DNA from: Prostheceraeus crozeri
Lineage: Eukaryota; Platyhelminthes; Polycladida; Euryleptidae
Direction of reading: 5' to 3'
NCBI GenBank assembly: GCA_907163375.1
Contig: CAJQUW010005326.1
Coordinates: 124,001-188,000, forward strand
Length of the DNA stretch: 64,000 nt
The stretch's first letter is position 1; every line of letters starts with the position of its first letter. Position numbers and translations under genes: made by a program. The notes under the pieces were generated by a model. That model ran no database searches. It was given only the letters and a program-made list of their open reading frames with translations, and was not told the DNA's origin. Positions 1-64,000 of the stretch are shown in pieces.

Positions 1-827
1 AGTATGTTGAAGTGTTATCATTGTGATCTGCACTCATTTCAGTCGCATTGTGTAGATCACATTTAATGAAAGATGCATATCATTACAGAATTATTAATAA
101 CAACGAATTTATCACATTGATAGTCATTCGAAATTAATATTTGTTGTTACATTCAGGGAACATTTAACTAGTTTTTATAGATTTAAGAAAGATTCATGCC
201 AGACATGAGATTCCGTGTTTTTGCTACTTTTTGTTATTTATGTTTTTTATTGTGCGAATATGTATCGGAAACAGTCATATTTCTTTATTGTCCTACAATG
301 AATTGACAAATCGGTGAGCACATTGGAAAAGTGAATAGCACAGATAAGTTATGAATGAGAGCAAGACTATTTACGAGAGAAAGGAAAATTTATTTGATAG
401 AGGAATATATTTTCAAATGTGTTTTCAAATGCTACAAACCAGGAAATGTTCACGACAGTTTTGATTTCGAGAATTAGGTTCAATTCGCAAAGCCTGTCTT
501 CTTTGTTTCTAGTTAAACACTCAAGGACCCTGCTTTTAAATATCATAATTATGTATTACCAAGTGATAACTCTGCTATCTCAAACAGTATGAAACAATAA
601 GCATTGCCAACCTAATAGCAAACATTGCAGTTCTTAGGCTACATACGGGTTACACAAAATTCATGTGAGTTTATTTCTAAAAGTTTGATTTGTTTCATTC
701 TGTTCTTTCAGCTTCTGTAAAGTCTGAAACGTCCAACTTGCATGTTTCGATTCTGGATAAACAGCTTCATATTAATGTTGTAAATTACTTTGGTGACTTG
801 CGTATTGTAGGAAATATTTTCAGTATA
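1..827. other. non-coding, probably BBS7 upstream intron
   Basis: I see no supported gene or RNA here. The base composition is AT-rich like the BBS7 introns downstream. Because the first exon found downstream opens in the middle of BBS7, this stretch is inferred to be intronic. Confidence 0.5.
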
Positions 828-1255
828 CAGTGCTCGCCAAAAATCTGAAAGGCACTATTACATGTGCTGCAATACTCCGGATATTCCGAAATCTACGAGG
901 TTTAACTGTCAGCAGTTTTTGTAAAGATTTTAGAATGCTTTCGCGTGCATTTAGGCGTTTTGAAGGAGATTTCGCGAGCTTGTGCACTGCACATGGACAT
1001 TCACGTATGTGACATTTTCAAACACAGCAGCACTCGTAAAGAAACGGTTAGAAATAAATAAAATTTCTGTTCTCGGATAATGAACAGATACATCAACATA
1101 GAGAACGCGTGGGTAACATTCAAAAAGATCGCTGAATCGACGCAGATTTCTCGCTAGGATATGCGTGAAAAAATGGATAGTGACTTTGAACCGACCGCGA
1201 CTTGGAAAACTTAAAACATGCAGATTAAGTGAATATTCAGCCGATGCCACGATCT
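828..1255 (+). mobile_element. degraded Tc1/mariner-like 5' end
   Basis: The stretch begins with TA followed by CAGTGCTCGCCAAAA, which resembles the outer end of a Tc1-type inverted repeat. About 280 bases further on, broken frames read like the helix-turn-helix part of a Tc1-like transposase, including FKKIAESTQISR and, in another frame, NRPRLGKLK. Stops and frameshifts break it, and I found no matching right end nearby. The family call is inferred from these motifs only; it could be a chance resemblance. Confidence 0.4.
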
Positions 1256-3301
1256 TGTCATATAATATATGAAATAAATTCTAACTCTTCTGTTTTGCAC
1301 TTAGTGTTTGTTTTATTGAACACAGCATTTTTTTATTGGTCACGATCTCTACTTTTGAAATCACGATACGTTTGAACGACTTCATCAGCGTGATAACTTG
1401 ATAAATGTAGAGGAATCAGGTTTTCCAGCACGGTCAACTTTATATTTTGATTGTTGTGTCCATTAGACCTTTCGTGTAATATTTCAGTTTTACATGAATC
1501 GAGTTTAGCCCTCAAGTTATTCGCGTTTCTTTTTTGGATTCGTAATCTGAGCAGTCACACTTGTAATGGAAACATCTACGAACATGTGTCATTCTGCAAC
1601 CTGATTTGTGAAATTACAATTTATTCCTATCAATTGCGAAGTTCTCAAAAATTTTTACAATGAAGATTTCGGTTTTCAGATTATCAATCTAAACTTAAAG
1701 AATGTCCCAAATTTAAGATCACATAAGAAAATGCCAATAAAAAGCCAAAAAATATTCTGTTCGTCAAGTTATCGTTAAACTTTTCAAATGGTCTTTGTAA
1801 CGATTTAAGAAATGCGAAGGTAAAATTTGAAGTTTCTACTTTTTTCTGACGAGTCTGTTACACTTTGTTTGACTGGAAAGACTCATGACAAGATTTTTAT
1901 TTTCAAAATACATTGACTTTCAGGATAGAAATCACAAATCAAATAATACACTTATTATTCCGGATAAAGTGTTCAGTATTGATAACTTTAGAATTCTATT
2001 GTTTTGACACTGAGAAAAGTCAAGCCGCTACGTGCAATAACCCAGCATTTTATGTACGTTGAGTAATTGATTTTTCTAACATTTTATGGGGATAGCAAGG
2101 CTTAGATCCGATCATACGGATTGGGTCCTGATCATGTCACTGATCTGGTAATCCAGCAGATAATCCGGATCTTTTGAAATGGCATTCGGAAGTCTAAGCG
2201 AACTAGCGGGTAGGTCGTGTCATGCTCAGATGATGTGCAGCACGTATTCACATCGCGGCCTGAAAGGAGCTGTAGTCACATCACGTTCATTTGAATTCTG
2301 AAGGCATTGGCAAATTGTCTGTGAATCAGTATTGAAGCCTGTTGTAGACAGGATTTGCGATTTTGCAGATCCTTGAAAAGATCAGATAATGAGCGGATTT
2401 CATGATAGAGGCTCAGTAGCTATTCCATGATCAATGGATTTCATAGGCTTATTACGCATGCAAGTTCGTGACTATGTTTGTATCGGGAAAGTCCTAAAAA
2501 TCATTTTCACAAATTATTTGATGTAATTAAGATTTGGCAGATCTGTCGCTAACGAAGTTTTTTTGTCCGTTTCGACAATGTAGCGCTTAAAAAGGCATAA
2601 GTTTTCCGCCTTTTGTCTGCCACTGGCTGAATATTAAGAGAAACTGGTTTATTGGGTTTATCATTCAATCCTCCGAGAATGAGTTGCATTCCACCACAAG
2701 ACTTGCGAGATAAAGCAGGTCGACGAGAACATTTTCGTCAAATAAATTTTATTTAATTGTTGATATCAAAGAGAAATTGATTTAATCTCACATATCACAC
2801 CAATAGCATGCAGCTACACTTATGCAGTCAGGCTAAGTGTATATTTTTGATTTGATATTAATAGCGGATCATTTTAATGTTCCCTTGCTTGACAGATACC
2901 TGTATCAGCGAACTTCTTCACATCACGAACATTTGCGACAATAAAAAAATGAGAGTCAAATATTGAATAATTACTCGAGCAGACCCTGATCCGATTCGGT
3001 TGATCCTGTTAGTAATACTGCTTATGAGTATGATTTTACATTTTGAAAGGGAAAAGTATTGAAAAATTGTAAATAAATAAATATAATACACATCTTCTGG
3101 CTAAGTCTTGGTGTCCAATTTCATCTTGCATAGATTGAACTTAGTTAAGCACGCTTAACTTAATAGTGGTGAAGTTGTCTGCATAACCTACATAAATTGG
3201 GCCCATCCAAGCACGAAGTTGTTGTTCATCCCTTATAAAATTATTTTTGTCGAGTCACATTGGGCGACGTTCACTCATTTGCTTTTTTGTCCTCTTTCTA
3301 G
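1256..3301. other. non-coding, probable BBS7 intron
   Basis: No reading frame here resembles the missing BBS7 N-terminus or any other protein I recognise. The stretch ends in a pyrimidine-rich tract and an AG acceptor (3300-3301) directly before the first recognisable BBS7 exon. Confidence 0.5.
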
Positions 3302-3477
3302 AGTGTCTATAAAACTCTACCAGGGACGCCTATTTCACGATTAGAACTTGGAGGTCAGCTCGGACAAACACGAGAGAAGATCTTCGTAGCCGCAGGAACT
3401 GATGTCCGCGGATATACGAAAAAAGGAAAGCAATTTCTCCAATTTGATACTAATATCACGGAGCAGCTGAAAGCACT
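3302..3477 (+). CDS. BBS7: BBS7 exon a (N-terminal propeller, first in window)
   Basis: This exon encodes 58 codons plus two bases of BBS7, a subunit of the BBSome, the coat complex that moves membrane proteins to and from the primary cilium. It reads SVYKTLPG, then RLELGGQLG, then GYTKKGKQFL, which match the start of the BBS7 beta-propeller after about residue 55 of the human protein. The acceptor is AG at 3300-3301 and the donor GTGAGT at 3478. The exon ends in phase 2 (CT) and the next exon supplies T, giving a leucine codon. The preceding 50-odd residues, including the start codon, are not in the window. The homology is very clear from the chain of seven exons. Confidence 0.95.
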
Positions 3478-4184
3478 GTGAGTAACTTAGTATGTTTCTT
3501 TAGTATTAGTAGTATCTTAGTTTTAGTATATCTTTTTTCGGACTCACACGATCACTATACAAAGTCACTGATTACATAATCGCTTTTGTTTAGGCGGTAT
3601 CTACGACGGGATTGATCATGGGGGGAGACGGTTTCAAAATCTCGAAAAAGGGGATTACGTATTTCTTGAGCGACTCCTTAGAATATCAAGTTACGAGTAA
3701 TAAAAATATTAGTTCATAATCATAGCTTGTCTACCGATGACTTAGACAGCGTTAACATGGCCAGACTTTTTTGTAATTGTAAAAGCTTTGGTCTGAATGC
3801 TCCTTCTGTCTACTTCCAATGACATTCTCGGAGTGAATCTCCCAGAGATATCCCGACGGATCGCATTTTCAGAATTGCTGTTCGGAGTAAGAACATTTTG
3901 ATTTGAGCTCATGTCACCTTGCATAGCCGATTTTCTACACTCGACCATACGACCAGCATATCACTGAGTAATATTCCTAGCCACTGTGCAAGAACAAGCA
4001 AGAATCAAGGAAACTCAGCCACTGTTGACGAGACACAAGTTAACAAATTTCAAATGTATTCGGTAGTGTCGATGTTTTCACTGGACAGCCATTAAGACGA
4101 TTTAAACGATGGAAATGGACCATTAACAAATGACCACACATTTGATAGCCCTGCAGGGGAACTGATTTTTCGCTTTTTAAATCC

Positions 4185-4722
4185 CTACTTCAGTTGTATT
4201 TTCCTTGTTTTTGATGAATAACATGCTAATTTATTATTCACGATTTCAACAGGTTGATGCGCTTGTTTGATCCTTGATCATATCACTCATCCATTTACAT
4301 TCGTGTTAGCCTATTTGATTTTGTTAGTTTGTGAATATACGAAAATTCAACCTTAAATACTTCATAGGCTACGAATGAATCGTAATAGGGTTCTGAAGGC
4401 ACTCGATCAACTCGAAGCTCGAGTGCTCGCTGTTGGAGTCGAAGAGTCGAGCTCTACTTCAGTTGTATTTTCCTTGTTTTTGATGAATAACATGCTAATT
4501 TATTATTCACGATTTCAACAGGTTGATGCGCTTGTTTGATCCTTGATCATATCACTCATCCATTTACATTCGTGTTAGCCTATTTGATTTTGTTAGTTTG
4601 TGAATATACGAAAATTCAACCTTAAATACTTCATAGGCTACGAATGAATCGTAATAGGGTTCTGAAGGCACTCGATCAACTCGAAGCTCGAGTGCTCGCT
4701 GTTGGAGTCGAAGAGTCGAGCT
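4185..4722. repeat. 269-bp perfect tandem duplication
   Basis: Two head-to-tail copies (4185-4453 and 4454-4722) appear identical by eye. Each contains a short open stretch starting MNRNRVLKALDQLEAR that looks more codon-like than its surroundings, but 269 is not a multiple of three and BBS7 needs no extra exon here. Identity implies a recent duplication or an assembly artefact. Confidence 0.9.
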
Positions 4723-4875
4723 GTTTGAGTTTTTTCCGAGACGTAAATTGAATTTGATTTGTTTGCTAAGTTTGTAATAGTAGCCGCCTTTGGAATAGTT
4801 CGAAGAGGTCTTTCAAACGTGCGGATCTATAGACACTTAGACAATGCTCATTCAATGAAAAAGTCATCCGTTATT

Positions 4876-5034
4876 GCTTATTTTTGATTATGTGGAGAGG
4901 AGGATAGCCTTTTTTTAAGGTCAGCTACTTTATTTTGGTAGCTCCTCTCGCTCTTATTGAATTTGGAGTTTTCCAAAATAAAGCAGCTGACCACCAAAAA
5001 AGGCTATCCTCCTCTCCACAGCATCAAAAAGCAT
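4876..5034. repeat. hairpin (foldback) element
   Basis: Arms of about 48 bases at 4891-4938 and 4973-5020 are reverse complements with a few mismatches. Both carry GGAGAGGAGGATAGCC or its complement and a block of TTTATTTTGG or its complement. Weaker complementarity continues outward to about 4876 and 5034, and the loop is 34 bases. It resembles a small foldback MITE, and it abuts the broken end of the RTE relic. Confidence 0.75.
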
Positions 5035-5044
5035 ACAATCCTAC

Positions 5045-6170
5045 TCTATGATGTAAGCCTACTCTAACCTGAAACGGTGGCGACTCTCCTGTTCCACATC
5101 GAACCGTTCAGTGTCTTGCATTGCATAGACTCTTGCCCACGCGAACCAGCTTCTCTATCACACCTCTCTGCCATAGACACCAGCATGCGTGCTCCCATGG
5201 TACTCGGTCATATGCCTTCTGTAGATCAACGAAGGTCATGTACAAAGCTTCATTTTATAGTTTTCTCTTGTATCTGACGTGCAATTACATGTAACAAGGG
5301 GTTCACTGCTCCCCTTCCATGCTGGAACCGACATTGCATTGCGTAGCCTCCTGTCCATATTATCTCAAAGGCTTCCTGTCCATGTTTCAAAACCTCAGTG
5401 CCTCTACAATTTCCGCATTCCGCGGCGCTTCCTCTGTTTTTGAAACCGATGACCATGACACAACTTTCCCAGTCTTTGAGTATGATTTCATTATGCCATA
5501 CCTTATTTCATCACTTCCGTCAACCAATCGATGCCCTTGTGTCCTGGTGCCACAAGCACTTCACTAGCTAGTTCTGTGTGACATGCAGTCCTGCCTTTCT
5601 TCATATGCCTGACCACTACGCCCACTTATTTTCTCTTTTGATTTCTCCCTGCATGCTTCTTGTAGATCCTCTCTTTCATCTTCAGTATTCAGTAATTCTT
5701 CAAAGTATTCACCCCACCACAACCAGTTGCCATCCTTGTCTTAGATAGCTGCCATGTCTCCAGTGTCCCTTTTATCGTGGATTCTGGCTTTTGCAATCCT
5801 GAATATTGTCTCCTCTCCCTCTCTTGTTTCCGGTTCCTGATACGACCCCTGGATGCCTCTGTTATAGCTCTGACAACTGCCCCCTTTGCATGATGCTTCT
5901 TTAAATTGCAACATGTTTTAGGACACGAACTTCCTTTCAGTTCTTAGAAGTTTTTTCTTCTGAATTGCCTTTTGAACTTCATCTGTCCACCACCATTCTG
6001 CTCTGTTCTTGCTTCTTCTGCATGCCTTCATTGTATCTTCCATCACAATCTCCTTCGTCTGATTCCGCGACTCTTCAGCTGCTGCTGTTGGGTGTCGGTT
6101 GTTTTTCTTTCTTTGTACCTCATCCCTGAATTTTGATTGTGTCACCTTAACTTCTATAATCAAACTTTGC
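5045..6170 (-). pseudogene. RTE-type LINE reverse transcriptase remnant
   Basis: Read on the minus strand from right to left, broken frames give a linker with EWWWTDEVQKAIQKKK (about 5950-6010) and then the fingers/palm entry ECGNCRGTEVLKHGQEAFE. Next comes the catalytic motif A region YMTFVDLQKAYDRVPWE, and then RVGLHHRVG where RVGLHQGS would be expected. This order is typical of the reverse transcriptase of RTE-like non-LTR retrotransposons. Frame changes and stops show it is dead. The YADD box and C-terminal part are missing; sequence similarity stops near 5040, where the hairpin element begins. It lies in the first BBS7 intron, antisense to the gene. Confidence 0.8.
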
Positions 6171-7342
6171 CTTTCCTAATCGTTTTTTCTTCCTTAGAAT
6201 TTTGGGTCTCCTTTCGGCAGGCTCCTCTCATTACCATGTAATAAATTTGACTCGATTATTTCCGCTGCTATGAGTTACCAAGTGCTCCACTATTCCACAA
6301 GGACTAAACATAGACAAAGTGAATTATTTTGTTTGTAAAGGAGTACGTTTTTGATAAGCCTACTTGCTGGGTATGATAGGACTGAATATTCTGTCGGTTT
6401 TGGTGAAATGACATCGCTCAAAAGCTCGTCTGAAAATGTAGTCGCTTAGTTTTCTGTCGAATGGTTTTTAGTCAATGAACACGGTCAATACCTAACAAGT
6501 TTCACTACCGATAAATAACATTCACAAAAATGCCTAGCATTCAACTGGGCCTATTAGTCGTGTCTACTTTTCCAAGAAATGCATTACTCGTTGTTTTGCT
6601 TTTTGTCAATAACATAATATACGGTAAATTAAACCATAAGTGCCCAATTTAGTTTTGCTTAATATTATTTTCATTGGGTTATTGGAGGATAATAAGCTTG
6701 AATTTGACGTGCTTCTGATTTTTGAAAATTGCCTTTCAAAAAGGGAATAGACGTGTACGACGACATGCATTATGGCATATGATTTGACCTTATCATAATA
6801 CATGACGTAGCCTAGAGAATTGGCCATTGTCAGTAGATAATTATGGTTATTTATAAATTATGATTCGGCCTAGGAGCCATTCTTCCACAAAATTAGAAAC
6901 AAGAAAGTAGGATTTAAAAAATTTGCAAATTATTTTTCATTAATGTTATTGTACTCGTGCTATATTATTAATGTAATATTATTATTTACCAATAATCAAA
7001 AAGTATTTAAATGGCTGTACTGATATTTTTTAACAAGAATTAACTGAGTGACAAACTTGTTAGAAAAATTTGAGATCAGTAGGTCATTCAATTGAATATT
7101 ACAGACCTGCTTGTTTGTTTTCAAGAGAAACGGTGTACAGTAGACTATCATTTTGCTGAATACTTATGTGTTCAATATCATTAATATTAGTTATGTAAAC
7201 CTAGACTTTCCACATTCATGGGCCAAAATTTGACAAATTGGTTTCAGCCGTTTCGGTACTTGCACGTTTCTCTACAGTTCGAGCCTAAGCTCTTTATCAA
7301 TACTGCGCCGGCGGATTAATATCTACAAGTGTAGTGAGATGC

Positions 7343-7512
7343 TGCTGTGACACAACGGTTAAGTGCTTTTGTTCTTATGGTCGAGCCACGAGTGATATTG
7401 GAAGTTGGTAGTAAGGGCATCCAGACAAGCAGTATCTCTCCATCTAAAAGCTGACTATGTCAGCACCGTCCAAGCCACCGCAGGTGCAGTAGTGACATTA
7501 AAGCTAACGTAT
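7343..7512 (+). repeat. tRNA-like SINE, copy A
   Basis: About 170 bases match, in inverse orientation, the repeat at 8094-8272. Shared blocks include the A-box-like CACAACGGTTAAGTGC, GGGCATCCAGAC, CTGACTATGTCAGCACC and GTCCAAGCC. The first block resembles a tRNA internal promoter, so a tRNA-derived SINE is inferred. The copies are diverged. Confidence 0.65.
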
Positions 7513-8093
7513 GATAAAGTACGCATCTAGCTCAAAGCCACTATATTGGGAGCTCAACAGATAGAAGAATCAGACGATGCACGTGTTCTGCGATCGGAAG
7601 ATTGAAACAGCAAACAGCATTATTCATAACTATACTATAAGTATGATGGCTTCTCTTGACTTGACTGACGACCGACTATAGACTCCAGTAAAGCAAAAGT
7701 TTGATAGGTAGGGCCCTGTCGTGACTTTCAGCGTACAGTCTGACTCGGCTGACTGACTCGACGCTCAAGGCCTAAAAATGTAATGAAATAAGTTTCGATA
7801 ATCATCTGACGACTTAAAGTCAGTCATAGATCTTCAGTTTCCACAAAGTTGATCGATGGAAATGAGAAGAGACTGAATCAATCAATTCTTGTGTAAAATT
7901 ATTATCAATTTTTTCCTCGATGATTCCCAAATTGAATAAAGTATTTATAGGCTGTGTACAATTACATGTATTCGTCTTTCTTTAGATGTCGAACACAACA
8001 CTAGAATTTGTTGTTGACTAATAGGCTGTCGATCATCTGATGAATCCTGAAAGGTGGATGCAAAGTATATTGCAAATTGAAATGGTTAATGAT

Positions 8094-8272
8094 TGTTTAA
8101 AGTCACTACTCCCCATACTGGGGGCTTGGATGGTGCTGACATAGTCAGACTTTGACTGTGATCGTTTAGTCCGGATGCCCTTCCTCGGCTTCCTGACGAC
8201 TTCCAATGACACTGGGCCTCAATCTCTGGAGAAGCACTTGACCACTGTGCCACGGAGACCACTCAGTGGTTT
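8094..8272 (-). repeat. tRNA-like SINE, copy B
   Basis: On the minus strand this reads GTGGCACAGTGGTCAAGTGC, a good A-box-like start. It continues through GGGCATCCGGAC and CTGACTATGTCAGCACC to GTGACTTTAAACA, collinear with copy A. It lies 0.6 kb from copy A in the same BBS7 intron, in opposite orientation. Confidence 0.65.
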
Positions 8273-9194
8273 ATTACAAATTATATCAAATTTTTGACAC
8301 AAGGAAGATGAAGATATAATGATTTCACATTGAAAATGTCAATCAGTTTTGCAAACATTTTCTTTCCAGTTTTACAAAACCAGCAACGAAATTTCAAGCA
8401 TATTGATACAGATATTTGCTAGGTATTTGCACAACCCTAATAAAAATTATCTTTTTTTTGCGATTATGATTTGCATTACAAATGTAAAAGTCTTGTGAAT
8501 GAATGAATTTTTATCGATGACTGAAACTGATTGACTTGCTTTTGCGATATTATTGGTTGCTATAAACAGGAAGTGATAGAAGCGATCGTTTTCATTGGAA
8601 GCAAGCGCCCGACAGTCGCTTCCGTTTTCGAAAGTATCAGGACACTAATGACTGACATGATAGTAGTTCGCGTGTCAGGGCAAGGCGAGGCACTTCTGAG
8701 TTTTGACCTGAAGTCTTGACATGAGTTAAGTAATAGTTGTCATATTTAGTGCTTACCCTATTACACCTAATTACAAATTGGCACCTGTATTACTAAATGT
8801 AGTTACTTTTAATTTTCTCATTATGATGAAAACAAAGGTGTATTATTTCAGAATACTGGCATTCGAAATTAGAAAACCTCAGTATCATCTTATTAATGAC
8901 AACTCTACACAATGCGGATTGGTGTGTATTGAGGCAATTTCATTGTAGCATTCTCAAACACTCTCTTGGTGGTTTAGAATTTTTTTTGCTACACAGTTGT
9001 TGAGAAAATGTTACGTTTTTATTTCACATTTTCCAAAGGTCAAAATTTTCAGTAAATTTGAAAAATATTTGACTTTTTGGCAAGTCAAAAGAACGCATAC
9101 AAGTCAGCTGGTGTTTACGACAAAAGGTTCGTGGAGACTCCGAAGTGTTAACGTCAGAACCTATAGCAAAAAAGTGGAAAATGAAGAAAAGAGC

Positions 9195-9309
9195 CTCGGG
9201 ACAGGGAACAGGGCTTAGCCCATGTCCCGTCTCCAATAATTGGAAACGAAAGTGGAAGCGGTTGAGTTGAAGTGGAAGCGAATAAAAATATATCGCTTCC
9301 GCAGCCCTG
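9195..9309. mobile_element. possible hAT right-end remnant
   Basis: The stretch carries repeated GTGGAAGCG and ends CGCTTCCGCAGCCCTG. This resembles hAT termini ending in CAGCCCTG with short subterminal repeats, and it parallels the element at 59879-62247 that ends in CCACAGCCCTT. I found no matching left end or target duplication, so it is at best a fragment. Confidence 0.3.
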
Positions 9310-9436
9310 GTTATGAAAAGAAATACTATTCTGACTGAATGAGCTTTTGAATATTACGAATCATTTAAGATTGCAATGTTGTCGTGCCGTTTTGATTATC
9401 ATATTTCACAATTCAATGAACGTATTTATTTTTCAG

Positions 9437-9623
9437 TCATATCGAGGGCTCACATCTGTTTGTCGCTGGCAACTATATCTATCAGCATTATCAAGATTTG
9501 CGCGATACTGACTACTTGCTTTGCGCTGACCTCATCAATGATCTCATTTGTCTTCCTATGGAGAAAGTGGAAGAAGCCACTCCTGTGCTTGCCTGTCAGG
9601 ATCGTGTTCTTCGAGTTCTCAAG
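9437..9623 (+). CDS. BBS7: BBS7 exon b (propeller)
   Basis: After completing a leucine codon with its first base, this exon encodes 62 residues beginning [18 protein letters not shown]. It contains [10 protein letters not shown] and the highly conserved [15 protein letters not shown] of the BBS7 propeller. The acceptor is TTTTTCAG and the donor GTCAGT. It ends in phase 0 and joins in frame to exon c, which starts with glycine. Residues 59-121 of the in-window protein lie here. Confidence 0.96.
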
Positions 9624-10689
9624 GTCAGTCATCGCAGTGTGCAGCTGATGGTTTCAAATTGGTTCAAAATGCATGCAAAGAATGTGTAATGAATATGTTC
9701 AATGTGCATCGATGATAGCGTTGATATGCCATCCCTCTCTTCCGTTTTCTGAGAAGATATTTATGGCTTAAAAGAAATTGCAAAAAATTTTGCTTTATTG
9801 TCTCAAGTTAGCTCAAACTTATTATCATAATCATTATAATTTATTTCTATATTTCATTGCAACACCCCTTGAAAGATATATACATACTAGCATAAGACAC
9901 CAGAGTTTTAAAATTTGCCAGTGTTTTCTTTTAAACAACTATTCCCTACGCAGTTTTACAGAAAAGTAGAGCCTTGAGGCAGTCTCGCATCGATGAATAA
10001 ACTTTAATTGCTACAATGAATGACAGCACGCATTTTGTCAGCCAGTTAAAGTCAAGTGATAGCCTTGGAATCATAATCTGAAATGTAAACGTGCGGAATT
10101 AACATTTTGTAAGATCATTGAGGTCAAGGCCTGTTTTGCAAAATTAAACCCGGAAAATTTGTAATTAACTTCCTTCAGTCTTAGATTAACTTTCAATAGA
10201 GATCTGAAAATATCTTGTGTACTCCTGCTACTGAGAAATCAAAAATCAGTAGCGACATAATAAAGAATTTACAATGTATTTTTACTGAATTAAGTTAACT
10301 CAAATTGCCATGCAAGGGCGGCTAGCAGGACTCGAACCCACTATCTATCCATGCTATTTAGACCTGAAAAACATCAAACGAAAAATGAACAGTGAGACAT
10401 CACTGCGTGACGTCTCATTAAAAAAACTTAAATGAGCGCAGGTAACCCAAAAAACCCAGCAAACTCCCCCAGGTAACCATAAAAACCTAAACAAAACGGT
10501 TAATTATGGTAAGAAAAACCTAGAAACCAAAAAAACTTCTGTTTTTAGGCCTAGGAGGCCTGTGAGCGAGTCAAGAAATTTGACGAATAAGTTTCCGGTG
10601 TAAATGTCGTAAACAAACTGTTATGCATGTGACTGAAGATTTGTATCAACATGCTTGGTTCATGACAATCAAATGAATTACTACTTCAG
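9624..10689 (+). other. BBS7 intron b-c
   Basis: A 1.07-kb intron. An isolated B-box-like GGGTTCGAGTCC lies on the minus strand near 10330-10342 without an A box, and an A/C-rich stretch of AAAACC-type words lies at 10430-10540. No gene is seen. Confidence 0.85.
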
Positions 10690-11010
10690 GGCTCTGATCT
10701 TCACTACGAAGTGGAAGTTCCCGGACCTCCGACCACACTTGGCTTACTCGGCAACACTGGCGGTGACATGGGAGATGAGGTCTTGTACGGGACTGCTGAT
10801 GGAAAAGTTGGCTTAGTCAATATCGGCGATGCAAAACCTACACATCGATGGGAACTGACCAACGAGAAGAGTCAAGGTGGAATTACCTGTATGGACAATT
10901 ATGATATCACAGCTGATGGAGTTCCAGAGTTGATATTGGGAAGAAATGACGGAACTGTGGACATCTATACGTTTGATGAGACTGATGAGCCGCAGCTGAA
11001 ATTATCTGTG
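10690..11010 (+). CDS. BBS7: BBS7 exon c (propeller)
   Basis: This exon encodes 107 residues (in-window residues 122-228) beginning GSDLHYEVEVPGPPTTLGL. Further landmarks are EVLYGTADGKVGLVNI, NEKSQGGITCMDNYDITADG and ELILGRNDGTVDIYTFD. The latter two blocks are the calcium-loop-like propeller blades typical of BBS7. The acceptor is CTTCAG and the donor GTAAGA. The exon is in phase 0 at both ends, so it could be skipped without breaking the frame; no evidence for skipping is visible. Confidence 0.97.
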
Positions 11011-13074
11011 GTAAGAAGAGCTATCTTGATTTGTTTTCAAGAGTAAAATTCGAAAATAAATTTGATTTTCCGTTCTAGCAGATGACCATTGCACAGACAA
11101 CTCCAGAGATCTAAGAGTCAGTGTCCAAAATGAAGAACCTCACCTTTGCCTTGAGTCTATGCCATAGCTCGACGAACTGCCGACTAATGTTTTTTTCATA
11201 TACAGGAACATTTTTACTGAAGCGTGCTAATTTGCGAAGTCTCAACGAGGTTAAATGAGCATTATTATTTATCGGACTACCCAATTTCCCATCAGAACCG
11301 CTCTACGAAGCTTTTATTCTGCTCACCATTTATTTGTTCAGTTTCGATCTGTTGGCAGTCGTTATGCTGCATCCATTTCCATTTCTGGACAGACAAGTTG
11401 CTATTACCTGTACGGCTCCAACATGGATGCCTGGACACTATGGTACATCTCAATGTCCACGGCACTATCTAGGAGTTCTTGGATCAAAGGATTTTACTCG
11501 TTGTTCAGCTGCCTCTCCTGGCTTTCTTTCAATGATGCAAAGCTGCTGATGTGTGTGACTTGTCCATCTAGTCATTGAATTTATATTATTCACAAATATT
11601 TGTCGATGATTCATTTTAGATGCAATGCTATTTGGCAACATGAAGTTACTTCATCGAATTGACTTAATGAAGTAAATGGACCACCTCAATTATGTGTCAG
11701 CATTAATGCCATTATCATGTCATCTAACCACGTCGTACATCATTCGAGAGCTGATATTTTGAGCCTTTAAATAAGCTAATATACCAACGTATCGTGATAG
11801 TATATTCTGAACAGTTATCAAAATAGAATTTTGCTCCATCATAGGTTTATCGCAGTTCCTCATAGTTGTTTTTCATTAAAAGAAAATCATGGTTTTGATA
11901 GTGAAGCAGGCATTGGGAGAAGGGGTGTTTTCAGACATTCCTTTTACGCATTGTAAGTCACCTTTGGTCGAAAATAACCTTTCTCGTCATGCTTGATTCA
12001 GCGTCATTTTCAATTGTTTTGTCTAAAAACTGCGATTTCAAGATGGAGCGAAATTTATCTTCATCACTTTCCAGAATACACGATGACGGACATGTTGGTA
12101 AAAGAGCTTGCACTGGACATCTAGCTCCATGAAATCAGTGGGACAAAACCTACTTATATCATGATTCCAAAGCGATGCATAAAAAAATAAAAGTTCCTTG
12201 CTTATACTCGGAAGCACATTCGGCGACACGCTACTCTTCCATGTGGCCGAGTTCCATTTATCCCACTCTCATTCTTTCTCGCTGAATGTTCAGTAGGAAT
12301 GCAGAGTGTATCTATTTTAAAGGTCTTAGGTTTGAGCCGACTGAGATTTGAACCTAGGTCTCCCGGACACAGAACTAACACTACCACAAGGCTACAGCGC
12401 CGGTAGAGCATTTCCTAGTTTTATGGATAAATGAATTCTACTAGTGGATTAAGCGCTCATAATCTACTGCAGACAAATAAGAGAATCCAGTTTTTTCGAC
12501 TCGACTTCTTTCTAAAATTATAAGAGCGAGTATAGCAGTGAAGCACATTATCGATTTAGCTGCCGATAACCATAATTTTGAGGCTCTTTGACTTCCTGTA
12601 TAGCACGGGAAGAATGCACTAATTACACAATTTACGCTTATAGGGTTTAGAGTTTCTATGATGTTGTTTCTAGATCACGACGAGGGCTGCTTTTGTTTCT
12701 CATGATTTGTGCGGATGTGTGTAAGAACGCAACTGGAATGTGCGTATTCACCTCACAATGCCACGTGATTTGCATCACGATAATTCCTAATAATATGACA
12801 CTGATTTATTGATTCTGTCTCACATCTTCACGAGCATTAATGGAAAGGAATTTTCGGGCCCGGCTCGGCCAGTTTCTGTTCAAAAATACCAAGGCCGAGT
12901 TTGGATAGCTGGTCGGTCGCCCGGCCTACTTACATGTCTGTGTGGAGACTAAGTCATAGAATTTGTAATCCGCGTCTTTATCCCTCAAATATTTTCTTCT
13001 TGAAATTGTCAGCATTATTATGCATCCGAACAGCAATTTTATTGTTGAATAATCCTTTCTTTGTGACATTTTAG
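11011..13074 (+). other. BBS7 intron c-d
   Basis: A 2.06-kb intron. Overlapping open frames at 11224-11578 resemble nothing known to me and lack supporting signals. A minus-strand SINE-like copy occupies about 12190-12411. The rest looks empty. Confidence 0.85.
12190..12411 (-). repeat. tRNA-derived SINE-like copy
   Basis: On the minus strand, GCGCTGTAGCCTTGTGGTAG resembles a tRNA A box. About 40 bases later GGTTCAAATCTC is a good B box. A non-tRNA body follows to a T-rich end near 12190. The two boxes at tRNA spacing without a closed acceptor stem favour a SINE over a functional tRNA gene. Confidence 0.55.
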
Positions 13075-13521
13075 CCATGCACTGAAAGTATAACAAGTGT
13101 TCAAGGAGGAATCGTAGGAAATCCCAGTTACGATGAAATTGTTTGCTCCTCTTATGCTGGCTGGATCTTCGGTTTATCCACACAGCAGCAGGTGAAGGCT
13201 GTAGGATCTGCTACAGTCGATCCCAGCCAAGCTGCAAGACTGGCTCAACTGAAAGCAGAGATCGAGGAACTTCAGGGTAAAGTGATGAAGGAGAGGGAGA
13301 AGTACCACTCTTCCTCGTCATCATCCAAAGCCGTTTCTGCTGTTCCGCGGCTGCATGTGGAGGACAGATTCCAGTTGAACCCCGAGGAGGCGGCTTATGT
13401 CCTTTGTATTGAATGTCAAGCTCCTATCGACAATGTCTTAGCACAGGCTGATGTCCCTGTCGATCTCTTAGACGTGGATAAAAATTCAGCGGTGGTTTCC
13501 TACAGTCAATGCAACCCAGAG
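13075..13521 (+). CDS. BBS7: BBS7 exon d (propeller end, coiled coil, GAE start)
   Basis: This exon encodes 149 residues (in-window 229-377). It opens with PCTESITSVQGG and SYDEIVCSSYAGWIFGLST, the last propeller blade. A coiled coil follows around ARLAQLKAEIEELQGKVMKE, then a serine-rich run, then the start of the gamma-adaptin-ear-like domain with IDNVLAQADVPVDLLDVDKN. In BBSome structures the BBS7 coiled coil pairs with that of BBS2; that partner is family knowledge, not seen here. The acceptor is TTTTAG and the donor GTAAGA, in phase 0 at both ends. Confidence 0.97.
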
Positions 13522-16500
13522 GTAAGATACTGTGTGGAAAGTTATTTGTTTAGTAGAATATTTTCATTTCCATTTTTCAGAAATATACCATTGTCTCTAC
13601 ATCATTACTCAATATCAAAACAGTATTTAAATCCTACTTTTCTGAAAATTTTTTGCTTGAACATGCCAACTATCCATGTTCCTTGTCATGTTTAATGCTA
13701 CAATGAACATGTGATGGAATGTCGTTATGAGAACAATTTAACTAATTGATGACACTTTTCCTCACAAAAATCATTTCTCTTTCAAAGTCCTATTTTCATG
13801 GATTAGATAGATTTTGATATCATGCAGCGCCATCGCAACGGCTCAGATTTCCGAAAAGAATATTTTTATGAACTGGACATTGCAAATCTTTTTTCTTATT
13901 ATAATATTCTGAAATACTTCTCGACAAGTTTGTAGGAAATGATCGATAAGTATATAGGTGCTTGGCCTTGTCAATATGAAGGGTAGACAATAAGACATAA
14001 TGACAACTAACCAATATCTCAGAGCCATGGCGAACCAATCATCTTGCTTTCATATCGCGTTAATAGCTCAGCTAGTAGAGCGATGGCCTAGATTGCGAGA
14101 GGTTGGTAGTTGGTTCTGTCAAGACGCGAAATCATTTTCCGTCTTGAATTAATGATGTATCTCATCATTCACTTTTGAGTGGTTTTATAATGATTGTGAA
14201 GAATATGGTCGAAAGAAAACAGGTCAAAATTTCTGCTTGTGTTTGTCTTTGAATATATACATAATTATTGTCTCAGTTTGCATTGATCTGGAGCAGAAAT
14301 TCATACAAATTATAAAGTAATATTTTGGGTGGTTTCTAGAGCAGCATCGTTCCAAATTTTCTAGAGTACCAAAATTGTGAGTGTTTTTGGATTACATTCT
14401 TAATTTTAGTAAATGTTTTGATTGTGATAAAACAGAGTGCGTTCTATAATTAATTTTAATGGTCGGATATTAGTTTTCGACATAATTCGGCGAAGTCATA
14501 GCTGGTTTAGAGTATTGGTTAGTTCTCAATTAATAATTTCCTGTCTGAAGTTGTTGCAATCATCCGCACAAATTAATTTGCTAAAATTCTAACACAAATA
14601 ATTCGTCAATTGGGAGTTACCTATTTCAAAATATCAGTAGTACCGTGTAATCATTAATATTGTATTCGGAATTATTCATTGTAAATTATCTAATTTTGTC
14701 TACGCAGTATCTTCTTTCTTTACGTCTATGTAGTGCGGTGTGCTTGTAAATTTATCCAAATTTCAACATTTTGTGTTTAGCTGTTGAGTATGTCAGTGAA
14801 AACTCGCCCGATAAAATCTACCCATTAGATTTTGCAGATATGTGTACGTTTTTTGAGTATAAGTGATTCATTTTTTGATTTCATTCCGTAAGGCTTAGAA
14901 ATAAGTTATTAGTGCTTTAAACAGCTATCTATGTATTTTGAATATTGTATAACTTAGTAAATGCGATGATTTAGAAAATACAATTCTGATGATGGCCACT
15001 TCAGTTATTATTTCCATGGATTACAGGCATCAGCGGTTGGAAAACACTTTAATGCATAACAACATTACATTTCTGAATTCTCCATGGTCATTGATATATA
15101 GAGCTCCTGAGATCAATGAGCATTCTTCTAAATGATTTCTTGGTTCCTTTCCAAGTCCAGAAACCATTGATTCATTAGATGCATTCTGCTCTCAACTCTT
15201 TAATACTGAAATTATATCGAATGTTTTAATGAAAGCTGAATTGGTTGATGAATGTGAAGAAAGTTTTTCAAAGCTGTGCTAAACAAGCCAGCGAATTTGA
15301 GGTATTCTTCTTCTTTGAATTTTTGGGGAATCTTGTAAAATTTTCCTGGAGTTTAGATATCCTCATTCAAGCGATCGAAAACTTTTTGTTGGAGATGTTA
15401 TTTCTTTCTACTCGGCGGCGGCCAATTATTTGACCAATTATTGAAATGATTAATAACTAATCCAAATTCAAACGACTTCTTTCATCATTGCGATAATTGG
15501 AATGAACTGAATTCTTCAAACGACTAAATTTTTATACAAAGATAATAAAGGATGTTAAAGTTATTTTCGCATATTTTCATGATGTATGGATAGTATTTAT
15601 TCGTCTCGCCTGAGTTGAAGAGCTCTCAGAGTGGGAACTGGGCCAGAATTTTCAGCTTGGAAAAGAAAATACCCAGCTAGCAGAAAATACTATACTAGCT
15701 TGGAAAGAAATACCCAGATTTCTTGGTCATTCTTCAACCGAGCTCGACCCGTGAGTTTCAGTTATCAGGCATAGGCGTTGCCCAGGTCCGTCTTATTTCA
15801 AACTAGTGACCATTTGGATATACTGGCAAATTGTTCTTGCATAATCAATTATCATATTTCAATATCTATTCAAGATATTTTCTCGTTCAGAATAATGGCA
15901 TATGAGCATTCATGAGCTGATGCACATAGTCAGCAAACAAAGTCATTTTTTATGAGTATAGAAGACCTACTTAGATGTGTCATCATAATGACTTCATTGC
16001 TCTTCAAACAAGACACAGAAGTGGTGAGTATACAAGAAAAAGAGTGACAGAAAAAATATAAGCATGCGAACTCAGCTAACTTCATGAATGATGATTTGAA
16101 ACGTTGGGTCAGAATTTTGATTTTCCAATGAGATGTGCCATAGCGAGGTGAGTAGCATCTCGAAGAAATTTTATCATAGATTATTTGAAGTGGATGTTGA
16201 GGGTGTAATGCCATTTTGGCTAGACGATGGACCATAAAACCGCAATGTTCAAAGTTGAGTTAATATTCGCAAATATGCTAACGCATGGCGCGTGTGCTTT
16301 TTAAACCGTAGTTATGACTCGCGCCCGCAGAGGAAATTCCCATGTTGTCGATATCTTCTCCCGCCAATAAAATACTGTACTTCGAAAATCATACATCGCT
16401 GAGCTCGCTTTTCAGATGACTTGTTCTGAACGTGTCAGTCTTTAAATCCATTAATAGAATAATGATAAGGGAATGGATTATGCGTATTCATCGGGGAAGC

Positions 16501-18050
16501 TCATATCCCAATCATTAAAGTCTAATAAATCATTAGTGTTCGCCATGATAGATATGCTTGTAAATCTAACAAATCAAAATCGATTGTGCGTCAACTCAAT
16601 GTATGCAATGTTTGTTGACTACTTATAATCGATCCAATTCTTTTGTTCACCAATATGCTTATTTCGACAGATAGCACAAGTACAGATGGTCTATTCATCA
16701 CGAAGATCAATCAGACTCAAATCTTTCTGTTCCGAATGAATGGCAGCGATGTCTAATTGATCTCGAATGTCAACATCGACAGACGTTATCTCATTTTTTC
16801 GAAAATATTTGATCAATCGATATTTAGCACAACACTTGCCAAATTTGTCAAATGTCAACCAGTGCTTTTGAATAGCGCATTTTTAGTGCAGAATAACAGC
16901 CAATGACACGCAAGGTTCGGAAAGACTAATATTAGTGTTAGCCTTGTCATTATTGATTCGAATCAATTGAAAATGCGCTAACATTTATCTTCGTAAATTT
17001 CAAGTCAACAGATTAGAAACTCGACTTTTCCATCTGCAAAATGACAATCGGTATCCTGTTTCACTCAATTAGTCCTCTGTTTGCATTACATGACATGGTA
17101 GATGCAGTAGATCTGTTTGTTTAGATAACTTAACTCATCACACATTCTAATGATTCTTTGAAGATGGAATGGTATTTAGAGCTGAAGTTTCAAGTCATGT
17201 ACGTGCGCATAAACCTATCATATCGGCGGCTCTGAGGCGCATGGAGATATCAGAGGGGATGATTCGATCTTCCCCCACCTTAATTTCAGAAATAGTGCAT
17301 GAGATAGACGAAAGTCATTGTTGATAGACCGGCCTATATAATGGGCTGTCCAATAGTTGTGTGTGCTCTAAGCGAGTTTTTTGTTTTTTAGAATTTTACT
17401 GAAATTTGATTATGAATCCCATAATTCATCTGCATTTGCGATGCTAAAACGGTTTTGTTATTTGATTATTATTTTCGAAAATTTAAATTTTCGACGAAAT
17501 TGAATACAAGTCAAATATAGCCTACATGTTGCAGTCTCGTGTATGAATAGCAGAAAATGTCTAAGAAACATGAATCGGCCCTTTCTTTAGAATAATGTTT
17601 AAGCAGGCCTTTCTTCAATCTGTCCGTGGCATAATATATGACACATGGTTTACAAAATTATGTTTTGTGAACTCATCTTGAAGATGAAAAGCATTCATTG
17701 TCAGCTTCATGCAGGAAGTTTAGAAAAGGTGCTAATATTGAGATATTGGAAAGAGGTATTTTCAAAGCAAGTTGCGGATGTGGCGTTTGACGGTGCGAAA
17801 TAGAAGCGCATTTTGACGAAATCATGAAAATACATTAACACTATGGATATTCTTGATATCGGATCAAGTGGCGGCAATTCAGGTATATTCTCATTTTCAT
17901 GTGGATGCAGCTCATTATTTGATGATTTTATTTTCATTGAACCTTCATGTTCTCTACATTCATCCGTTACCAGTACTTACTAGCCACACACTATCATTAG
18001 GCCGCTTCTGGTTATAGAAATGACCATAATAATGTTTTCTTGTATTTTAG
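13522..18050 (+). other. BBS7 intron d-e
   Basis: A 4.5-kb intron. Apart from the tRNA-like stretch at 14058-14160 I see no gene or element that I can support; short open frames in it look random. Confidence 0.85.
14058..14160 (+). repeat. tRNA-derived SINE-like copy
   Basis: TAATAGCTCAGCTAGTAGAG is an excellent tRNA A-box match, and about 30 bases later GTTGGTTCTGTC stands where a B box should be but is degenerate. The following ATTTTCCGTCTTGAAT tail resembles a diverged stretch at 24660-24715 (GGTAGTTGGT then TTCCGTCTAGAAT). Two diverged copies suggest a SINE, not a working tRNA. Confidence 0.5.
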
Positions 18051-18253
18051 GAAGGAAATTATTTGCTGGCCACATATCGCTGTCAAGCCAATACGACGAG
18101 ACTTGAGTTGAAGATCAGAAGCATCGAAGGTCAGTACGGAAGCATCAATGTGTATGTCACACCCAGACTGCAGCCAAAAGTGTGTCAAGTGAAAGTCTTT
18201 CCAGTGAAACCACTGTCCCTTCATCGGCGTACGCATGACTTCGATGAAACGCG
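18051..18253 (+). CDS. BBS7: BBS7 exon e (platform domain)
   Basis: This exon encodes 67 codons plus two bases (in-window residues 378-444). It starts [20 protein letters not shown] and continues [20 protein letters not shown] and [16 protein letters not shown]. This is one of the most conserved parts of BBS7. The acceptor is TATTTTAG and the donor GTAAGA. The split arginine codon (CG plus A) is completed by the next exon. Confidence 0.97.
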
Positions 18254-18513
18254 GTAAGAATAATGAAGCAAGCACATCAGAAACAAGAGTGTGATTCGCA
18301 AGCTTACAGAAAAATAAAGAATGGAATAAACGTTCTTCGAACTATCGATTATTGTTAAGATATTGTCTGCAATAAACCGAAACAGCATTGATTAACCCGG
18401 TGACATTTCGGGTACTGACAGATTCGGAATTTGTTGCAGCTACAATGCAGTGATATTCGAATTATAGAACCTCTAGTTGCCTCGTGACTTTTGTTACAAA
18501 GGATTATGAACAC

Positions 18514-18769
18514 CATAGAAATAAACTGTTTATCTGAAGTTCGCTAGAATAAAAATTGACTCAAGGTCGCGGCACATCCGAGGGAACTAAGTTGGGGCAT
18601 GCAGAACCAATTAAAAGCTTCAATTTACTCATGTGACTAATTCTAACCCAATGATGCAGACGTTGGCAGGTGCATCTAAGTGAAAATGCGTGCGATTTAT
18701 GTGCCGTTATTGTGCATTGCATGAAGCTTAATTTCCATTCTAGAGGTTTTATTGTTATCAATTTCTATG
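18514..18769. mobile_element. 256-bp MITE, copy 1 (8-bp TSD)
   Basis: The element starts CATAGAAATA and ends TTTCTATG. It is flanked by exact direct repeats ATGAACAC at 18506-18513 and 18770-18777. A second copy of the same length class sits at 48354-48609. Both share TTGACTCAAGGTCGCGGCAC, then CATCCGAGGGAACTAAG, and AAAATGCGTGCGATTT. Inside the ends, CTAGAATGGA or its complement recurs. Eight-base duplications fit hAT-type (or P/Merlin-type) mobilisation; no coding capacity is visible. Confidence 0.92.
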
Positions 18770-19089
18770 ATGAACACAGATAGATTCATTTGCGTGTGGA
18801 TTAGTCTAGAGCGGACACAATCCTATCCCAACCATTGTGCAATGATAGCAAGCGATAGAAATTGACATAGATTTTCGTCTCTCTTTGGCTTGTGTGATTG
18901 GCCAAGTGCGCGCGTTGAAGAAGTAGCACACATCAGCGAACACACGAAAATTAGCGGTCAGATTACAGGCAGGCTTGTCAAGCGAAAAGTACCTATCTGT
19001 GACCTAATTTTTCTCCGTGATATATTCGTCAAATGGAGATATTATTCACACCGTTCGAGTCTTCACGATCTAAATTTACTGACTATATA

Positions 19090-19493
19090 CAGTGGCGGAA
19101 AAAGTCGGAAGCCAGTGAATTTTCGTAACTAAAATTTTGTTTTCTTATCTTTATTTTGGTACTATTTTCATATTTATCTATATATTTATGTATCATCCGT
19201 TGTCAATGGATTAAAAGCAAGTGCTATTGAACAACATATCATCTTATATTTCATAAAATACAAAAGAATCGTTCGGAGAATGTAGTCAGTACTTGGTTGG
19301 ACCACCCTTGGCTTCAATAACAGCCTGACAACGACGCCTCATGGACTGGACCAAGGTGCTACAGCGATCGACCGTGATATTGCTCCATGCTTCACTCACC
19401 ACCCGAAACAGTTCTTCTTTGTTAGAGGGGCGCTGACTTTTGACCGGAGAGTCCACCACTTGCCAAAGATGCTCAATCGGGTTGAGGTCCGGT
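19090..19493. repeat. left long terminal inverted repeat of Tc1-like element
   Basis: This arm is the reverse complement of 20545-20948 with at least one mismatch seen (near 19344). Its inner 190-odd bases (about 19290-19493) are antisense to transposase C-terminal codons. Confidence 0.93.
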
Positions 19494-19719
19494 CTGAAGC
19501 CTTCCTTAATTTTGACTGAGTTTCAGTGATTGATGCGCTCTGATTGCTATGGTTTTGATTCTGCGGCTGTCAGTGTAAGTAAATTCAATCTTGAATGTGC
19601 ATAGACATCCTACTAAATGAATGAGCTAAGAAATTTGCACAATGATTGTGATAGACATTCAAATTTTTGAATTCAAACGATTCTATTGTTAGTAAGAAAT
19701 TAACCTCATTTTCATCATC

Positions 19720-20752
19720 ATGAGTGCCGAGTTGACAGCGGAACAGCGCGCTGTCATCGTTGACCGCATCAATTCGGGACAGTCGCAACGACAAGTGGCT
19801 GCAGCTCTTGGGGTCAGTCGAGGAGCAGTGGAGAAGGCTATCTCAATCTATCGCACCACCGGCGATTACAAGTCACGTCCTCGGAGTGGCAGACCTCGAG
19901 CAACTACTGACCGAGATGACCGAGTGCTTGTTCGGATGAGTCTGAACGTCGGGCGGTTAACGGCTCCCGATATTCGGAAATCTTTGTCCAGCGATTACGG
20001 CGTAGATATCACCACGCGCACTGTCCAGAATCGACTAATGGAAGGCGGTCTGTATGGGCGAGTTGATCGCCAAAAGCCCCTAATCTCCGACAAGAACCAT
20101 ACTGCCCTACTGACCTGGGCCAGAGAGCATCTTAGCTGGAGCGACCAACAATGGGAGCGAGTTTTGTGGTCGGACGAATCCAAGTTCAACCTGTTTGGCA
20201 ATGATGGACAAGTCATTGTTCGTCTTCGCGCTGGTGAAGAAATGAACCCTGCCTGTCTCGTGCAGACCGTGAAGCACGGAGGTGGCAGCATCATGGTATG
20301 GGCTAACATGTCGGCACTCGGACCAGGCCCTATCCGGCTGGTGGACGGCGTAATGGACCAATACCAATATCGAAATATACTGGAAGAGACCATGCTACCA
20401 TGTTTGCAACATGGTGCAGCAAACCATGTTTGCCAATGACCAATGGATCTTTCCGCATGACAATGATCCAAAACACACGGTCAGGTCAGTCAGGCAATGG
20501 ATCAATGACCAGAGTTTTCAGTGTCTTCGGTGTCCGGCCCAGTCACCGGACCTCAACCCGATTGAGCATCTTTGGCAAGTGGTGGACTCTCCGGTCAAAA
20601 GTCAGCGCCCCTCTAACAAAGAAGAACTGTTTCGGGTGGTGAGTGAAGCATGGAGCAATATCACGGTCGATCGCTGTAGCACCTTGGTCCAGTGCATGAG
20701 GCGTCGTTGTCAGGCTGTTATTGAAGCCAAGGGTGGTCCAACCAAGTACTGA
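19720..20752 (+). pseudogene. Tc1-like DD34E transposase, frameshifted
   Basis: The first frame (19720-20439) opens with ATG and carries a paired-type helix-turn-helix DNA-binding region (QSQRQVAAALGVSRGAVEKA). A GRPR hook follows (RPRSGRPRATTDR), and then the first catalytic aspartate in VLWSDESKFNLFG. The second frame (to 20752) holds FPHDNDPKHT with the second aspartate and SPDLNPIEHLWQ with the glutamate, 34 residues apart. Catalytic residues of a cut-and-paste DDE transposase are therefore all present. The switch from frame 1 to frame 2 falls between about 20395 and 20440, where CCATGTTTGC occurs twice, so this copy should not make a full-length enzyme unless by frameshifting. Total length is about 340 residues, normal for the family. 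Confidence 0.93.
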
Positions 20753-20948
20753 CTACATTCTCCGAACGATTCTTTTGTATTTTATGAAATATAAGATGAT
20801 ATGTTGTTCAATAGCACTTGCTTTTAATCCATTGACAACGGATGATACATAAATATATAGATAAATATGAAAATAGTACCAAAATAAAGATAAGAAAACA
20901 AAATTTTAGTTACGAAAATTCACTGGCTTCCGACTTTTTCCGCCACTG
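20545..20948. repeat. right long terminal inverted repeat of Tc1-like element
   Basis: This is the reverse complement of 19090-19493. It contains the last 208 bases of the transposase frame, its stop at 20750-20752 and the 3' non-coding end. Confidence 0.93.
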
Positions 20949-22809
20949 TACGTTTAATTTGCTGTCAATGTTCTAGTTCGTCAGAATTCAGGCACGTTCG
21001 ATGAAAAATTTGTCATAACATCGACATCGTAATAGTCAATATGTCATCGAATTGTCAGAAAATGATGTTAAGTATCAACCTGTCACATATCCTCTCTAAT
21101 TGACTATCTTTATGAAGTCAGCTTGTATTGAGATAAATAGATTTGTGTAGCTGCTTCGATTGATGTGCTCTGTCTACATCTTTGGTACAATATCAGAATA
21201 GGTTGCACCAGCAAATGTTTCAAATCAACTTTTATCTTCAGAATTTAAAATAGACCCGTTCGGCCGTAATTACAGATTGTTTCATAAAGAAATGAAATGG
21301 TTATACGTAAATGACGTACAGAAAGTCGTTTCTAAATTCAACAAAATTTACATGTTCAGAAAGCTCATGTTCTGAAATTACTCCTGTGAAAGTTTCATGA
21401 CTATAATCTAAATATAGCAGCCAGTAGACTAAATAATGTTTCAATCTTTACAATTTGTTTGGAATTCAATCCTCATTTTCATCACTAACCAGAAAGCGTG
21501 ACTCTCACGCATGCGTAACTGACAGGTCACACATTTTCTCACACGGATGGATTTCTTTACTATGCAGCTGTTGATCGGTGTCTGTGCACTCTCTAGATAA
21601 AACCCATAGACAGAGCAATTCATCTCTGATTGAAAATCAATATTCAACCTTACTCAATTCTAGCGGATCACTCAAACATGGCTGATTCTATTCGCTGGGA
21701 TGTCCGCATAATATGGTAGAATTAAGTTTGGTTGATTCACTTGATTGAGTAGCTTTCTACATTTAATGACTTTTTTCCTTATTTTTCGTGTTGCATCGTT
21801 TTGTCGTGTGTGTCACGTGTTTCTCAGATGCAGAGATCTGGTTTAGCATAAAAATATCGCAATACCGTTTCATTTGACCTGTTGAAGTTTTTTGAGAAAG
21901 AGACAAGACCCGATGCACCGACGAAGAGTTTTACTCTTATGAATTCATGGAGCTAACAAGTCATGCATTTCAGAATATCAAAAGATATTTATAATTTATA
22001 AATTTGGAATACGGAATTTATTGCTGGTGATGCAATTATGCTGAGACAGGATTACTGTTTAGGTAATTATACATCTTTTACTCAATTTTCGATGTGTTCG
22101 ATAAATATTGATGGTAAAATACACCGTTTTGGCATAAAATCAACACTATAGGTTGCCAGTCCCAGTGAACTGGAGCAAAATACATTTATTAACCCAAATT
22201 ACTCGGTGACTCGTCCATCTCTACTCAAAAATTGGATCAGCAAGTAATCACCTTGTTATTGAGTACTATGCTCGGAACTTAATTGAGAAGCTCCTGATGT
22301 TTTGAGTACAGGCTAATAAGATTTTTCTTGATCACTAGATTGGAATTAATTTCGTTAATTATAGATGCCTGCTGCTGAAATGATATTTTATTTGCATCTG
22401 AGTTCTTGACTCTCTAAGATAGGATATACTTGACTGATGAAGCTAGCAGAGACGTTTGTAGTTCCCGTAGTGAATTCAATTAACTATTGTAATCATCTCA
22501 TGAAGTACTTTGAGTGTTTTCATACAGTTGTTCACATTTTGAGATTTTTGGCATAAAAGTAGTGGAATAAAGTTATCAAGTAATTCACCACAATTCGCCA
22601 TAGACGTCTCTCACGTTTTATTTATTTCATTACAGCTTGCATTTTGTCGGAGAGAGATAATTTTTCTGATAAATGCGTTCTGACTACATACTAAATTTTC
22701 GATTTCATACAAAAAGCCTGTTAGAAATCAGTTAAGAATTAATTTCGAAAAACTGCAATTTTGTTCTGCGTGGCACAATTGAAATTTTCAATATTCATAA
22801 TTTTGACAG

Positions 22810-22846
22810 TCAGTGAGTGAGTGAGTGAGTGATAGTCAGTGAGTGA
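22810..22846. repeat. GTGA microsatellite
   Basis: Repeated GTGA units, interrupted once by TAGTCA, lie just upstream of the acceptor of the next BBS7 exon. Confidence 0.85.
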
Positions 22847-22874
22847 TATTCAGCTTGAATTTATTTATTTTCAG

Positions 22875-23380
22875 ACCACTTAATCAGCTGACATTGACTG
22901 GCGCCTTTTCACAAGCGGAGATGCACGCGTGGGTGGCGTTCTGTTTACCTGAAACGCCGGAACGTGTCCCCAACGAGGATCAAGTCCGCTTGACCTTCGA
23001 TTCCACCTTTCTGGGAACTCAGTTGGAATGCCTGTACCGGAAGGGCGAAGCAAAGTTCCGATCTGACAATCTCTCCACCATCTCCATCCTCAAAGACGTA
23101 TTGACTAAGGAAGCAACTAAGCGTAAAATCGTGCTCAACATTAGCTTCGACATCAATGATGCCAGCGTGGCTCATACACTGCGTCTCATCCATCCCAAAA
23201 TGGAGTCATTGCTTCTACTCGCGAAGAAAGTTCAGCTCATCGAACCCCTCCGTGAACTGAAACTGAATGAAGCAGAATCCGGAAGCTTCCTTAGTAAAGA
23301 GTACACTGAAATTCTCGACAATGCTGATCAATTACAAGCAGAATTCAAGCGACAACCTTGTCATCTCGAGCGACTCTACG
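22875..23380 (+). CDS. BBS7: BBS7 exon f (platform and C-terminal helices)
   Basis: The largest exon in the window encodes in-window residues 445-613. It starts by completing an arginine codon and then reads [19 protein letters not shown]. Landmarks include [58 protein letters not shown] and CHLERLYG. These cover the alpha/beta platform and the helical C-terminal part that contacts the rest of the BBSome. The acceptor is TTTTCAG and the donor GTAAGA; reading through the donor gives a spurious extension that ends at 23433. One base (G) carries over to the last exon. Confidence 0.97.
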
Positions 23381-25200
23381 GTAAGACGATGGGAGACGAT
23401 CTGTTTGATGTTCTACTTGCCCATAGCCCTTGACAAAGCGTGTAAGCGCGAAACGTCGGGCGAGTTAAATATTTTTCTTTAATATTAATTTTACCAACCA
23501 TTACATGTTCAAGGAGACGTGCGTGCGCAGAATTAGACAGCTCGTCTCTTCTTCTGTTTGACTAGAAAGGAAGCATTGGAACATGTAACGCTAATGAAAT
23601 GGCACAATCTGCTGATATGATATCACAGCAATCGAACAAGGAGCAATCAGTTCAACAATAAGCACGCCAAATTGTGCGATGTTTCAGTGGCTGTTGTCAA
23701 CAGGATCATACAGCAAAGAGACACAGACGATGTCAAGCTCCACAGAGAATTTTGTGAACGTTTTTCGTGTGCCTGCTATCTTTTTTAATAATGATCAGAA
23801 GGAGGAACAGTATCGTGAAAACTTCTGCGCAATGATCTAAATTCTTTGAATCTGAAGGAATCGTGGCGATCGGAGCATTTTGAAGGAATTCACAACCTTT
23901 TTGCAAGCCACGCACGACTGTTTTTCCATCTTTTTAAGGCATTAAAATATTCTTTTTGCCCACTTAGTAAGTTTCTGCATGTGCCATCGTTTTAAATCAG
24001 TTAGCAATTCCAGCAAAGTGACACCTAAAATCAACTCTAAGGATGAGTCAACAAGTAATTCTTGTTTGCCGTTTGACTTCGTATCCAACACATCATTGAC
24101 TCAGATCATATGTACCGTGGTATTCTGGGCTGTTTTAGATTTAGCATCGATCGAGAAATGTGTAAACATTAAGAAGCAGTGAATAATTTGCTATCAAAAG
24201 TCAAATCGTTTATTTTTAATTTGGAAAACGCAATTCAAACATGTGATGAGTGATAAAATGGCTATATACAATGAAAGAGAGATGGAGGATGAGATGTACA
24301 AGTAAGTGAAATGATAATACGGATGGGAAGAAATGGCCGATCCATTCGTTTCATTTATATTTCATTCGTTTGAGCATAGCAGCCCCATCCAGGGATTTGG
24401 TATTGTTGCAAACAAGCTGTGGACGCGTCCCGAATTTCAGCCAAAGAAGTGGCAATCGAGCATTCAGATGACATTTTGCATTGTTTTATTTGACAGCAAC
24501 ATCTACTGAATGACGATTTCCACACATTAGGTGAAGTACAAATGATAGTTGATTACCAGTACAGCTGAATAGACAGACGGGTAGCTGAAATGCCAAGTTC
24601 GAGATATGAGCGAATCTTTGAGGAGAAGAAAGCTTGCCGGTCATTGATTCTCACAGCTCGAATTGGTAGTTGGTATGTCGGAAAAGGTGAGTCGTTCCGT
24701 CTAGAATACGGTCTGTGGTCAGCAACTGGGCCGGAGCGTGCCTGTAGCTCTGTTTGAGGCCAACATTTATCGTTTGATAAAACGGAAATAATTAGTTGAG
24801 TTAACGTTTTGTTTCCAACATGATTACATCTGTGTGAGAGTTTCGATTTTAGACATTGCTTTTCTTCAAGGAAAACTCAAGTAAATGCAGCAACTGTTGA
24901 AGGTTTGTTACTGAAGATTAATTACCGCTCTTCCGAAGTAACGTAGTTGATAATTGATTTCTTCCAATTATCTATCTCAAGTTACAGTAGGTACTATTGG
25001 GAATCATCAAAACTTTACCAAATTTTGTTTTATGTTAAGAACCTATTTTCATGAAGTCTCAACTGTCATTTAGATTCCTTGTTATTGGAATGTGTGCGTC
25101 TCCGTGTGGTGGGCGTTCGACATAGTTTGTGACGAAATCGGATGAGTGGCGCTGTGATCTGACTGAATTAACTTTTTAGGGATTGATCATCACGTCTATA

Positions 25201-25520
25201 CAGAGCTAGTCAATTAAATGGGAATCGACTAACTCAGTGATTAATGACAAACATGCAGATTTGTGATTATGTAGTCTATTATGTCTATTATTATGTAGTG
25301 ATTATGTATTCGAGTCCAAACATTAATAAGTGTCATTGGGAGGAAGGGTCTGGAGCTAATGCAGAACTAGTCAATTAAATGGTAATCGACTAACTCAGTG
25401 ATAAATGACAAAGTACTATATTAGTATAGTATACATGATTAGTGAAAATTAGTGATTATGTAGTCTTTGATTCGAGTCCGACCATTAATAGGTGTCATTG
25501 GGAGGAAGGGTCTGGAGCCC
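25201..25520. repeat. 161-bp imperfect tandem duplication
   Basis: CTAGTCAATTAAATGG, AATCGACTAACTCAGTGAT, TTCGAGTCC and GTGTCATTGGGAGGAAGG recur at an offset of about 161 bases, with internal differences. The second unit runs into a minus-strand tRNA-like B box, so the duplicated block may derive from a SINE. Confidence 0.75.
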
Positions 25521-26599
25521 AACATCGGAGATTTGAACCTAGACATCCTCCTGCTCTGTTGGGCTCGGACGTTCTGGTGTGAATCAAATGGATCATATCG
25601 ATGCGGCATCTCAAAATTGTGATTTCATTTAATGTAATTGAACAGCAAAGTATTCAAAAGTCTAACGCATTCTATAAAACGTAGTGTCTTTGAATCCTTT
25701 TTTGGAAGCTTTAGATTTCATTTATCACCAAATTTATGATAGAATCACAGTCAAAATGGAATAAATTTCACACTTAAGAAAAAGTAGAGTAGGACATTCA
25801 GTTATTCTGATTTGCTCACCGTAAAAAATCAACGACAATTTGTTGAAAATTATGATACAAATAGTAAATACCACAGATTTTTCTCGTTTACAAAACGAGC
25901 TTGACTTATGGCTATGTTTCTAGCCCTGGACGAGATCCCGAGGAGGGTTTTCCTACAAGCACGGCGGGGCATCCGTAGGCTTACAACCGTAAGTATGATT
26001 AGGTCCAATCAGAGACCCTAAGATTTGCCTACAATGATCAAAATCTCTCTGTCTTATCTGCATACAACTTGTACAATCGACTACATATCAGCATATTGAA
26101 ACTTAAATCCTGAAATATAGCTAAAAATAACGTAGAGAAAGCCTAAAATTTCACGAAAATTGATCTGGAGTACCTGGAATTTTGGTCTCGAAAAGCCGCG
26201 GACACTCTACTTGAGAAAAATCTATAAACGAGTGAATCACATCAGACAGTATTATTTTTAATTATCACATTGCGAATGATATACAAATTTCAGAGGAACA
26301 TGTAGCCAGTTTGACATACCTAGATATGTATGCATTAAAGAATAGATATTTATCTAAGTGAACACCGAGAAATTTTATATAAGGAGATCTATTAACAGGA
26401 AGAATCCTAAGTTTCATTTCAGAGACAATTGAAGCTTTGGAATTTGGATGAACAATAATTTGTGGAATTATGGACTATTGTTGTCATTTAGCGTAGGTCA
26501 TTTAGATAGTAAAATTATTATTCGATCCAATCATCAAAAGCGGACAGGCAGACAGTGCTCTATTGAGCGTCAAAGCTGTAAAAACAATTATTATCCAGC

Positions 26600-26619
26600 A
26601 TATATATACCGGTATACTC

Positions 26620-26657
<38 letters not shown>

Positions 26658-26680
26658 ATATATATATATATATATATATG
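26600..26680. repeat. TA microsatellite
   Basis: A long run of TA dinucleotides with a few interruptions. The open frames spanning it on both strands are artefacts of the repeat. Confidence 0.95.
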
Positions 26681-26992
26681 ATGCATTCACTAACTTGGAG
26701 TAATGATGAAAAATCAATGCCGAACTTCTACGATGGTAGAAATTATGTCAGGCTTTAAAACTTCAGCAAAATTCACAAAATTTCAGCATAGGTAAATTTC
26801 AGAAAAATGACTGCGATTGCACTATTTTGACAGATGATACCCTTCCACTAGTGTCCATAATAATTTTGTTCTCTCTTTTTCCCGTTCTACAATTAGGTGC
26901 TACCTAATTGGCATTTAATCGAGTATTGATTTAACCTTTAAAATGTGACAATGTGTCAATGTGGTTATCAATTTATTTTTTCCATTTTGCAG

Positions 26993-27126
26993 GAATGATT
27001 ACGGATCTATTCATCGACAAGTTCAAATTCAAAGGTCAAAATGTGAAGAGTAAAGTACCGGCGCTTCTCGAGCTTCTGGACAACTATGACCTAGATAATC
27101 TGATTCACTTTTTCTCAAATGCTTGA
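26993..27126 (+). CDS. BBS7: BBS7 terminal coding exon g
   Basis: After completing a glycine codon this exon encodes the last 43 residues, starting [20 protein letters not shown] and ending [11 protein letters not shown] with a TGA at 27124-27126. It matches the human BBS7 C-terminus nearly residue for residue in pattern and length. The acceptor is TTTTGCAG. Together the seven exons give 657 residues, which with the missing 50-odd N-terminal residues equals the usual length of about 710-715. Confidence 0.97.
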
Positions 27127-27944
27127 CAATTTCCGTCCACCATGAATACATATCCGTCCGCACATTCATTCGTTTTTCTTTTGAAGATAAAATGATTGAC
27201 GCCTACACAGCCGAATTCCATAACTCTTATCATTCTTCCATCGAATGTTGACTTTTTCAGATGAATATTTTACGTCTTAGACAGCTGACAGTTGATTTTT
27301 ACTAGACAGAAGGCATTAAGTGGAACTGCCAGACAATCTTGAGAATTATTATTGGATTTTGAGTCTCAACTATTGACTTCGCGTTAATTGTCCGTGCAAC
27401 GAAAATGCATCATGTATCCTTCAGAGCGGTTAATAATGAACAGGCATGCCTTTAAAGCAGCGGATTTCCACTGGGGGATTATAAGTAGTTTTGAATGGCG
27501 AGTTCTAGGACATTGTCTTAGTAAAAAAATTACAGCGAGGAACACCCGAAACAACGTAAGAAGTATGCATTGCAAAAAGCTTGACTTCAGCGGACTCGTC
27601 TGACAAGCGAGGATAACAAGAAATGTCGTTTATTTCATTACATTAGCCTTATAATGGGAATTTAAGGCAATGCTACGTTTGAATATTAAATTCATTGTGC
27701 TGCTTAACTGGATAGTTGCTACGGTTGTTTGGGTAAACAGCACAGCTTAAAGCCAAGTCGTTAGCTTTTTAAGTATTAGGCTATATTAAGATCACATCTT
27801 CAACATAGATTTCTAAATCAGATAAGAAATATGCAAAAACATAATGAGTTAAATATGATGAACCTTATAGGATATTGCTACTCGTACGAGTCCTAGCTGA
27901 AAACATTGTTTTACCATTTTATCCGTTGATTTCTTCCAGACAAC
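27127..27944. other. BBS7 3' flank
   Basis: This stretch presumably starts with the BBS7 3' untranslated region. I see no AATAAA within it, so the polyadenylation site is undefined. Small open frames at 27384-27603 on both strands are unsupported. On the minus strand the part near 27840-27944 may be the tail of the LINE relic that lies beyond the MITE. Confidence 0.5.
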
Positions 27945-28377
27945 ACTAGGTGACATGTCACGCTCAATTACGCGTAATTCACGCGTAAACTACGCGCAAT
28001 TACACATGACCCTAAACATCCGTGGCTATACGTGACATTGCTGCAACATCTGTCGGCAGTCCTGATATATAGTCTTTGCGTATGTATGGCAGAGGCTAAA
28101 CAATGTGATAGGACCTCAACTTCATGCTCAGGGAAGACAGAACATGCTTAGCGGTTCATCCGTGGTTCAAGCGGCAACGCAGACAACCGTAGACGACGCG
28201 CAAACTATAAACGCTCGCCCCCGCGTATTCATAAACATTCCCCATGTTTTAACAACATCAGATCAAGTGATTTCTGACTCTTACTGCAGCGTGTATGTAC
28301 GCGCGTAGAAGAATAGAATGCCTGTAACCATGAATGTTTGGGGTGTTCCATAATTACGCGTGACATGTCACCTAGTG
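27945..28377. mobile_element. MITE with 20-bp inverted ends
   Basis: The ends CACTAGGTGACATGTCACGC and its exact reverse complement GCGTGACATGTCACCTAGTG bound 433 bases with many ACGCGT-like words. The outer CTAG is self-complementary, so the duplication could be TA or CTAG. Removing the element and one CTAG leaves an open minus-strand frame in the surrounding LINE reverse transcriptase (KAYFTSVVWKK), which supports insertion into that LINE. No coding capacity is seen, and the superfamily is uncertain. Confidence 0.8.
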
Positions 28378-29554
28378 AAGTAGGCCTTTGCAATAAACGT
28401 GTACAGGGAGTTATCGGCATGATCTCGAAGCATTTTCTTATTCAACATGGGATGAGAAATTCTGTCAAAGCCTTTCGTCAAATGTAGGGTAGCCTACTGA
28501 AGGCATATTTGTTGCAAATACATCTGCCAATTTCAGTCTATGATTGTCGGTATACCATCTGATCCAGTGCCTCTTCTTGGATTCGTTTTCTCCAATGACT
28601 TCAATATTTCGAGTCTATCAAATAGGAATGTCACAGCGTGCGTAGGCCTATGACATCGGTTGAGTAAAGTTCAGGGTATAACGACCATGTTGCCCTCAAG
28701 TTTTACTCAAACTTTTGCAATATTGTATTGATCTGAGGATGGATCTAATTTTGTTAGCCAGTCGTTATTTCTGTTATAGTTCATGTTAACTTGCCCATGG
28801 AGACTTTCCTAATTCATTTCTTCACACCACAAGAATTTCTCTATATAATGATTAGCTAATCTTTCTGTATGCATAGCGCTTGCTGATCAAAACTTACAGT
28901 AGATGGTGGATGTCATCCGGGCTCTCTTTCACTAGTGATCTTTTTAGCTGGAAAGGAGGTTAAATGATTTTTAAAATTTCATAGAATTTAATGCTGACAT
29001 CATTTATGCTAAAAGTTTGGAATTCACATTGCCAGTCTATCTTAGCCATATCCTTCGATACAGCTTCAAGGAAAAACGTCCGAAGATTCATCTTTTTAAT
29101 TTTGTTGATCATTTCAACCGAAGATGTATCTTTAGTTATAGCAACAATACGTTATGGTCACTGCTTGCTAGAGGTGGATTAACCCATTAGTGCCTGGGAA
29201 TTAACTTTTGTAGATTTAATTATTTTTGAACATTATTAACCCAAACAACATGAAAAACAACTATCATTTCCCTTAGAAAAGTTTTGATAAACAATCAGAT
29301 CGATTTTTAGGATTGGGTCGTTTTCGACCTACTCGGAACAAATAACCCTAAAAATGTTTACTATCAACATTCAACAAATAATCAAAAAACAGTTTATCAA
29401 GAATATACAAACCAAAATAGACAATTTACAGCAGTTTCTGTGGCAAGAATATACACAATTATCTATGTAGTTTGCTATGAAAGTTCCGGTACATACGTGC
29501 AAGTTGCGTACTTCGACTAATTTTGACTTATCTGACTGCAGATAAATGGAACAA

Positions 29555-29556
29555 TT

Positions 29557-29606
<50 letters not shown>

Positions 29607-29612
29607 TTATGT
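29555..29612. repeat. CA/TA/GTAT microsatellite
   Basis: CA repeats run into TA repeats and then GTAT units, inside the piggyBac relic. Confidence 0.9.
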
Positions 29613-29625
29613 ATAGAAAAATGGT

Positions 29626-30030
29626 TTATAAAGTATGATAGCTTACGAAGCAATCATCGTGAAGATTTACTTTACACTTCAAACAAGATTTCACCGTTTT
29701 GCTTCCACATACCCGACATCGAAGTCGAGATGAGGAGCAAATGAAATGTCCTTTGCCATCGTACCGAGGATTTGTATTCTCGGTCAGGCATGAAGGTCGA
29801 TATCTCTTCGGTTTGCGATCCTTGCTATGTTTTTGTAAATATTCCAGCACAACGCGTCTCCTGAACTCCAGGAAATCCATATTTGATCCTTTTGATTCCT
29901 TGAATAGAATCCAGGCATCGTTCAACGAGATGTCAATGTCCCATCGATACAAAGGGTTCCACCATTTTCGACTCCGTATACGGATCTTGTATTTATTGGT
30001 ATTTTGGTTCATCCTATCGGACTCTCCCAT
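29626..30030 (-). pseudogene. piggyBac transposase C-terminal fragment
   Basis: The 134-residue minus-strand frame begins MGESDRMNQNTNKYKIRIRS and continues KWWNPLYRWDIDISLNDAWI. This matches the last part of the RNase H-like core of piggyBac transposases (the D-x-M-x-Q-N ... KWW ... NAW pattern). Its end carries a cysteine-rich region with CRVCGSKT, CLKCKVNLH and a final DDCFVSYH, the cross-brace zinc finger typical of piggyBac C-termini. The N-terminal DNA-binding part and the first catalytic aspartates are not found elsewhere in the element. The conserved reading frame suggests moderate age. Confidence 0.88.
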
Positions 30031-30147
30031 GTACTTGTTATATTCCGAAACGGAATGATGTATCTTTGGATCTAATAATGAATCAAGGAAATGATGTTAC
30101 CTAAAATAGCAATATAGTTCAGTTACACACCATATGAACGTGTAGCG

Positions 30148-30222
30148 GTATAGCGGTCTGCACAGAGCATTTTACTGAGGAGGTGTAAGTACCTGGGTTC
30201 GAGTTCGTACACTATCAAGAAA
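30148..30222 (+). repeat. tRNA-like SINE fragment inside piggyBac
   Basis: TAGCGGTATAGCGGTC resembles an A box, and CTGGGTTCGAGTTC about 45 bases later is a B box. No paired acceptor stem is evident, so it is a SINE head or tRNA relic. Confidence 0.45.
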
Positions 30223-32051
30223 GTAGTTAAATTTTTATGTATGATATGGTCAAGTTTTTGTTTTGCATTTCCTTTTTTCGCCATTACGTGAGCTGAACTA
30301 TTTTCAAGTGCAATACGTTACTGGTAAATTTAAAAACATGAAATAATAACATTAAAAAACGCATGTTTCTACATGTATTTGTAGAGCTTTGGAAAGTTAG
30401 TTGGATAATTTGCATCATTGAATAGGTAAATTGAATAGTTGAATAGATAGCAGTCGAATGAATCAAAAAGTACTGATTGAAATATGGTATTACAAATGAT
30501 AAATTTACTCTATCGATATACAGAGTTTAGATAATTCTTACCTTTTCTTTGACATTGTCGCCATGTTGTATAATCAAAATCCTCCATTTGAAAAAAAGAA
30601 CTATTAAAAATTATGAAATGTCAAAACAAAACCACAACATGTAAAAGAAAAATGTTATATAGAGCATAATTTTATCAAAATTTTGTCTAATTATTCATCA
30701 TAGATTTCATGAATCTTATGCGAATTTTAGGGTTATTTGTTCCGAGTGGGTCGAAAACGACCCAACATCAGTTTTGCATAAAAGTGTAAAAACTCATTAG
30801 GAAATGCATTACAAACGCATTTCTAAGTGAAGTTAATGTGACAACGAAATAGAAAATCCCCATAAATACTTTTGAAATATCGGTTAAAAATATCTCTGAC
30901 ATTTGCGAAAAAACCTCATCTTTTATAGATTTCAAAAATCGACAAAAAGAAGCAATTGGTTCAGTTTGAGAACAAATATCTCTGATCACATTTCATAAGA
31001 TCATCTTGAAATGTCTGTCATTACTCAGTAGATACAACATGTATATAGTATATGGCAACAGGCATATGAATTAATTGATTAGCAGTTCAGAAACATAGCT
31101 TTAACAGAGTTGGGTCGTTTTCGACCCGCTCGGATGTAATGGGTTAAACTCGGCATTGAACATCTAGCAATGCATCATATCGCGTTGCATGGCACAGTGG
31201 ACAGTATTTGACAACTGAAAATTTATGCGAAGAAACATGATTAAAACCACTTGCTACTATAACATTAATGCAATGCATGATCGAGTTCAAAGTATCATCA
31301 ATCAAATTAGAGATCACTTAGTTGCAAGATATTCTCTTATCTGGTAAATTAAATTTTGAAACCGGAGGAAGATGCAAAGTTATGAGTAAGGAATTGAAAT
31401 ACTTGATGGAAGTGTGTAGTATCAATAATTCAACATTTGTGTTTTCAGATTCGCTAAATGCAACTTTTACATTGTAGTTTGTCTTCACCCATGAGCAGAT
31501 TCCACCACCTTTACCAGACACTCTGTCGAAGCGATGTTAAAACCACCGATGACATTATTTTGATCTGGAATGCTCCAGTCCAGCCATGACTCAATAACTG
31601 TTAGAACATCAGCAGAATTCGATTTCGAAAAAAGTAGTTGGTTGGCCCATCAATTGTATTGCATAGGGATCTCGCAATAGTGTAACATATAATGGGAAGA
31701 GAAGAATAAAAAGAGTTATTTGCATAATTGAGGACTTTGCTTTTCTTCATTGTTTGTCAATAACCATGTATAAGAAATCAAACTGGATTTTCTTTATCGT
31801 ACTCTTGCCCATCTATGAGCAATTTGCCCCTCACTATCAGCATCTTTTTCATAACTCTTCTAGAGGTTCAAGCATTTTCTTACGCAGTCGCTTTCTTTCC
31901 TATCCCATACGTACGATCAGAATCATGAAATGGACCGTTCGATTGGATCTTTCAAATCGTTTTGCCTTTACTTGTTCAAGAATATCACGCGCAGCCTGGC
32001 AAGAAACCAACGTCATTTTATTATTCTTTTTGTTCCATCAGGGTGTGCCCG

Positions 32052-32475
32052 AAAACTAAGACCAGGATCTTGGACACTTGTGTGTTTCCGGTTCTATTAT
32101 GTGGCCGTGAAACTTATTGCCTCTCACCGTTCCTGTCTGTCGAATCCACGCCATCCGCTGGTACCGATCAGTGACGATCAGTATACCAGAGCTGCTGTCT
32201 CAACGCGCCTGACAACCACTGTCCGTAAAAGAAGGCTTCGGCTTCTCGGTCATGTTGCCCGTCTTGGTGCCGATACCCCCACGAGGCAGATTCTCGCCGC
32301 TTCGGCCCTTCCTCCACCTTCAGGATGGCATCGTCCTCAACTCTCCTGGATGGCGCAAGTCCAACCTAAAGGACCGATTGAAGACTTCATCGACGCTGCG
32401 CAAGATCGCCCTGCGTTTCCGTAACGTGGTCGCCACGGTCACCTAAGTGACCTGGCGACTGCAAGTACAAGCAAG
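32052..32475 (+). pseudogene. LINE reverse transcriptase C-terminal remnant
   Basis: Across three frames on the + strand the order is KTKTRILDTCVFPVLLCGRE, then TVRKRRLRLLGHVARLGADT, then LRKIALRFRNVVATV. The first two are the thumb and GH(V)xR blocks near the C-terminus of many non-LTR reverse transcriptases. Two frameshifts are needed, so it is dead. The upstream 31755-32050 may belong to the same copy but has no recognisable motif. Confidence 0.75.
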
Positions 32476-33233
32476 TTCCATCAGACTATCTTCAGACCCT
32501 ATCAGTTTCTATGATCTTTACATCATCTTAATAGTTCTTCTATATCTCTTTGTCGTTTTTGGATGCTTCGAACTCATTTTCATTAGATCTTCATGACTCC
32601 ACGGATAACCAAATTATTAGCCATCGATTTCCGAGCATCTTTTATTTTGTTCATCTCCTGTTGAGCGATAATCTCTCTAAGTTCGAAGATTTCTTGTTCT
32701 TGCTTGTTGAGTTTCATTATCACCTTCTCCAGTTCACCTGTAAGCTCGAAATTTTATCTCGAAATTTGGCCAGTTCATCACGAATGAATTATATGAGTAG
32801 TTTTATCCCCTACAGAGGATGTACTGCCTTTTCGAGAGGTGGGCATTGTGCTTGTGTATCAAAATTATGCAATGGAAAATATCTCTGATGCAGTGGTCCT
32901 AGCGAGCAACCAATTTGCATAACCGTTATCAGTGTGATTCGAGCACAAAACAGCTGATTGACGTTGAGTGTAGGCCTTAATCGCTAAGCCAGCGCACACA
33001 AGTTCCGAAGAGCAGGTAGCTATATATTTCTGCAAAATCACTAATCGCACGAGCTTCAGAGCGAAACAATAATCACAACTTGACTTGGATTTTTCTGGTA
33101 AATCGGAAAAATAGCAATAACTCCGCACAGCGACCCACGTCGACGTACCCACGAAGCAAATAATCAGGCTAAATTGGAGGAAAAGCATTGAGCTATCTAA
33201 TAATGTAATTTTTCACGTTGTATTGGTATTGAC
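32476..33233. other. no recognisable feature
   Basis: Open frames at 32550-32888 (+) and 32865-33188 (-) have no motifs or splice context that I can support. The sequence lies between two LINE 3' ends and may be transposon debris. Confidence 0.5.
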
Positions 33234-33584
33234 AACGCCCGGGTGAGGTGGATCTCTTCGAAGAGACTTGCTGACCACGTTCACATGGACGATCTACTAA
33301 TGAGACACGGCATTCGGTGGATCAAAGATGTAATACCCGCAAGAAGACTTCGCTCGCATGGTCACGTGCATCGAATGAATGAAGACTCGTGGCAAAAGAA
33401 GATCTTGTCCTTTGAAGTTCCTGGACAGAACCCACGAGGTCGCCCAAAGAAGAGATGTCATGATGACATAAAGGAGGATATGCTAAAGCTCAATCTTCAT
33501 AGCATCAGCCCACAACACCGAACAGCTTGAAGAGATGCCATCAAGGTGGCATTCGACGGCGTCCAACCGGCGCCAAAGATCATG
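33234..33584 (+). pseudogene. RTE-like LINE C-terminal end
   Basis: One frame reads LADHVHMDDLLMRHGIRWIK, then ARRLRSHGHVHRMNEDSW, then FEVPGQNPRGRPKKRCHDDI, then a stop. The GHV-R-M, E-V-G and RGRPKKRW series is the usual C-terminus of RTE-type reverse transcriptases. It lacks everything upstream, as 5'-truncated LINE insertions do. It may be the same family as the antisense relic at 5045-6170, but the two do not overlap, so this cannot be tested here. Confidence 0.8.
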
Positions 33585-34467
33585 TTCTATTTTTATCACT
33601 TATTTGAATTTCAAAGTTTGAAAGATAGAAACTGATGTTGCCGTTGAAAAGTCAGTCTTGAAATCGCATACTGAATGACAAGAGCATCTGTCTCCATGTG
33701 TATTTCTGATTTTGAGCTTTAGAGAAAAGTGCATCAGACAAAATTATCAATCAATTAAAATAAAATCATTACCATTTGAGTTGCATCCTCAGTTGTGAAA
33801 TGGGAACAGATCTGAATAGCCACCAATATCATGAATTATCAGCTGGCTTAAAGTAGGCCTACACATCCCTCAACATCAGCAAAACTTCCTATTCAATGCG
33901 CAGCCATACCCGAAGCAAATTTGAGATGCAGTATTAGAATATTATAATGTAAATTAATATCTTGCTAAAAGCTAATTTTACGAATGATTCTATCGCTTTT
34001 AGAACTGCTTCTATAGCTTATGTCGCTGTTCTATTTTTGAAGTCAAAATTTTGCACTGATTGTTGTTGCCCCTTGCGGCTAGGTATACGTGCAAAGGTTT
34101 TAGTGAATTTACATATCACAACGCTGACCGTACGATGGAGATTGGAGATAGAAATCCATTGACTTCTATACGTTCAGCATTTTGAAATATTGGTCTTGAA
34201 ACCTTGGGAGAAGGCTATTATCAGACTTTTCCGATCGTTTCTTTTATTGTAGTGTGTAATCAATCAATCATAATATTCGCAAGACGCATTATTATAAACG
34301 AATGTTTATATGATACACAATGAGTACACATGATGCAATGATACAACATTATACACATACAATGAAGCTGAATAGTACAATGTACAGGCGCATAGACGTG
34401 TACATGCAATGATGCTTATACCTATGAAGCAGTTTTCTTTTAACATATTTCAATAATCATAACAATA
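33585..34467. other. no recognisable feature
   Basis: AT-rich sequence without a supported gene. The short open frame at 33962-34162 is unremarkable. Confidence 0.5.
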
Positions 34468-34485
34468 ATGCTATCATCTTACTTA

Positions 34486-34760
34486 AAAGCCATCTCCTAT
34501 AAAACCGCTGCTGTTATGCCCGGTCCTAACGCGGCTAATCTTGCAGAAGACAAGAAACGAGCGTGGCCGCAAATCACATATTCCAGCCAGTTGCAGTGGA
34601 GACACTTGGGGTATGGAGACACGACATTTGACTTCATTCTCGAGGTTGGTAGGAAGATGCAAGCTATCAATGGTGACTTCAGATCCACCATCTTCCTCCA
34701 ACGGCGATTATCTATCGCCATCGAAAGGTTGATGCAATTGCTCATTGCATTCGCGAGTCT
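34486..34760 (+). pseudogene. possible PIF/Harbinger transposase fragment
   Basis: Within an open frame the segment HLGYGDTTFDFILEVGRKMQ followed by GDFRSTIFLQRRLSIAIERL has the spacing of the N-terminal helical part of Harbinger nucleases (F-D-x-L ... D-x-x-F-R-x-x-I ... R-L-x-I-A-L). No catalytic motif, terminal repeat or target duplication was found. The call rests on one weak pattern and could be wrong. Confidence 0.3.
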
Positions 34761-34864
34761 CTTTCATTCTATGATGTGTCTCCATTTATTTAGCTACGCT
34801 CCTTTTATCTACGTTTTCTCCTATGACACAGTTTTTAAGGACTTTGCTTTTACGGATGTAAGAC

Positions 34865-35313
34865 GAATTGTTTCTGAGCCTGTACTTTGGTCGCAATGTT
34901 TTCAAAAGTGTGAGTGTACATGATGAAGACTTAAAAAGGAGTCTACACTTTGATGTGACAAGTACTCACACCCAACTTGATAGCATCTGGTTTGGTTACA
35001 ATCTAATCAGTTCAAAGTGGCAGAGAACCAAAGATTTTTCTATGTGTCATCATTAAATTGTTTACCCATAGACTTCTAAATTTCTCTGGAATTGTTTCTG
35101 AGCCTGTACTTTGGTCGCATTGTTTTCAAAAGTGTGAGTGTACATGATGAAGACTTAAAAAGGAGTCTACACTTTGATGTGACAAGTACTCACACCCAAC
35201 TTGATAGCATCTGGTTTGGTTACAATCTAATCAGTTCAAAGTGGCAGAGAACCAAAGATTTTTCTATGTGTCATCATTAAATTGTTTACCCATAGACTTC
35301 TAAATTTCTCTGG
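34865..35313. repeat. 224-bp tandem duplication
   Basis: Unit 1 is 34865-35088 and unit 2 is 35089-35313, differing by one base that I noticed (A/T in GGTCGCAATG versus GGTCGCATTG). The right end of each unit includes the first 23-24 bases of the terminal repeat of the neighbouring THAP element, so the duplication happened after that element inserted, or is an assembly artefact. Confidence 0.92.
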
Positions 35314-35563
35314 ACAGATAGGTGAGCAAAATTTGAAATCATTTTATACATGTTCAAGCCAACCAACATTTGTGTTACAGAAGATAGAATTTTGCAGCTA
35401 ATTGAAGTGATAAATTACTATTTTAAAATAATCTCCTGTGCGATTCAATCGAATGCAAAATACCAAGCAAATATACCGCAGCTGGTTTTCAACCGAAATG
35501 CAATGATGGTGTAGCATCAATACATTCCTCTGCATAACAAGGAAATTTGAATCTGTAGTTGCA

Positions 35564-35760
35564 TCGAGTTAGTAGAAAGTATTTAATCCCAACTAAACAT
35601 TCCGTCTTGTGTAACCTTCACTTCCACGAACCTGACTTTAATGCCACCACGAAGGACATAGATTATTATCGCATGCAAAGAAGGAAAACTAAAAAATGAA
35701 AAAGCATTATCTAAAGGACAGTGCAACCAAAATTCCTTTATCTGTCTAGATGCTTTCCAA
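35564..35760 (+). pseudogene. THAP-type zinc finger relic of the transposase
   Basis: The frame reads RVSRKYLIPTKHSVLCNLHF and then HEPDFN before a stop at 35697. The block S-V-L-C-N-L-H-F-x-E-x-D-F is the second half (C...H) of the C2CH THAP finger, a DNA-binding domain. About 30 residues later, in another frame, LKDSATKIPLS stands where THAP domains have L-K-x-x-A-V-P-T. The first cysteines are not clear because upstream frames hold stops. Confidence 0.6.
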
Positions 35761-36454
35761 ACAACTACAAACCGCGATCCGGTATGGCCACGTTTTCAAG
35801 TAAATGTTCTACCAATGGAAACACATTCGGAAGATTCTTTGGTATGACAATTTTCTCTAAAATCTACAAGGAAATCATCTCATCTGGGTTTGTGATATCT
35901 CAAAGCGATCATGAGCTAAAAATGGCGATCATGAGTATACATCTTCCCTTCAGCGTCGTCGCATCATTGACTGTCGAAAATTCTGTGAATATTCGCATCT
36001 ATCACGTAGAGAGAGAAATCCATTCCAACAAGCACATATCATCTATCATAGCATCTATCACAAGTTTTCCAAAGTTATCAATCGGATGACTTTTGTATAA
36101 TATCTGGATGACCAGCCACTAATAGAAATTCGAAATTGGATTCAATTATGTAATACTTGGGAAAGTTGATGGTGAAGCCGAAGTCAACGGGCGGAAGACT
36201 AACGCTAGATCCACCCATATCATTGAACATGGTAAGGGACAATTTGGAGTGGAAAAGAGAAGATGCAGGTTCCCACATTATAAATGTGCTGAGATCAAGA
36301 GGAACAGAAACGGAGATCCTTCTTTAATTTCATGAAAGCAATGATGATGGACACAATAAGCATTCCCAACCTGATCAGTTACTTCTATACGGAGGTGTGA
36401 ACAGTTATCAGGCGATCTGACCTGTGATGGAGGCTCTTCTGAGACCAATGACCA

Positions 36455-37009
36455 ATGCTCGGAAAAGCACAGCCAGATCACATTGAGAAGGGTTTTAGCT
36501 GGATACGTCAAATGACTGGTGCATATTATTTTATCTCCATGCGTCACCGCGCAGAGATTGACAAGAAGATACATACAATTTCTTTATTGAAGTTTTCCGG
36601 ACTCAGTCTCAGAAATACTGATAACAAAATATCATGCAGTCAACCACAGAAGATGAAATGTACACAGGATGTAAATATTTGCATGCAAAGACTGATTTCA
36701 ATATGCATCCTAATAATTGAGATGTCAGTGCTGCGTGTTGCCTTTCACTTCAGAAATGTAAAAAAATGTGATTCCTGTTGTGAATGCACTGTCAGAAATA
36801 TTAAATCGGGAATGTTCGACATCCTTGAAGCTGCAAAACTGTTGAATAAAATTTATCATGGTGTCTTTCCTCCAGACGTATCTGTGCTTCAACCGTGCAT
36901 TCTTTGCTGGAAGGTATTCTATGAGATCAAGTTGTCTAAGAAAATAGCTTCTTACTTTAAAAATGAAAAAAAGGTGCTCAGAATATCGATATATCATTTC
37001 TCCTGGTGA
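36455..37009 (+). CDS. unassigned 184-residue frame in THAP element
   Basis: This open frame lies inside the THAP element on the same strand as the finger. It includes a cysteine-rich stretch VKKCDSCCECTV followed by a helical-looking part, GMFDILEAAKLLNKIYHGVF. I do not recognise it. It may be the degraded C-terminal part of the element's transposase or simply a chance frame; overlapping minus-strand frames of similar length weaken the case. Confidence 0.3.
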   Translation: MLGKAQPDHIEKGFSWIRQMTGAYYFISMRHRAEIDKKIHTISLLKFSGLSLRNTDNKISCSQPQKMKCTQDVNICMQRLISICILIIEMSVLRVAFHFRNVKKCDSCCECTVRNIKSGMFDILEAAKLLNKIYHGVFPPDVSVLQPCILCWKVFYEIKLSKKIASYFKNEKKVLRISIYHFSW

Positions 37010-37404
37010 CTTTTTCGCTTACTTCTTCGCAAAATGTTGCTGTACACATGGACATGAATCAGATTGCCGAATTTCAATTAAATATTTTAACAACATGTGC
37101 TAGAAATACGTTCATAACATCGAAAAATTGTTCATGAAAAAATCGCAAAATTAGTAAAAAAAAACGAGGTCTAGCACATGAGTTTAACGCATAAACATGC
37201 AGTCCCATGCTTCTTAACTCCCAATGTATATAAATATACATACATACTGTTCTTTACCGGCATTGTGCTGGCAATACGTTCTCTACAATTTGAAAACGCT
37301 TGATGACTCTCTATTTGTAAGGTAGTCAAATTGATGATTGCTGACCTGATCATGTATGATGCCAATTTCAACCTATCTGTCCAGAGAAATTTAGAAGTCT
37401 ATGG

Positions 37405-37674
37405 TTTACCTATCTCTGTGGAAGGAGGTCCAGATATCTATCATTGTCTACAATTATAGATATCTCGACCTCTTTGACTTTGTGAATTCACGCATCTCGG
37501 ATTTCTACATAGAAATTGCTGCATAACATTCATAGTCTATACGTCTTACACATCCTATATGGATTTTATGAAGATCACATCATCTTATGGCTTCAAGATA
37601 GGGAAGTGACTTTATTTTTTTCACATGAAAATACAATGATTTCCAAAGACTAGCTCTCCGGGGTATGTCAGGCA
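37405..37674. other. upstream region of the 1365-codon gene
   Basis: It holds a short inverted repeat (AGATATCTATCATTG ... ATTATAGATATCT) at 37431-37466 and a T-rich run at 37609-37620. An AG at 37670-37671 could serve as an acceptor just before the start codon. An in-frame TAG at 37651-37653 closes the frame upstream. No convincing core promoter is seen. Confidence 0.5.
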
Positions 37675-40600
37675 ATGTCGCAAGTACAACAACTCGACTA
37701 CACATTCTTCAATGAATTCATCATACAATTGAGAGATGACGTTCTTACAACTTTACATGAGGATCGCAGAATAGCAGCAATAGAATCAAAAACGCGTACA
37801 AAAGTGGTTGTAACACGCCGTACCCTAAATCGCAGACATTATGGCAATTATTGGATAAAATACATAATAATTCGAATTTATAGTGAAGATATTATGCGAA
37901 TACATCGATGTATTTGTCTTTTGATGAAAGGCGTACCAGTTCTTCAAGGACTCAGACCGTATGAAAACAAAGCTGCTGTTAAAGTTGTTGGCAATGCATT
38001 TACTCCAGACAATGCTAAGTTATATTATGAAAGCCAGAGATTAAAAAGAACCACATCATATTTTGCTGGTCTACCCCTGGAATCTCCTTATCAACCGGAA
38101 CCTACACGTCCTGTTGATGCCACACCTTGGAGAAATGCAAATTCAGAGAAGTTGGTTGGCACTCATCATCCTGATTTATTGAATAAAGAAATGATGGTTC
38201 GTCATTATTTAGGGAACGAGAGCGAGAGAACGAGTGTCAGATTAGATTATGATTCTTCAGAAATGATGAATGACTTTGACGTCGCATCAAAATGTTACAG
38301 CAAGTGTTACGGGTTTTCGCAGGATACAACTCTATTGGAAAATAGACAAAGATCACTTTCAAGTCCGAGCGGTCTAAATTCTATGCCAGGTAAAGGAGTT
38401 GAGCAACCCAGAACATATTCACCATTTAAAAACACCGACGTTCCCACCGTGCCGTTACTTGACTTTGAATGTGGAGATCATGTGGATAGCATGATGAGCA
38501 ACTCACATGGAATGGATAGGCAACTGACTTATGATAATGACATCAGCAACCAATGGGATGATAATACATTCAGAACCTCGTGTGATTTGTTCCAAGAGAC
38601 ACAGCAAATTAGAGGATGCTTTACCCCTAGAACAAGAAGCAGGAGCTATAATACATGTGTGCTTCAACCGAATGCCTATCATCGACATTTCAATAACGCA
38701 TCCACTTATAGAAACATTTCACGGAGCAAGTATATGCTGAATTTTCTACATTCCGATGAACAGCAAATGATTCCAAGGCAAATGGCGGAAGAGATAGAGC
38801 AATTAGATTATGAGTCAGATAATAAGCACCTGTATTCAGAATATTCATCACAAACAGAATTTGTTGACCAGAAACATATAACTATTGTTGAAGAAGAATT
38901 CGATGATGTTAAGCAAGATCATTATGAATCGATCAATTTCTCGATCAACTCGCCCGAGAGACAAGTCTTGCAGCCAATATATTCGTATCAAGCATGCGTT
39001 GACTCAAAAAAGGCGGTTTACTGGAAGCAGCCACCTTCTGAATTGCAACACCCGGTGTGCAAAGCGAAACAGTCAACGATGTGTTCTGTGGATGATTATC
39101 ATAATTCAAAAGAGCAATTGGCCGCTTCAAACAAGACTATGCCTAATCAGGGTACATGTAAATCTGGTCAAAGGATGAAAATCTTGAATGGAAAGCTGCT
39201 GTTCAAAGAATCTTGTATGAAGTTGTCTAACATTCAACAATCAATAACAAATTCCCACAGAAGACTTTCACAATTGACTCACGCATCATCTGCTCCGCTG
39301 AAGCAAACTTGCGGTGCTGTGCAATCATCTAATGACATAAGGGAAGCAAAAACTGATATAATTCAGTCAATTAATTCGGCTCAATCACTGCATGCACCAG
39401 ATGAACCATTTGACCCGATTGCAGCTTCCAGTGATTTACCAGAGAAACAATGTGACACAATTCACGAATCCTGCGATTTGCAGGAGAAAAATGCTGACTT
39501 ACTTCATGCTTCCATCAATTTTGTGGAGAAGCCATTTGACTTGATTCAAGCATCGACCATTGAGATGGAAAAACCATCTCAGCTGATGCAACCATCGTCC
39601 AATGAATTGGAAAAACCAATAGATTTAAAAGAAGGAAACAGCAATTTACCAGAGAAACCATCTTATGTATTTCAACCATCGAACACTTTACCAGACAAAC
39701 TTTCGTGTGTTAATCAAGCACCCGCTAATTTGCCAGAGAAGCCTTCAGATTTGGTGCAGACATCTTCTTGTGTTATTGAAGCACCTGTCAATGTTTCACA
39801 GAAATCAACTGATTTGATCCAGGATACAACCGAGTTACCTAAAAAAGCTCTTGATGTCATGAAAAAATCTGCCGGTTTGAAACAGAATCCTTCTTATATA
39901 ATTCAACCCACCAATGATTTGACGCAGAAGCCATCTGAGTTGATTCCGCCACCAAATGTTGATATATTAGAATATCCATCTGGAGTGATTCAATCTTTGA
40001 ATGGATCCCTGGAAAAGCGATCAGATTTGATTCAAGCATCTAGTGTCATTTTGAGAAAACCACCTATGGTGCTTCAAGCGGCTTCCATTTCATCTATTCT
40101 GCCGGTAAAATCATCTGATTCACTTGAAAAACCATTTGACACAATTCAACCCTCAAGCAACACGCAAGAAAAACTAACTGCATTGTCCCCTGAATCACTA
40201 GAAAAGGCATCTGATTCTTCTCAACCAGGAACATCTATGATTACCCATGGAAAGGAGCCATCCATCGACTCAGATGACAAAACGTTCAATTCAATCCAGG
40301 TTTTAACAGAGGTGAAGAAGAAAAACATTGATGATGCTCCAAAAGTAATTGATGTGCAAGAAAATCTATCATTTGCCGAAAAGAAGCAATCTCCCAGTTC
40401 ACAGAACAAGTTAACTGATAAAAATAAATTACCAACAGAACCAAACGATAAAGCTGATAAAATTGTGTTGTCTATATACACATATCCAAAGCAGAGAGCA
40501 ACTAATTCGGAAGAGAAGCCACCTTTTTCAAATAAACTAGCCATTGATTCACAAGAGAAACAGCAAGCTTCAACGCGTTCACAGCTTTGTGATATTCTCA

Positions 40601-41772
40601 ATTCTTCTTTATCACCACAACATAAAAAGACTTTTTCATCAAAGCAACCACTCGATAATTCTCAGAAAGCATCAAAACGTGATGAATCAACATCTAATTT
40701 ACAACAGGCGCAACCACAATCAAACCAATCGACTTCAAAAGTGCAGGAATTACTGTCTGATTTGAAAAATAGAAAGAGCGAACATTGTTCGTTATCAACA
40801 GAAAAACCAAAAAGCTACCATCAGTTGACCTTTATTGAAAAATCTGCACATGCACGAGATCATGATCAATTCGTGAATAAGTACAAATGCAGAAATCGAC
40901 CACAATATTGGAAATGCAGGTCTTGTGACTCCGGTGACTCCACAAACAATACCAGAGCTTCTTCATCAAAGTCAAATGACAAAATTTGGAAAATTGATTC
41001 ACCTGATTTGGAGCAAAATAAACCAGGGCACTCTTATGATGATTTGCATAATAACGAAGACACCAGACAGCACTTTTCAATTAAAATGGGTAGGGAACAA
41101 TCACATTCTCAAGATAGCAACGATCATAAGTGTGTTGCTGAAGCCAGTGTTAAGAATAGTAATAAGCACGATGATATGGATATTAGGTCCATTCTAAAGA
41201 ACATTCCTTGCCATTCTCAGAATCAATGTAATAATATCGTATGTCATGATGATACCAGCAATATACAAGAGAAAATAAATCAAACGCTTGAGCAGAACAG
41301 TGAACAACCTGAAACTAATCTATTTCCTGACATCACTGATATGTCGAATATTAAGATCTCGAAAGAATCATATCCAAAAGTGTTTACTAATATTTTACAC
41401 TCTATTAACCGATTGTATGACGGCAATGAGACTTCAGCACATAATCAGTGTGGAGATGGATTCAAAGACCAAATAAATCCGGAAAACCCCTTTCCATCGC
41501 TGTATCATTATCTTAGTGATGAAGTTAAGATTTCACTTATGAATGAATTTAGTTTTTCTGATCCTGACAAATTTTCTGAAAAAGTGAAATTATGCTTCTC
41601 TAATGATGAAGAGGAATCCTTGAGAAATTTCTACTCATTTCACATAAATGAGGTGAGACGAACAGTTAGGACAAAATCGTTTCCTGTGGGCCATGAAGAT
41701 TTACATGACACAACTCCTGATGGAGAGACTTTGCGAAATCATAATGCGTATAATATTTCTGAAATATCATAA
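37675..41772 (+). CDS. 1365-residue uncharacterised protein, KH-like N-terminus
   Basis: One uninterrupted frame from ATG to TAA, far longer than chance in AT-rich DNA. Residues about 20-95 (AAIESKTRTKVVVTRR, then YIIIRIYSEDIMRIHRCICL) follow the helix-strand-strand-helix pattern of a KH RNA-binding domain, but the GxxG loop appears replaced by HEDR; this is inference. Residues 100-570 and 830-1280 are polar and probably disordered. Residues about 574-830 form a 14-residue repeat array. Near residue 1069 lies a CX8CX2C cluster (CRNRPQYWKCRSC). Residues about 1285-1345 (NPFPSLYHYLSDEVKISLMN onward) look folded and helical. An in-frame stop 24 bases upstream supports the start, unless the acceptor-like AG at 37670-37671 makes this a large 3' exon. 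No transposase, polymerase or enzyme motif was found. Confidence 0.8.
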   Translation: MSQVQQLDYTFFNEFIIQLRDDVLTTLHEDRRIAAIESKTRTKVVVTRRTLNRRHYGNYWIKYIIIRIYSEDIMRIHRCICLLMKGVPVLQGLRPYENKAAVKVVGNAFTPDNAKLYYESQRLKRTTSYFAGLPLESPYQPEPTRPVDATPWRNANSEKLVGTHHPDLLNKEMMVRHYLGNESERTSVRLDYDSSEMMNDFDVASKCYSKCYGFSQDTTLLENRQRSLSSPSGLNSMPGKGVEQPRTYSPFKNTDVPTVPLLDFECGDHVDSMMSNSHGMDRQLTYDNDISNQWDDNTFRTSCDLFQETQQIRGCFTPRTRSRSYNTCVLQPNAYHRHFNNASTYRNISRSKYMLNFLHSDEQQMIPRQMAEEIEQLDYESDNKHLYSEYSSQTEFVDQKHITIVEEEFDDVKQDHYESINFSINSPERQVLQPIYSYQACVDSKKAVYWKQPPSELQHPVCKAKQSTMCSVDDYHNSKEQLAASNKTMPNQGTCKSGQRMKILNGKLLFKESCMKLSNIQQSITNSHRRLSQLTHASSAPLKQTCGAVQSSNDIREAKTDIIQSINSAQSLHAPDEPFDPIAASSDLPEKQCDTIHESCDLQEKNADLLHASINFVEKPFDLIQASTIEMEKPSQLMQPSSNELEKPIDLKEGNSNLPEKPSYVFQPSNTLPDKLSCVNQAPANLPEKPSDLVQTSSCVIEAPVNVSQKSTDLIQDTTELPKKALDVMKKSAGLKQNPSYIIQPTNDLTQKPSELIPPPNVDILEYPSGVIQSLNGSLEKRSDLIQASSVILRKPPMVLQAASISSILPVKSSDSLEKPFDTIQPSSNTQEKLTALSPESLEKASDSSQPGTSMITHGKEPSIDSDDKTFNSIQVLTEVKKKNIDDAPKVIDVQENLSFAEKKQSPSSQNKLTDKNKLPTEPNDKADKIVLSIYTYPKQRATNSEEKPPFSNKLAIDSQEKQQASTRSQLCDILNSSLSPQHKKTFSSKQPLDNSQKASKRDESTSNLQQAQPQSNQSTSKVQELLSDLKNRKSEHCSLSTEKPKSYHQLTFIEKSAHARDHDQFVNKYKCRNRPQYWKCRSCDSGDSTNNTRASSSKSNDKIWKIDSPDLEQNKPGHSYDDLHNNEDTRQHFSIKMGREQSHSQDSNDHKCVAEASVKNSNKHDDMDIRSILKNIPCHSQNQCNNIVCHDDTSNIQEKINQTLEQNSEQPETNLFPDITDMSNIKISKESYPKVFTNILHSINRLYDGNETSAHNQCGDGFKDQINPENPFPSLYHYLSDEVKISLMNEFSFSDPDKFSEKVKLCFSNDEEESLRNFYSFHINEVRRTVRTKSFPVGHEDLHDTTPDGETLRNHNAYNISEIS
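39396..40150 (+). repeat. array of 14-residue (42-bp) coding repeats
   Basis: Within the large protein about 15 degenerate units follow the consensus LPEKPSDLIQASSN. Examples are LQEKNADLLHASIN, FVEKPFDLIQASTI, EMEKPSQLMQPSSN, LPEKPSYVFQPSNT and SLEKRSDLIQASSV. Most adjacent units are exactly 42 bases apart, with a few longer ones. Nucleotide identity between units is lower than protein-pattern similarity, so the pattern appears to be old and kept at protein level. Confidence 0.85.
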
Positions 41773-43081
41773 CTTCATGGTATTCTACAAAGATCATTTT
41801 CACACAATTGGTTGTCAAATTTCCATTGCACAAATATACAGAATACATCCAACAATAAATCTGTGATTTCTCAGCAAGCGTTGTTAAATTTGCAAGAACA
41901 TAGAATTTCCCTAATCTCTGAGAATGATTATTTATATATTACTTTCAATTTAACAATAATTGCTGAGTGCGGAACAAAACAGATAGTGCGTGAAACCATC
42001 ATACAGTACACTTGTATTCACTGCTACATGATAAATAACGGAATATGACATCCATCAATTTCAGAACTACTTGAGCAGAAGATTCTGAATATGCACAACT
42101 GGACATTTATGTATTGATTGATTTTCCGTGTAACTTATGTTTCACTTTCATTTGAGACATACTTGCTCTCAAATGATGACAGTTTATCAGTTTTCTTAAC
42201 TGATTTAGTTACTCCAAATCATTTTCATCGTTCGAAAATAGAGTAGAAAACAAAGAATGCTTTGTACAAAAATAATCAAGTACTTTAACTATCTGTGAAT
42301 TTTCACTACATCGATGGAGATGCAACTTTTTTATGACGATTATTGAATCAAGCAACAACTATAATTTCAGTCGAGCCGATGATGTTTACCATGAGATCCA
42401 AAATTGAAAGAATTGACTTTCAGTTCATGCATCACTAAAATTTAATAACCTATCTTATTAAATATTCATTATGCATCTTATTTTCATAACGTTTTTCCAA
42501 GAATATATTAATAAATTAGTTAGTAACATAAGTGCGCCAATCGATGCATAAAGGCAGATGGAAAACTTAGAAAAATGCATTGTAGAAAACTGATTCGTAT
42601 AAAAATTAGCTTATATAATAATATAAAAATATTACTGAATTTTGAATATGAATTGAAGACTATTAATTTTACAGAAATCTTTATCTTCATCATAATTTGT
42701 TAAACAGAAGCATTTTTTTTATAGATCTTGACATTATGGTTGCATTGAAAAAAACTGGGGTTTTGATTTTGACATAAATTTGATGTATTGTTCTAGACTT
42801 TAACAGATCCTTTAACTGAAGTGACTAATGAATCAATTGAAACAATTACAAATGAAATTTCCAGGACTGACTTTGTCAATGATTGATCTATGCATAAAAT
42901 GAAACTAAATACTTGGTTTATCAGCAAATCAGAATGTGTTCAAATAGACTATCAGCTGATTAAATTGCTAAAACAAGGTTGTCAAATAATTTATATGGGT
43001 TAATATTTTTTATGATACTAATTTCAAGCATTTTTTCTTGTATTTCAAGGTTATATATGAATTTTTACAAATTTCAAATTT
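41773..43081. other. 3' flank of the large gene
   Basis: AT-rich sequence. The first AATAAA (41854-41859) lies 82 bases after the stop codon and could end the transcript; further candidates occur near 42510. The small open frame at 41812-42048 has no support. Confidence 0.5.
41854..41859 (+). terminator. candidate polyadenylation signal
   Basis: AATAAA follows the TAA of the 1365-codon frame by 82 bases. In such AT-rich DNA it could be fortuitous. Confidence 0.35.
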
Positions 43082-43102
43082 ATAATAATAATAATAATAT
43101 CT

Positions 43103-45179
43103 TTATTGCTTCACATGGTTACAGTCGGTGAACGCATTACAAAATTTTATAAATGAACAACGAAAGCGTTCAGTTTTTGCGAATGGTGGACATAAAGTGC
43201 ACTGAGAACGAATTAGTCGACAATTATGTGGTTGGAACATAACAGACAAGGGGTGAGAAGACGACCCCTCAATTGATGAAATCATTTTGTAACACATCCT
43301 TGTGGCAACTTCGATGAATGAAGGAAACTCATTCGAATTGATAATCCTAAACACTCGCTTCTCCAAACGCATTATTTTATTAAATAGATAGTCCGGTGCA
43401 TTGCAATAAACTGGATGAGCAAATAAAAATATGGAGCGAATAAAAGCGACATATGATCTGTACATAAGGGTAGCAGGGCAACCCGATCTCTGAAGATTGT
43501 ACATGACATAAAGTCTCTTCCTCGCTTTCATAACCAAATCATCCAAATACAAATTCCACTTCATGTCACTAGAAAAAGTAACGCCCAAAATGTGAATGTA
43601 TGAGACCTGACACAAGGCATTGCCATCTGGAAAATAAACATGACAAAACCAGATTCTTTTTTGTTACAATGTCCATTACAAAACACTTATCTTTATTGAG
43701 AGGCAAGCCAATATCGGAGGACCATCTATCAATGCTATTAAACTCTTGCTGGAGATTATCTTCAGAGCTGTCTCGAATAAAATGAAGGAAGGTAGCATCA
43801 TCGGCATAGCGCACCATGAAGGTATTCCAACAGACAGCAGAAAGCGAATCAGTAGCTAAGCAGAACAATACTGGCCCAATTACACTTCCTTGAGGGACAC
43901 CACTTGGTACACAACTTCAATAAGATGTCACACCACCGATAAATTTTACTCGCTGTCTTCGACAAGACAAGAAACTATACACCCATCTGACTACAAAAAG
44001 TTAGGCAAATCAAACTTGACACAAGCTGAAACAATAGTAGAGTGCAGCAATTTATCAAAAGCCTTAGAAAAATCAGTTGTCATAATTCTAACAGCGCCAG
44101 ACTTTTTATCCAAAAATTCAATAACTTTGTGATATGCTAGAATGACAGCCCGGGGAATATAGGCAAATTGACAAGGGTCCACTCTGTGCTTGATAACAGG
44201 AAAAATAAATTTTTGACACAATTTTCTCCAAAATTTTTGACAAAATAGGCAAAATAGAGATAGGGCGAAAGTGAGATGCAATCGTCGGTTTCTCACATTT
44301 AGGAACAGGTGTAACATTAGACATCTTCAAGCATAGAGGAACACAGCCTTCACTCAATGAACGGTTGAATAGATGTGTAATAGCAGGACAAAGAAAATCA
44401 GCACAGTCTCTGATCACCCATGGGGGAACACCATCAGGACCCGCACTTTTATTGGAAGTAGTACTCAACATCCGAAAAACTTCGGCTTCCGTCAAAATAG
44501 GGATGGTCTCATTCCAATTACTTGAAAAGTAAGCCTCCAAAGCACCAGACTCACTCTGAAAATTCGAAGTGAAGAAGGCATTCAGATCACTGACCGAGAA
44601 TTCATGATGATGACTATTGTTTCTTGTGTAATTGCCTAGAACACGCAGTGATTTCCAAAGTTTCTTATTATCTCCAGTCGATGCTGCCGATTCCATAAAC
44701 TTGAATTTGAGATGACGAATATGATTATTGACTTCTTTACGTAGCCGTTTGTATTTTGCAAATTGTCCGCTTGAATAGGCCCGATCACGATCATCAATGA
44801 GAATTTTAAGTGACAACTTCATCCATGGAGGATCATCAGATCGAACTCTAACCATTCGATGCGGAAAGAAAAAATCGAATAGATGATAAATGCTGTCACA
44901 TAACAAGGCTGCGGCATCATTCAAATCGCCCGTGCTCTGAATCAAGCCAAGCCAATCATAGCTGGACATAACCGAATAAAAGGCCGAACTGTTGGCACGA
45001 GACATTTTTCTTACCATCATTTTTGAGGTAGTAGGCCGAGTATTTTGTGCTGGTTTCCAAACAACGACGACATGATCTGAGCAACCAATCGGAGGCTTGG
45101 ACGTACGTAGGCTTGATGCTCGTAGAAAAGTTGGTGAATATTTGATCCAAGCAATGACCTCCACGAGTCGGAAAGTCAA
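43103..45179 (-). pseudogene. LINE reverse transcriptase domain
   Basis: After the SDH box, frames that change several times give a linker (DPPWMKLSLK, KYKRLRKEVN). Then come the reverse transcriptase blocks KSAGPDGVPPWVI, FRPISILPILSKILEKI, MTTDFSKAFDKLLHS (motif A), a VPQGSVIGPV-like block near 43880, VRYADDATFLHF (motif C with both aspartates) and ILGVTFSSDMKWN. The C-terminal part, MKARKRLYVMYNLQR to CNHVKQ, ends in TAA inside the AATAAA. Shifts fall near 44210, 43990-43870 and 43615. Confidence 0.9.
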
Positions 45180-45915
45180 TCAAGAAAGTGAGACGGCACA
45201 TACTAGAAATTGTTGAGAACTGATGGCGAAGATCATTAAAATCACCACATAGAATTACACGCAGGTTGACCTCGAAACGTAGGAAACCATAATCAACTAC
45301 TTCAGCAATGCAAGTCATAGCAGAATCATTTGCAGCTGTATCATTCCAGAAAGGATGGTATAAGCAAACAAGAAGCAGATGGAAATTTTGCACAAATAGG
45401 ACAAGGAATTCCGACTCACAATTAGATAGCGATGGTATTTCACGATGGTCAATAGGGACACAGTCCAAAATAGAATTGGTATAACACACGATTCCGCCAC
45501 CCTTGCGATCAAGACGGTCACGACGATGAATACAAAAACCCGAGACAGAAAGAGCGTCATTAGGGATGAGATGATCAAGCCATGATTCAGTAAACACACA
45601 AATGTCAGGTCGACAGGATAAAAGAAGCTGATTGACTTCATCTTGTTTATTGATAATGGATCGGACATTTGAAAGAACTACCGTCTTTGGATATGCATAC
45701 CTTCGCTTTCCGGGCCGCCGTTGCTTTCTTGTCAAAGTGGTAGGTACAGGAACTAGACATTTGGAAGAAGATTTTTTATTATTGTACTTTTCAACAGGAA
45801 GTCTCCTCTTTGACATTCTAACCAGGATGTGCTGCACATATATTCCAAAATAGTAAAGTCGTCTTCTCACTTTTCTGCTGACACATACACATTGCTTTCC
45901 ACCAAGTTGCAACAA
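44956..45915 (-). pseudogene. LINE endonuclease domain
   Basis: The frame begins with a basic stretch (MSKRRLPVEKYNNKKSSSK) and then an apurinic-type endonuclease: NVRSIINKQDEVNQLLL, ICVFTESWLD with the catalytic glutamate, RLDRKGGGIVCYT, VILCGDFNDLRHQF and GGHCLDQIFTN. The closing SDH box (PIGCSDHVVVV) is found only in the next frame, near 45075, so a frameshift lies between about 45120 and 45090. This enzyme nicks the target DNA in target-primed reverse transcription. Confidence 0.88.
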
Positions 45916-46060
45916 TTCTATGCATAATATAGATCAAGATAGATATCGATGTTAACACAATAGCAACGCCTGCAACAGCGCTAGCTAAATCCGACCGCAC
46001 ACAGCAAGCGCACACGATCGAAAGTAGTAAATTTATGATACAAGTACGCATAATTTACTG

Positions 46061-46877
46061 ACATGTAAGTAGTCTTGCAGATTCTACGTAGTCTATTACA
46101 GACACTTTTGTGATGAATGACATATCTTCAAACTATCAAATATTCATCATTTGAAATTTGAGAAATGACAATCAGCATTTCAATTTGCTCTGTACTACTA
46201 AAATGCCATTTCCTGTGATTTTATACATTAGATTTTGACTTGAGTTAAAACAACGTCAATTCATGCAATTAAGCTGCGGCTAAACGACAAATCCGCAAAA
46301 TTGCAAAAAACTCGAAAATTAACTGATAACTAAATTCAGCTAATTCTAGAATTAACTGTTTGTTTTTACTAGTTACTGATATTGCACCACGAAGTTGTCA
46401 TCTGGAAATAACACGAAAATTGTTCCTATTTTGCATATTAGCCTCCACAGTAAATAAATGACAAGTGAAATTGCATCCATATGTGCGACCATGGTGGTTG
46501 AATCATGAAATAGCGATGATGCATGTGTTTATTTATTGCATGATCTCTCATCAAAAGCAATATCATATGCGAAAGCTGTAGATGAAGTGACCAAACTCAC
46601 TACTCGTTCATTGAATATTTGTTCGCATCATTTCGTCTTAAGCAAAAGCGATTGTGTAAATGCTTTCAAAATTGACTGATATATTGCTTTGTTTTGTTTT
46701 TATTTAGAAAATTGCCTTGAAATAAAACATCTTGTCAATGTAACTTAAAATAGATGCAAAACATGATAAAATAGCAAAAGCAACTTTTTTAAATCAAAGT
46801 TGATAAAAGCATCAAGCATTCATCCCGTTTTTGTTGTCCAAAATTACATCAAAAATAATCTCTTTATAAATTATGTA
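46061..46877. other. no recognisable feature
   Basis: AT-rich spacer between the LINE and the mariner-like element; nothing supported is seen. Confidence 0.5.
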
Positions 46878-47269
46878 CAGGGTGGCCCAGATGTAGCTTA
46901 CTAGTTTTCAAGGCGTGTAGCTTCAAGTAGAAGAAACATATCATAATGTAGCATGAGTCATTTTAAAGGTGAAGATACCCCATTTGTTCTCAAAAATACA
47001 TCTTGACTTATCTTGAGTTATCTCTGTATGTTCTAAAACATCTTGCCATTTTCTATGAGCCATTTTCTATATTTAACATCAGTCTTGCTTGAAAGAACGA
47101 AAGATGTAACAATGCAACAAACGTAGGAAGCAACCATGATCCACTCAGATAGCTTTGTTGTGTTGTCCAACAACTATACAATCAATTAATCAGCAGTTAA
47201 ATTTCAATTGGTCATCGATCAATCATGACAAACTCAGTGTAAGATTGAAAGCGAGAGGCAGTGACAATT

Positions 47270-48815
47270 ATGAGTTCAATGATGCTCAATTCCTGTTCAA
47301 TGATGAATGAAAGATTCACACCACAGGAACGCTTCATGATCGCAGCATAGCATGAGGTGCTTCGTTCTGCAATAATCGTACAAAGACATCGCCGACAGTG
47401 GTTGTAAGGACGAGACCAGCTTCCATCTTAGTGGCGAGACCAACAGACACAATGATTGTCGCTAATGGAGCACTGGCAACTCAAATTTCAAAACAACAGA
47501 ATCCCATACATTCTTCGAAAGTGATTGTCTGGTGTGAAGTGAAGCGTGGAGTATTGTATCCCAAAGTAAGTATATAAGAGAAGTATGCAATCAAAGCATG
47601 ATTTGTGGGGACATCTATGATATTACTTTTTCGCCAGCTCATATAAGCAGTTTTATTTGATATCTCAATTGATAACAGAAGAGCATTGAAATATTAAATG
47701 GAAGGGACTGAATAACTGTGTCAAAACTATGAATCAGCGGAAAATTACATAGTTATCCGTAGACGTTTGGAAGACAAAAATACAGATGAAGATCCATTTC
47801 TATGGTTGGAATGTCAGAGTTGATTTGGCATAGAATTTAATGATTGTAAAGGTACTTAATAGACGACTGTAAACCATTCATTTATCTACACATTGATGTG
47901 GGCGTTATATGATTGTTTTCCTATATTGATGCATTTGGCAACGTTTGCCCACTGAACGAACATATGTAGGCTAATCTTTGTCTCGAATCTACAAATACTT
48001 CATCTTCTTGTTGATAGCCAGTTGGGCATACATTCATTGATCAGTTTTAGATTTCGATTCACTAAAATGATCACTAAAATATCGATTTATCACATAAATG
48101 ATTGACTGTTATTTTAGTGACCGGCTTGATGCAAATAAGGATAAATCATGAATGATGATCCTGCCTTAAGCTGCAGATACTTTGTATTACACTTTGATTG
48201 TATCCTTTCTTCTTTGAAATAAATATGACGGGAGAAAGAAACCATGCTGTCGACATGGTTGCTTCCTCAACTTCAAATGATCCAACCATTCAATGAAAAA
48301 AGGCTGTCCTTCATGCAAGATTGAGCTCATCCTTATTGACCACGTGCGATGCGCATAGAAATAGATTGTTTATCTGAAGTTGACTAGAATGGAGATTGAC
48401 TCAAGGTCGCGGCACATCCGAGGGAACTAAGTTGGGGCATGAAGAACCAATGAAAGGCCTAGAATTGTACATGTGACTGATTCTAGTCCAATGATACAAC
48501 CGTTGACAAGTGTATCTAAGCGAAAATGCGTGCGATTTTTGTGCCACTATTGTGCATTGCATGAAGCTTTACTTCCATTCTAGAGGTTTTATTGTCATCA
48601 ATTTCTATGGCGATGCGTAACTGGCTAGACATAAATTCGGTAAGCGTTAAATTGAGAGGGGTGGACATATTCCGTGGCCGTCGAGATCACCTGACCTTAC
48701 CCCCATGGATTAATGGTTTTGGGGCGATTTGAAGTGGCGAGTCTACGCCGGCAGTCGATTTCAGTCAACCGAGGATCTTGAAGAAAAGATTCGATCTTCT
48801 GCTGGGGAGAACTGA
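47270..48815 (+). pseudogene. mariner-like transposase relic
   Basis: Near 47420 the frame reads DETSFHLSGETNRHND, matching the block around the first catalytic aspartate with HFHLxGxVNxxN. Near 48675 it reads WPSRSPDLTPMD, then a stop, then WFWGDLKWRVYAGSRF, the well-known S-P-D-L-T-P-x-D ... W-G-x-L-K-x-x-V-Y signature around the last catalytic residue. It ends in a stop at 48813. The part between is interrupted by stops and by the MITE at 48354-48609. Confidence 0.82.
48354..48609. mobile_element. 256-bp MITE, copy 2 (8-bp TSD)
   Basis: It starts CATAGAAATAGATTG and ends ATCAATTTCTATG, flanked by the exact duplication GCGATGCG at 48346-48353 and 48610-48617. It is collinear over its whole length with copy 1 at 18514-18769. 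It interrupts the mariner-like transposase relic, so it inserted after that element did. Confidence 0.93.
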
Positions 48816-49126
48816 TCTGATGACATCAGAATATCAGATGTAGCAGCGACAGACTGTGTCATCGCTATGAAAATGACGGAGGTCATATTGACTGTCGGTT
48901 ACCATGAAGCATGTTGAATGATCGTTTTATTGCTAAATGGATTATTCTTTTTGTTTTGTTTTGTCTTATACATTTTGCTTTTTATGAAAATTGTAGAGAA
49001 GTTGATGTGATATCATATGAAACAAATCATATCAAATAAAATGGGGAATCTTCGGCTTTAAAATGACATCTCATATGATGTAATAGGTAAAACATAACAC
49101 GAACTAGATGCATTTGGGCCACCCTG

Positions 49127-49926
49127 TATAAAACGAAAAATACATGCGTTTTTTCGTACATGCGTCGTTGATTATATTGTCAAATGATTAAGGAAAATTT
49201 TGGAATATTGAAAATCATGAAATTGTGAAGATGTGAGAAAAAAATGAAGGAGCTATATTTCGGGGACCTAGACACACCTTTGTAATACGAATATGCATTT
49301 TCATTATGTACATATTGTATCATGTTATTATGCGTGCCATTAAATACAAGCATTATAATTGTGTCAAATCTCTATTAGAGCTGCTCATTGTTATATAAAT
49401 CTTGTTTTATAATAAGATGATAAATCTTCATATAGCAGCCAGGCTTGTTGAATTGTTATAACATGGTGCTTAAGGGAAATTATTTGTTATGAAATCAGGA
49501 AGAAATGTGAATCAAAATGAAAATTGTGATGCACTAACAGACAGTCATTGCTTTTCTGAAACGACGTTTAACGTATTACGTATTGTTTACCATCGCGAAA
49601 TATGCAGTCCAGCCAGATCCTCAGATTCATAAGCTGAGGGCCTGCTTCAACCCAAAGAGCAAACAGAACTCACAAGCTTATTAAATATTTCAATCTGCTG
49701 CATTGACATCTTTAATTAGGCTGCGACTTCTGTCTAAATCTTGTTATGGATTTGTACAACATGAAAGAATTCCAATAATCAATAGAGAAACGAATTGCTT
49801 GAATATTTTGTCAGAATCAAAGCGTATAATTTGCGTCATTCGTCAGATCTGTGCTACCCAACCCTCGAAAATCTCTTGAGATTCAACAACTGTTAATCCT
49901 TTATAGGTGGCTTTAAATCTCCACAT
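49127..49926. other. no recognisable feature
   Basis: AT-rich spacer; nothing supported is seen. Confidence 0.5.
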
Positions 49927-50240
49927 TTAAACAACAATACTCCCCTCCAATTTATACAACACCAGGTCCCTTTCTATTATCGCTCTCACGACGAGGAGAG
50001 GCAGTCCACAACTCAAGCTTATTTGAGTGTAATCAAAGCTTTGTTTAAGCGTGATAAGCGGATTTGGATTAGGAAGAGCTGACGGACTGTACGCGGCGAC
50101 ACCGGCGAGAGGGCGGAACCGCTTAATCGTCATGTTCAACGACATTGCGGGCACCTCTGAGAGACCGCAAGAGTCATCTAAGAGGATTTGAAGGCGAGAT
50201 CCGTACGCCTGGGGTGATGCTGGTAAAGGTTACAGGAATC
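49927..50240. other. GC-rich island of unknown nature
   Basis: Base composition rises clearly above the surroundings, with CG dinucleotides around 50090-50125 (GTACGCGGCGACACCGGCG). The minus strand is open for 76 codons (49927-50154) and the + strand is also partly open (ADGLYAATPARGRNRL), so neither frame is convincing. A TATAAATT on the minus strand lies near 49957-49964. It could be a conserved exon, a promoter or a structural RNA; I could not match it to tRNA, 5S, U-type snRNA or RNase P/MRP RNA. Confidence 0.35.
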
Positions 50241-52255
50241 TTGCATTGATTCGGCAACTTTGCAACGGCGTCGAAAGCGAGTGAAATCTAAATGAGAGTT
50301 GTAATGAATCTCGCCCAGTGAACCAATAAGGATTAGAATGTCTTCTCATCATCATCTTCTGTTTCATTGCTGAACAGTTGTGACTGTTAAAACAATAACT
50401 AATTTGAAAGAAAGGGGCATGTTTCTCCTTCTGTGACGCAATACGTTGAACCAGGACTGGTAGTGTTTTAACTAAACAATAAAAATATGTTTCAGCACGA
50501 GAGAAACATTCCATTTAAAAAGATGGTAGGATCCATCGATTTTTTCAAATATGGGCCTCCATGATGCAACTCTGCTCTGCACAATAGAATTTTTGTGCTT
50601 GTTTCTTTTTTTTCTTATTTTTGCACAACTTGTTTCTCCTTCATGAGCAATCTGTAGTGATGTTTGTCAGAGGAATTTTACATTGATTCTTAAACTATTG
50701 TATCAACTGGTTCAGATTCAAGAGTGGATGGGCCTGTCCATGGGATTGGCTCTTTCTCACATGGGTGTTAGATAATAGGCCTACCGGTATATTCTTCTCA
50801 TTGTCAATGTGAATTGAATGTTTCATCTCTTCTAAGTCAAATTCTAAAGTCAAAAGTGTTTGCTTCCAAAGAAAGCATTGGAAAACATGAACATGCACAA
50901 CTTCATAAAATACAGAAGCATTAATAAAAATCAGGGGTAAAAAATGGTAGAACATTAATAGAAAATGGGGATTGGCTACAGAATGACGCATTAGCGACTG
51001 TGTAGGTCTATATATAATACTGCATAGCTTATTAGAATCGCTCAATAGATTGCCTTTTTACTTGTGAATAATTGGCAACTGATCCAATCAATTAATTTAT
51101 TGAAGATGGTTCATCAATCAATCATTTTCAATCAATTAATTTTTTCCAGCCCTGATAGAAACTGCGCTTGACTCTACATTGTGCTAAATGCATTGACATT
51201 TTTGGCATTGTGATTGCACTGTGAATCTGTGAATATACTAAATGTGAATGCTCAGAAAATCGGGATACCGCTTCCTGAAAGTAACTAAAAATATAAATAT
51301 TCATGCTTTATATTTTACAGAGGATACAGAAATCCATTGCCGCCTAAGTTTCAAGAATGAAGTCTCATTTAAACACCTGTCCTGGTGCTCCAGTTCCTCA
51401 AACAAGCACTTTAGAAAATGAAGTCGACACTAGACACGTAGGCCTACGCTGAGAAATCGCACCATGCGTTAATGGATGTCTAAATAACTTGTTGTTTTAT
51501 GCGTATCTTTACATGTCATGCTAATGCCCAAAATTTGTTAAATAATGATACAAACATAGTGATAAACAAACAATACCTTTATTTAGGATTTAGAAGACAA
51601 GATGTTCTGAGAGACAACTGATAAAAGATAAATGATAAATGATATCTCGACCATGTCCCTTATGTGCTTCGAATATACATGTAAACAAGGTTCATTCATT
51701 TATTTATTTATTCTATCAATTCACGCAGGCATATATTTGTTACATGAATTGCAAAGTACGAGATTGATTCGTACATTGATTTATTAAAAAAACAAAAATA
51801 AGCGCACAATTGGAAGCCTTAATTAAGACTATTCGTCTTAGTGATGCTCATCAACAAAACTAACATAAGCGTATGGAATAGGTCACATTTTTCAATATCA
51901 GTTTATTGGAAATGCTGACTAAATAGTCATCTCTCTTTTTAAGTACACAGTACTGGTTTTTATCCGTTCCTTCGTCGAGTATACTTTCAAAACAACAGTG
52001 TCCATATTTGGGAAGCATTTCCAACGTTGAGAAACACCGATTCGCGTTACATAAATTCGCATGCGGGTTGACAGTGCTAGGCTCGTTGCTTTTACTATTA
52101 TCCTACTCAGCCATGTAAGTGAGATTGAGTTTTCATACCCGACCCATTCCAGTTATATCGCGATTCCTCAGACCAATGACAGATCCGGTTCGCTCATTTC
52201 GAGCCATTCAGGCCTGCAATGATTACCGTTTCGGTAAATAAGATGAACCAAAATC
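50241..52255. other. mostly empty; possible LINE 3' tail near 51700
   Basis: At 51690-51800 the minus strand reads TTCATGTAACAAATATATGCC then CTGCGTGAATTGATAGAAT and AATAAATAAATAAATG, a form common at LINE or SINE 3' ends. The rest, including the open frame at 50695-51045 (-), shows nothing I can support. Confidence 0.35.
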
Positions 52256-53990
52256 TTGAGCTCAACTGTGCATGTAACATCGGGTGTCCCTCAAGGCTCA
52301 GTGTTGGGTCCGTACCTTTCCGCGGCACATATGGGTTCCTTAAAATCGGTCTCAAAATATTCTCATATGGTAAAATGCGCCGATGATGTTATGGTTTTGA
52401 TTCCATCATACAAAGATGTAGATGTGAATATATTGTTAAAGAATGAGGTTGGTAACATGAACTTTTGGTACAGTGAGTACCATAGAGCAAATATATTAGG
52501 TAGAGTGGTAACTCCGCATTTATTAGATCCCCAATGTATATACAGTTTCAATTTTATTAAATGAACTCAAGGGAGATACAGGTGGTATTGTCACCAAATG
52601 TGAGATATGCAAATTTTTGCAGTTTTGCAGAAATTACAGCGGAATTGAGTGGTCATGATTGCAAATGCAGAAGGAATGATAGTATTTCACAGATTCTCAT
52701 GACAGCATTGGAGATTAAATGTTTTTTAAATTAGCAATTCGATGGGTTCCTATTGCTTTCATACTAGACCTCAAGAGTATTTTCTTAAGCGTTATCATAT
52801 CACAGGCAACCTGCCACTGGCACAGCAAAATCACATAATCAAAGACAATGACTTCATTAAACTTTGAAAGATGTAACTGGTTCCACATCACTATTCAGAA
52901 TGTAGAAATGAAACATGAATTTACTGAATCACAAAATCATACCGGTGAAAATTGAATTAGAAACTTGAAACTTCAGCCAAGAGAGCACGAATAATATCGC
53001 GACTTTTTCATGAAGACTTCCATTATAATACGGATCATGAAATTCACTTGATAATCAACTCAATTTCCGCTTATGTAGGATGCTTTTCAGGAAATATTCA
53101 TTCCTTTTGATATCCAAATTGTTTCATACTACTTATATAGGAGAGTCACCTCGGTAGTATATAAATTGGCAAATTTTGACTTTTTTCAAAAGTGCTCAAA
53201 TAATTTTTTGGACCACCGGAACGTAATCTCCGCAAAAAACTGAATCTTTTGATATAAAAATTTTCATTGCATACAGATACTTTTTTGTATACAGACACCT
53301 TCTGAATGCAAAAAAAACAAAATGTATGTTTGTCTCTTGTGCGAGAGTAACAGCATTACAATCTCCTGACATATCTTTATGTAGCACAATGCGGATTTTA
53401 AGTGTGATTTTTCAGGACAATCTCTCATGGAGTGAGCACGTTGGTCACATATGTAGACTTGCCGCGCGTCGTGGCAACATTCTGCGCCTCTTAAGAAGCC
53501 GAATAACCAAGGAAGATCTCATTGTGATCTATAATCTGTATATTCATAGCTTGCTTGAGTTCAATTCTCCCTTGCGTGTTGGCATCACGAAGAAAGATAA
53601 CGACAAACTAGTAAGAAAATTCTTTAACTCTCACACAGGATCATTTGTGGAAAAGCTTGCCGTTGTACTGCATTTTACTCCTTTGTCTATAGACGTGATA
53701 ACAGAGCTTTAAAATAATTTAAGAAACTGATGCAACCTTGCAGTCCTTTGCATTTTTTGTGTCCTGAGATTGTGAGAAGCTCTCTATACGTTTACCTGTC
53801 ATTAGAACAAACAGAAGAATATCATAATTTATTCCGTATTGTACACTTTTGTATAATAAGATCCTTAGCATTTGATGCTATATGAATTACTTTTCCATGT
53901 CGCTTGTGCTTATCGTCATTATTGTGATATTAAATGTGTTGCATGATTTTCATTTTCTTTGAAATAAAGACACATTACTATTAGTATTAT
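52256..53990 (+). mobile_element. CR1-like LINE 3' remnant, interrupted
   Basis: The left block (52256-52495) reads TSGVPQGSVLGPYL and then MVKCADDVMVLIPS, reverse transcriptase motifs B/C with the first tyrosine of YADD changed to cysteine. It stops after EVGNMNFWYSEYHRANI. The right block resumes at about 53298 with LLNAKKTKCMFVSCARV, then VIFQDNLSWSEHVGHICRLA and EDLIVIYNLYIHSLLEF. It ends with AATAAAGACAC and an ATT-rich tail near 53960-53990. About 800 bases between the blocks (52496-53297) look like a later insertion that I could not classify. Confidence 0.85.
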
Positions 53991-55285
53991 TATTAAATTC
54001 ATACATCCATGGCTGCTATTATGAAGAGGCCTATTATACTCAATTGGCAAAATTTATGAATTTCAGCTTGATTTTTGCCATAAACTATGGAAATCCCGCG
54101 AATGTACTTTCGGCTGCAGATAGCCAACCAATCGATGGGCATGGTGATCTTTGAAGCAAACTTCGGTCGACCATTTTCAAATTGTAAAAAACATCTTTTA
54201 GATATGAAACTTGAAGCGCACCCAATCAAAGCCATCGGTGCATTTTTCTAAATTTTCTATCAATTTTTTAGTGATATCTAGCATGTTGATGACATTTTTT
54301 GTAATTCCCTTTACAGGACAATAAGAATGATAAATTCCATGATTTAAGCTATGTTTCAAGGGATTGTACTCGGTTTGTTACGATAGCGGATTCCTGTGAT
54401 TGGTACAGAACCTAGCATTGGAATATATGCCAGCCACATCAATCTCAGTATCACGCAATTTGCAACAAAAATATTTCCTCGCTTTCAAACTGTAATTTGT
54501 TGAAAGAAGCTTCAAAAATGATATTGAGCTAATTGTTAATTACATACATCCTTCTCTTTACATTTTAAGGAATCTGAAGAGACCGCGAGCAGTCGCCTTG
54601 TGTTGAGAAGCAAGGATTTAAAGTTTTCAACTATTCATGTTGTCACATACATTATGCTACCTGATAAATCAACGATGTCACAACTTCTCTCGACTTAACG
54701 ATTTAAACGAACTCTGCATCAAAGTGATGCTCTACAAGCATTCGTTCTTTTAAAGCATTCGCGCTTTGAAAATTATCCTACTAGAATGTTTCCTTATTAA
54801 TCACAATTGCTATAGCGACGATTTCTATATTTTATGTGTTTTTTATATATTTTACATTTATATACTACCGTGCTAACTTGAAATTATAAGGTCATACACT
54901 GTCCCTGTTCAGCCCGTAGGTAATCCGACCCACTTTCAAAACTGGTTTGTGCTACATTTCGTCGAAATTAACCCTTTCAAGATTTGAAATGTGAGACAAG
55001 ATATATACATTCTTTAGGCTCATAATCAGAGGGAATTCCACCGAAAGGAGAAGACATTCGTGTTGGATATTACGCGGTAGAAGAACGAATCGATTGAAAT
55101 TAGCGGACAAGTCGCTTTATGTCTTAAATGAAGAGGGCCAAGAAGGTGAATGATTTTTGATTTGCTGCATATTGTATCACGTGAACCAATCGCCTAGCAT
55201 TCCGCAGTCATCTACAGTGGTGCCAAGGCGCTTCGCTCATCATTCTGTTCATTCTGTGATATTTTTTCTCTTCTTTCGTCATGAC
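53991..55285. other. no recognisable gene; upstream of secreted-protein exon
   Basis: AT-rich spacer. The part closest to 55286 presumably includes the promoter or 5' untranslated region of the following exon, but I see no clear TATA box or initiator. Confidence 0.45.
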
Positions 55286-55591
55286 ATGATGATTGAATAC
55301 TTTTCGCGACTTCTATCGCCCATCCTGCTGTTCGGACCAGCCCTTCTTCTGATTCTGACGGTTGAACGGAGCAGTGCTTGCTTTCGTAGTATTTACTTCA
55401 ATCGCCGCAGTGTTGAAAGGGAGTATATTTTCGTGAAGGACGAATACATTCCACGGATGAATGAATTTAGCTATCTTGCGAGTGGTCCTCTAAGTCGCTA
55501 CGAATATGTCAAAGATAGAAATCGACTTCCACGAGTGGCAGATTCGACTGGAATTCAATTTTTTGATGAAAATGCACATAGAATGACAGAG
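55286..55591 (+). CDS. first coding exon of an unrecognised secreted protein
   Basis: The frame has two adjacent methionines (55286, 55289) followed by IEYFSRLLSPILLFGPALLL and ILTVERSSAC. That is a textbook signal peptide with a likely cleavage site after SSA. The mature part begins CFRSIYFNRRSVEREYIFVK, includes RYEYVKDRNRLPRVADSTG and reaches ENAHRMTE, where the donor GTAAGG (55592) ends the exon in phase 0. I do not recognise the family. Cysteine is almost absent in this exon, and basic pairs such as RR could be processing sites. The open frame continues upstream of the methionines, so the start could be earlier (55157), but the signal peptide favours 55286 or 55289. Later exons were not found in the window. 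Confidence 0.6.
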
Positions 55592-56452
55592 GTAAGGATA
55601 AATGGTTCTTCTTTTTAGCATGACAGTTTAAAAATCTGAAATCAATGATAGTTGATTTAATGAAATTAATGACGATGCGAGATTATGGAAAATGACGAGG
55701 TCGAGGTCAGATGTTCAGGAAACTGAGCCACCGACCTCAAAATTTCATATAACAGTACTTCTTCTAATAACCGCCCATCCCTGCAGTTTCTGTAAGTCAT
55801 TCATTGTCTAATGTTATCAGTTGCGATAACTTTCTAAGCCACTTGATTTCATCACTCATTGAATCATCATCACACACTATCTAGCAGCAGAGAACTTAGA
55901 TCTCTTTTTGGAATGTCTCACTTGATCTTTCTGAAAAATGGAACTTTTCGATTTTGAAAAATATCGAAAATTTTGAAAAAAATTGAAAAGCTCGATGTTT
56001 AAATTATAATTATTTGATCTGCATGTGTGCATGCACAACAATAGATAATTGATGAAGTAAAAGACATCATACGGCAATCTTATTTTAATAGCGGGTTTTG
56101 CATTTGCATAAATCTAACGAGTAATGCATGTGCACATGCAATATGGTACTTATTGTGTCATTGTGTCATTTCATTGTGACACATGTACAACATTGTGTCA
56201 AGTCATTGCTCAAACACGTGTCAAAGGTCAAATGTTTCAATTTCTCTCATAATGGAATCAAATAAAAGCAAAACTACTAATTAATATAACCGAAGTACGT
56301 GTATATACCAATAAAAATATTTTGATCATGCGTTCCTGATATCTTGCATTTCAATGAATTGCATGTCATATATTCAACATCAGACGCACGGTAGATACAA
56401 GTTCAAGCAAATTTAGTTTTCTTGTCAAGGGTGGACGGCCAAGTGTGAACAA
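55592..56452. other. probable intron, no feature
   Basis: Follows a good donor site. GTGTCATTGTGTCA-type short repeats occur around 56150-56200; otherwise nothing is seen. Confidence 0.45.
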
Positions 56453-56726
56453 GTACAGAGATGGCTGAGAAACATTCAATGATAACTGCCGCCAGTGACA
56501 CCAACCAATCAGTGCCAAGGTAAAGACAATGAATAAAGGAACTCTTTATGTACACATAAAACAGGTCGCCTCGCAGCTATGTACAGTGCTTCCAATACAA
56601 TGCTGCGAGGCGACCTGTTTTATGTGTACATAAAGAGTTCCTTTATTCATTGTCTTTACCTTAGCACTGATTGGTTGGTGTCACTGGCGGCAGTTATCAT
56701 TGAATGTTTCTCAGCCATCTCTGTAC
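56453..56726. repeat. near-perfect palindrome, 125-bp arms
   Basis: Arms 56453-56577 and 56602-56726 are reverse complements with one mismatch seen (GTGCCAAGG versus the complement of CCTTAGCAC), separated by a 24-base loop. The arm starts GTACAGAGATGGCTGAG and its inner end is GGTCGCCTCGCAGC. A transcript would fold into a long hairpin. It may be a foldback MITE or a very recent inverted duplication. I see no obvious flanking target duplication. Confidence 0.95.
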
Positions 56727-59700
56727 AGATTTAGTTTTGTGTCAGCTCAGAGACTCAGGATGACTATTTCATTCAAATACATTCAACATTAATGAACCAT
56801 AAATTTTCCTTTGTCCAATAGATGATAAATTGACACCAGTGATAGAATATGAGGAATTCGGAGTTCATTGGCTACTTCATTCTTTAAGTTATAAAATTTG
56901 AACCTTCCCCGATCGGGTCGGATGACATTCTTCATTACAGAAGAGTCATTACACGATCTAAATATTTGAAAATATCAATCCTTTCACATTGGTTCTGTCT
57001 CAAGTTTTAGGGAGTTTAATGCAATACTAGTACATCCCTACAAAGGATGAGTTTTCTACAATTTCTATGAGGATAATAGGGCTTAAGTTGCTCTGCGAAC
57101 GTGTTCTTGTAGACAGGCATTTTGAATGTAGGTTTATCATTTAACTAAATAATGCTCAGTGGACAATTCTAAAGCTATGATATGCAAAGTATAACATAGG
57201 ATGATGAAAAATGAAGGACTTGCACGAAAATAACAATCTAAGAGTTACATGAAAGGGCACGTTTTCTCAATTTACCAGAAACTACAAAATCGAGATACTG
57301 TAAGGCACCTTCTTTGCGAAAAGATCAACGATTTGTTTTCATTGCATTTCACTTTATTTACTAAGACTTTTCGATGCGTTCGCCTATTACCAAGCCCTTA
57401 CAGACAGAGAGTGATCTGTAATAGTTGAAAACGGACGAGAACCCGGAGAATGTGGTGAATGGAGAAAAATAATAAAAAATGAATTTCATCTTCAAATTCC
57501 CGCAAAGAGATCAGCATTCAGGTTTGGATGAAAGATCCAGTGAATCCTCAACAGGAAGCGTGTGATCTAGCCATTGCATTATGCATTTCACGAATAAAAA
57601 TCCTCCACGACTGTCTGCTGAATAAATACTTTAGTACGAGAGTAATTTTTTTATGCAAAAAATCTTTTGAATAAAGTTGACTCTGAACAATATTCTTTTT
57701 CGAACCAGTTTACAAACACTGCGTGTGAATATTAAATGTCGATATTTCAAGCTTTTTTCATATCCTTTATTAGGCACAGCATGTTCTTTTGTCAAGTCAA
57801 ATTTGACTTCTGTATATGATTTTGAGTTTTTATGCCACTTATATACGCATTCCAGAAACATACAACTAAAGTATTTAAATGCTCACATCGTGGAATTTAA
57901 AATCTTTTCAGAGGAGAAAAATGCTGAATAAAAAGACTGATGAACTTAAAACATACTGTGCCACATATTTTGCAGTCACGGTTTCAATATCGATATATAC
58001 ATTTTGCAAAATTCCATGCATAGGATGCGCTCGTATTTAGGCATAACGTTTGAGTTTGAATACATAACCCTACTAAATCAGTGACCAATTCAATGCTGAA
58101 TATACAATGTATCTCGTACTATTTACTGAATCTAAATAAAGTGGTTTTAGTTAGGAATATCATTTGCAATCCTTTGTGATATTTTCAGTGGATTGTAGCC
58201 ATTGGCTAGTAAGCTTAGTGCCGTACAAGTAATCCAACTGATTATATAAAGTGATGTACATGTATATAATAAATTCGCTACAATGATATAACGCATAGAA
58301 ATATATCAAAAGTGTGTGCATGGTGCTTAAATTTTGAATACTCATAAAAGGAAGAAGATGGTGCATGGACGATACTGCTTGGATAACGATGCCATAAAAG
58401 TCAAAGATAGAGGATGCAACAGAAAAAAAGAAAGAAAGAGAAAGAGAGAGCTGAGAAGCACGAAGATCCGATTCGGTCGAGAACTAATTCGAATGTTCAA
58501 TTGTGGACATTGGGAGTATAAAATACAGCATTCTTGCAAGTGGGGATGACTCAAATCAGAATTCAACGCGTTGGGGATGAGTGGCAGAGAGGAAGATAGC
58601 CTCACGCATAAGGAAGTGTGCATAGCAGCGGAAATTGATCCAGTACGCTTTTTTAGGCCTAAGCAGAGGAAGTGCTGCTTAGGTAATCGGACTCAGCCTT
58701 GGCCAGCCTGCTTGAGACGCATACAATACGGGCCTACGCTAATTGACCGACATTCGGAGGACCACAGATTACCAATCACCATGGATTGAAAATTTTTCTG
58801 ATTTTGTGGCATCTATTGCGAATTAATTGGTATTCCATGTAGGGATGTGGTCTCCGATCTAATGAATGAACTGCTTTAGCTCTAATCTGAACTCAGCTAT
58901 ATACTTTGTGAGAATGTTCAAACCACAATACAGCAGAAAGGAAATTCTGATACAAAAAATTAGCTTCACTGTAAATGCAATGCCTCAAACACATCTTGCG
59001 ACGATATTGGGTTTATTATGATAATTTTTTTTCCATGCCAGATGGTTCGAACATTTCTAGTATTGAAGCACAATTTGACATCAAATCATGTTCGATGAAA
59101 ATGAAAACAATTTTGACAATCTAACTAATGCTATCTGTTGCTAACTGAGGGGCAAAGTTAATAAATACACAAAAATTATCCCTATAAAGTATGAACAATT
59201 CATTTTATCCCATCTTAATTTTATTAATCTGCTTCTTATGAGGATGAATTGTGAGTTCTAATTTGGTCTAGTACGTGTGTGTATTTCTTGACTATTCAGT
59301 TTAATTTGTCTGGCAGTCAGAATTTTCCAGACAAAAAGAAAACAAATTTGAACCGTTGGGTCGCATTCGTTCACGATCTACAGGTATGTACGCCAGGTGT
59401 TGCCCATTCATAAAATCAACTCTAAAAGCAAGTGGGCTAAAATCTGACTAACGTGGAAAATACAGCATGACAATTTCCTATTTACATAGGCTTGTATATT
59501 CTGTCCACAATTCTTCTGAGCCTGAGGCGATTCTGTGAAGTGAATAAATGAATCTGGAAGCCTATACAGCATTTGGATTTGTGAAGTCTAATCTGAGCGG
59601 TTAAATTTCTGTGATAGCCTATATTGCAATTTTCACGAAGCATTCCCTAAGAAATGATTCGCCTTCACCTTATCTTATAAAGTATTGCTCCGAATCACAA

Positions 59701-59870
59701 GAAATTCACTCTGAAACATGTTTGGGGAGAGAGCTGTTACAGTGATATCCATTTTCTATAACTGGTTCGTCTTCGTACTAAAAATGTCATTTCAAATTTA
59801 TGATCACCAATTTCATCTAATTTTTGATAATTTTGAAAATTTATCGAAATTTGGCTACAAATCACCTGTG
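56727..59870. other. no recognisable gene
   Basis: Three kilobases of AT-rich DNA. An A/G-rich stretch at 58420-58460 and a small inverted repeat (CCTAAGCAG ... CTGCTTAGG at 58658-58682) stand out slightly. The frames at 57677-57931, 58334-58549 and 58571-58789 lack recognisable motifs. Later exons of the secreted-protein gene may hide here, but none is demonstrable. Confidence 0.45.
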
Positions 59871-59878
59871 GTTTGTAC

Positions 59879-62247
59879 CAGGGCTGTGGAGCCGATGCGT
59901 TATCTCATCGGCTCCGGCTCCGGCTCCACGACACTGATGTGAAAGGCTCCGGCTCCGGCTCGGCTCCGGCTCCGACTTCAAATTCAGGTTCTATCTATGC
60001 TGGTTATCCTGGATCCGTTGAACGGGTTTTTTGGATAACGGTGTGGCCTTTAGAGGCTTGCTACAATCATCAAATTAGTTTTCATTAACAAGCAACGACT
60101 TAAGTTAATAATAAAAATGATAATAGCCTAATATAATGACAAATAACATACTTGTCATATATTTTTGCATGAATTGACTGTCTCTGAAAGATAAAATAAA
60201 GTTATAGCCAGGATTGGTTAAATTAGATAAAGATCTCCCGCACTGGCTAAAAATAGCCTAGCCTGCAACCAGTCTACTACGAGGCTACATTGAATAAGAC
60301 CACATGAGTGATGATGATATACCTAATTAGCCGTCACAGGGGCCGAATAGTATAAGCTTTTTAACAAAGCTTGAATATGAAACTGGATAGCGTGTGCCTC
60401 TAAATAGCTTATAGGGCCTGTATCTGCTCGAACATGGAAAGGGTATCGGCTATATAGCCAAATATACCGTATCAATAAAGACATCAATTGCTTTATTGAA
60501 TATTAAAGTGTATATAGGCTAGCTTAGGTTGTTATGGTTATTTGTTATTGCCTTTATTCAATAGTCTGTTGGTCCATGAATAATATGATCGGTGGGTAGC
60601 CCACGACTCATCATCTGTAGAAATTGTAATTTAGATAGCCTCATTGCAGTGTAGGCTAGAAATGTACAATTGAAAATTATACTTAAAAAATTAAAAATAT
60701 CTAATTTAGGACAAGTTTTGTAATTCTATGCAGCATACTTAATAAGTTAAGGCCTAACTTACATTATATTAATTTCGTATTTTTCATTATGGCGTAAAGT
60801 TGCACTAAATAACTCATCAATGATTCATGTATATTATTATATTCAATTTATGTATAACACATTACCACTATTCCTCTGATGATGGTTAGGCTGATGAAAC
60901 TGAACTCGGAGTATCACACAGTATGTTGCAGGGTGCTATGCATAATAAAAATTTGACTGCGAGCACCGAGCAGAAATCCCATCTACTTTGCTAGCTTTCG
61001 AATGCGCGTGCGGTTTAATGTCACAGACAATAGAAAAGGGAGGTCAAAAGGCGCCTTTATTGAGAGCGTCTCAGTCTTTTTTTATTGTTTACATATAAGT
61101 CAGCATGATATCAGCATAAAGTGTTGACAGACGGAAAAAATAATAATGAAAATTCTTGAAATCCACAGGTCTATGACATTTGGGGAAATATTATTACACG
61201 ATACGGCTCTTGTACAGTCCTCCCCCCTCCATTTTTTCTCTGGTCAAAAGATGCAGCACCATTGGATGTCCGTTTCAGCATCACCGGTTTGAGTGTATCA
61301 AACCATGAGCAGCATTCCATCACCATTCCGTGCTGTTGTAAAAATCTACGTGGGTAATTGCGATGTCATGGTCGCAAACTTCGTCAGCAAGTCAACATTG
61401 TAATTTGCCTTCGGGTTTTTCGCATTGAAATATACCCTTTGAATTTTGAAGTCAAAGGAAATTCATTGTGAATGAGATACCTTTAAAATAATAGGGCGCT
61501 ACTAGAGGGCTGGGTCGCTTATTATTGCTATAGCCACTTGAGGACTTGTAGTCAGGTCATTCGTGTGAGTGTGAAGAGTTATCCCTCCAATCAAAATTGA
61601 TCAAATTGAATAATCGATTGTTTTGAAAAATGTAGGTGGGGGACTGCACAAGAGCCTACAATACAATCTAAGGAAATTGGCATTGTCACAGATGCCAGTA
61701 GCTTCTGCCAGTAGCCATACCGATGGATGATAGCCTACATAGTAACCGTATTAGATTTAAGACATTGCGCAAGAAATGTAGCTATATTATCTTTGCTGAC
61801 TGAACTGGAAATGTGTACACAAATGACTGGCGACTTGTCTCTAGGAATCTACAATCATCTAGTTAGCATGCATATAACAAGTCTTCAAATTAATGGATTT
61901 TGGAGAATCCGTTGTCAATATGGAAATTAGTCTTACGAAACATAAAAAAATATTACACATGTGTGTAAATATATAATAAATATAATACAAAAGAAGGCGG
62001 CAACTGCAAAGAAAGATATCGTGGAGGACAGATCATTGGTATACTTAAAAGACATATCTTTAGATTTCAAGTGATTTAATTTTTTTATGATACCAATTTA
62101 TAACTTTCAAAATTCTAGATTTATATCAAAGCTCAAACTATCGGAGCCGGAGCCGGAGCCGGAGCCTTTGTGATAAATCGGCTCCGGCTCCGGCTCCGAC
62201 CAAAACCATCGGCTCCTTAAGGCTCCGCCTCCGGCTCCACAGCCCTT
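59879..62247. mobile_element. non-autonomous hAT element, GGCTCC-rich ends
   Basis: The element starts CAGGGCTGTGGAGCCG and ends CGGCTCCACAGCCCTT, and exact 8-bp direct repeats GTTTGTAC flank it (59871-59878 and 62248-62255). Both ends carry clusters of GGCTCC / GGAGCC hexamers within about 110 bases (59908-59975 and 62142-62238), a subterminal arrangement hAT transposases are known to bind. The 2369-bp interior shows no transposase frame, so it is non-autonomous or fully decayed. The terminal CCCTT instead of CCCTG is a point change. Confidence 0.93.
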
Positions 62248-62255
62248 GTTTGTAC

Positions 62256-62598
62256 ACCTGTGGCTAGAAATTACGGCACCAAGTTTGTTGAATGTACTGA
62301 GAAATTACTGATGCGAGCGAAGCGAAGTTGATGAGATTGATTTTTGCAAGGAATGCAACTCAAAGTAAGCGTACACGAAATGTGAGAGATTTCGCTTCAA
62401 AAATAACCATTCTATTGCATCCTTGAAATGGCATTTTGCAATTCGACGTAACTTCAAATATGGTTATAACTTTCGGAATAATTCAAATGATTAGGAAAAT
62501 GCTGAAAAAGTGGCTACTTAAAAGTGCCGTTACTAAACTTTTGAAAATGGAATATTTTTTATAGCTTTTTAATTTCAAATTCTCTATTCGATTTCTAT
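62256..62598. other. no recognisable feature
   Basis: AT-rich spacer between the hAT element and the foldback repeat. Confidence 0.5.
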
Positions 62599-62745
62599 GT
62601 AATGGATAGAGGATGGCTATGCGATTCTCTGGGATATAGAGAGGGAAATTATTTGATGAATCCCGAGGGCTTTAGCCGGAGGGATATATCAAATAATTTC
62701 ACGAGCTATGTCAGAGAATCGTATAGCTATCCTCTATCCGTTATA
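62599..62745. repeat. foldback repeat, ~65-bp arms
   Basis: TAATGGATAGAGGATGGCTA and GCGATTCTCTGGGATATAGA on the left pair with the right arm ending ATAGCTATCCTCTATCCGTT, with several mismatches. The arms include GAAATTATTTGAT and its complement. The loop is short and contains CGAGGGCTTTAGCC. Confidence 0.8.
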
Positions 62746-62749
62746 AAGG

Positions 62750-62881
62750 ATGCCAGATTATTAGGACCATAGATATCCGCGACAAAATCCCTCTCTACCT
62801 AGATTTTCCCTGGGAACAAATTTTATCAAATATAGAAGGGATTCTGAAATACGATTCTACAGCTATGCAATAATCTGGCAT
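62750..62881. repeat. inverted repeat next to the foldback
   Basis: ATGCCAGATTATT at 62750-62762 and its exact complement AATAATCTGGCAT at 62869-62881 bound a 106-base interior; pairing continues outward weakly (TTATAAAG versus CTATAAAG). This may be a separate small MITE. Confidence 0.65.
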
Positions 62882-64000
62882 ACTTTATAGTATGATAAAT
62901 GGTTGTCAAAAAATTATCCATAGAGGCCTTTTCGAGAAAAAGCCCGATATTTAAAAGTTCAGATCTGAAAATCGGAAGTACGCTACACGTGTTTCTTCAA
63001 AATATCCTTTAAGATTTTTCTACATATGTTTAAGTGATTTGACCTCTATATTGCGAATATGATGCATAAGAAATCATCCATCGAGTGCTTTGCGAGAAAA
63101 CTCTTCGTATCGGACAAAATTGCTGTCAGGGAGATGTTATTCCAATTTCGGGTACAAGCTGCAGAGGACAGTCAAGGGCAGGGTAATAGTGCAAGACGGC
63201 GATTTTTCCTAAGTGGGTTTCATGGACAGGTGAATCGTTGGAGAAAGTGTGCGATTACCGTAATTGATTACATAGAAAAATAGGAACTGCTCGCTCTTCA
63301 ATTGCAGTTTTTACGGAGCTCTTCTTTGTGATCATGTGCCTTTTGTTTAGAGGAAATCATAAATCTTGCCGGTGAAAAGCGATTTTTTTCTCAAAAGACC
63401 TCATTTGTAAGTTATAACTAGTGTTTAAAGGCAAGGAGGCATTATTTTTCAATCAACTCACGTGCAATGTCAACAAGTATTGCAGGCTCCATAATATTTC
63501 CACATTCAGAATAGAAATGATTGATTGGAATATTAATACTTGATTTGCATTACTATTGTGAGTTTTGTGACATAACGTTTTAGTGAACCTATCCAGGTAG
63601 CATGCATTCACCCACTAGTTTTGCAGCTTTAGACCCTATATCAAAGTATCAAGACAAATATTTCTCAAACAGAGAACTGGGTGATGATAACATGAGAATT
63701 ATAACTATTATGAATATACAAATTAATGAAAGCATAATGAAAATATACAATATGATGGTGTTGTGCATTTACAAGTAGTTAAGTAAAGCAAATGATAGGA
63801 CACTGGAAGGAGAGGACACTACATGCGCAGAATAACATGAATGACATTTTTTGATCAGTTTATGAATCACATGGAATGTAATTGAAGATCATGAACATCT
63901 ATATAAACGGCCTGATATCATTTTGAATGTTCTTTATTTTATTTATGGTATTAGGAAAACACAATTCACTTCTATGTGAGTCAAAATCACTTGTATTCTG
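62882..64000. other. no recognisable feature
   Basis: The open frame at 63059-63283 (+) has no motif I recognise. The rest is AT-rich non-coding DNA. Confidence 0.5.

Follow-up and report, generated by a model that had tools for sequence, protein, structure and literature searches.

Does an uninterrupted reading frame of 4.1 kb in an animal genome encode a real protein, and if so, to which kind of protein does it belong? The frame lies at 37675-41772 of the window, i.e., the whole 64,000-nucleotide stretch analysed here (C4426:124001-188000, G+C approximately 0.37), which comes from a Prostheceraeus crozieri assembly of 2,048,925,868 bases in 14,165 contigs. Translation of its forward strand gave 1365 residues and a single terminal stop. 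From stop to stop the frame spanned 37654-41769 (1372 codons), and seven codons separated the ATG from an in-frame TAG at 37651. The second-longest frame in the window had 353 codons, the other five frames across the same interval contained 65 to 158 stops each, and the chance of 1365 stop-free codons was about 3e-42 given the local base composition. Such a frame is unusual because the mean length in P. crozieri is 5,263 bp for introns and 467 bp for exons (PMC9469890). The 1365-codon frame is an intact, real, single-exon gene; the reading made earlier from the letters of this DNA (hereafter the sequence-only reading) had reported the long frame, the upstream stop, and an AG at 37670, all of which are present.

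Genome searches with each member (2.05 Gb searched) closed on five loci, encoding proteins of 105, 426, 609, 1365, and 2994 aa (Table 1). This count leaves out two sub-threshold head matches with stops (C3434, E 0.36; C6386, E 0.85) and the repeat-region matches on C2901 and C3575 (E 3e-4 to 5e-4), which were taken to be low complexity. All five members were single open frames, 5499 codons in sum, and the genes for the 609- and 426-aa proteins were located 16 kb apart in opposite orientation. The common part was an N-terminal module comprising the first 90-100 residues or so, which we call the head; homology reached about 180 residues between the window gene and the 609-aa gene and about 250 residues between the 609- and 426-aa genes, and the window and 2994-aa members gave no direct mutual match and were connected via other members. 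In each member an ATG stood directly ahead of the common block, with an in-frame stop one to seven codons further upstream, and detectable homology started at most 14 residues past that ATG. Translation therefore probably starts at these ATGs with no need for an upstream coding exon, in support of the sequence-only reading, which had seen no exon interruptions; the five genes may have non-coding 5' exons. As a weak sign of transcript ends, AATAAA or ATTAAA occurred less than 500 nt downstream in four genes (AATAAA in two). The window frame thus belongs to a five-gene family, seen in one animal genome; literature searches on KH domains in polyclads and on intronless KH-domain genes of flatworms gave no paper, and among the papers listed by broader searches no title or abstract opening mentions such a flatworm family.

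Table 1. Features of the window gene and loci of its paralogues (window positions unless a contig is given).
Feature	Position	Strand	Basis or remark
Upstream mobile element	35281..37413	.	43-nt inverted arms 35281-35323 / 37371-37413; ends ~260 bp ahead of the window ATG
Single-exon open reading frame, 1365 aa plus TAA (1365-aa family member, contig C4426)	37675..41772	+	Translation and frame statistics
KH-like core (putative), residues 13-84	37711..37926	+	AF2 single-sequence model; hhalign against KH domains of the same genome
LHED at the GxxG position, residues 27-30	37753..37764	+	Alignments; glycine-free in all five paralogues
Post-KH motif F-T-P-D-N-x-x-L-Y-Y-x-x-Q, residues 109-121	37999..38037	+	Alignment; common to the 609-aa and partly to the 426-aa paralogue
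Second common stretch SPY...TPW....SEK, residues 137-159	38083..38151	+	Also in the 609-aa paralogue
Long polar tail	38152..41769	+	No family match; hardly any similarity to paralogue tails
Degenerate 14-residue tandem repeat, consensus about EKPSDLIQASSNLP	39400..40167	+	Autocorrelation, codon analysis, direct repeats
AATAAA, possible poly(A) signal	41854..41859	+	82 nt past the stop codon; consensus match only
609-aa paralogue	C1001:399942-401765	-	
426-aa paralogue	C1001:417845-419122	+	
105-aa paralogue	C9217:962815-963129	-	
2994-aa paralogue	C9794, frame 75375-84362	+	Length counted from the ATG

The family carried the mark of codon-level constraint. In pairwise comparisons of the heads, synonymous differences were near saturation (pS 0.68-0.86) and pN was 0.43-0.57; the ratio was lower than in all 300 codon-pairing shuffles in eight of the ten pairs, and both exceptional pairs (0.79 and 0.84) included the window gene. 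Copies of the 14-residue repeat in the tail of the window protein gave a pN/pS of 0.64, which leans low since the copies were picked by eye and imperfect ones excluded, versus a mean of 0.98 and a minimum of 0.90 for random pieces of the same frame (200 samples).

The sequence-only reading had also allowed for a retrocopy. A recent retrocopy is not supported, because genome searches gave no intron-bearing parent of the family; an old founder gene without introns, later duplicated at the DNA level, fits. That the founder was itself an ancient retrogene, i.e., a spliced KH-protein mRNA reverse-transcribed once, furnished with a promoter, and then duplicated as intronless DNA, is possible but on balance doubtful. 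The single open frames of all five copies in a genome with exons and introns of the lengths given above would be in keeping with such an origin, as would the share of retroelements, 10.19% of the genome (PMC9469890). Against it stand the missing parent and the fact that neither a poly(A) tract nor a target-site duplication of the genes, features not systematically sought, was demonstrated.

We next consider what the family encodes. In line with the sequence-only reading, which had recognised no family, a Pfam search with the whole window protein at E up to 1 found nothing. With the limit raised to E 10, its N- and C-terminal pieces gave no Pfam match and one middle piece gave a single chance match below the cut-off. 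With this same limit none of the five heads obtained a KH row, all five members stayed under the Pfam cut-offs, and the window frame was absent from the 42 KH_1 places (PF00013) of the genome. Sub-cut-off rows of the paralogues (FAM70, IDEAL, Toprim_2, MalQ_N, rve_3, and CFAP65 Ig) were judged to be chance. Searches of PDB sequences found no match to the whole window protein or its N-terminus and no KH match to the whole protein, either end, or a five-member profile; the best rows (PRP22, DNA polymerase IV, and MEH1) were likewise put down to chance. Pfam-based annotation overlooks such families: no call over cut-off was made in five genes.

A signal appeared in profile-profile comparison. When the five-member profile was aligned by hhalign with KH domains from the same genome, the core scored 19.92 (P 0.0017) in the KH register, compared with 15.1 or less in 300 shuffles and 9.5 for an RRM decoy; the hhalign probability of this alignment was only 15%, and three of the five members taken singly gave no signal above the best shuffle. 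An AF2 single-sequence model of residues 6-97 of the window protein had its elements in the order b-a-a-b-b-a of KH type I, with low confidence (mean pLDDT 54.7, and only 38.9 when residues 1-137 were modelled), with b1 at 13-17, a1 at 21-28, a2 at 31-39, b2 at 43-53, b3 at 59-69, and a3 at 73-84. The two results, weak but repeated, support the head as a KH type I domain that has diverged very far, and the head is probably to be read in this way. The KH-like, folded-looking N-terminus of the sequence-only reading thus finds low-confidence support in the profile comparison and the fold model, and a Pfam KH_1 match fails to appear.

The GxxG loop, the absence of which from the window protein had been pointed out from the letters, was missing from the other four members as well. 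The residues at its position were LHED (window), FIND, FRTN, LHDD, and FITD, with an acidic residue in four of five and a glycine in none, and two paralogues had N/T-D-P there. In KH2 of IMP1, a change to GDDG blocks the contact between the loop and the RNA backbone and abolishes RNA binding (PMC6486635). The loss of GxxG, as read from the alignments, speaks against classical RNA binding by the head.

Outside the head, the members had little in common. Detectable homology of the window gene to the 609-aa paralogue ended near residue 178-180. Past residue 130, the tails had one further match, between the 609- and 426-aa members, in a motif of 16 residues (G-I/V-T-K-Y..., E 0.004-0.006), and the remaining tail-versus-tail rows had E of 0.5 or more. 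Four of the five members carried polar tails of variable length, two of which contained tandem repeats found in that member only. In the window protein, tail autocorrelation peaked at lags 14, 28, and 42 (0.53 at lag 14 vs. a shuffle maximum of -0.22, n=500), direct repeats in the DNA were mostly spaced by 42 nt, and 16 clean copies of the 14-residue repeat lay between residues 576 and 831; the 2994-aa paralogue had its own, different repeat of 52 residues. The C-terminus (residues 1200-1365) gave no Pfam match and three chance rows among PDB sequences, and a genome search with these 166 residues found no paralogue and a single further locus, at E 0.9 and with a stop.

Known KH systems offer three comparisons. 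In the register of the helix, b2, b3, and final helix and in the modelled order of elements, the head resembles canonical KH type I domains (vigilin, PCBP, hnRNP K, FUBP, and IGF2BP), from which it differs in the absence of GxxG and of a Pfam KH row for any member. KH1 of the extended-diKH domain of KHNYN and N4BP1 is also a type I module devoid of GxxG, with a proline kink in its place, to be compared with the N/T-D-P of the two paralogues; as reported for the two-KH domain of KHNYN, RNA binding was not detected and a protein-binding role was proposed (PMC11997328). KHNYN, however, combines two KH modules with an endoribonuclease, whereas the present proteins have one module and match no enzyme over cut-off. 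The closest analogue by architecture is FILIA/KHDC3, of the mammalian oocyte and embryo family that includes KHDC1, DPPA5, and OOEP/FLOPED. As described in PMC3261892, FILIA has an atypical N-terminal KH domain not predictable from sequence, which dimerises and binds RNA, for which it needs its N-terminal extension, followed by a tandem-repeat tail (10 x 23 residues), and belongs to a multi-gene family. It differs from the present family in length (346 aa vs. 105-2994 aa), in repeat length, and in distribution, its family being eutherian according to the same report. At E up to 10, the five-member profile retrieved nine sequences from a PDB copy not known to include FILIA-N, and none of the nine was named as FILIA, OOEP, DPPA5, or KHDC1.

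The explanation that we consider best for the whole, held tentatively and a little short of even confidence, is a diverged GxxG-less KH head joined to a scaffold tail, most likely in a germline or embryo setting. By analogy with OOEP, FILIA, and KHNYN KH1, the head would no longer grip single-stranded RNA in the classical manner and would act as a protein-binding or dimerising module. The long, disordered repeat tail could provide many weak contact sites and serve as a multivalent linker, so that the protein might be the scaffold of a cytoplasmic assembly. Expression in the germline or early embryo is our guess at the likeliest setting, because the genes have no introns, the tails change rapidly, and the family has expanded. 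What would be new, on the evidence of alignments and models, is a variant of the known KH fold in a family seen in one genome.

The same head could still be a working RNA-binding domain, gripping RNA through an extension and basic strands while the tail recruits partners, which would make the protein an RNA-associated regulator of the kind proposed in the sequence-only reading. The window protein has a net charge of +7 across residues 46-90, and we keep this alternative in play because of FILIA, which binds RNA despite its departure from classical KH sequences; given the loss of GxxG throughout the family and the acidic residues that mostly replace it, we regard it as somewhat unlikely.

That the head has another two-layer alpha/beta fold, e.g., ferredoxin-like or PII-like, and resembles KH superficially appears unlikely. 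The low model confidence leaves room for such a fold, the best Foldseek matches were mostly PII and S6 folds (E 0.07-0.15), and the best VIA row was TsrL. Among the 50 Foldseek matches listed, however, FMRP KH1-KH2 had both the highest query TM-score (0.52) and the highest probability (0.85), and the independent profile comparison selected the KH register and not RRM. Moreover, ferredoxin-like folds follow the order b-a-b-b-a-b, from which the modelled order differs. An open frame of a transposable element, or a neutral one, is highly improbable: the surroundings are transposon-rich, a mobile element ends shortly upstream, and the 2994-aa tail has one sub-cut-off integrase core row (rve_3, E 0.041, 14.1 bits vs. 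a cut-off of 26.5), but the transposon reading lacks support, as the genome searches found no more than five diverged copies, all of them open and under codon-level constraint, and Pfam searches of the five members gave nothing over cut-off for a transposase, RT, or capsid.

The upstream element may also bear on how the genes are expressed. Its end motif, TTAGAAGTCYATGR, occurred at 2551 genome places compared with 113 for the reversed control (14-base form), and a sample of 20 from the top of the list represented several mobile-repeat contexts. The form AGAAGTCYATG was noticed, after the fact, 178-282 bp ahead of the ATG in three of the five family genes, each time on the sense strand; its candidacy as a conserved family promoter is weakened by its being the end of mobile repeats. 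Words common to the upstream regions of the five genes stayed at control level, with a single 9-mer present in at least three genes against a control mean of 0.86. As a long shot that extends the scaffold reading, a flatworm lineage may independently have built a maternal scaffold system like that of FILIA and OOEP, consisting of an expanded intronless family with GxxG-less KH heads and rapidly changing repeat tails that reach 3000 residues; a mobile element, whose end motif precedes three of the genes, might have brought the family under germline expression. If the KH assignment and the germline role were both true, loss of the RNA-gripping loop of a KH domain, acquisition of repeat tails, and expansion would have occurred in two unrelated lineages, and the flatworm family would be an independent case to set beside the mammalian subcortical maternal complex family when asking why KH scaffolds take this route.

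The published P. crozieri assembly has 2,065,465,794 bp in 17,074 scaffolds and a G+C content of 37.64% (PMC9469890). In the assembly used here, the COX1 contig required TGA to be read as tryptophan (eight internal TGA codons) and was plausible under the echinoderm/flatworm code (AGA, serine; AAA, asparagine; ATA, isoleucine). At COX1 position 200 (DRNFNTTFF), we take asparagine to be a better fit than lysine.

The end motif of the upstream mobile element, AGAAGTCYATG, was found on the sense strand 178-282 bp 5' of the ATG in three of the five intronless genes sharing the KH-like head, and its 14-base form occurred only 2551 times in the 2.05 Gb genome. The position of the motif upstream of these three genes may reflect either an insertion preference or a shared promoter piece.

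Two further repeats were observed around the mobile element. Two perfect tandem copies of a 224-bp unit (window 34865-35312) duplicate part of its left arm, and an inverted repeat of 26 nt with a 2-nt loop and 88% complementarity (window 37422-37475) is located between the element and the ATG of the window gene.

The 105-residue family member consisted of the KH-like domain and almost nothing besides, and is therefore the member most suitable for structure determination. The tail of the 2994-residue member contained a tandem repeat with a unit of 52 residues, and this paralogue yielded no Pfam matches over the cut-off.

Coordinates of family paralogues, motifs and other coding sequence (L numbers, other stretches of the same genome; C9794, contig of the 2994-residue paralogue)
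Feature	Location	Strand
2994-residue intronless paralogue	L022 5382 to L023 6366 (C9794:75381-84365)	
105-residue paralogue	L027 1474-1791	-
Mobile-element end motif	window 35281-35323 and 37371-37413 (43-nt inverted arms)	
Mobile-element end motif	L015 4960-4970	-
Mobile-element end motif	L017 635-645 and 667-677	+
BBS7 exons encoding the GAE, platform and hairpin domains	window 13192-13692 and 22843-23430	same strand
Tc-type transposase fragment	window 19720-20439	+
Frame with endonuclease/exonuclease match, then overlapping 353-codon frame	window 44118-45915	-
Mitochondrial contig	L033 1501-2847	-

Elsewhere in the window, the endonuclease/exonuclease frame and the overlapping 353-codon frame, the latter having no Pfam match at E 0.01, are together suggestive of a non-LTR element. 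The mitochondrial contig (L033) carried COX2 followed by COX1, with rRNA-like sequence on either side and everything on a single strand, all names except COX1 being assigned by eye. COX1 gave a plausible reading with code 9, which is suggestive of a flatworm.
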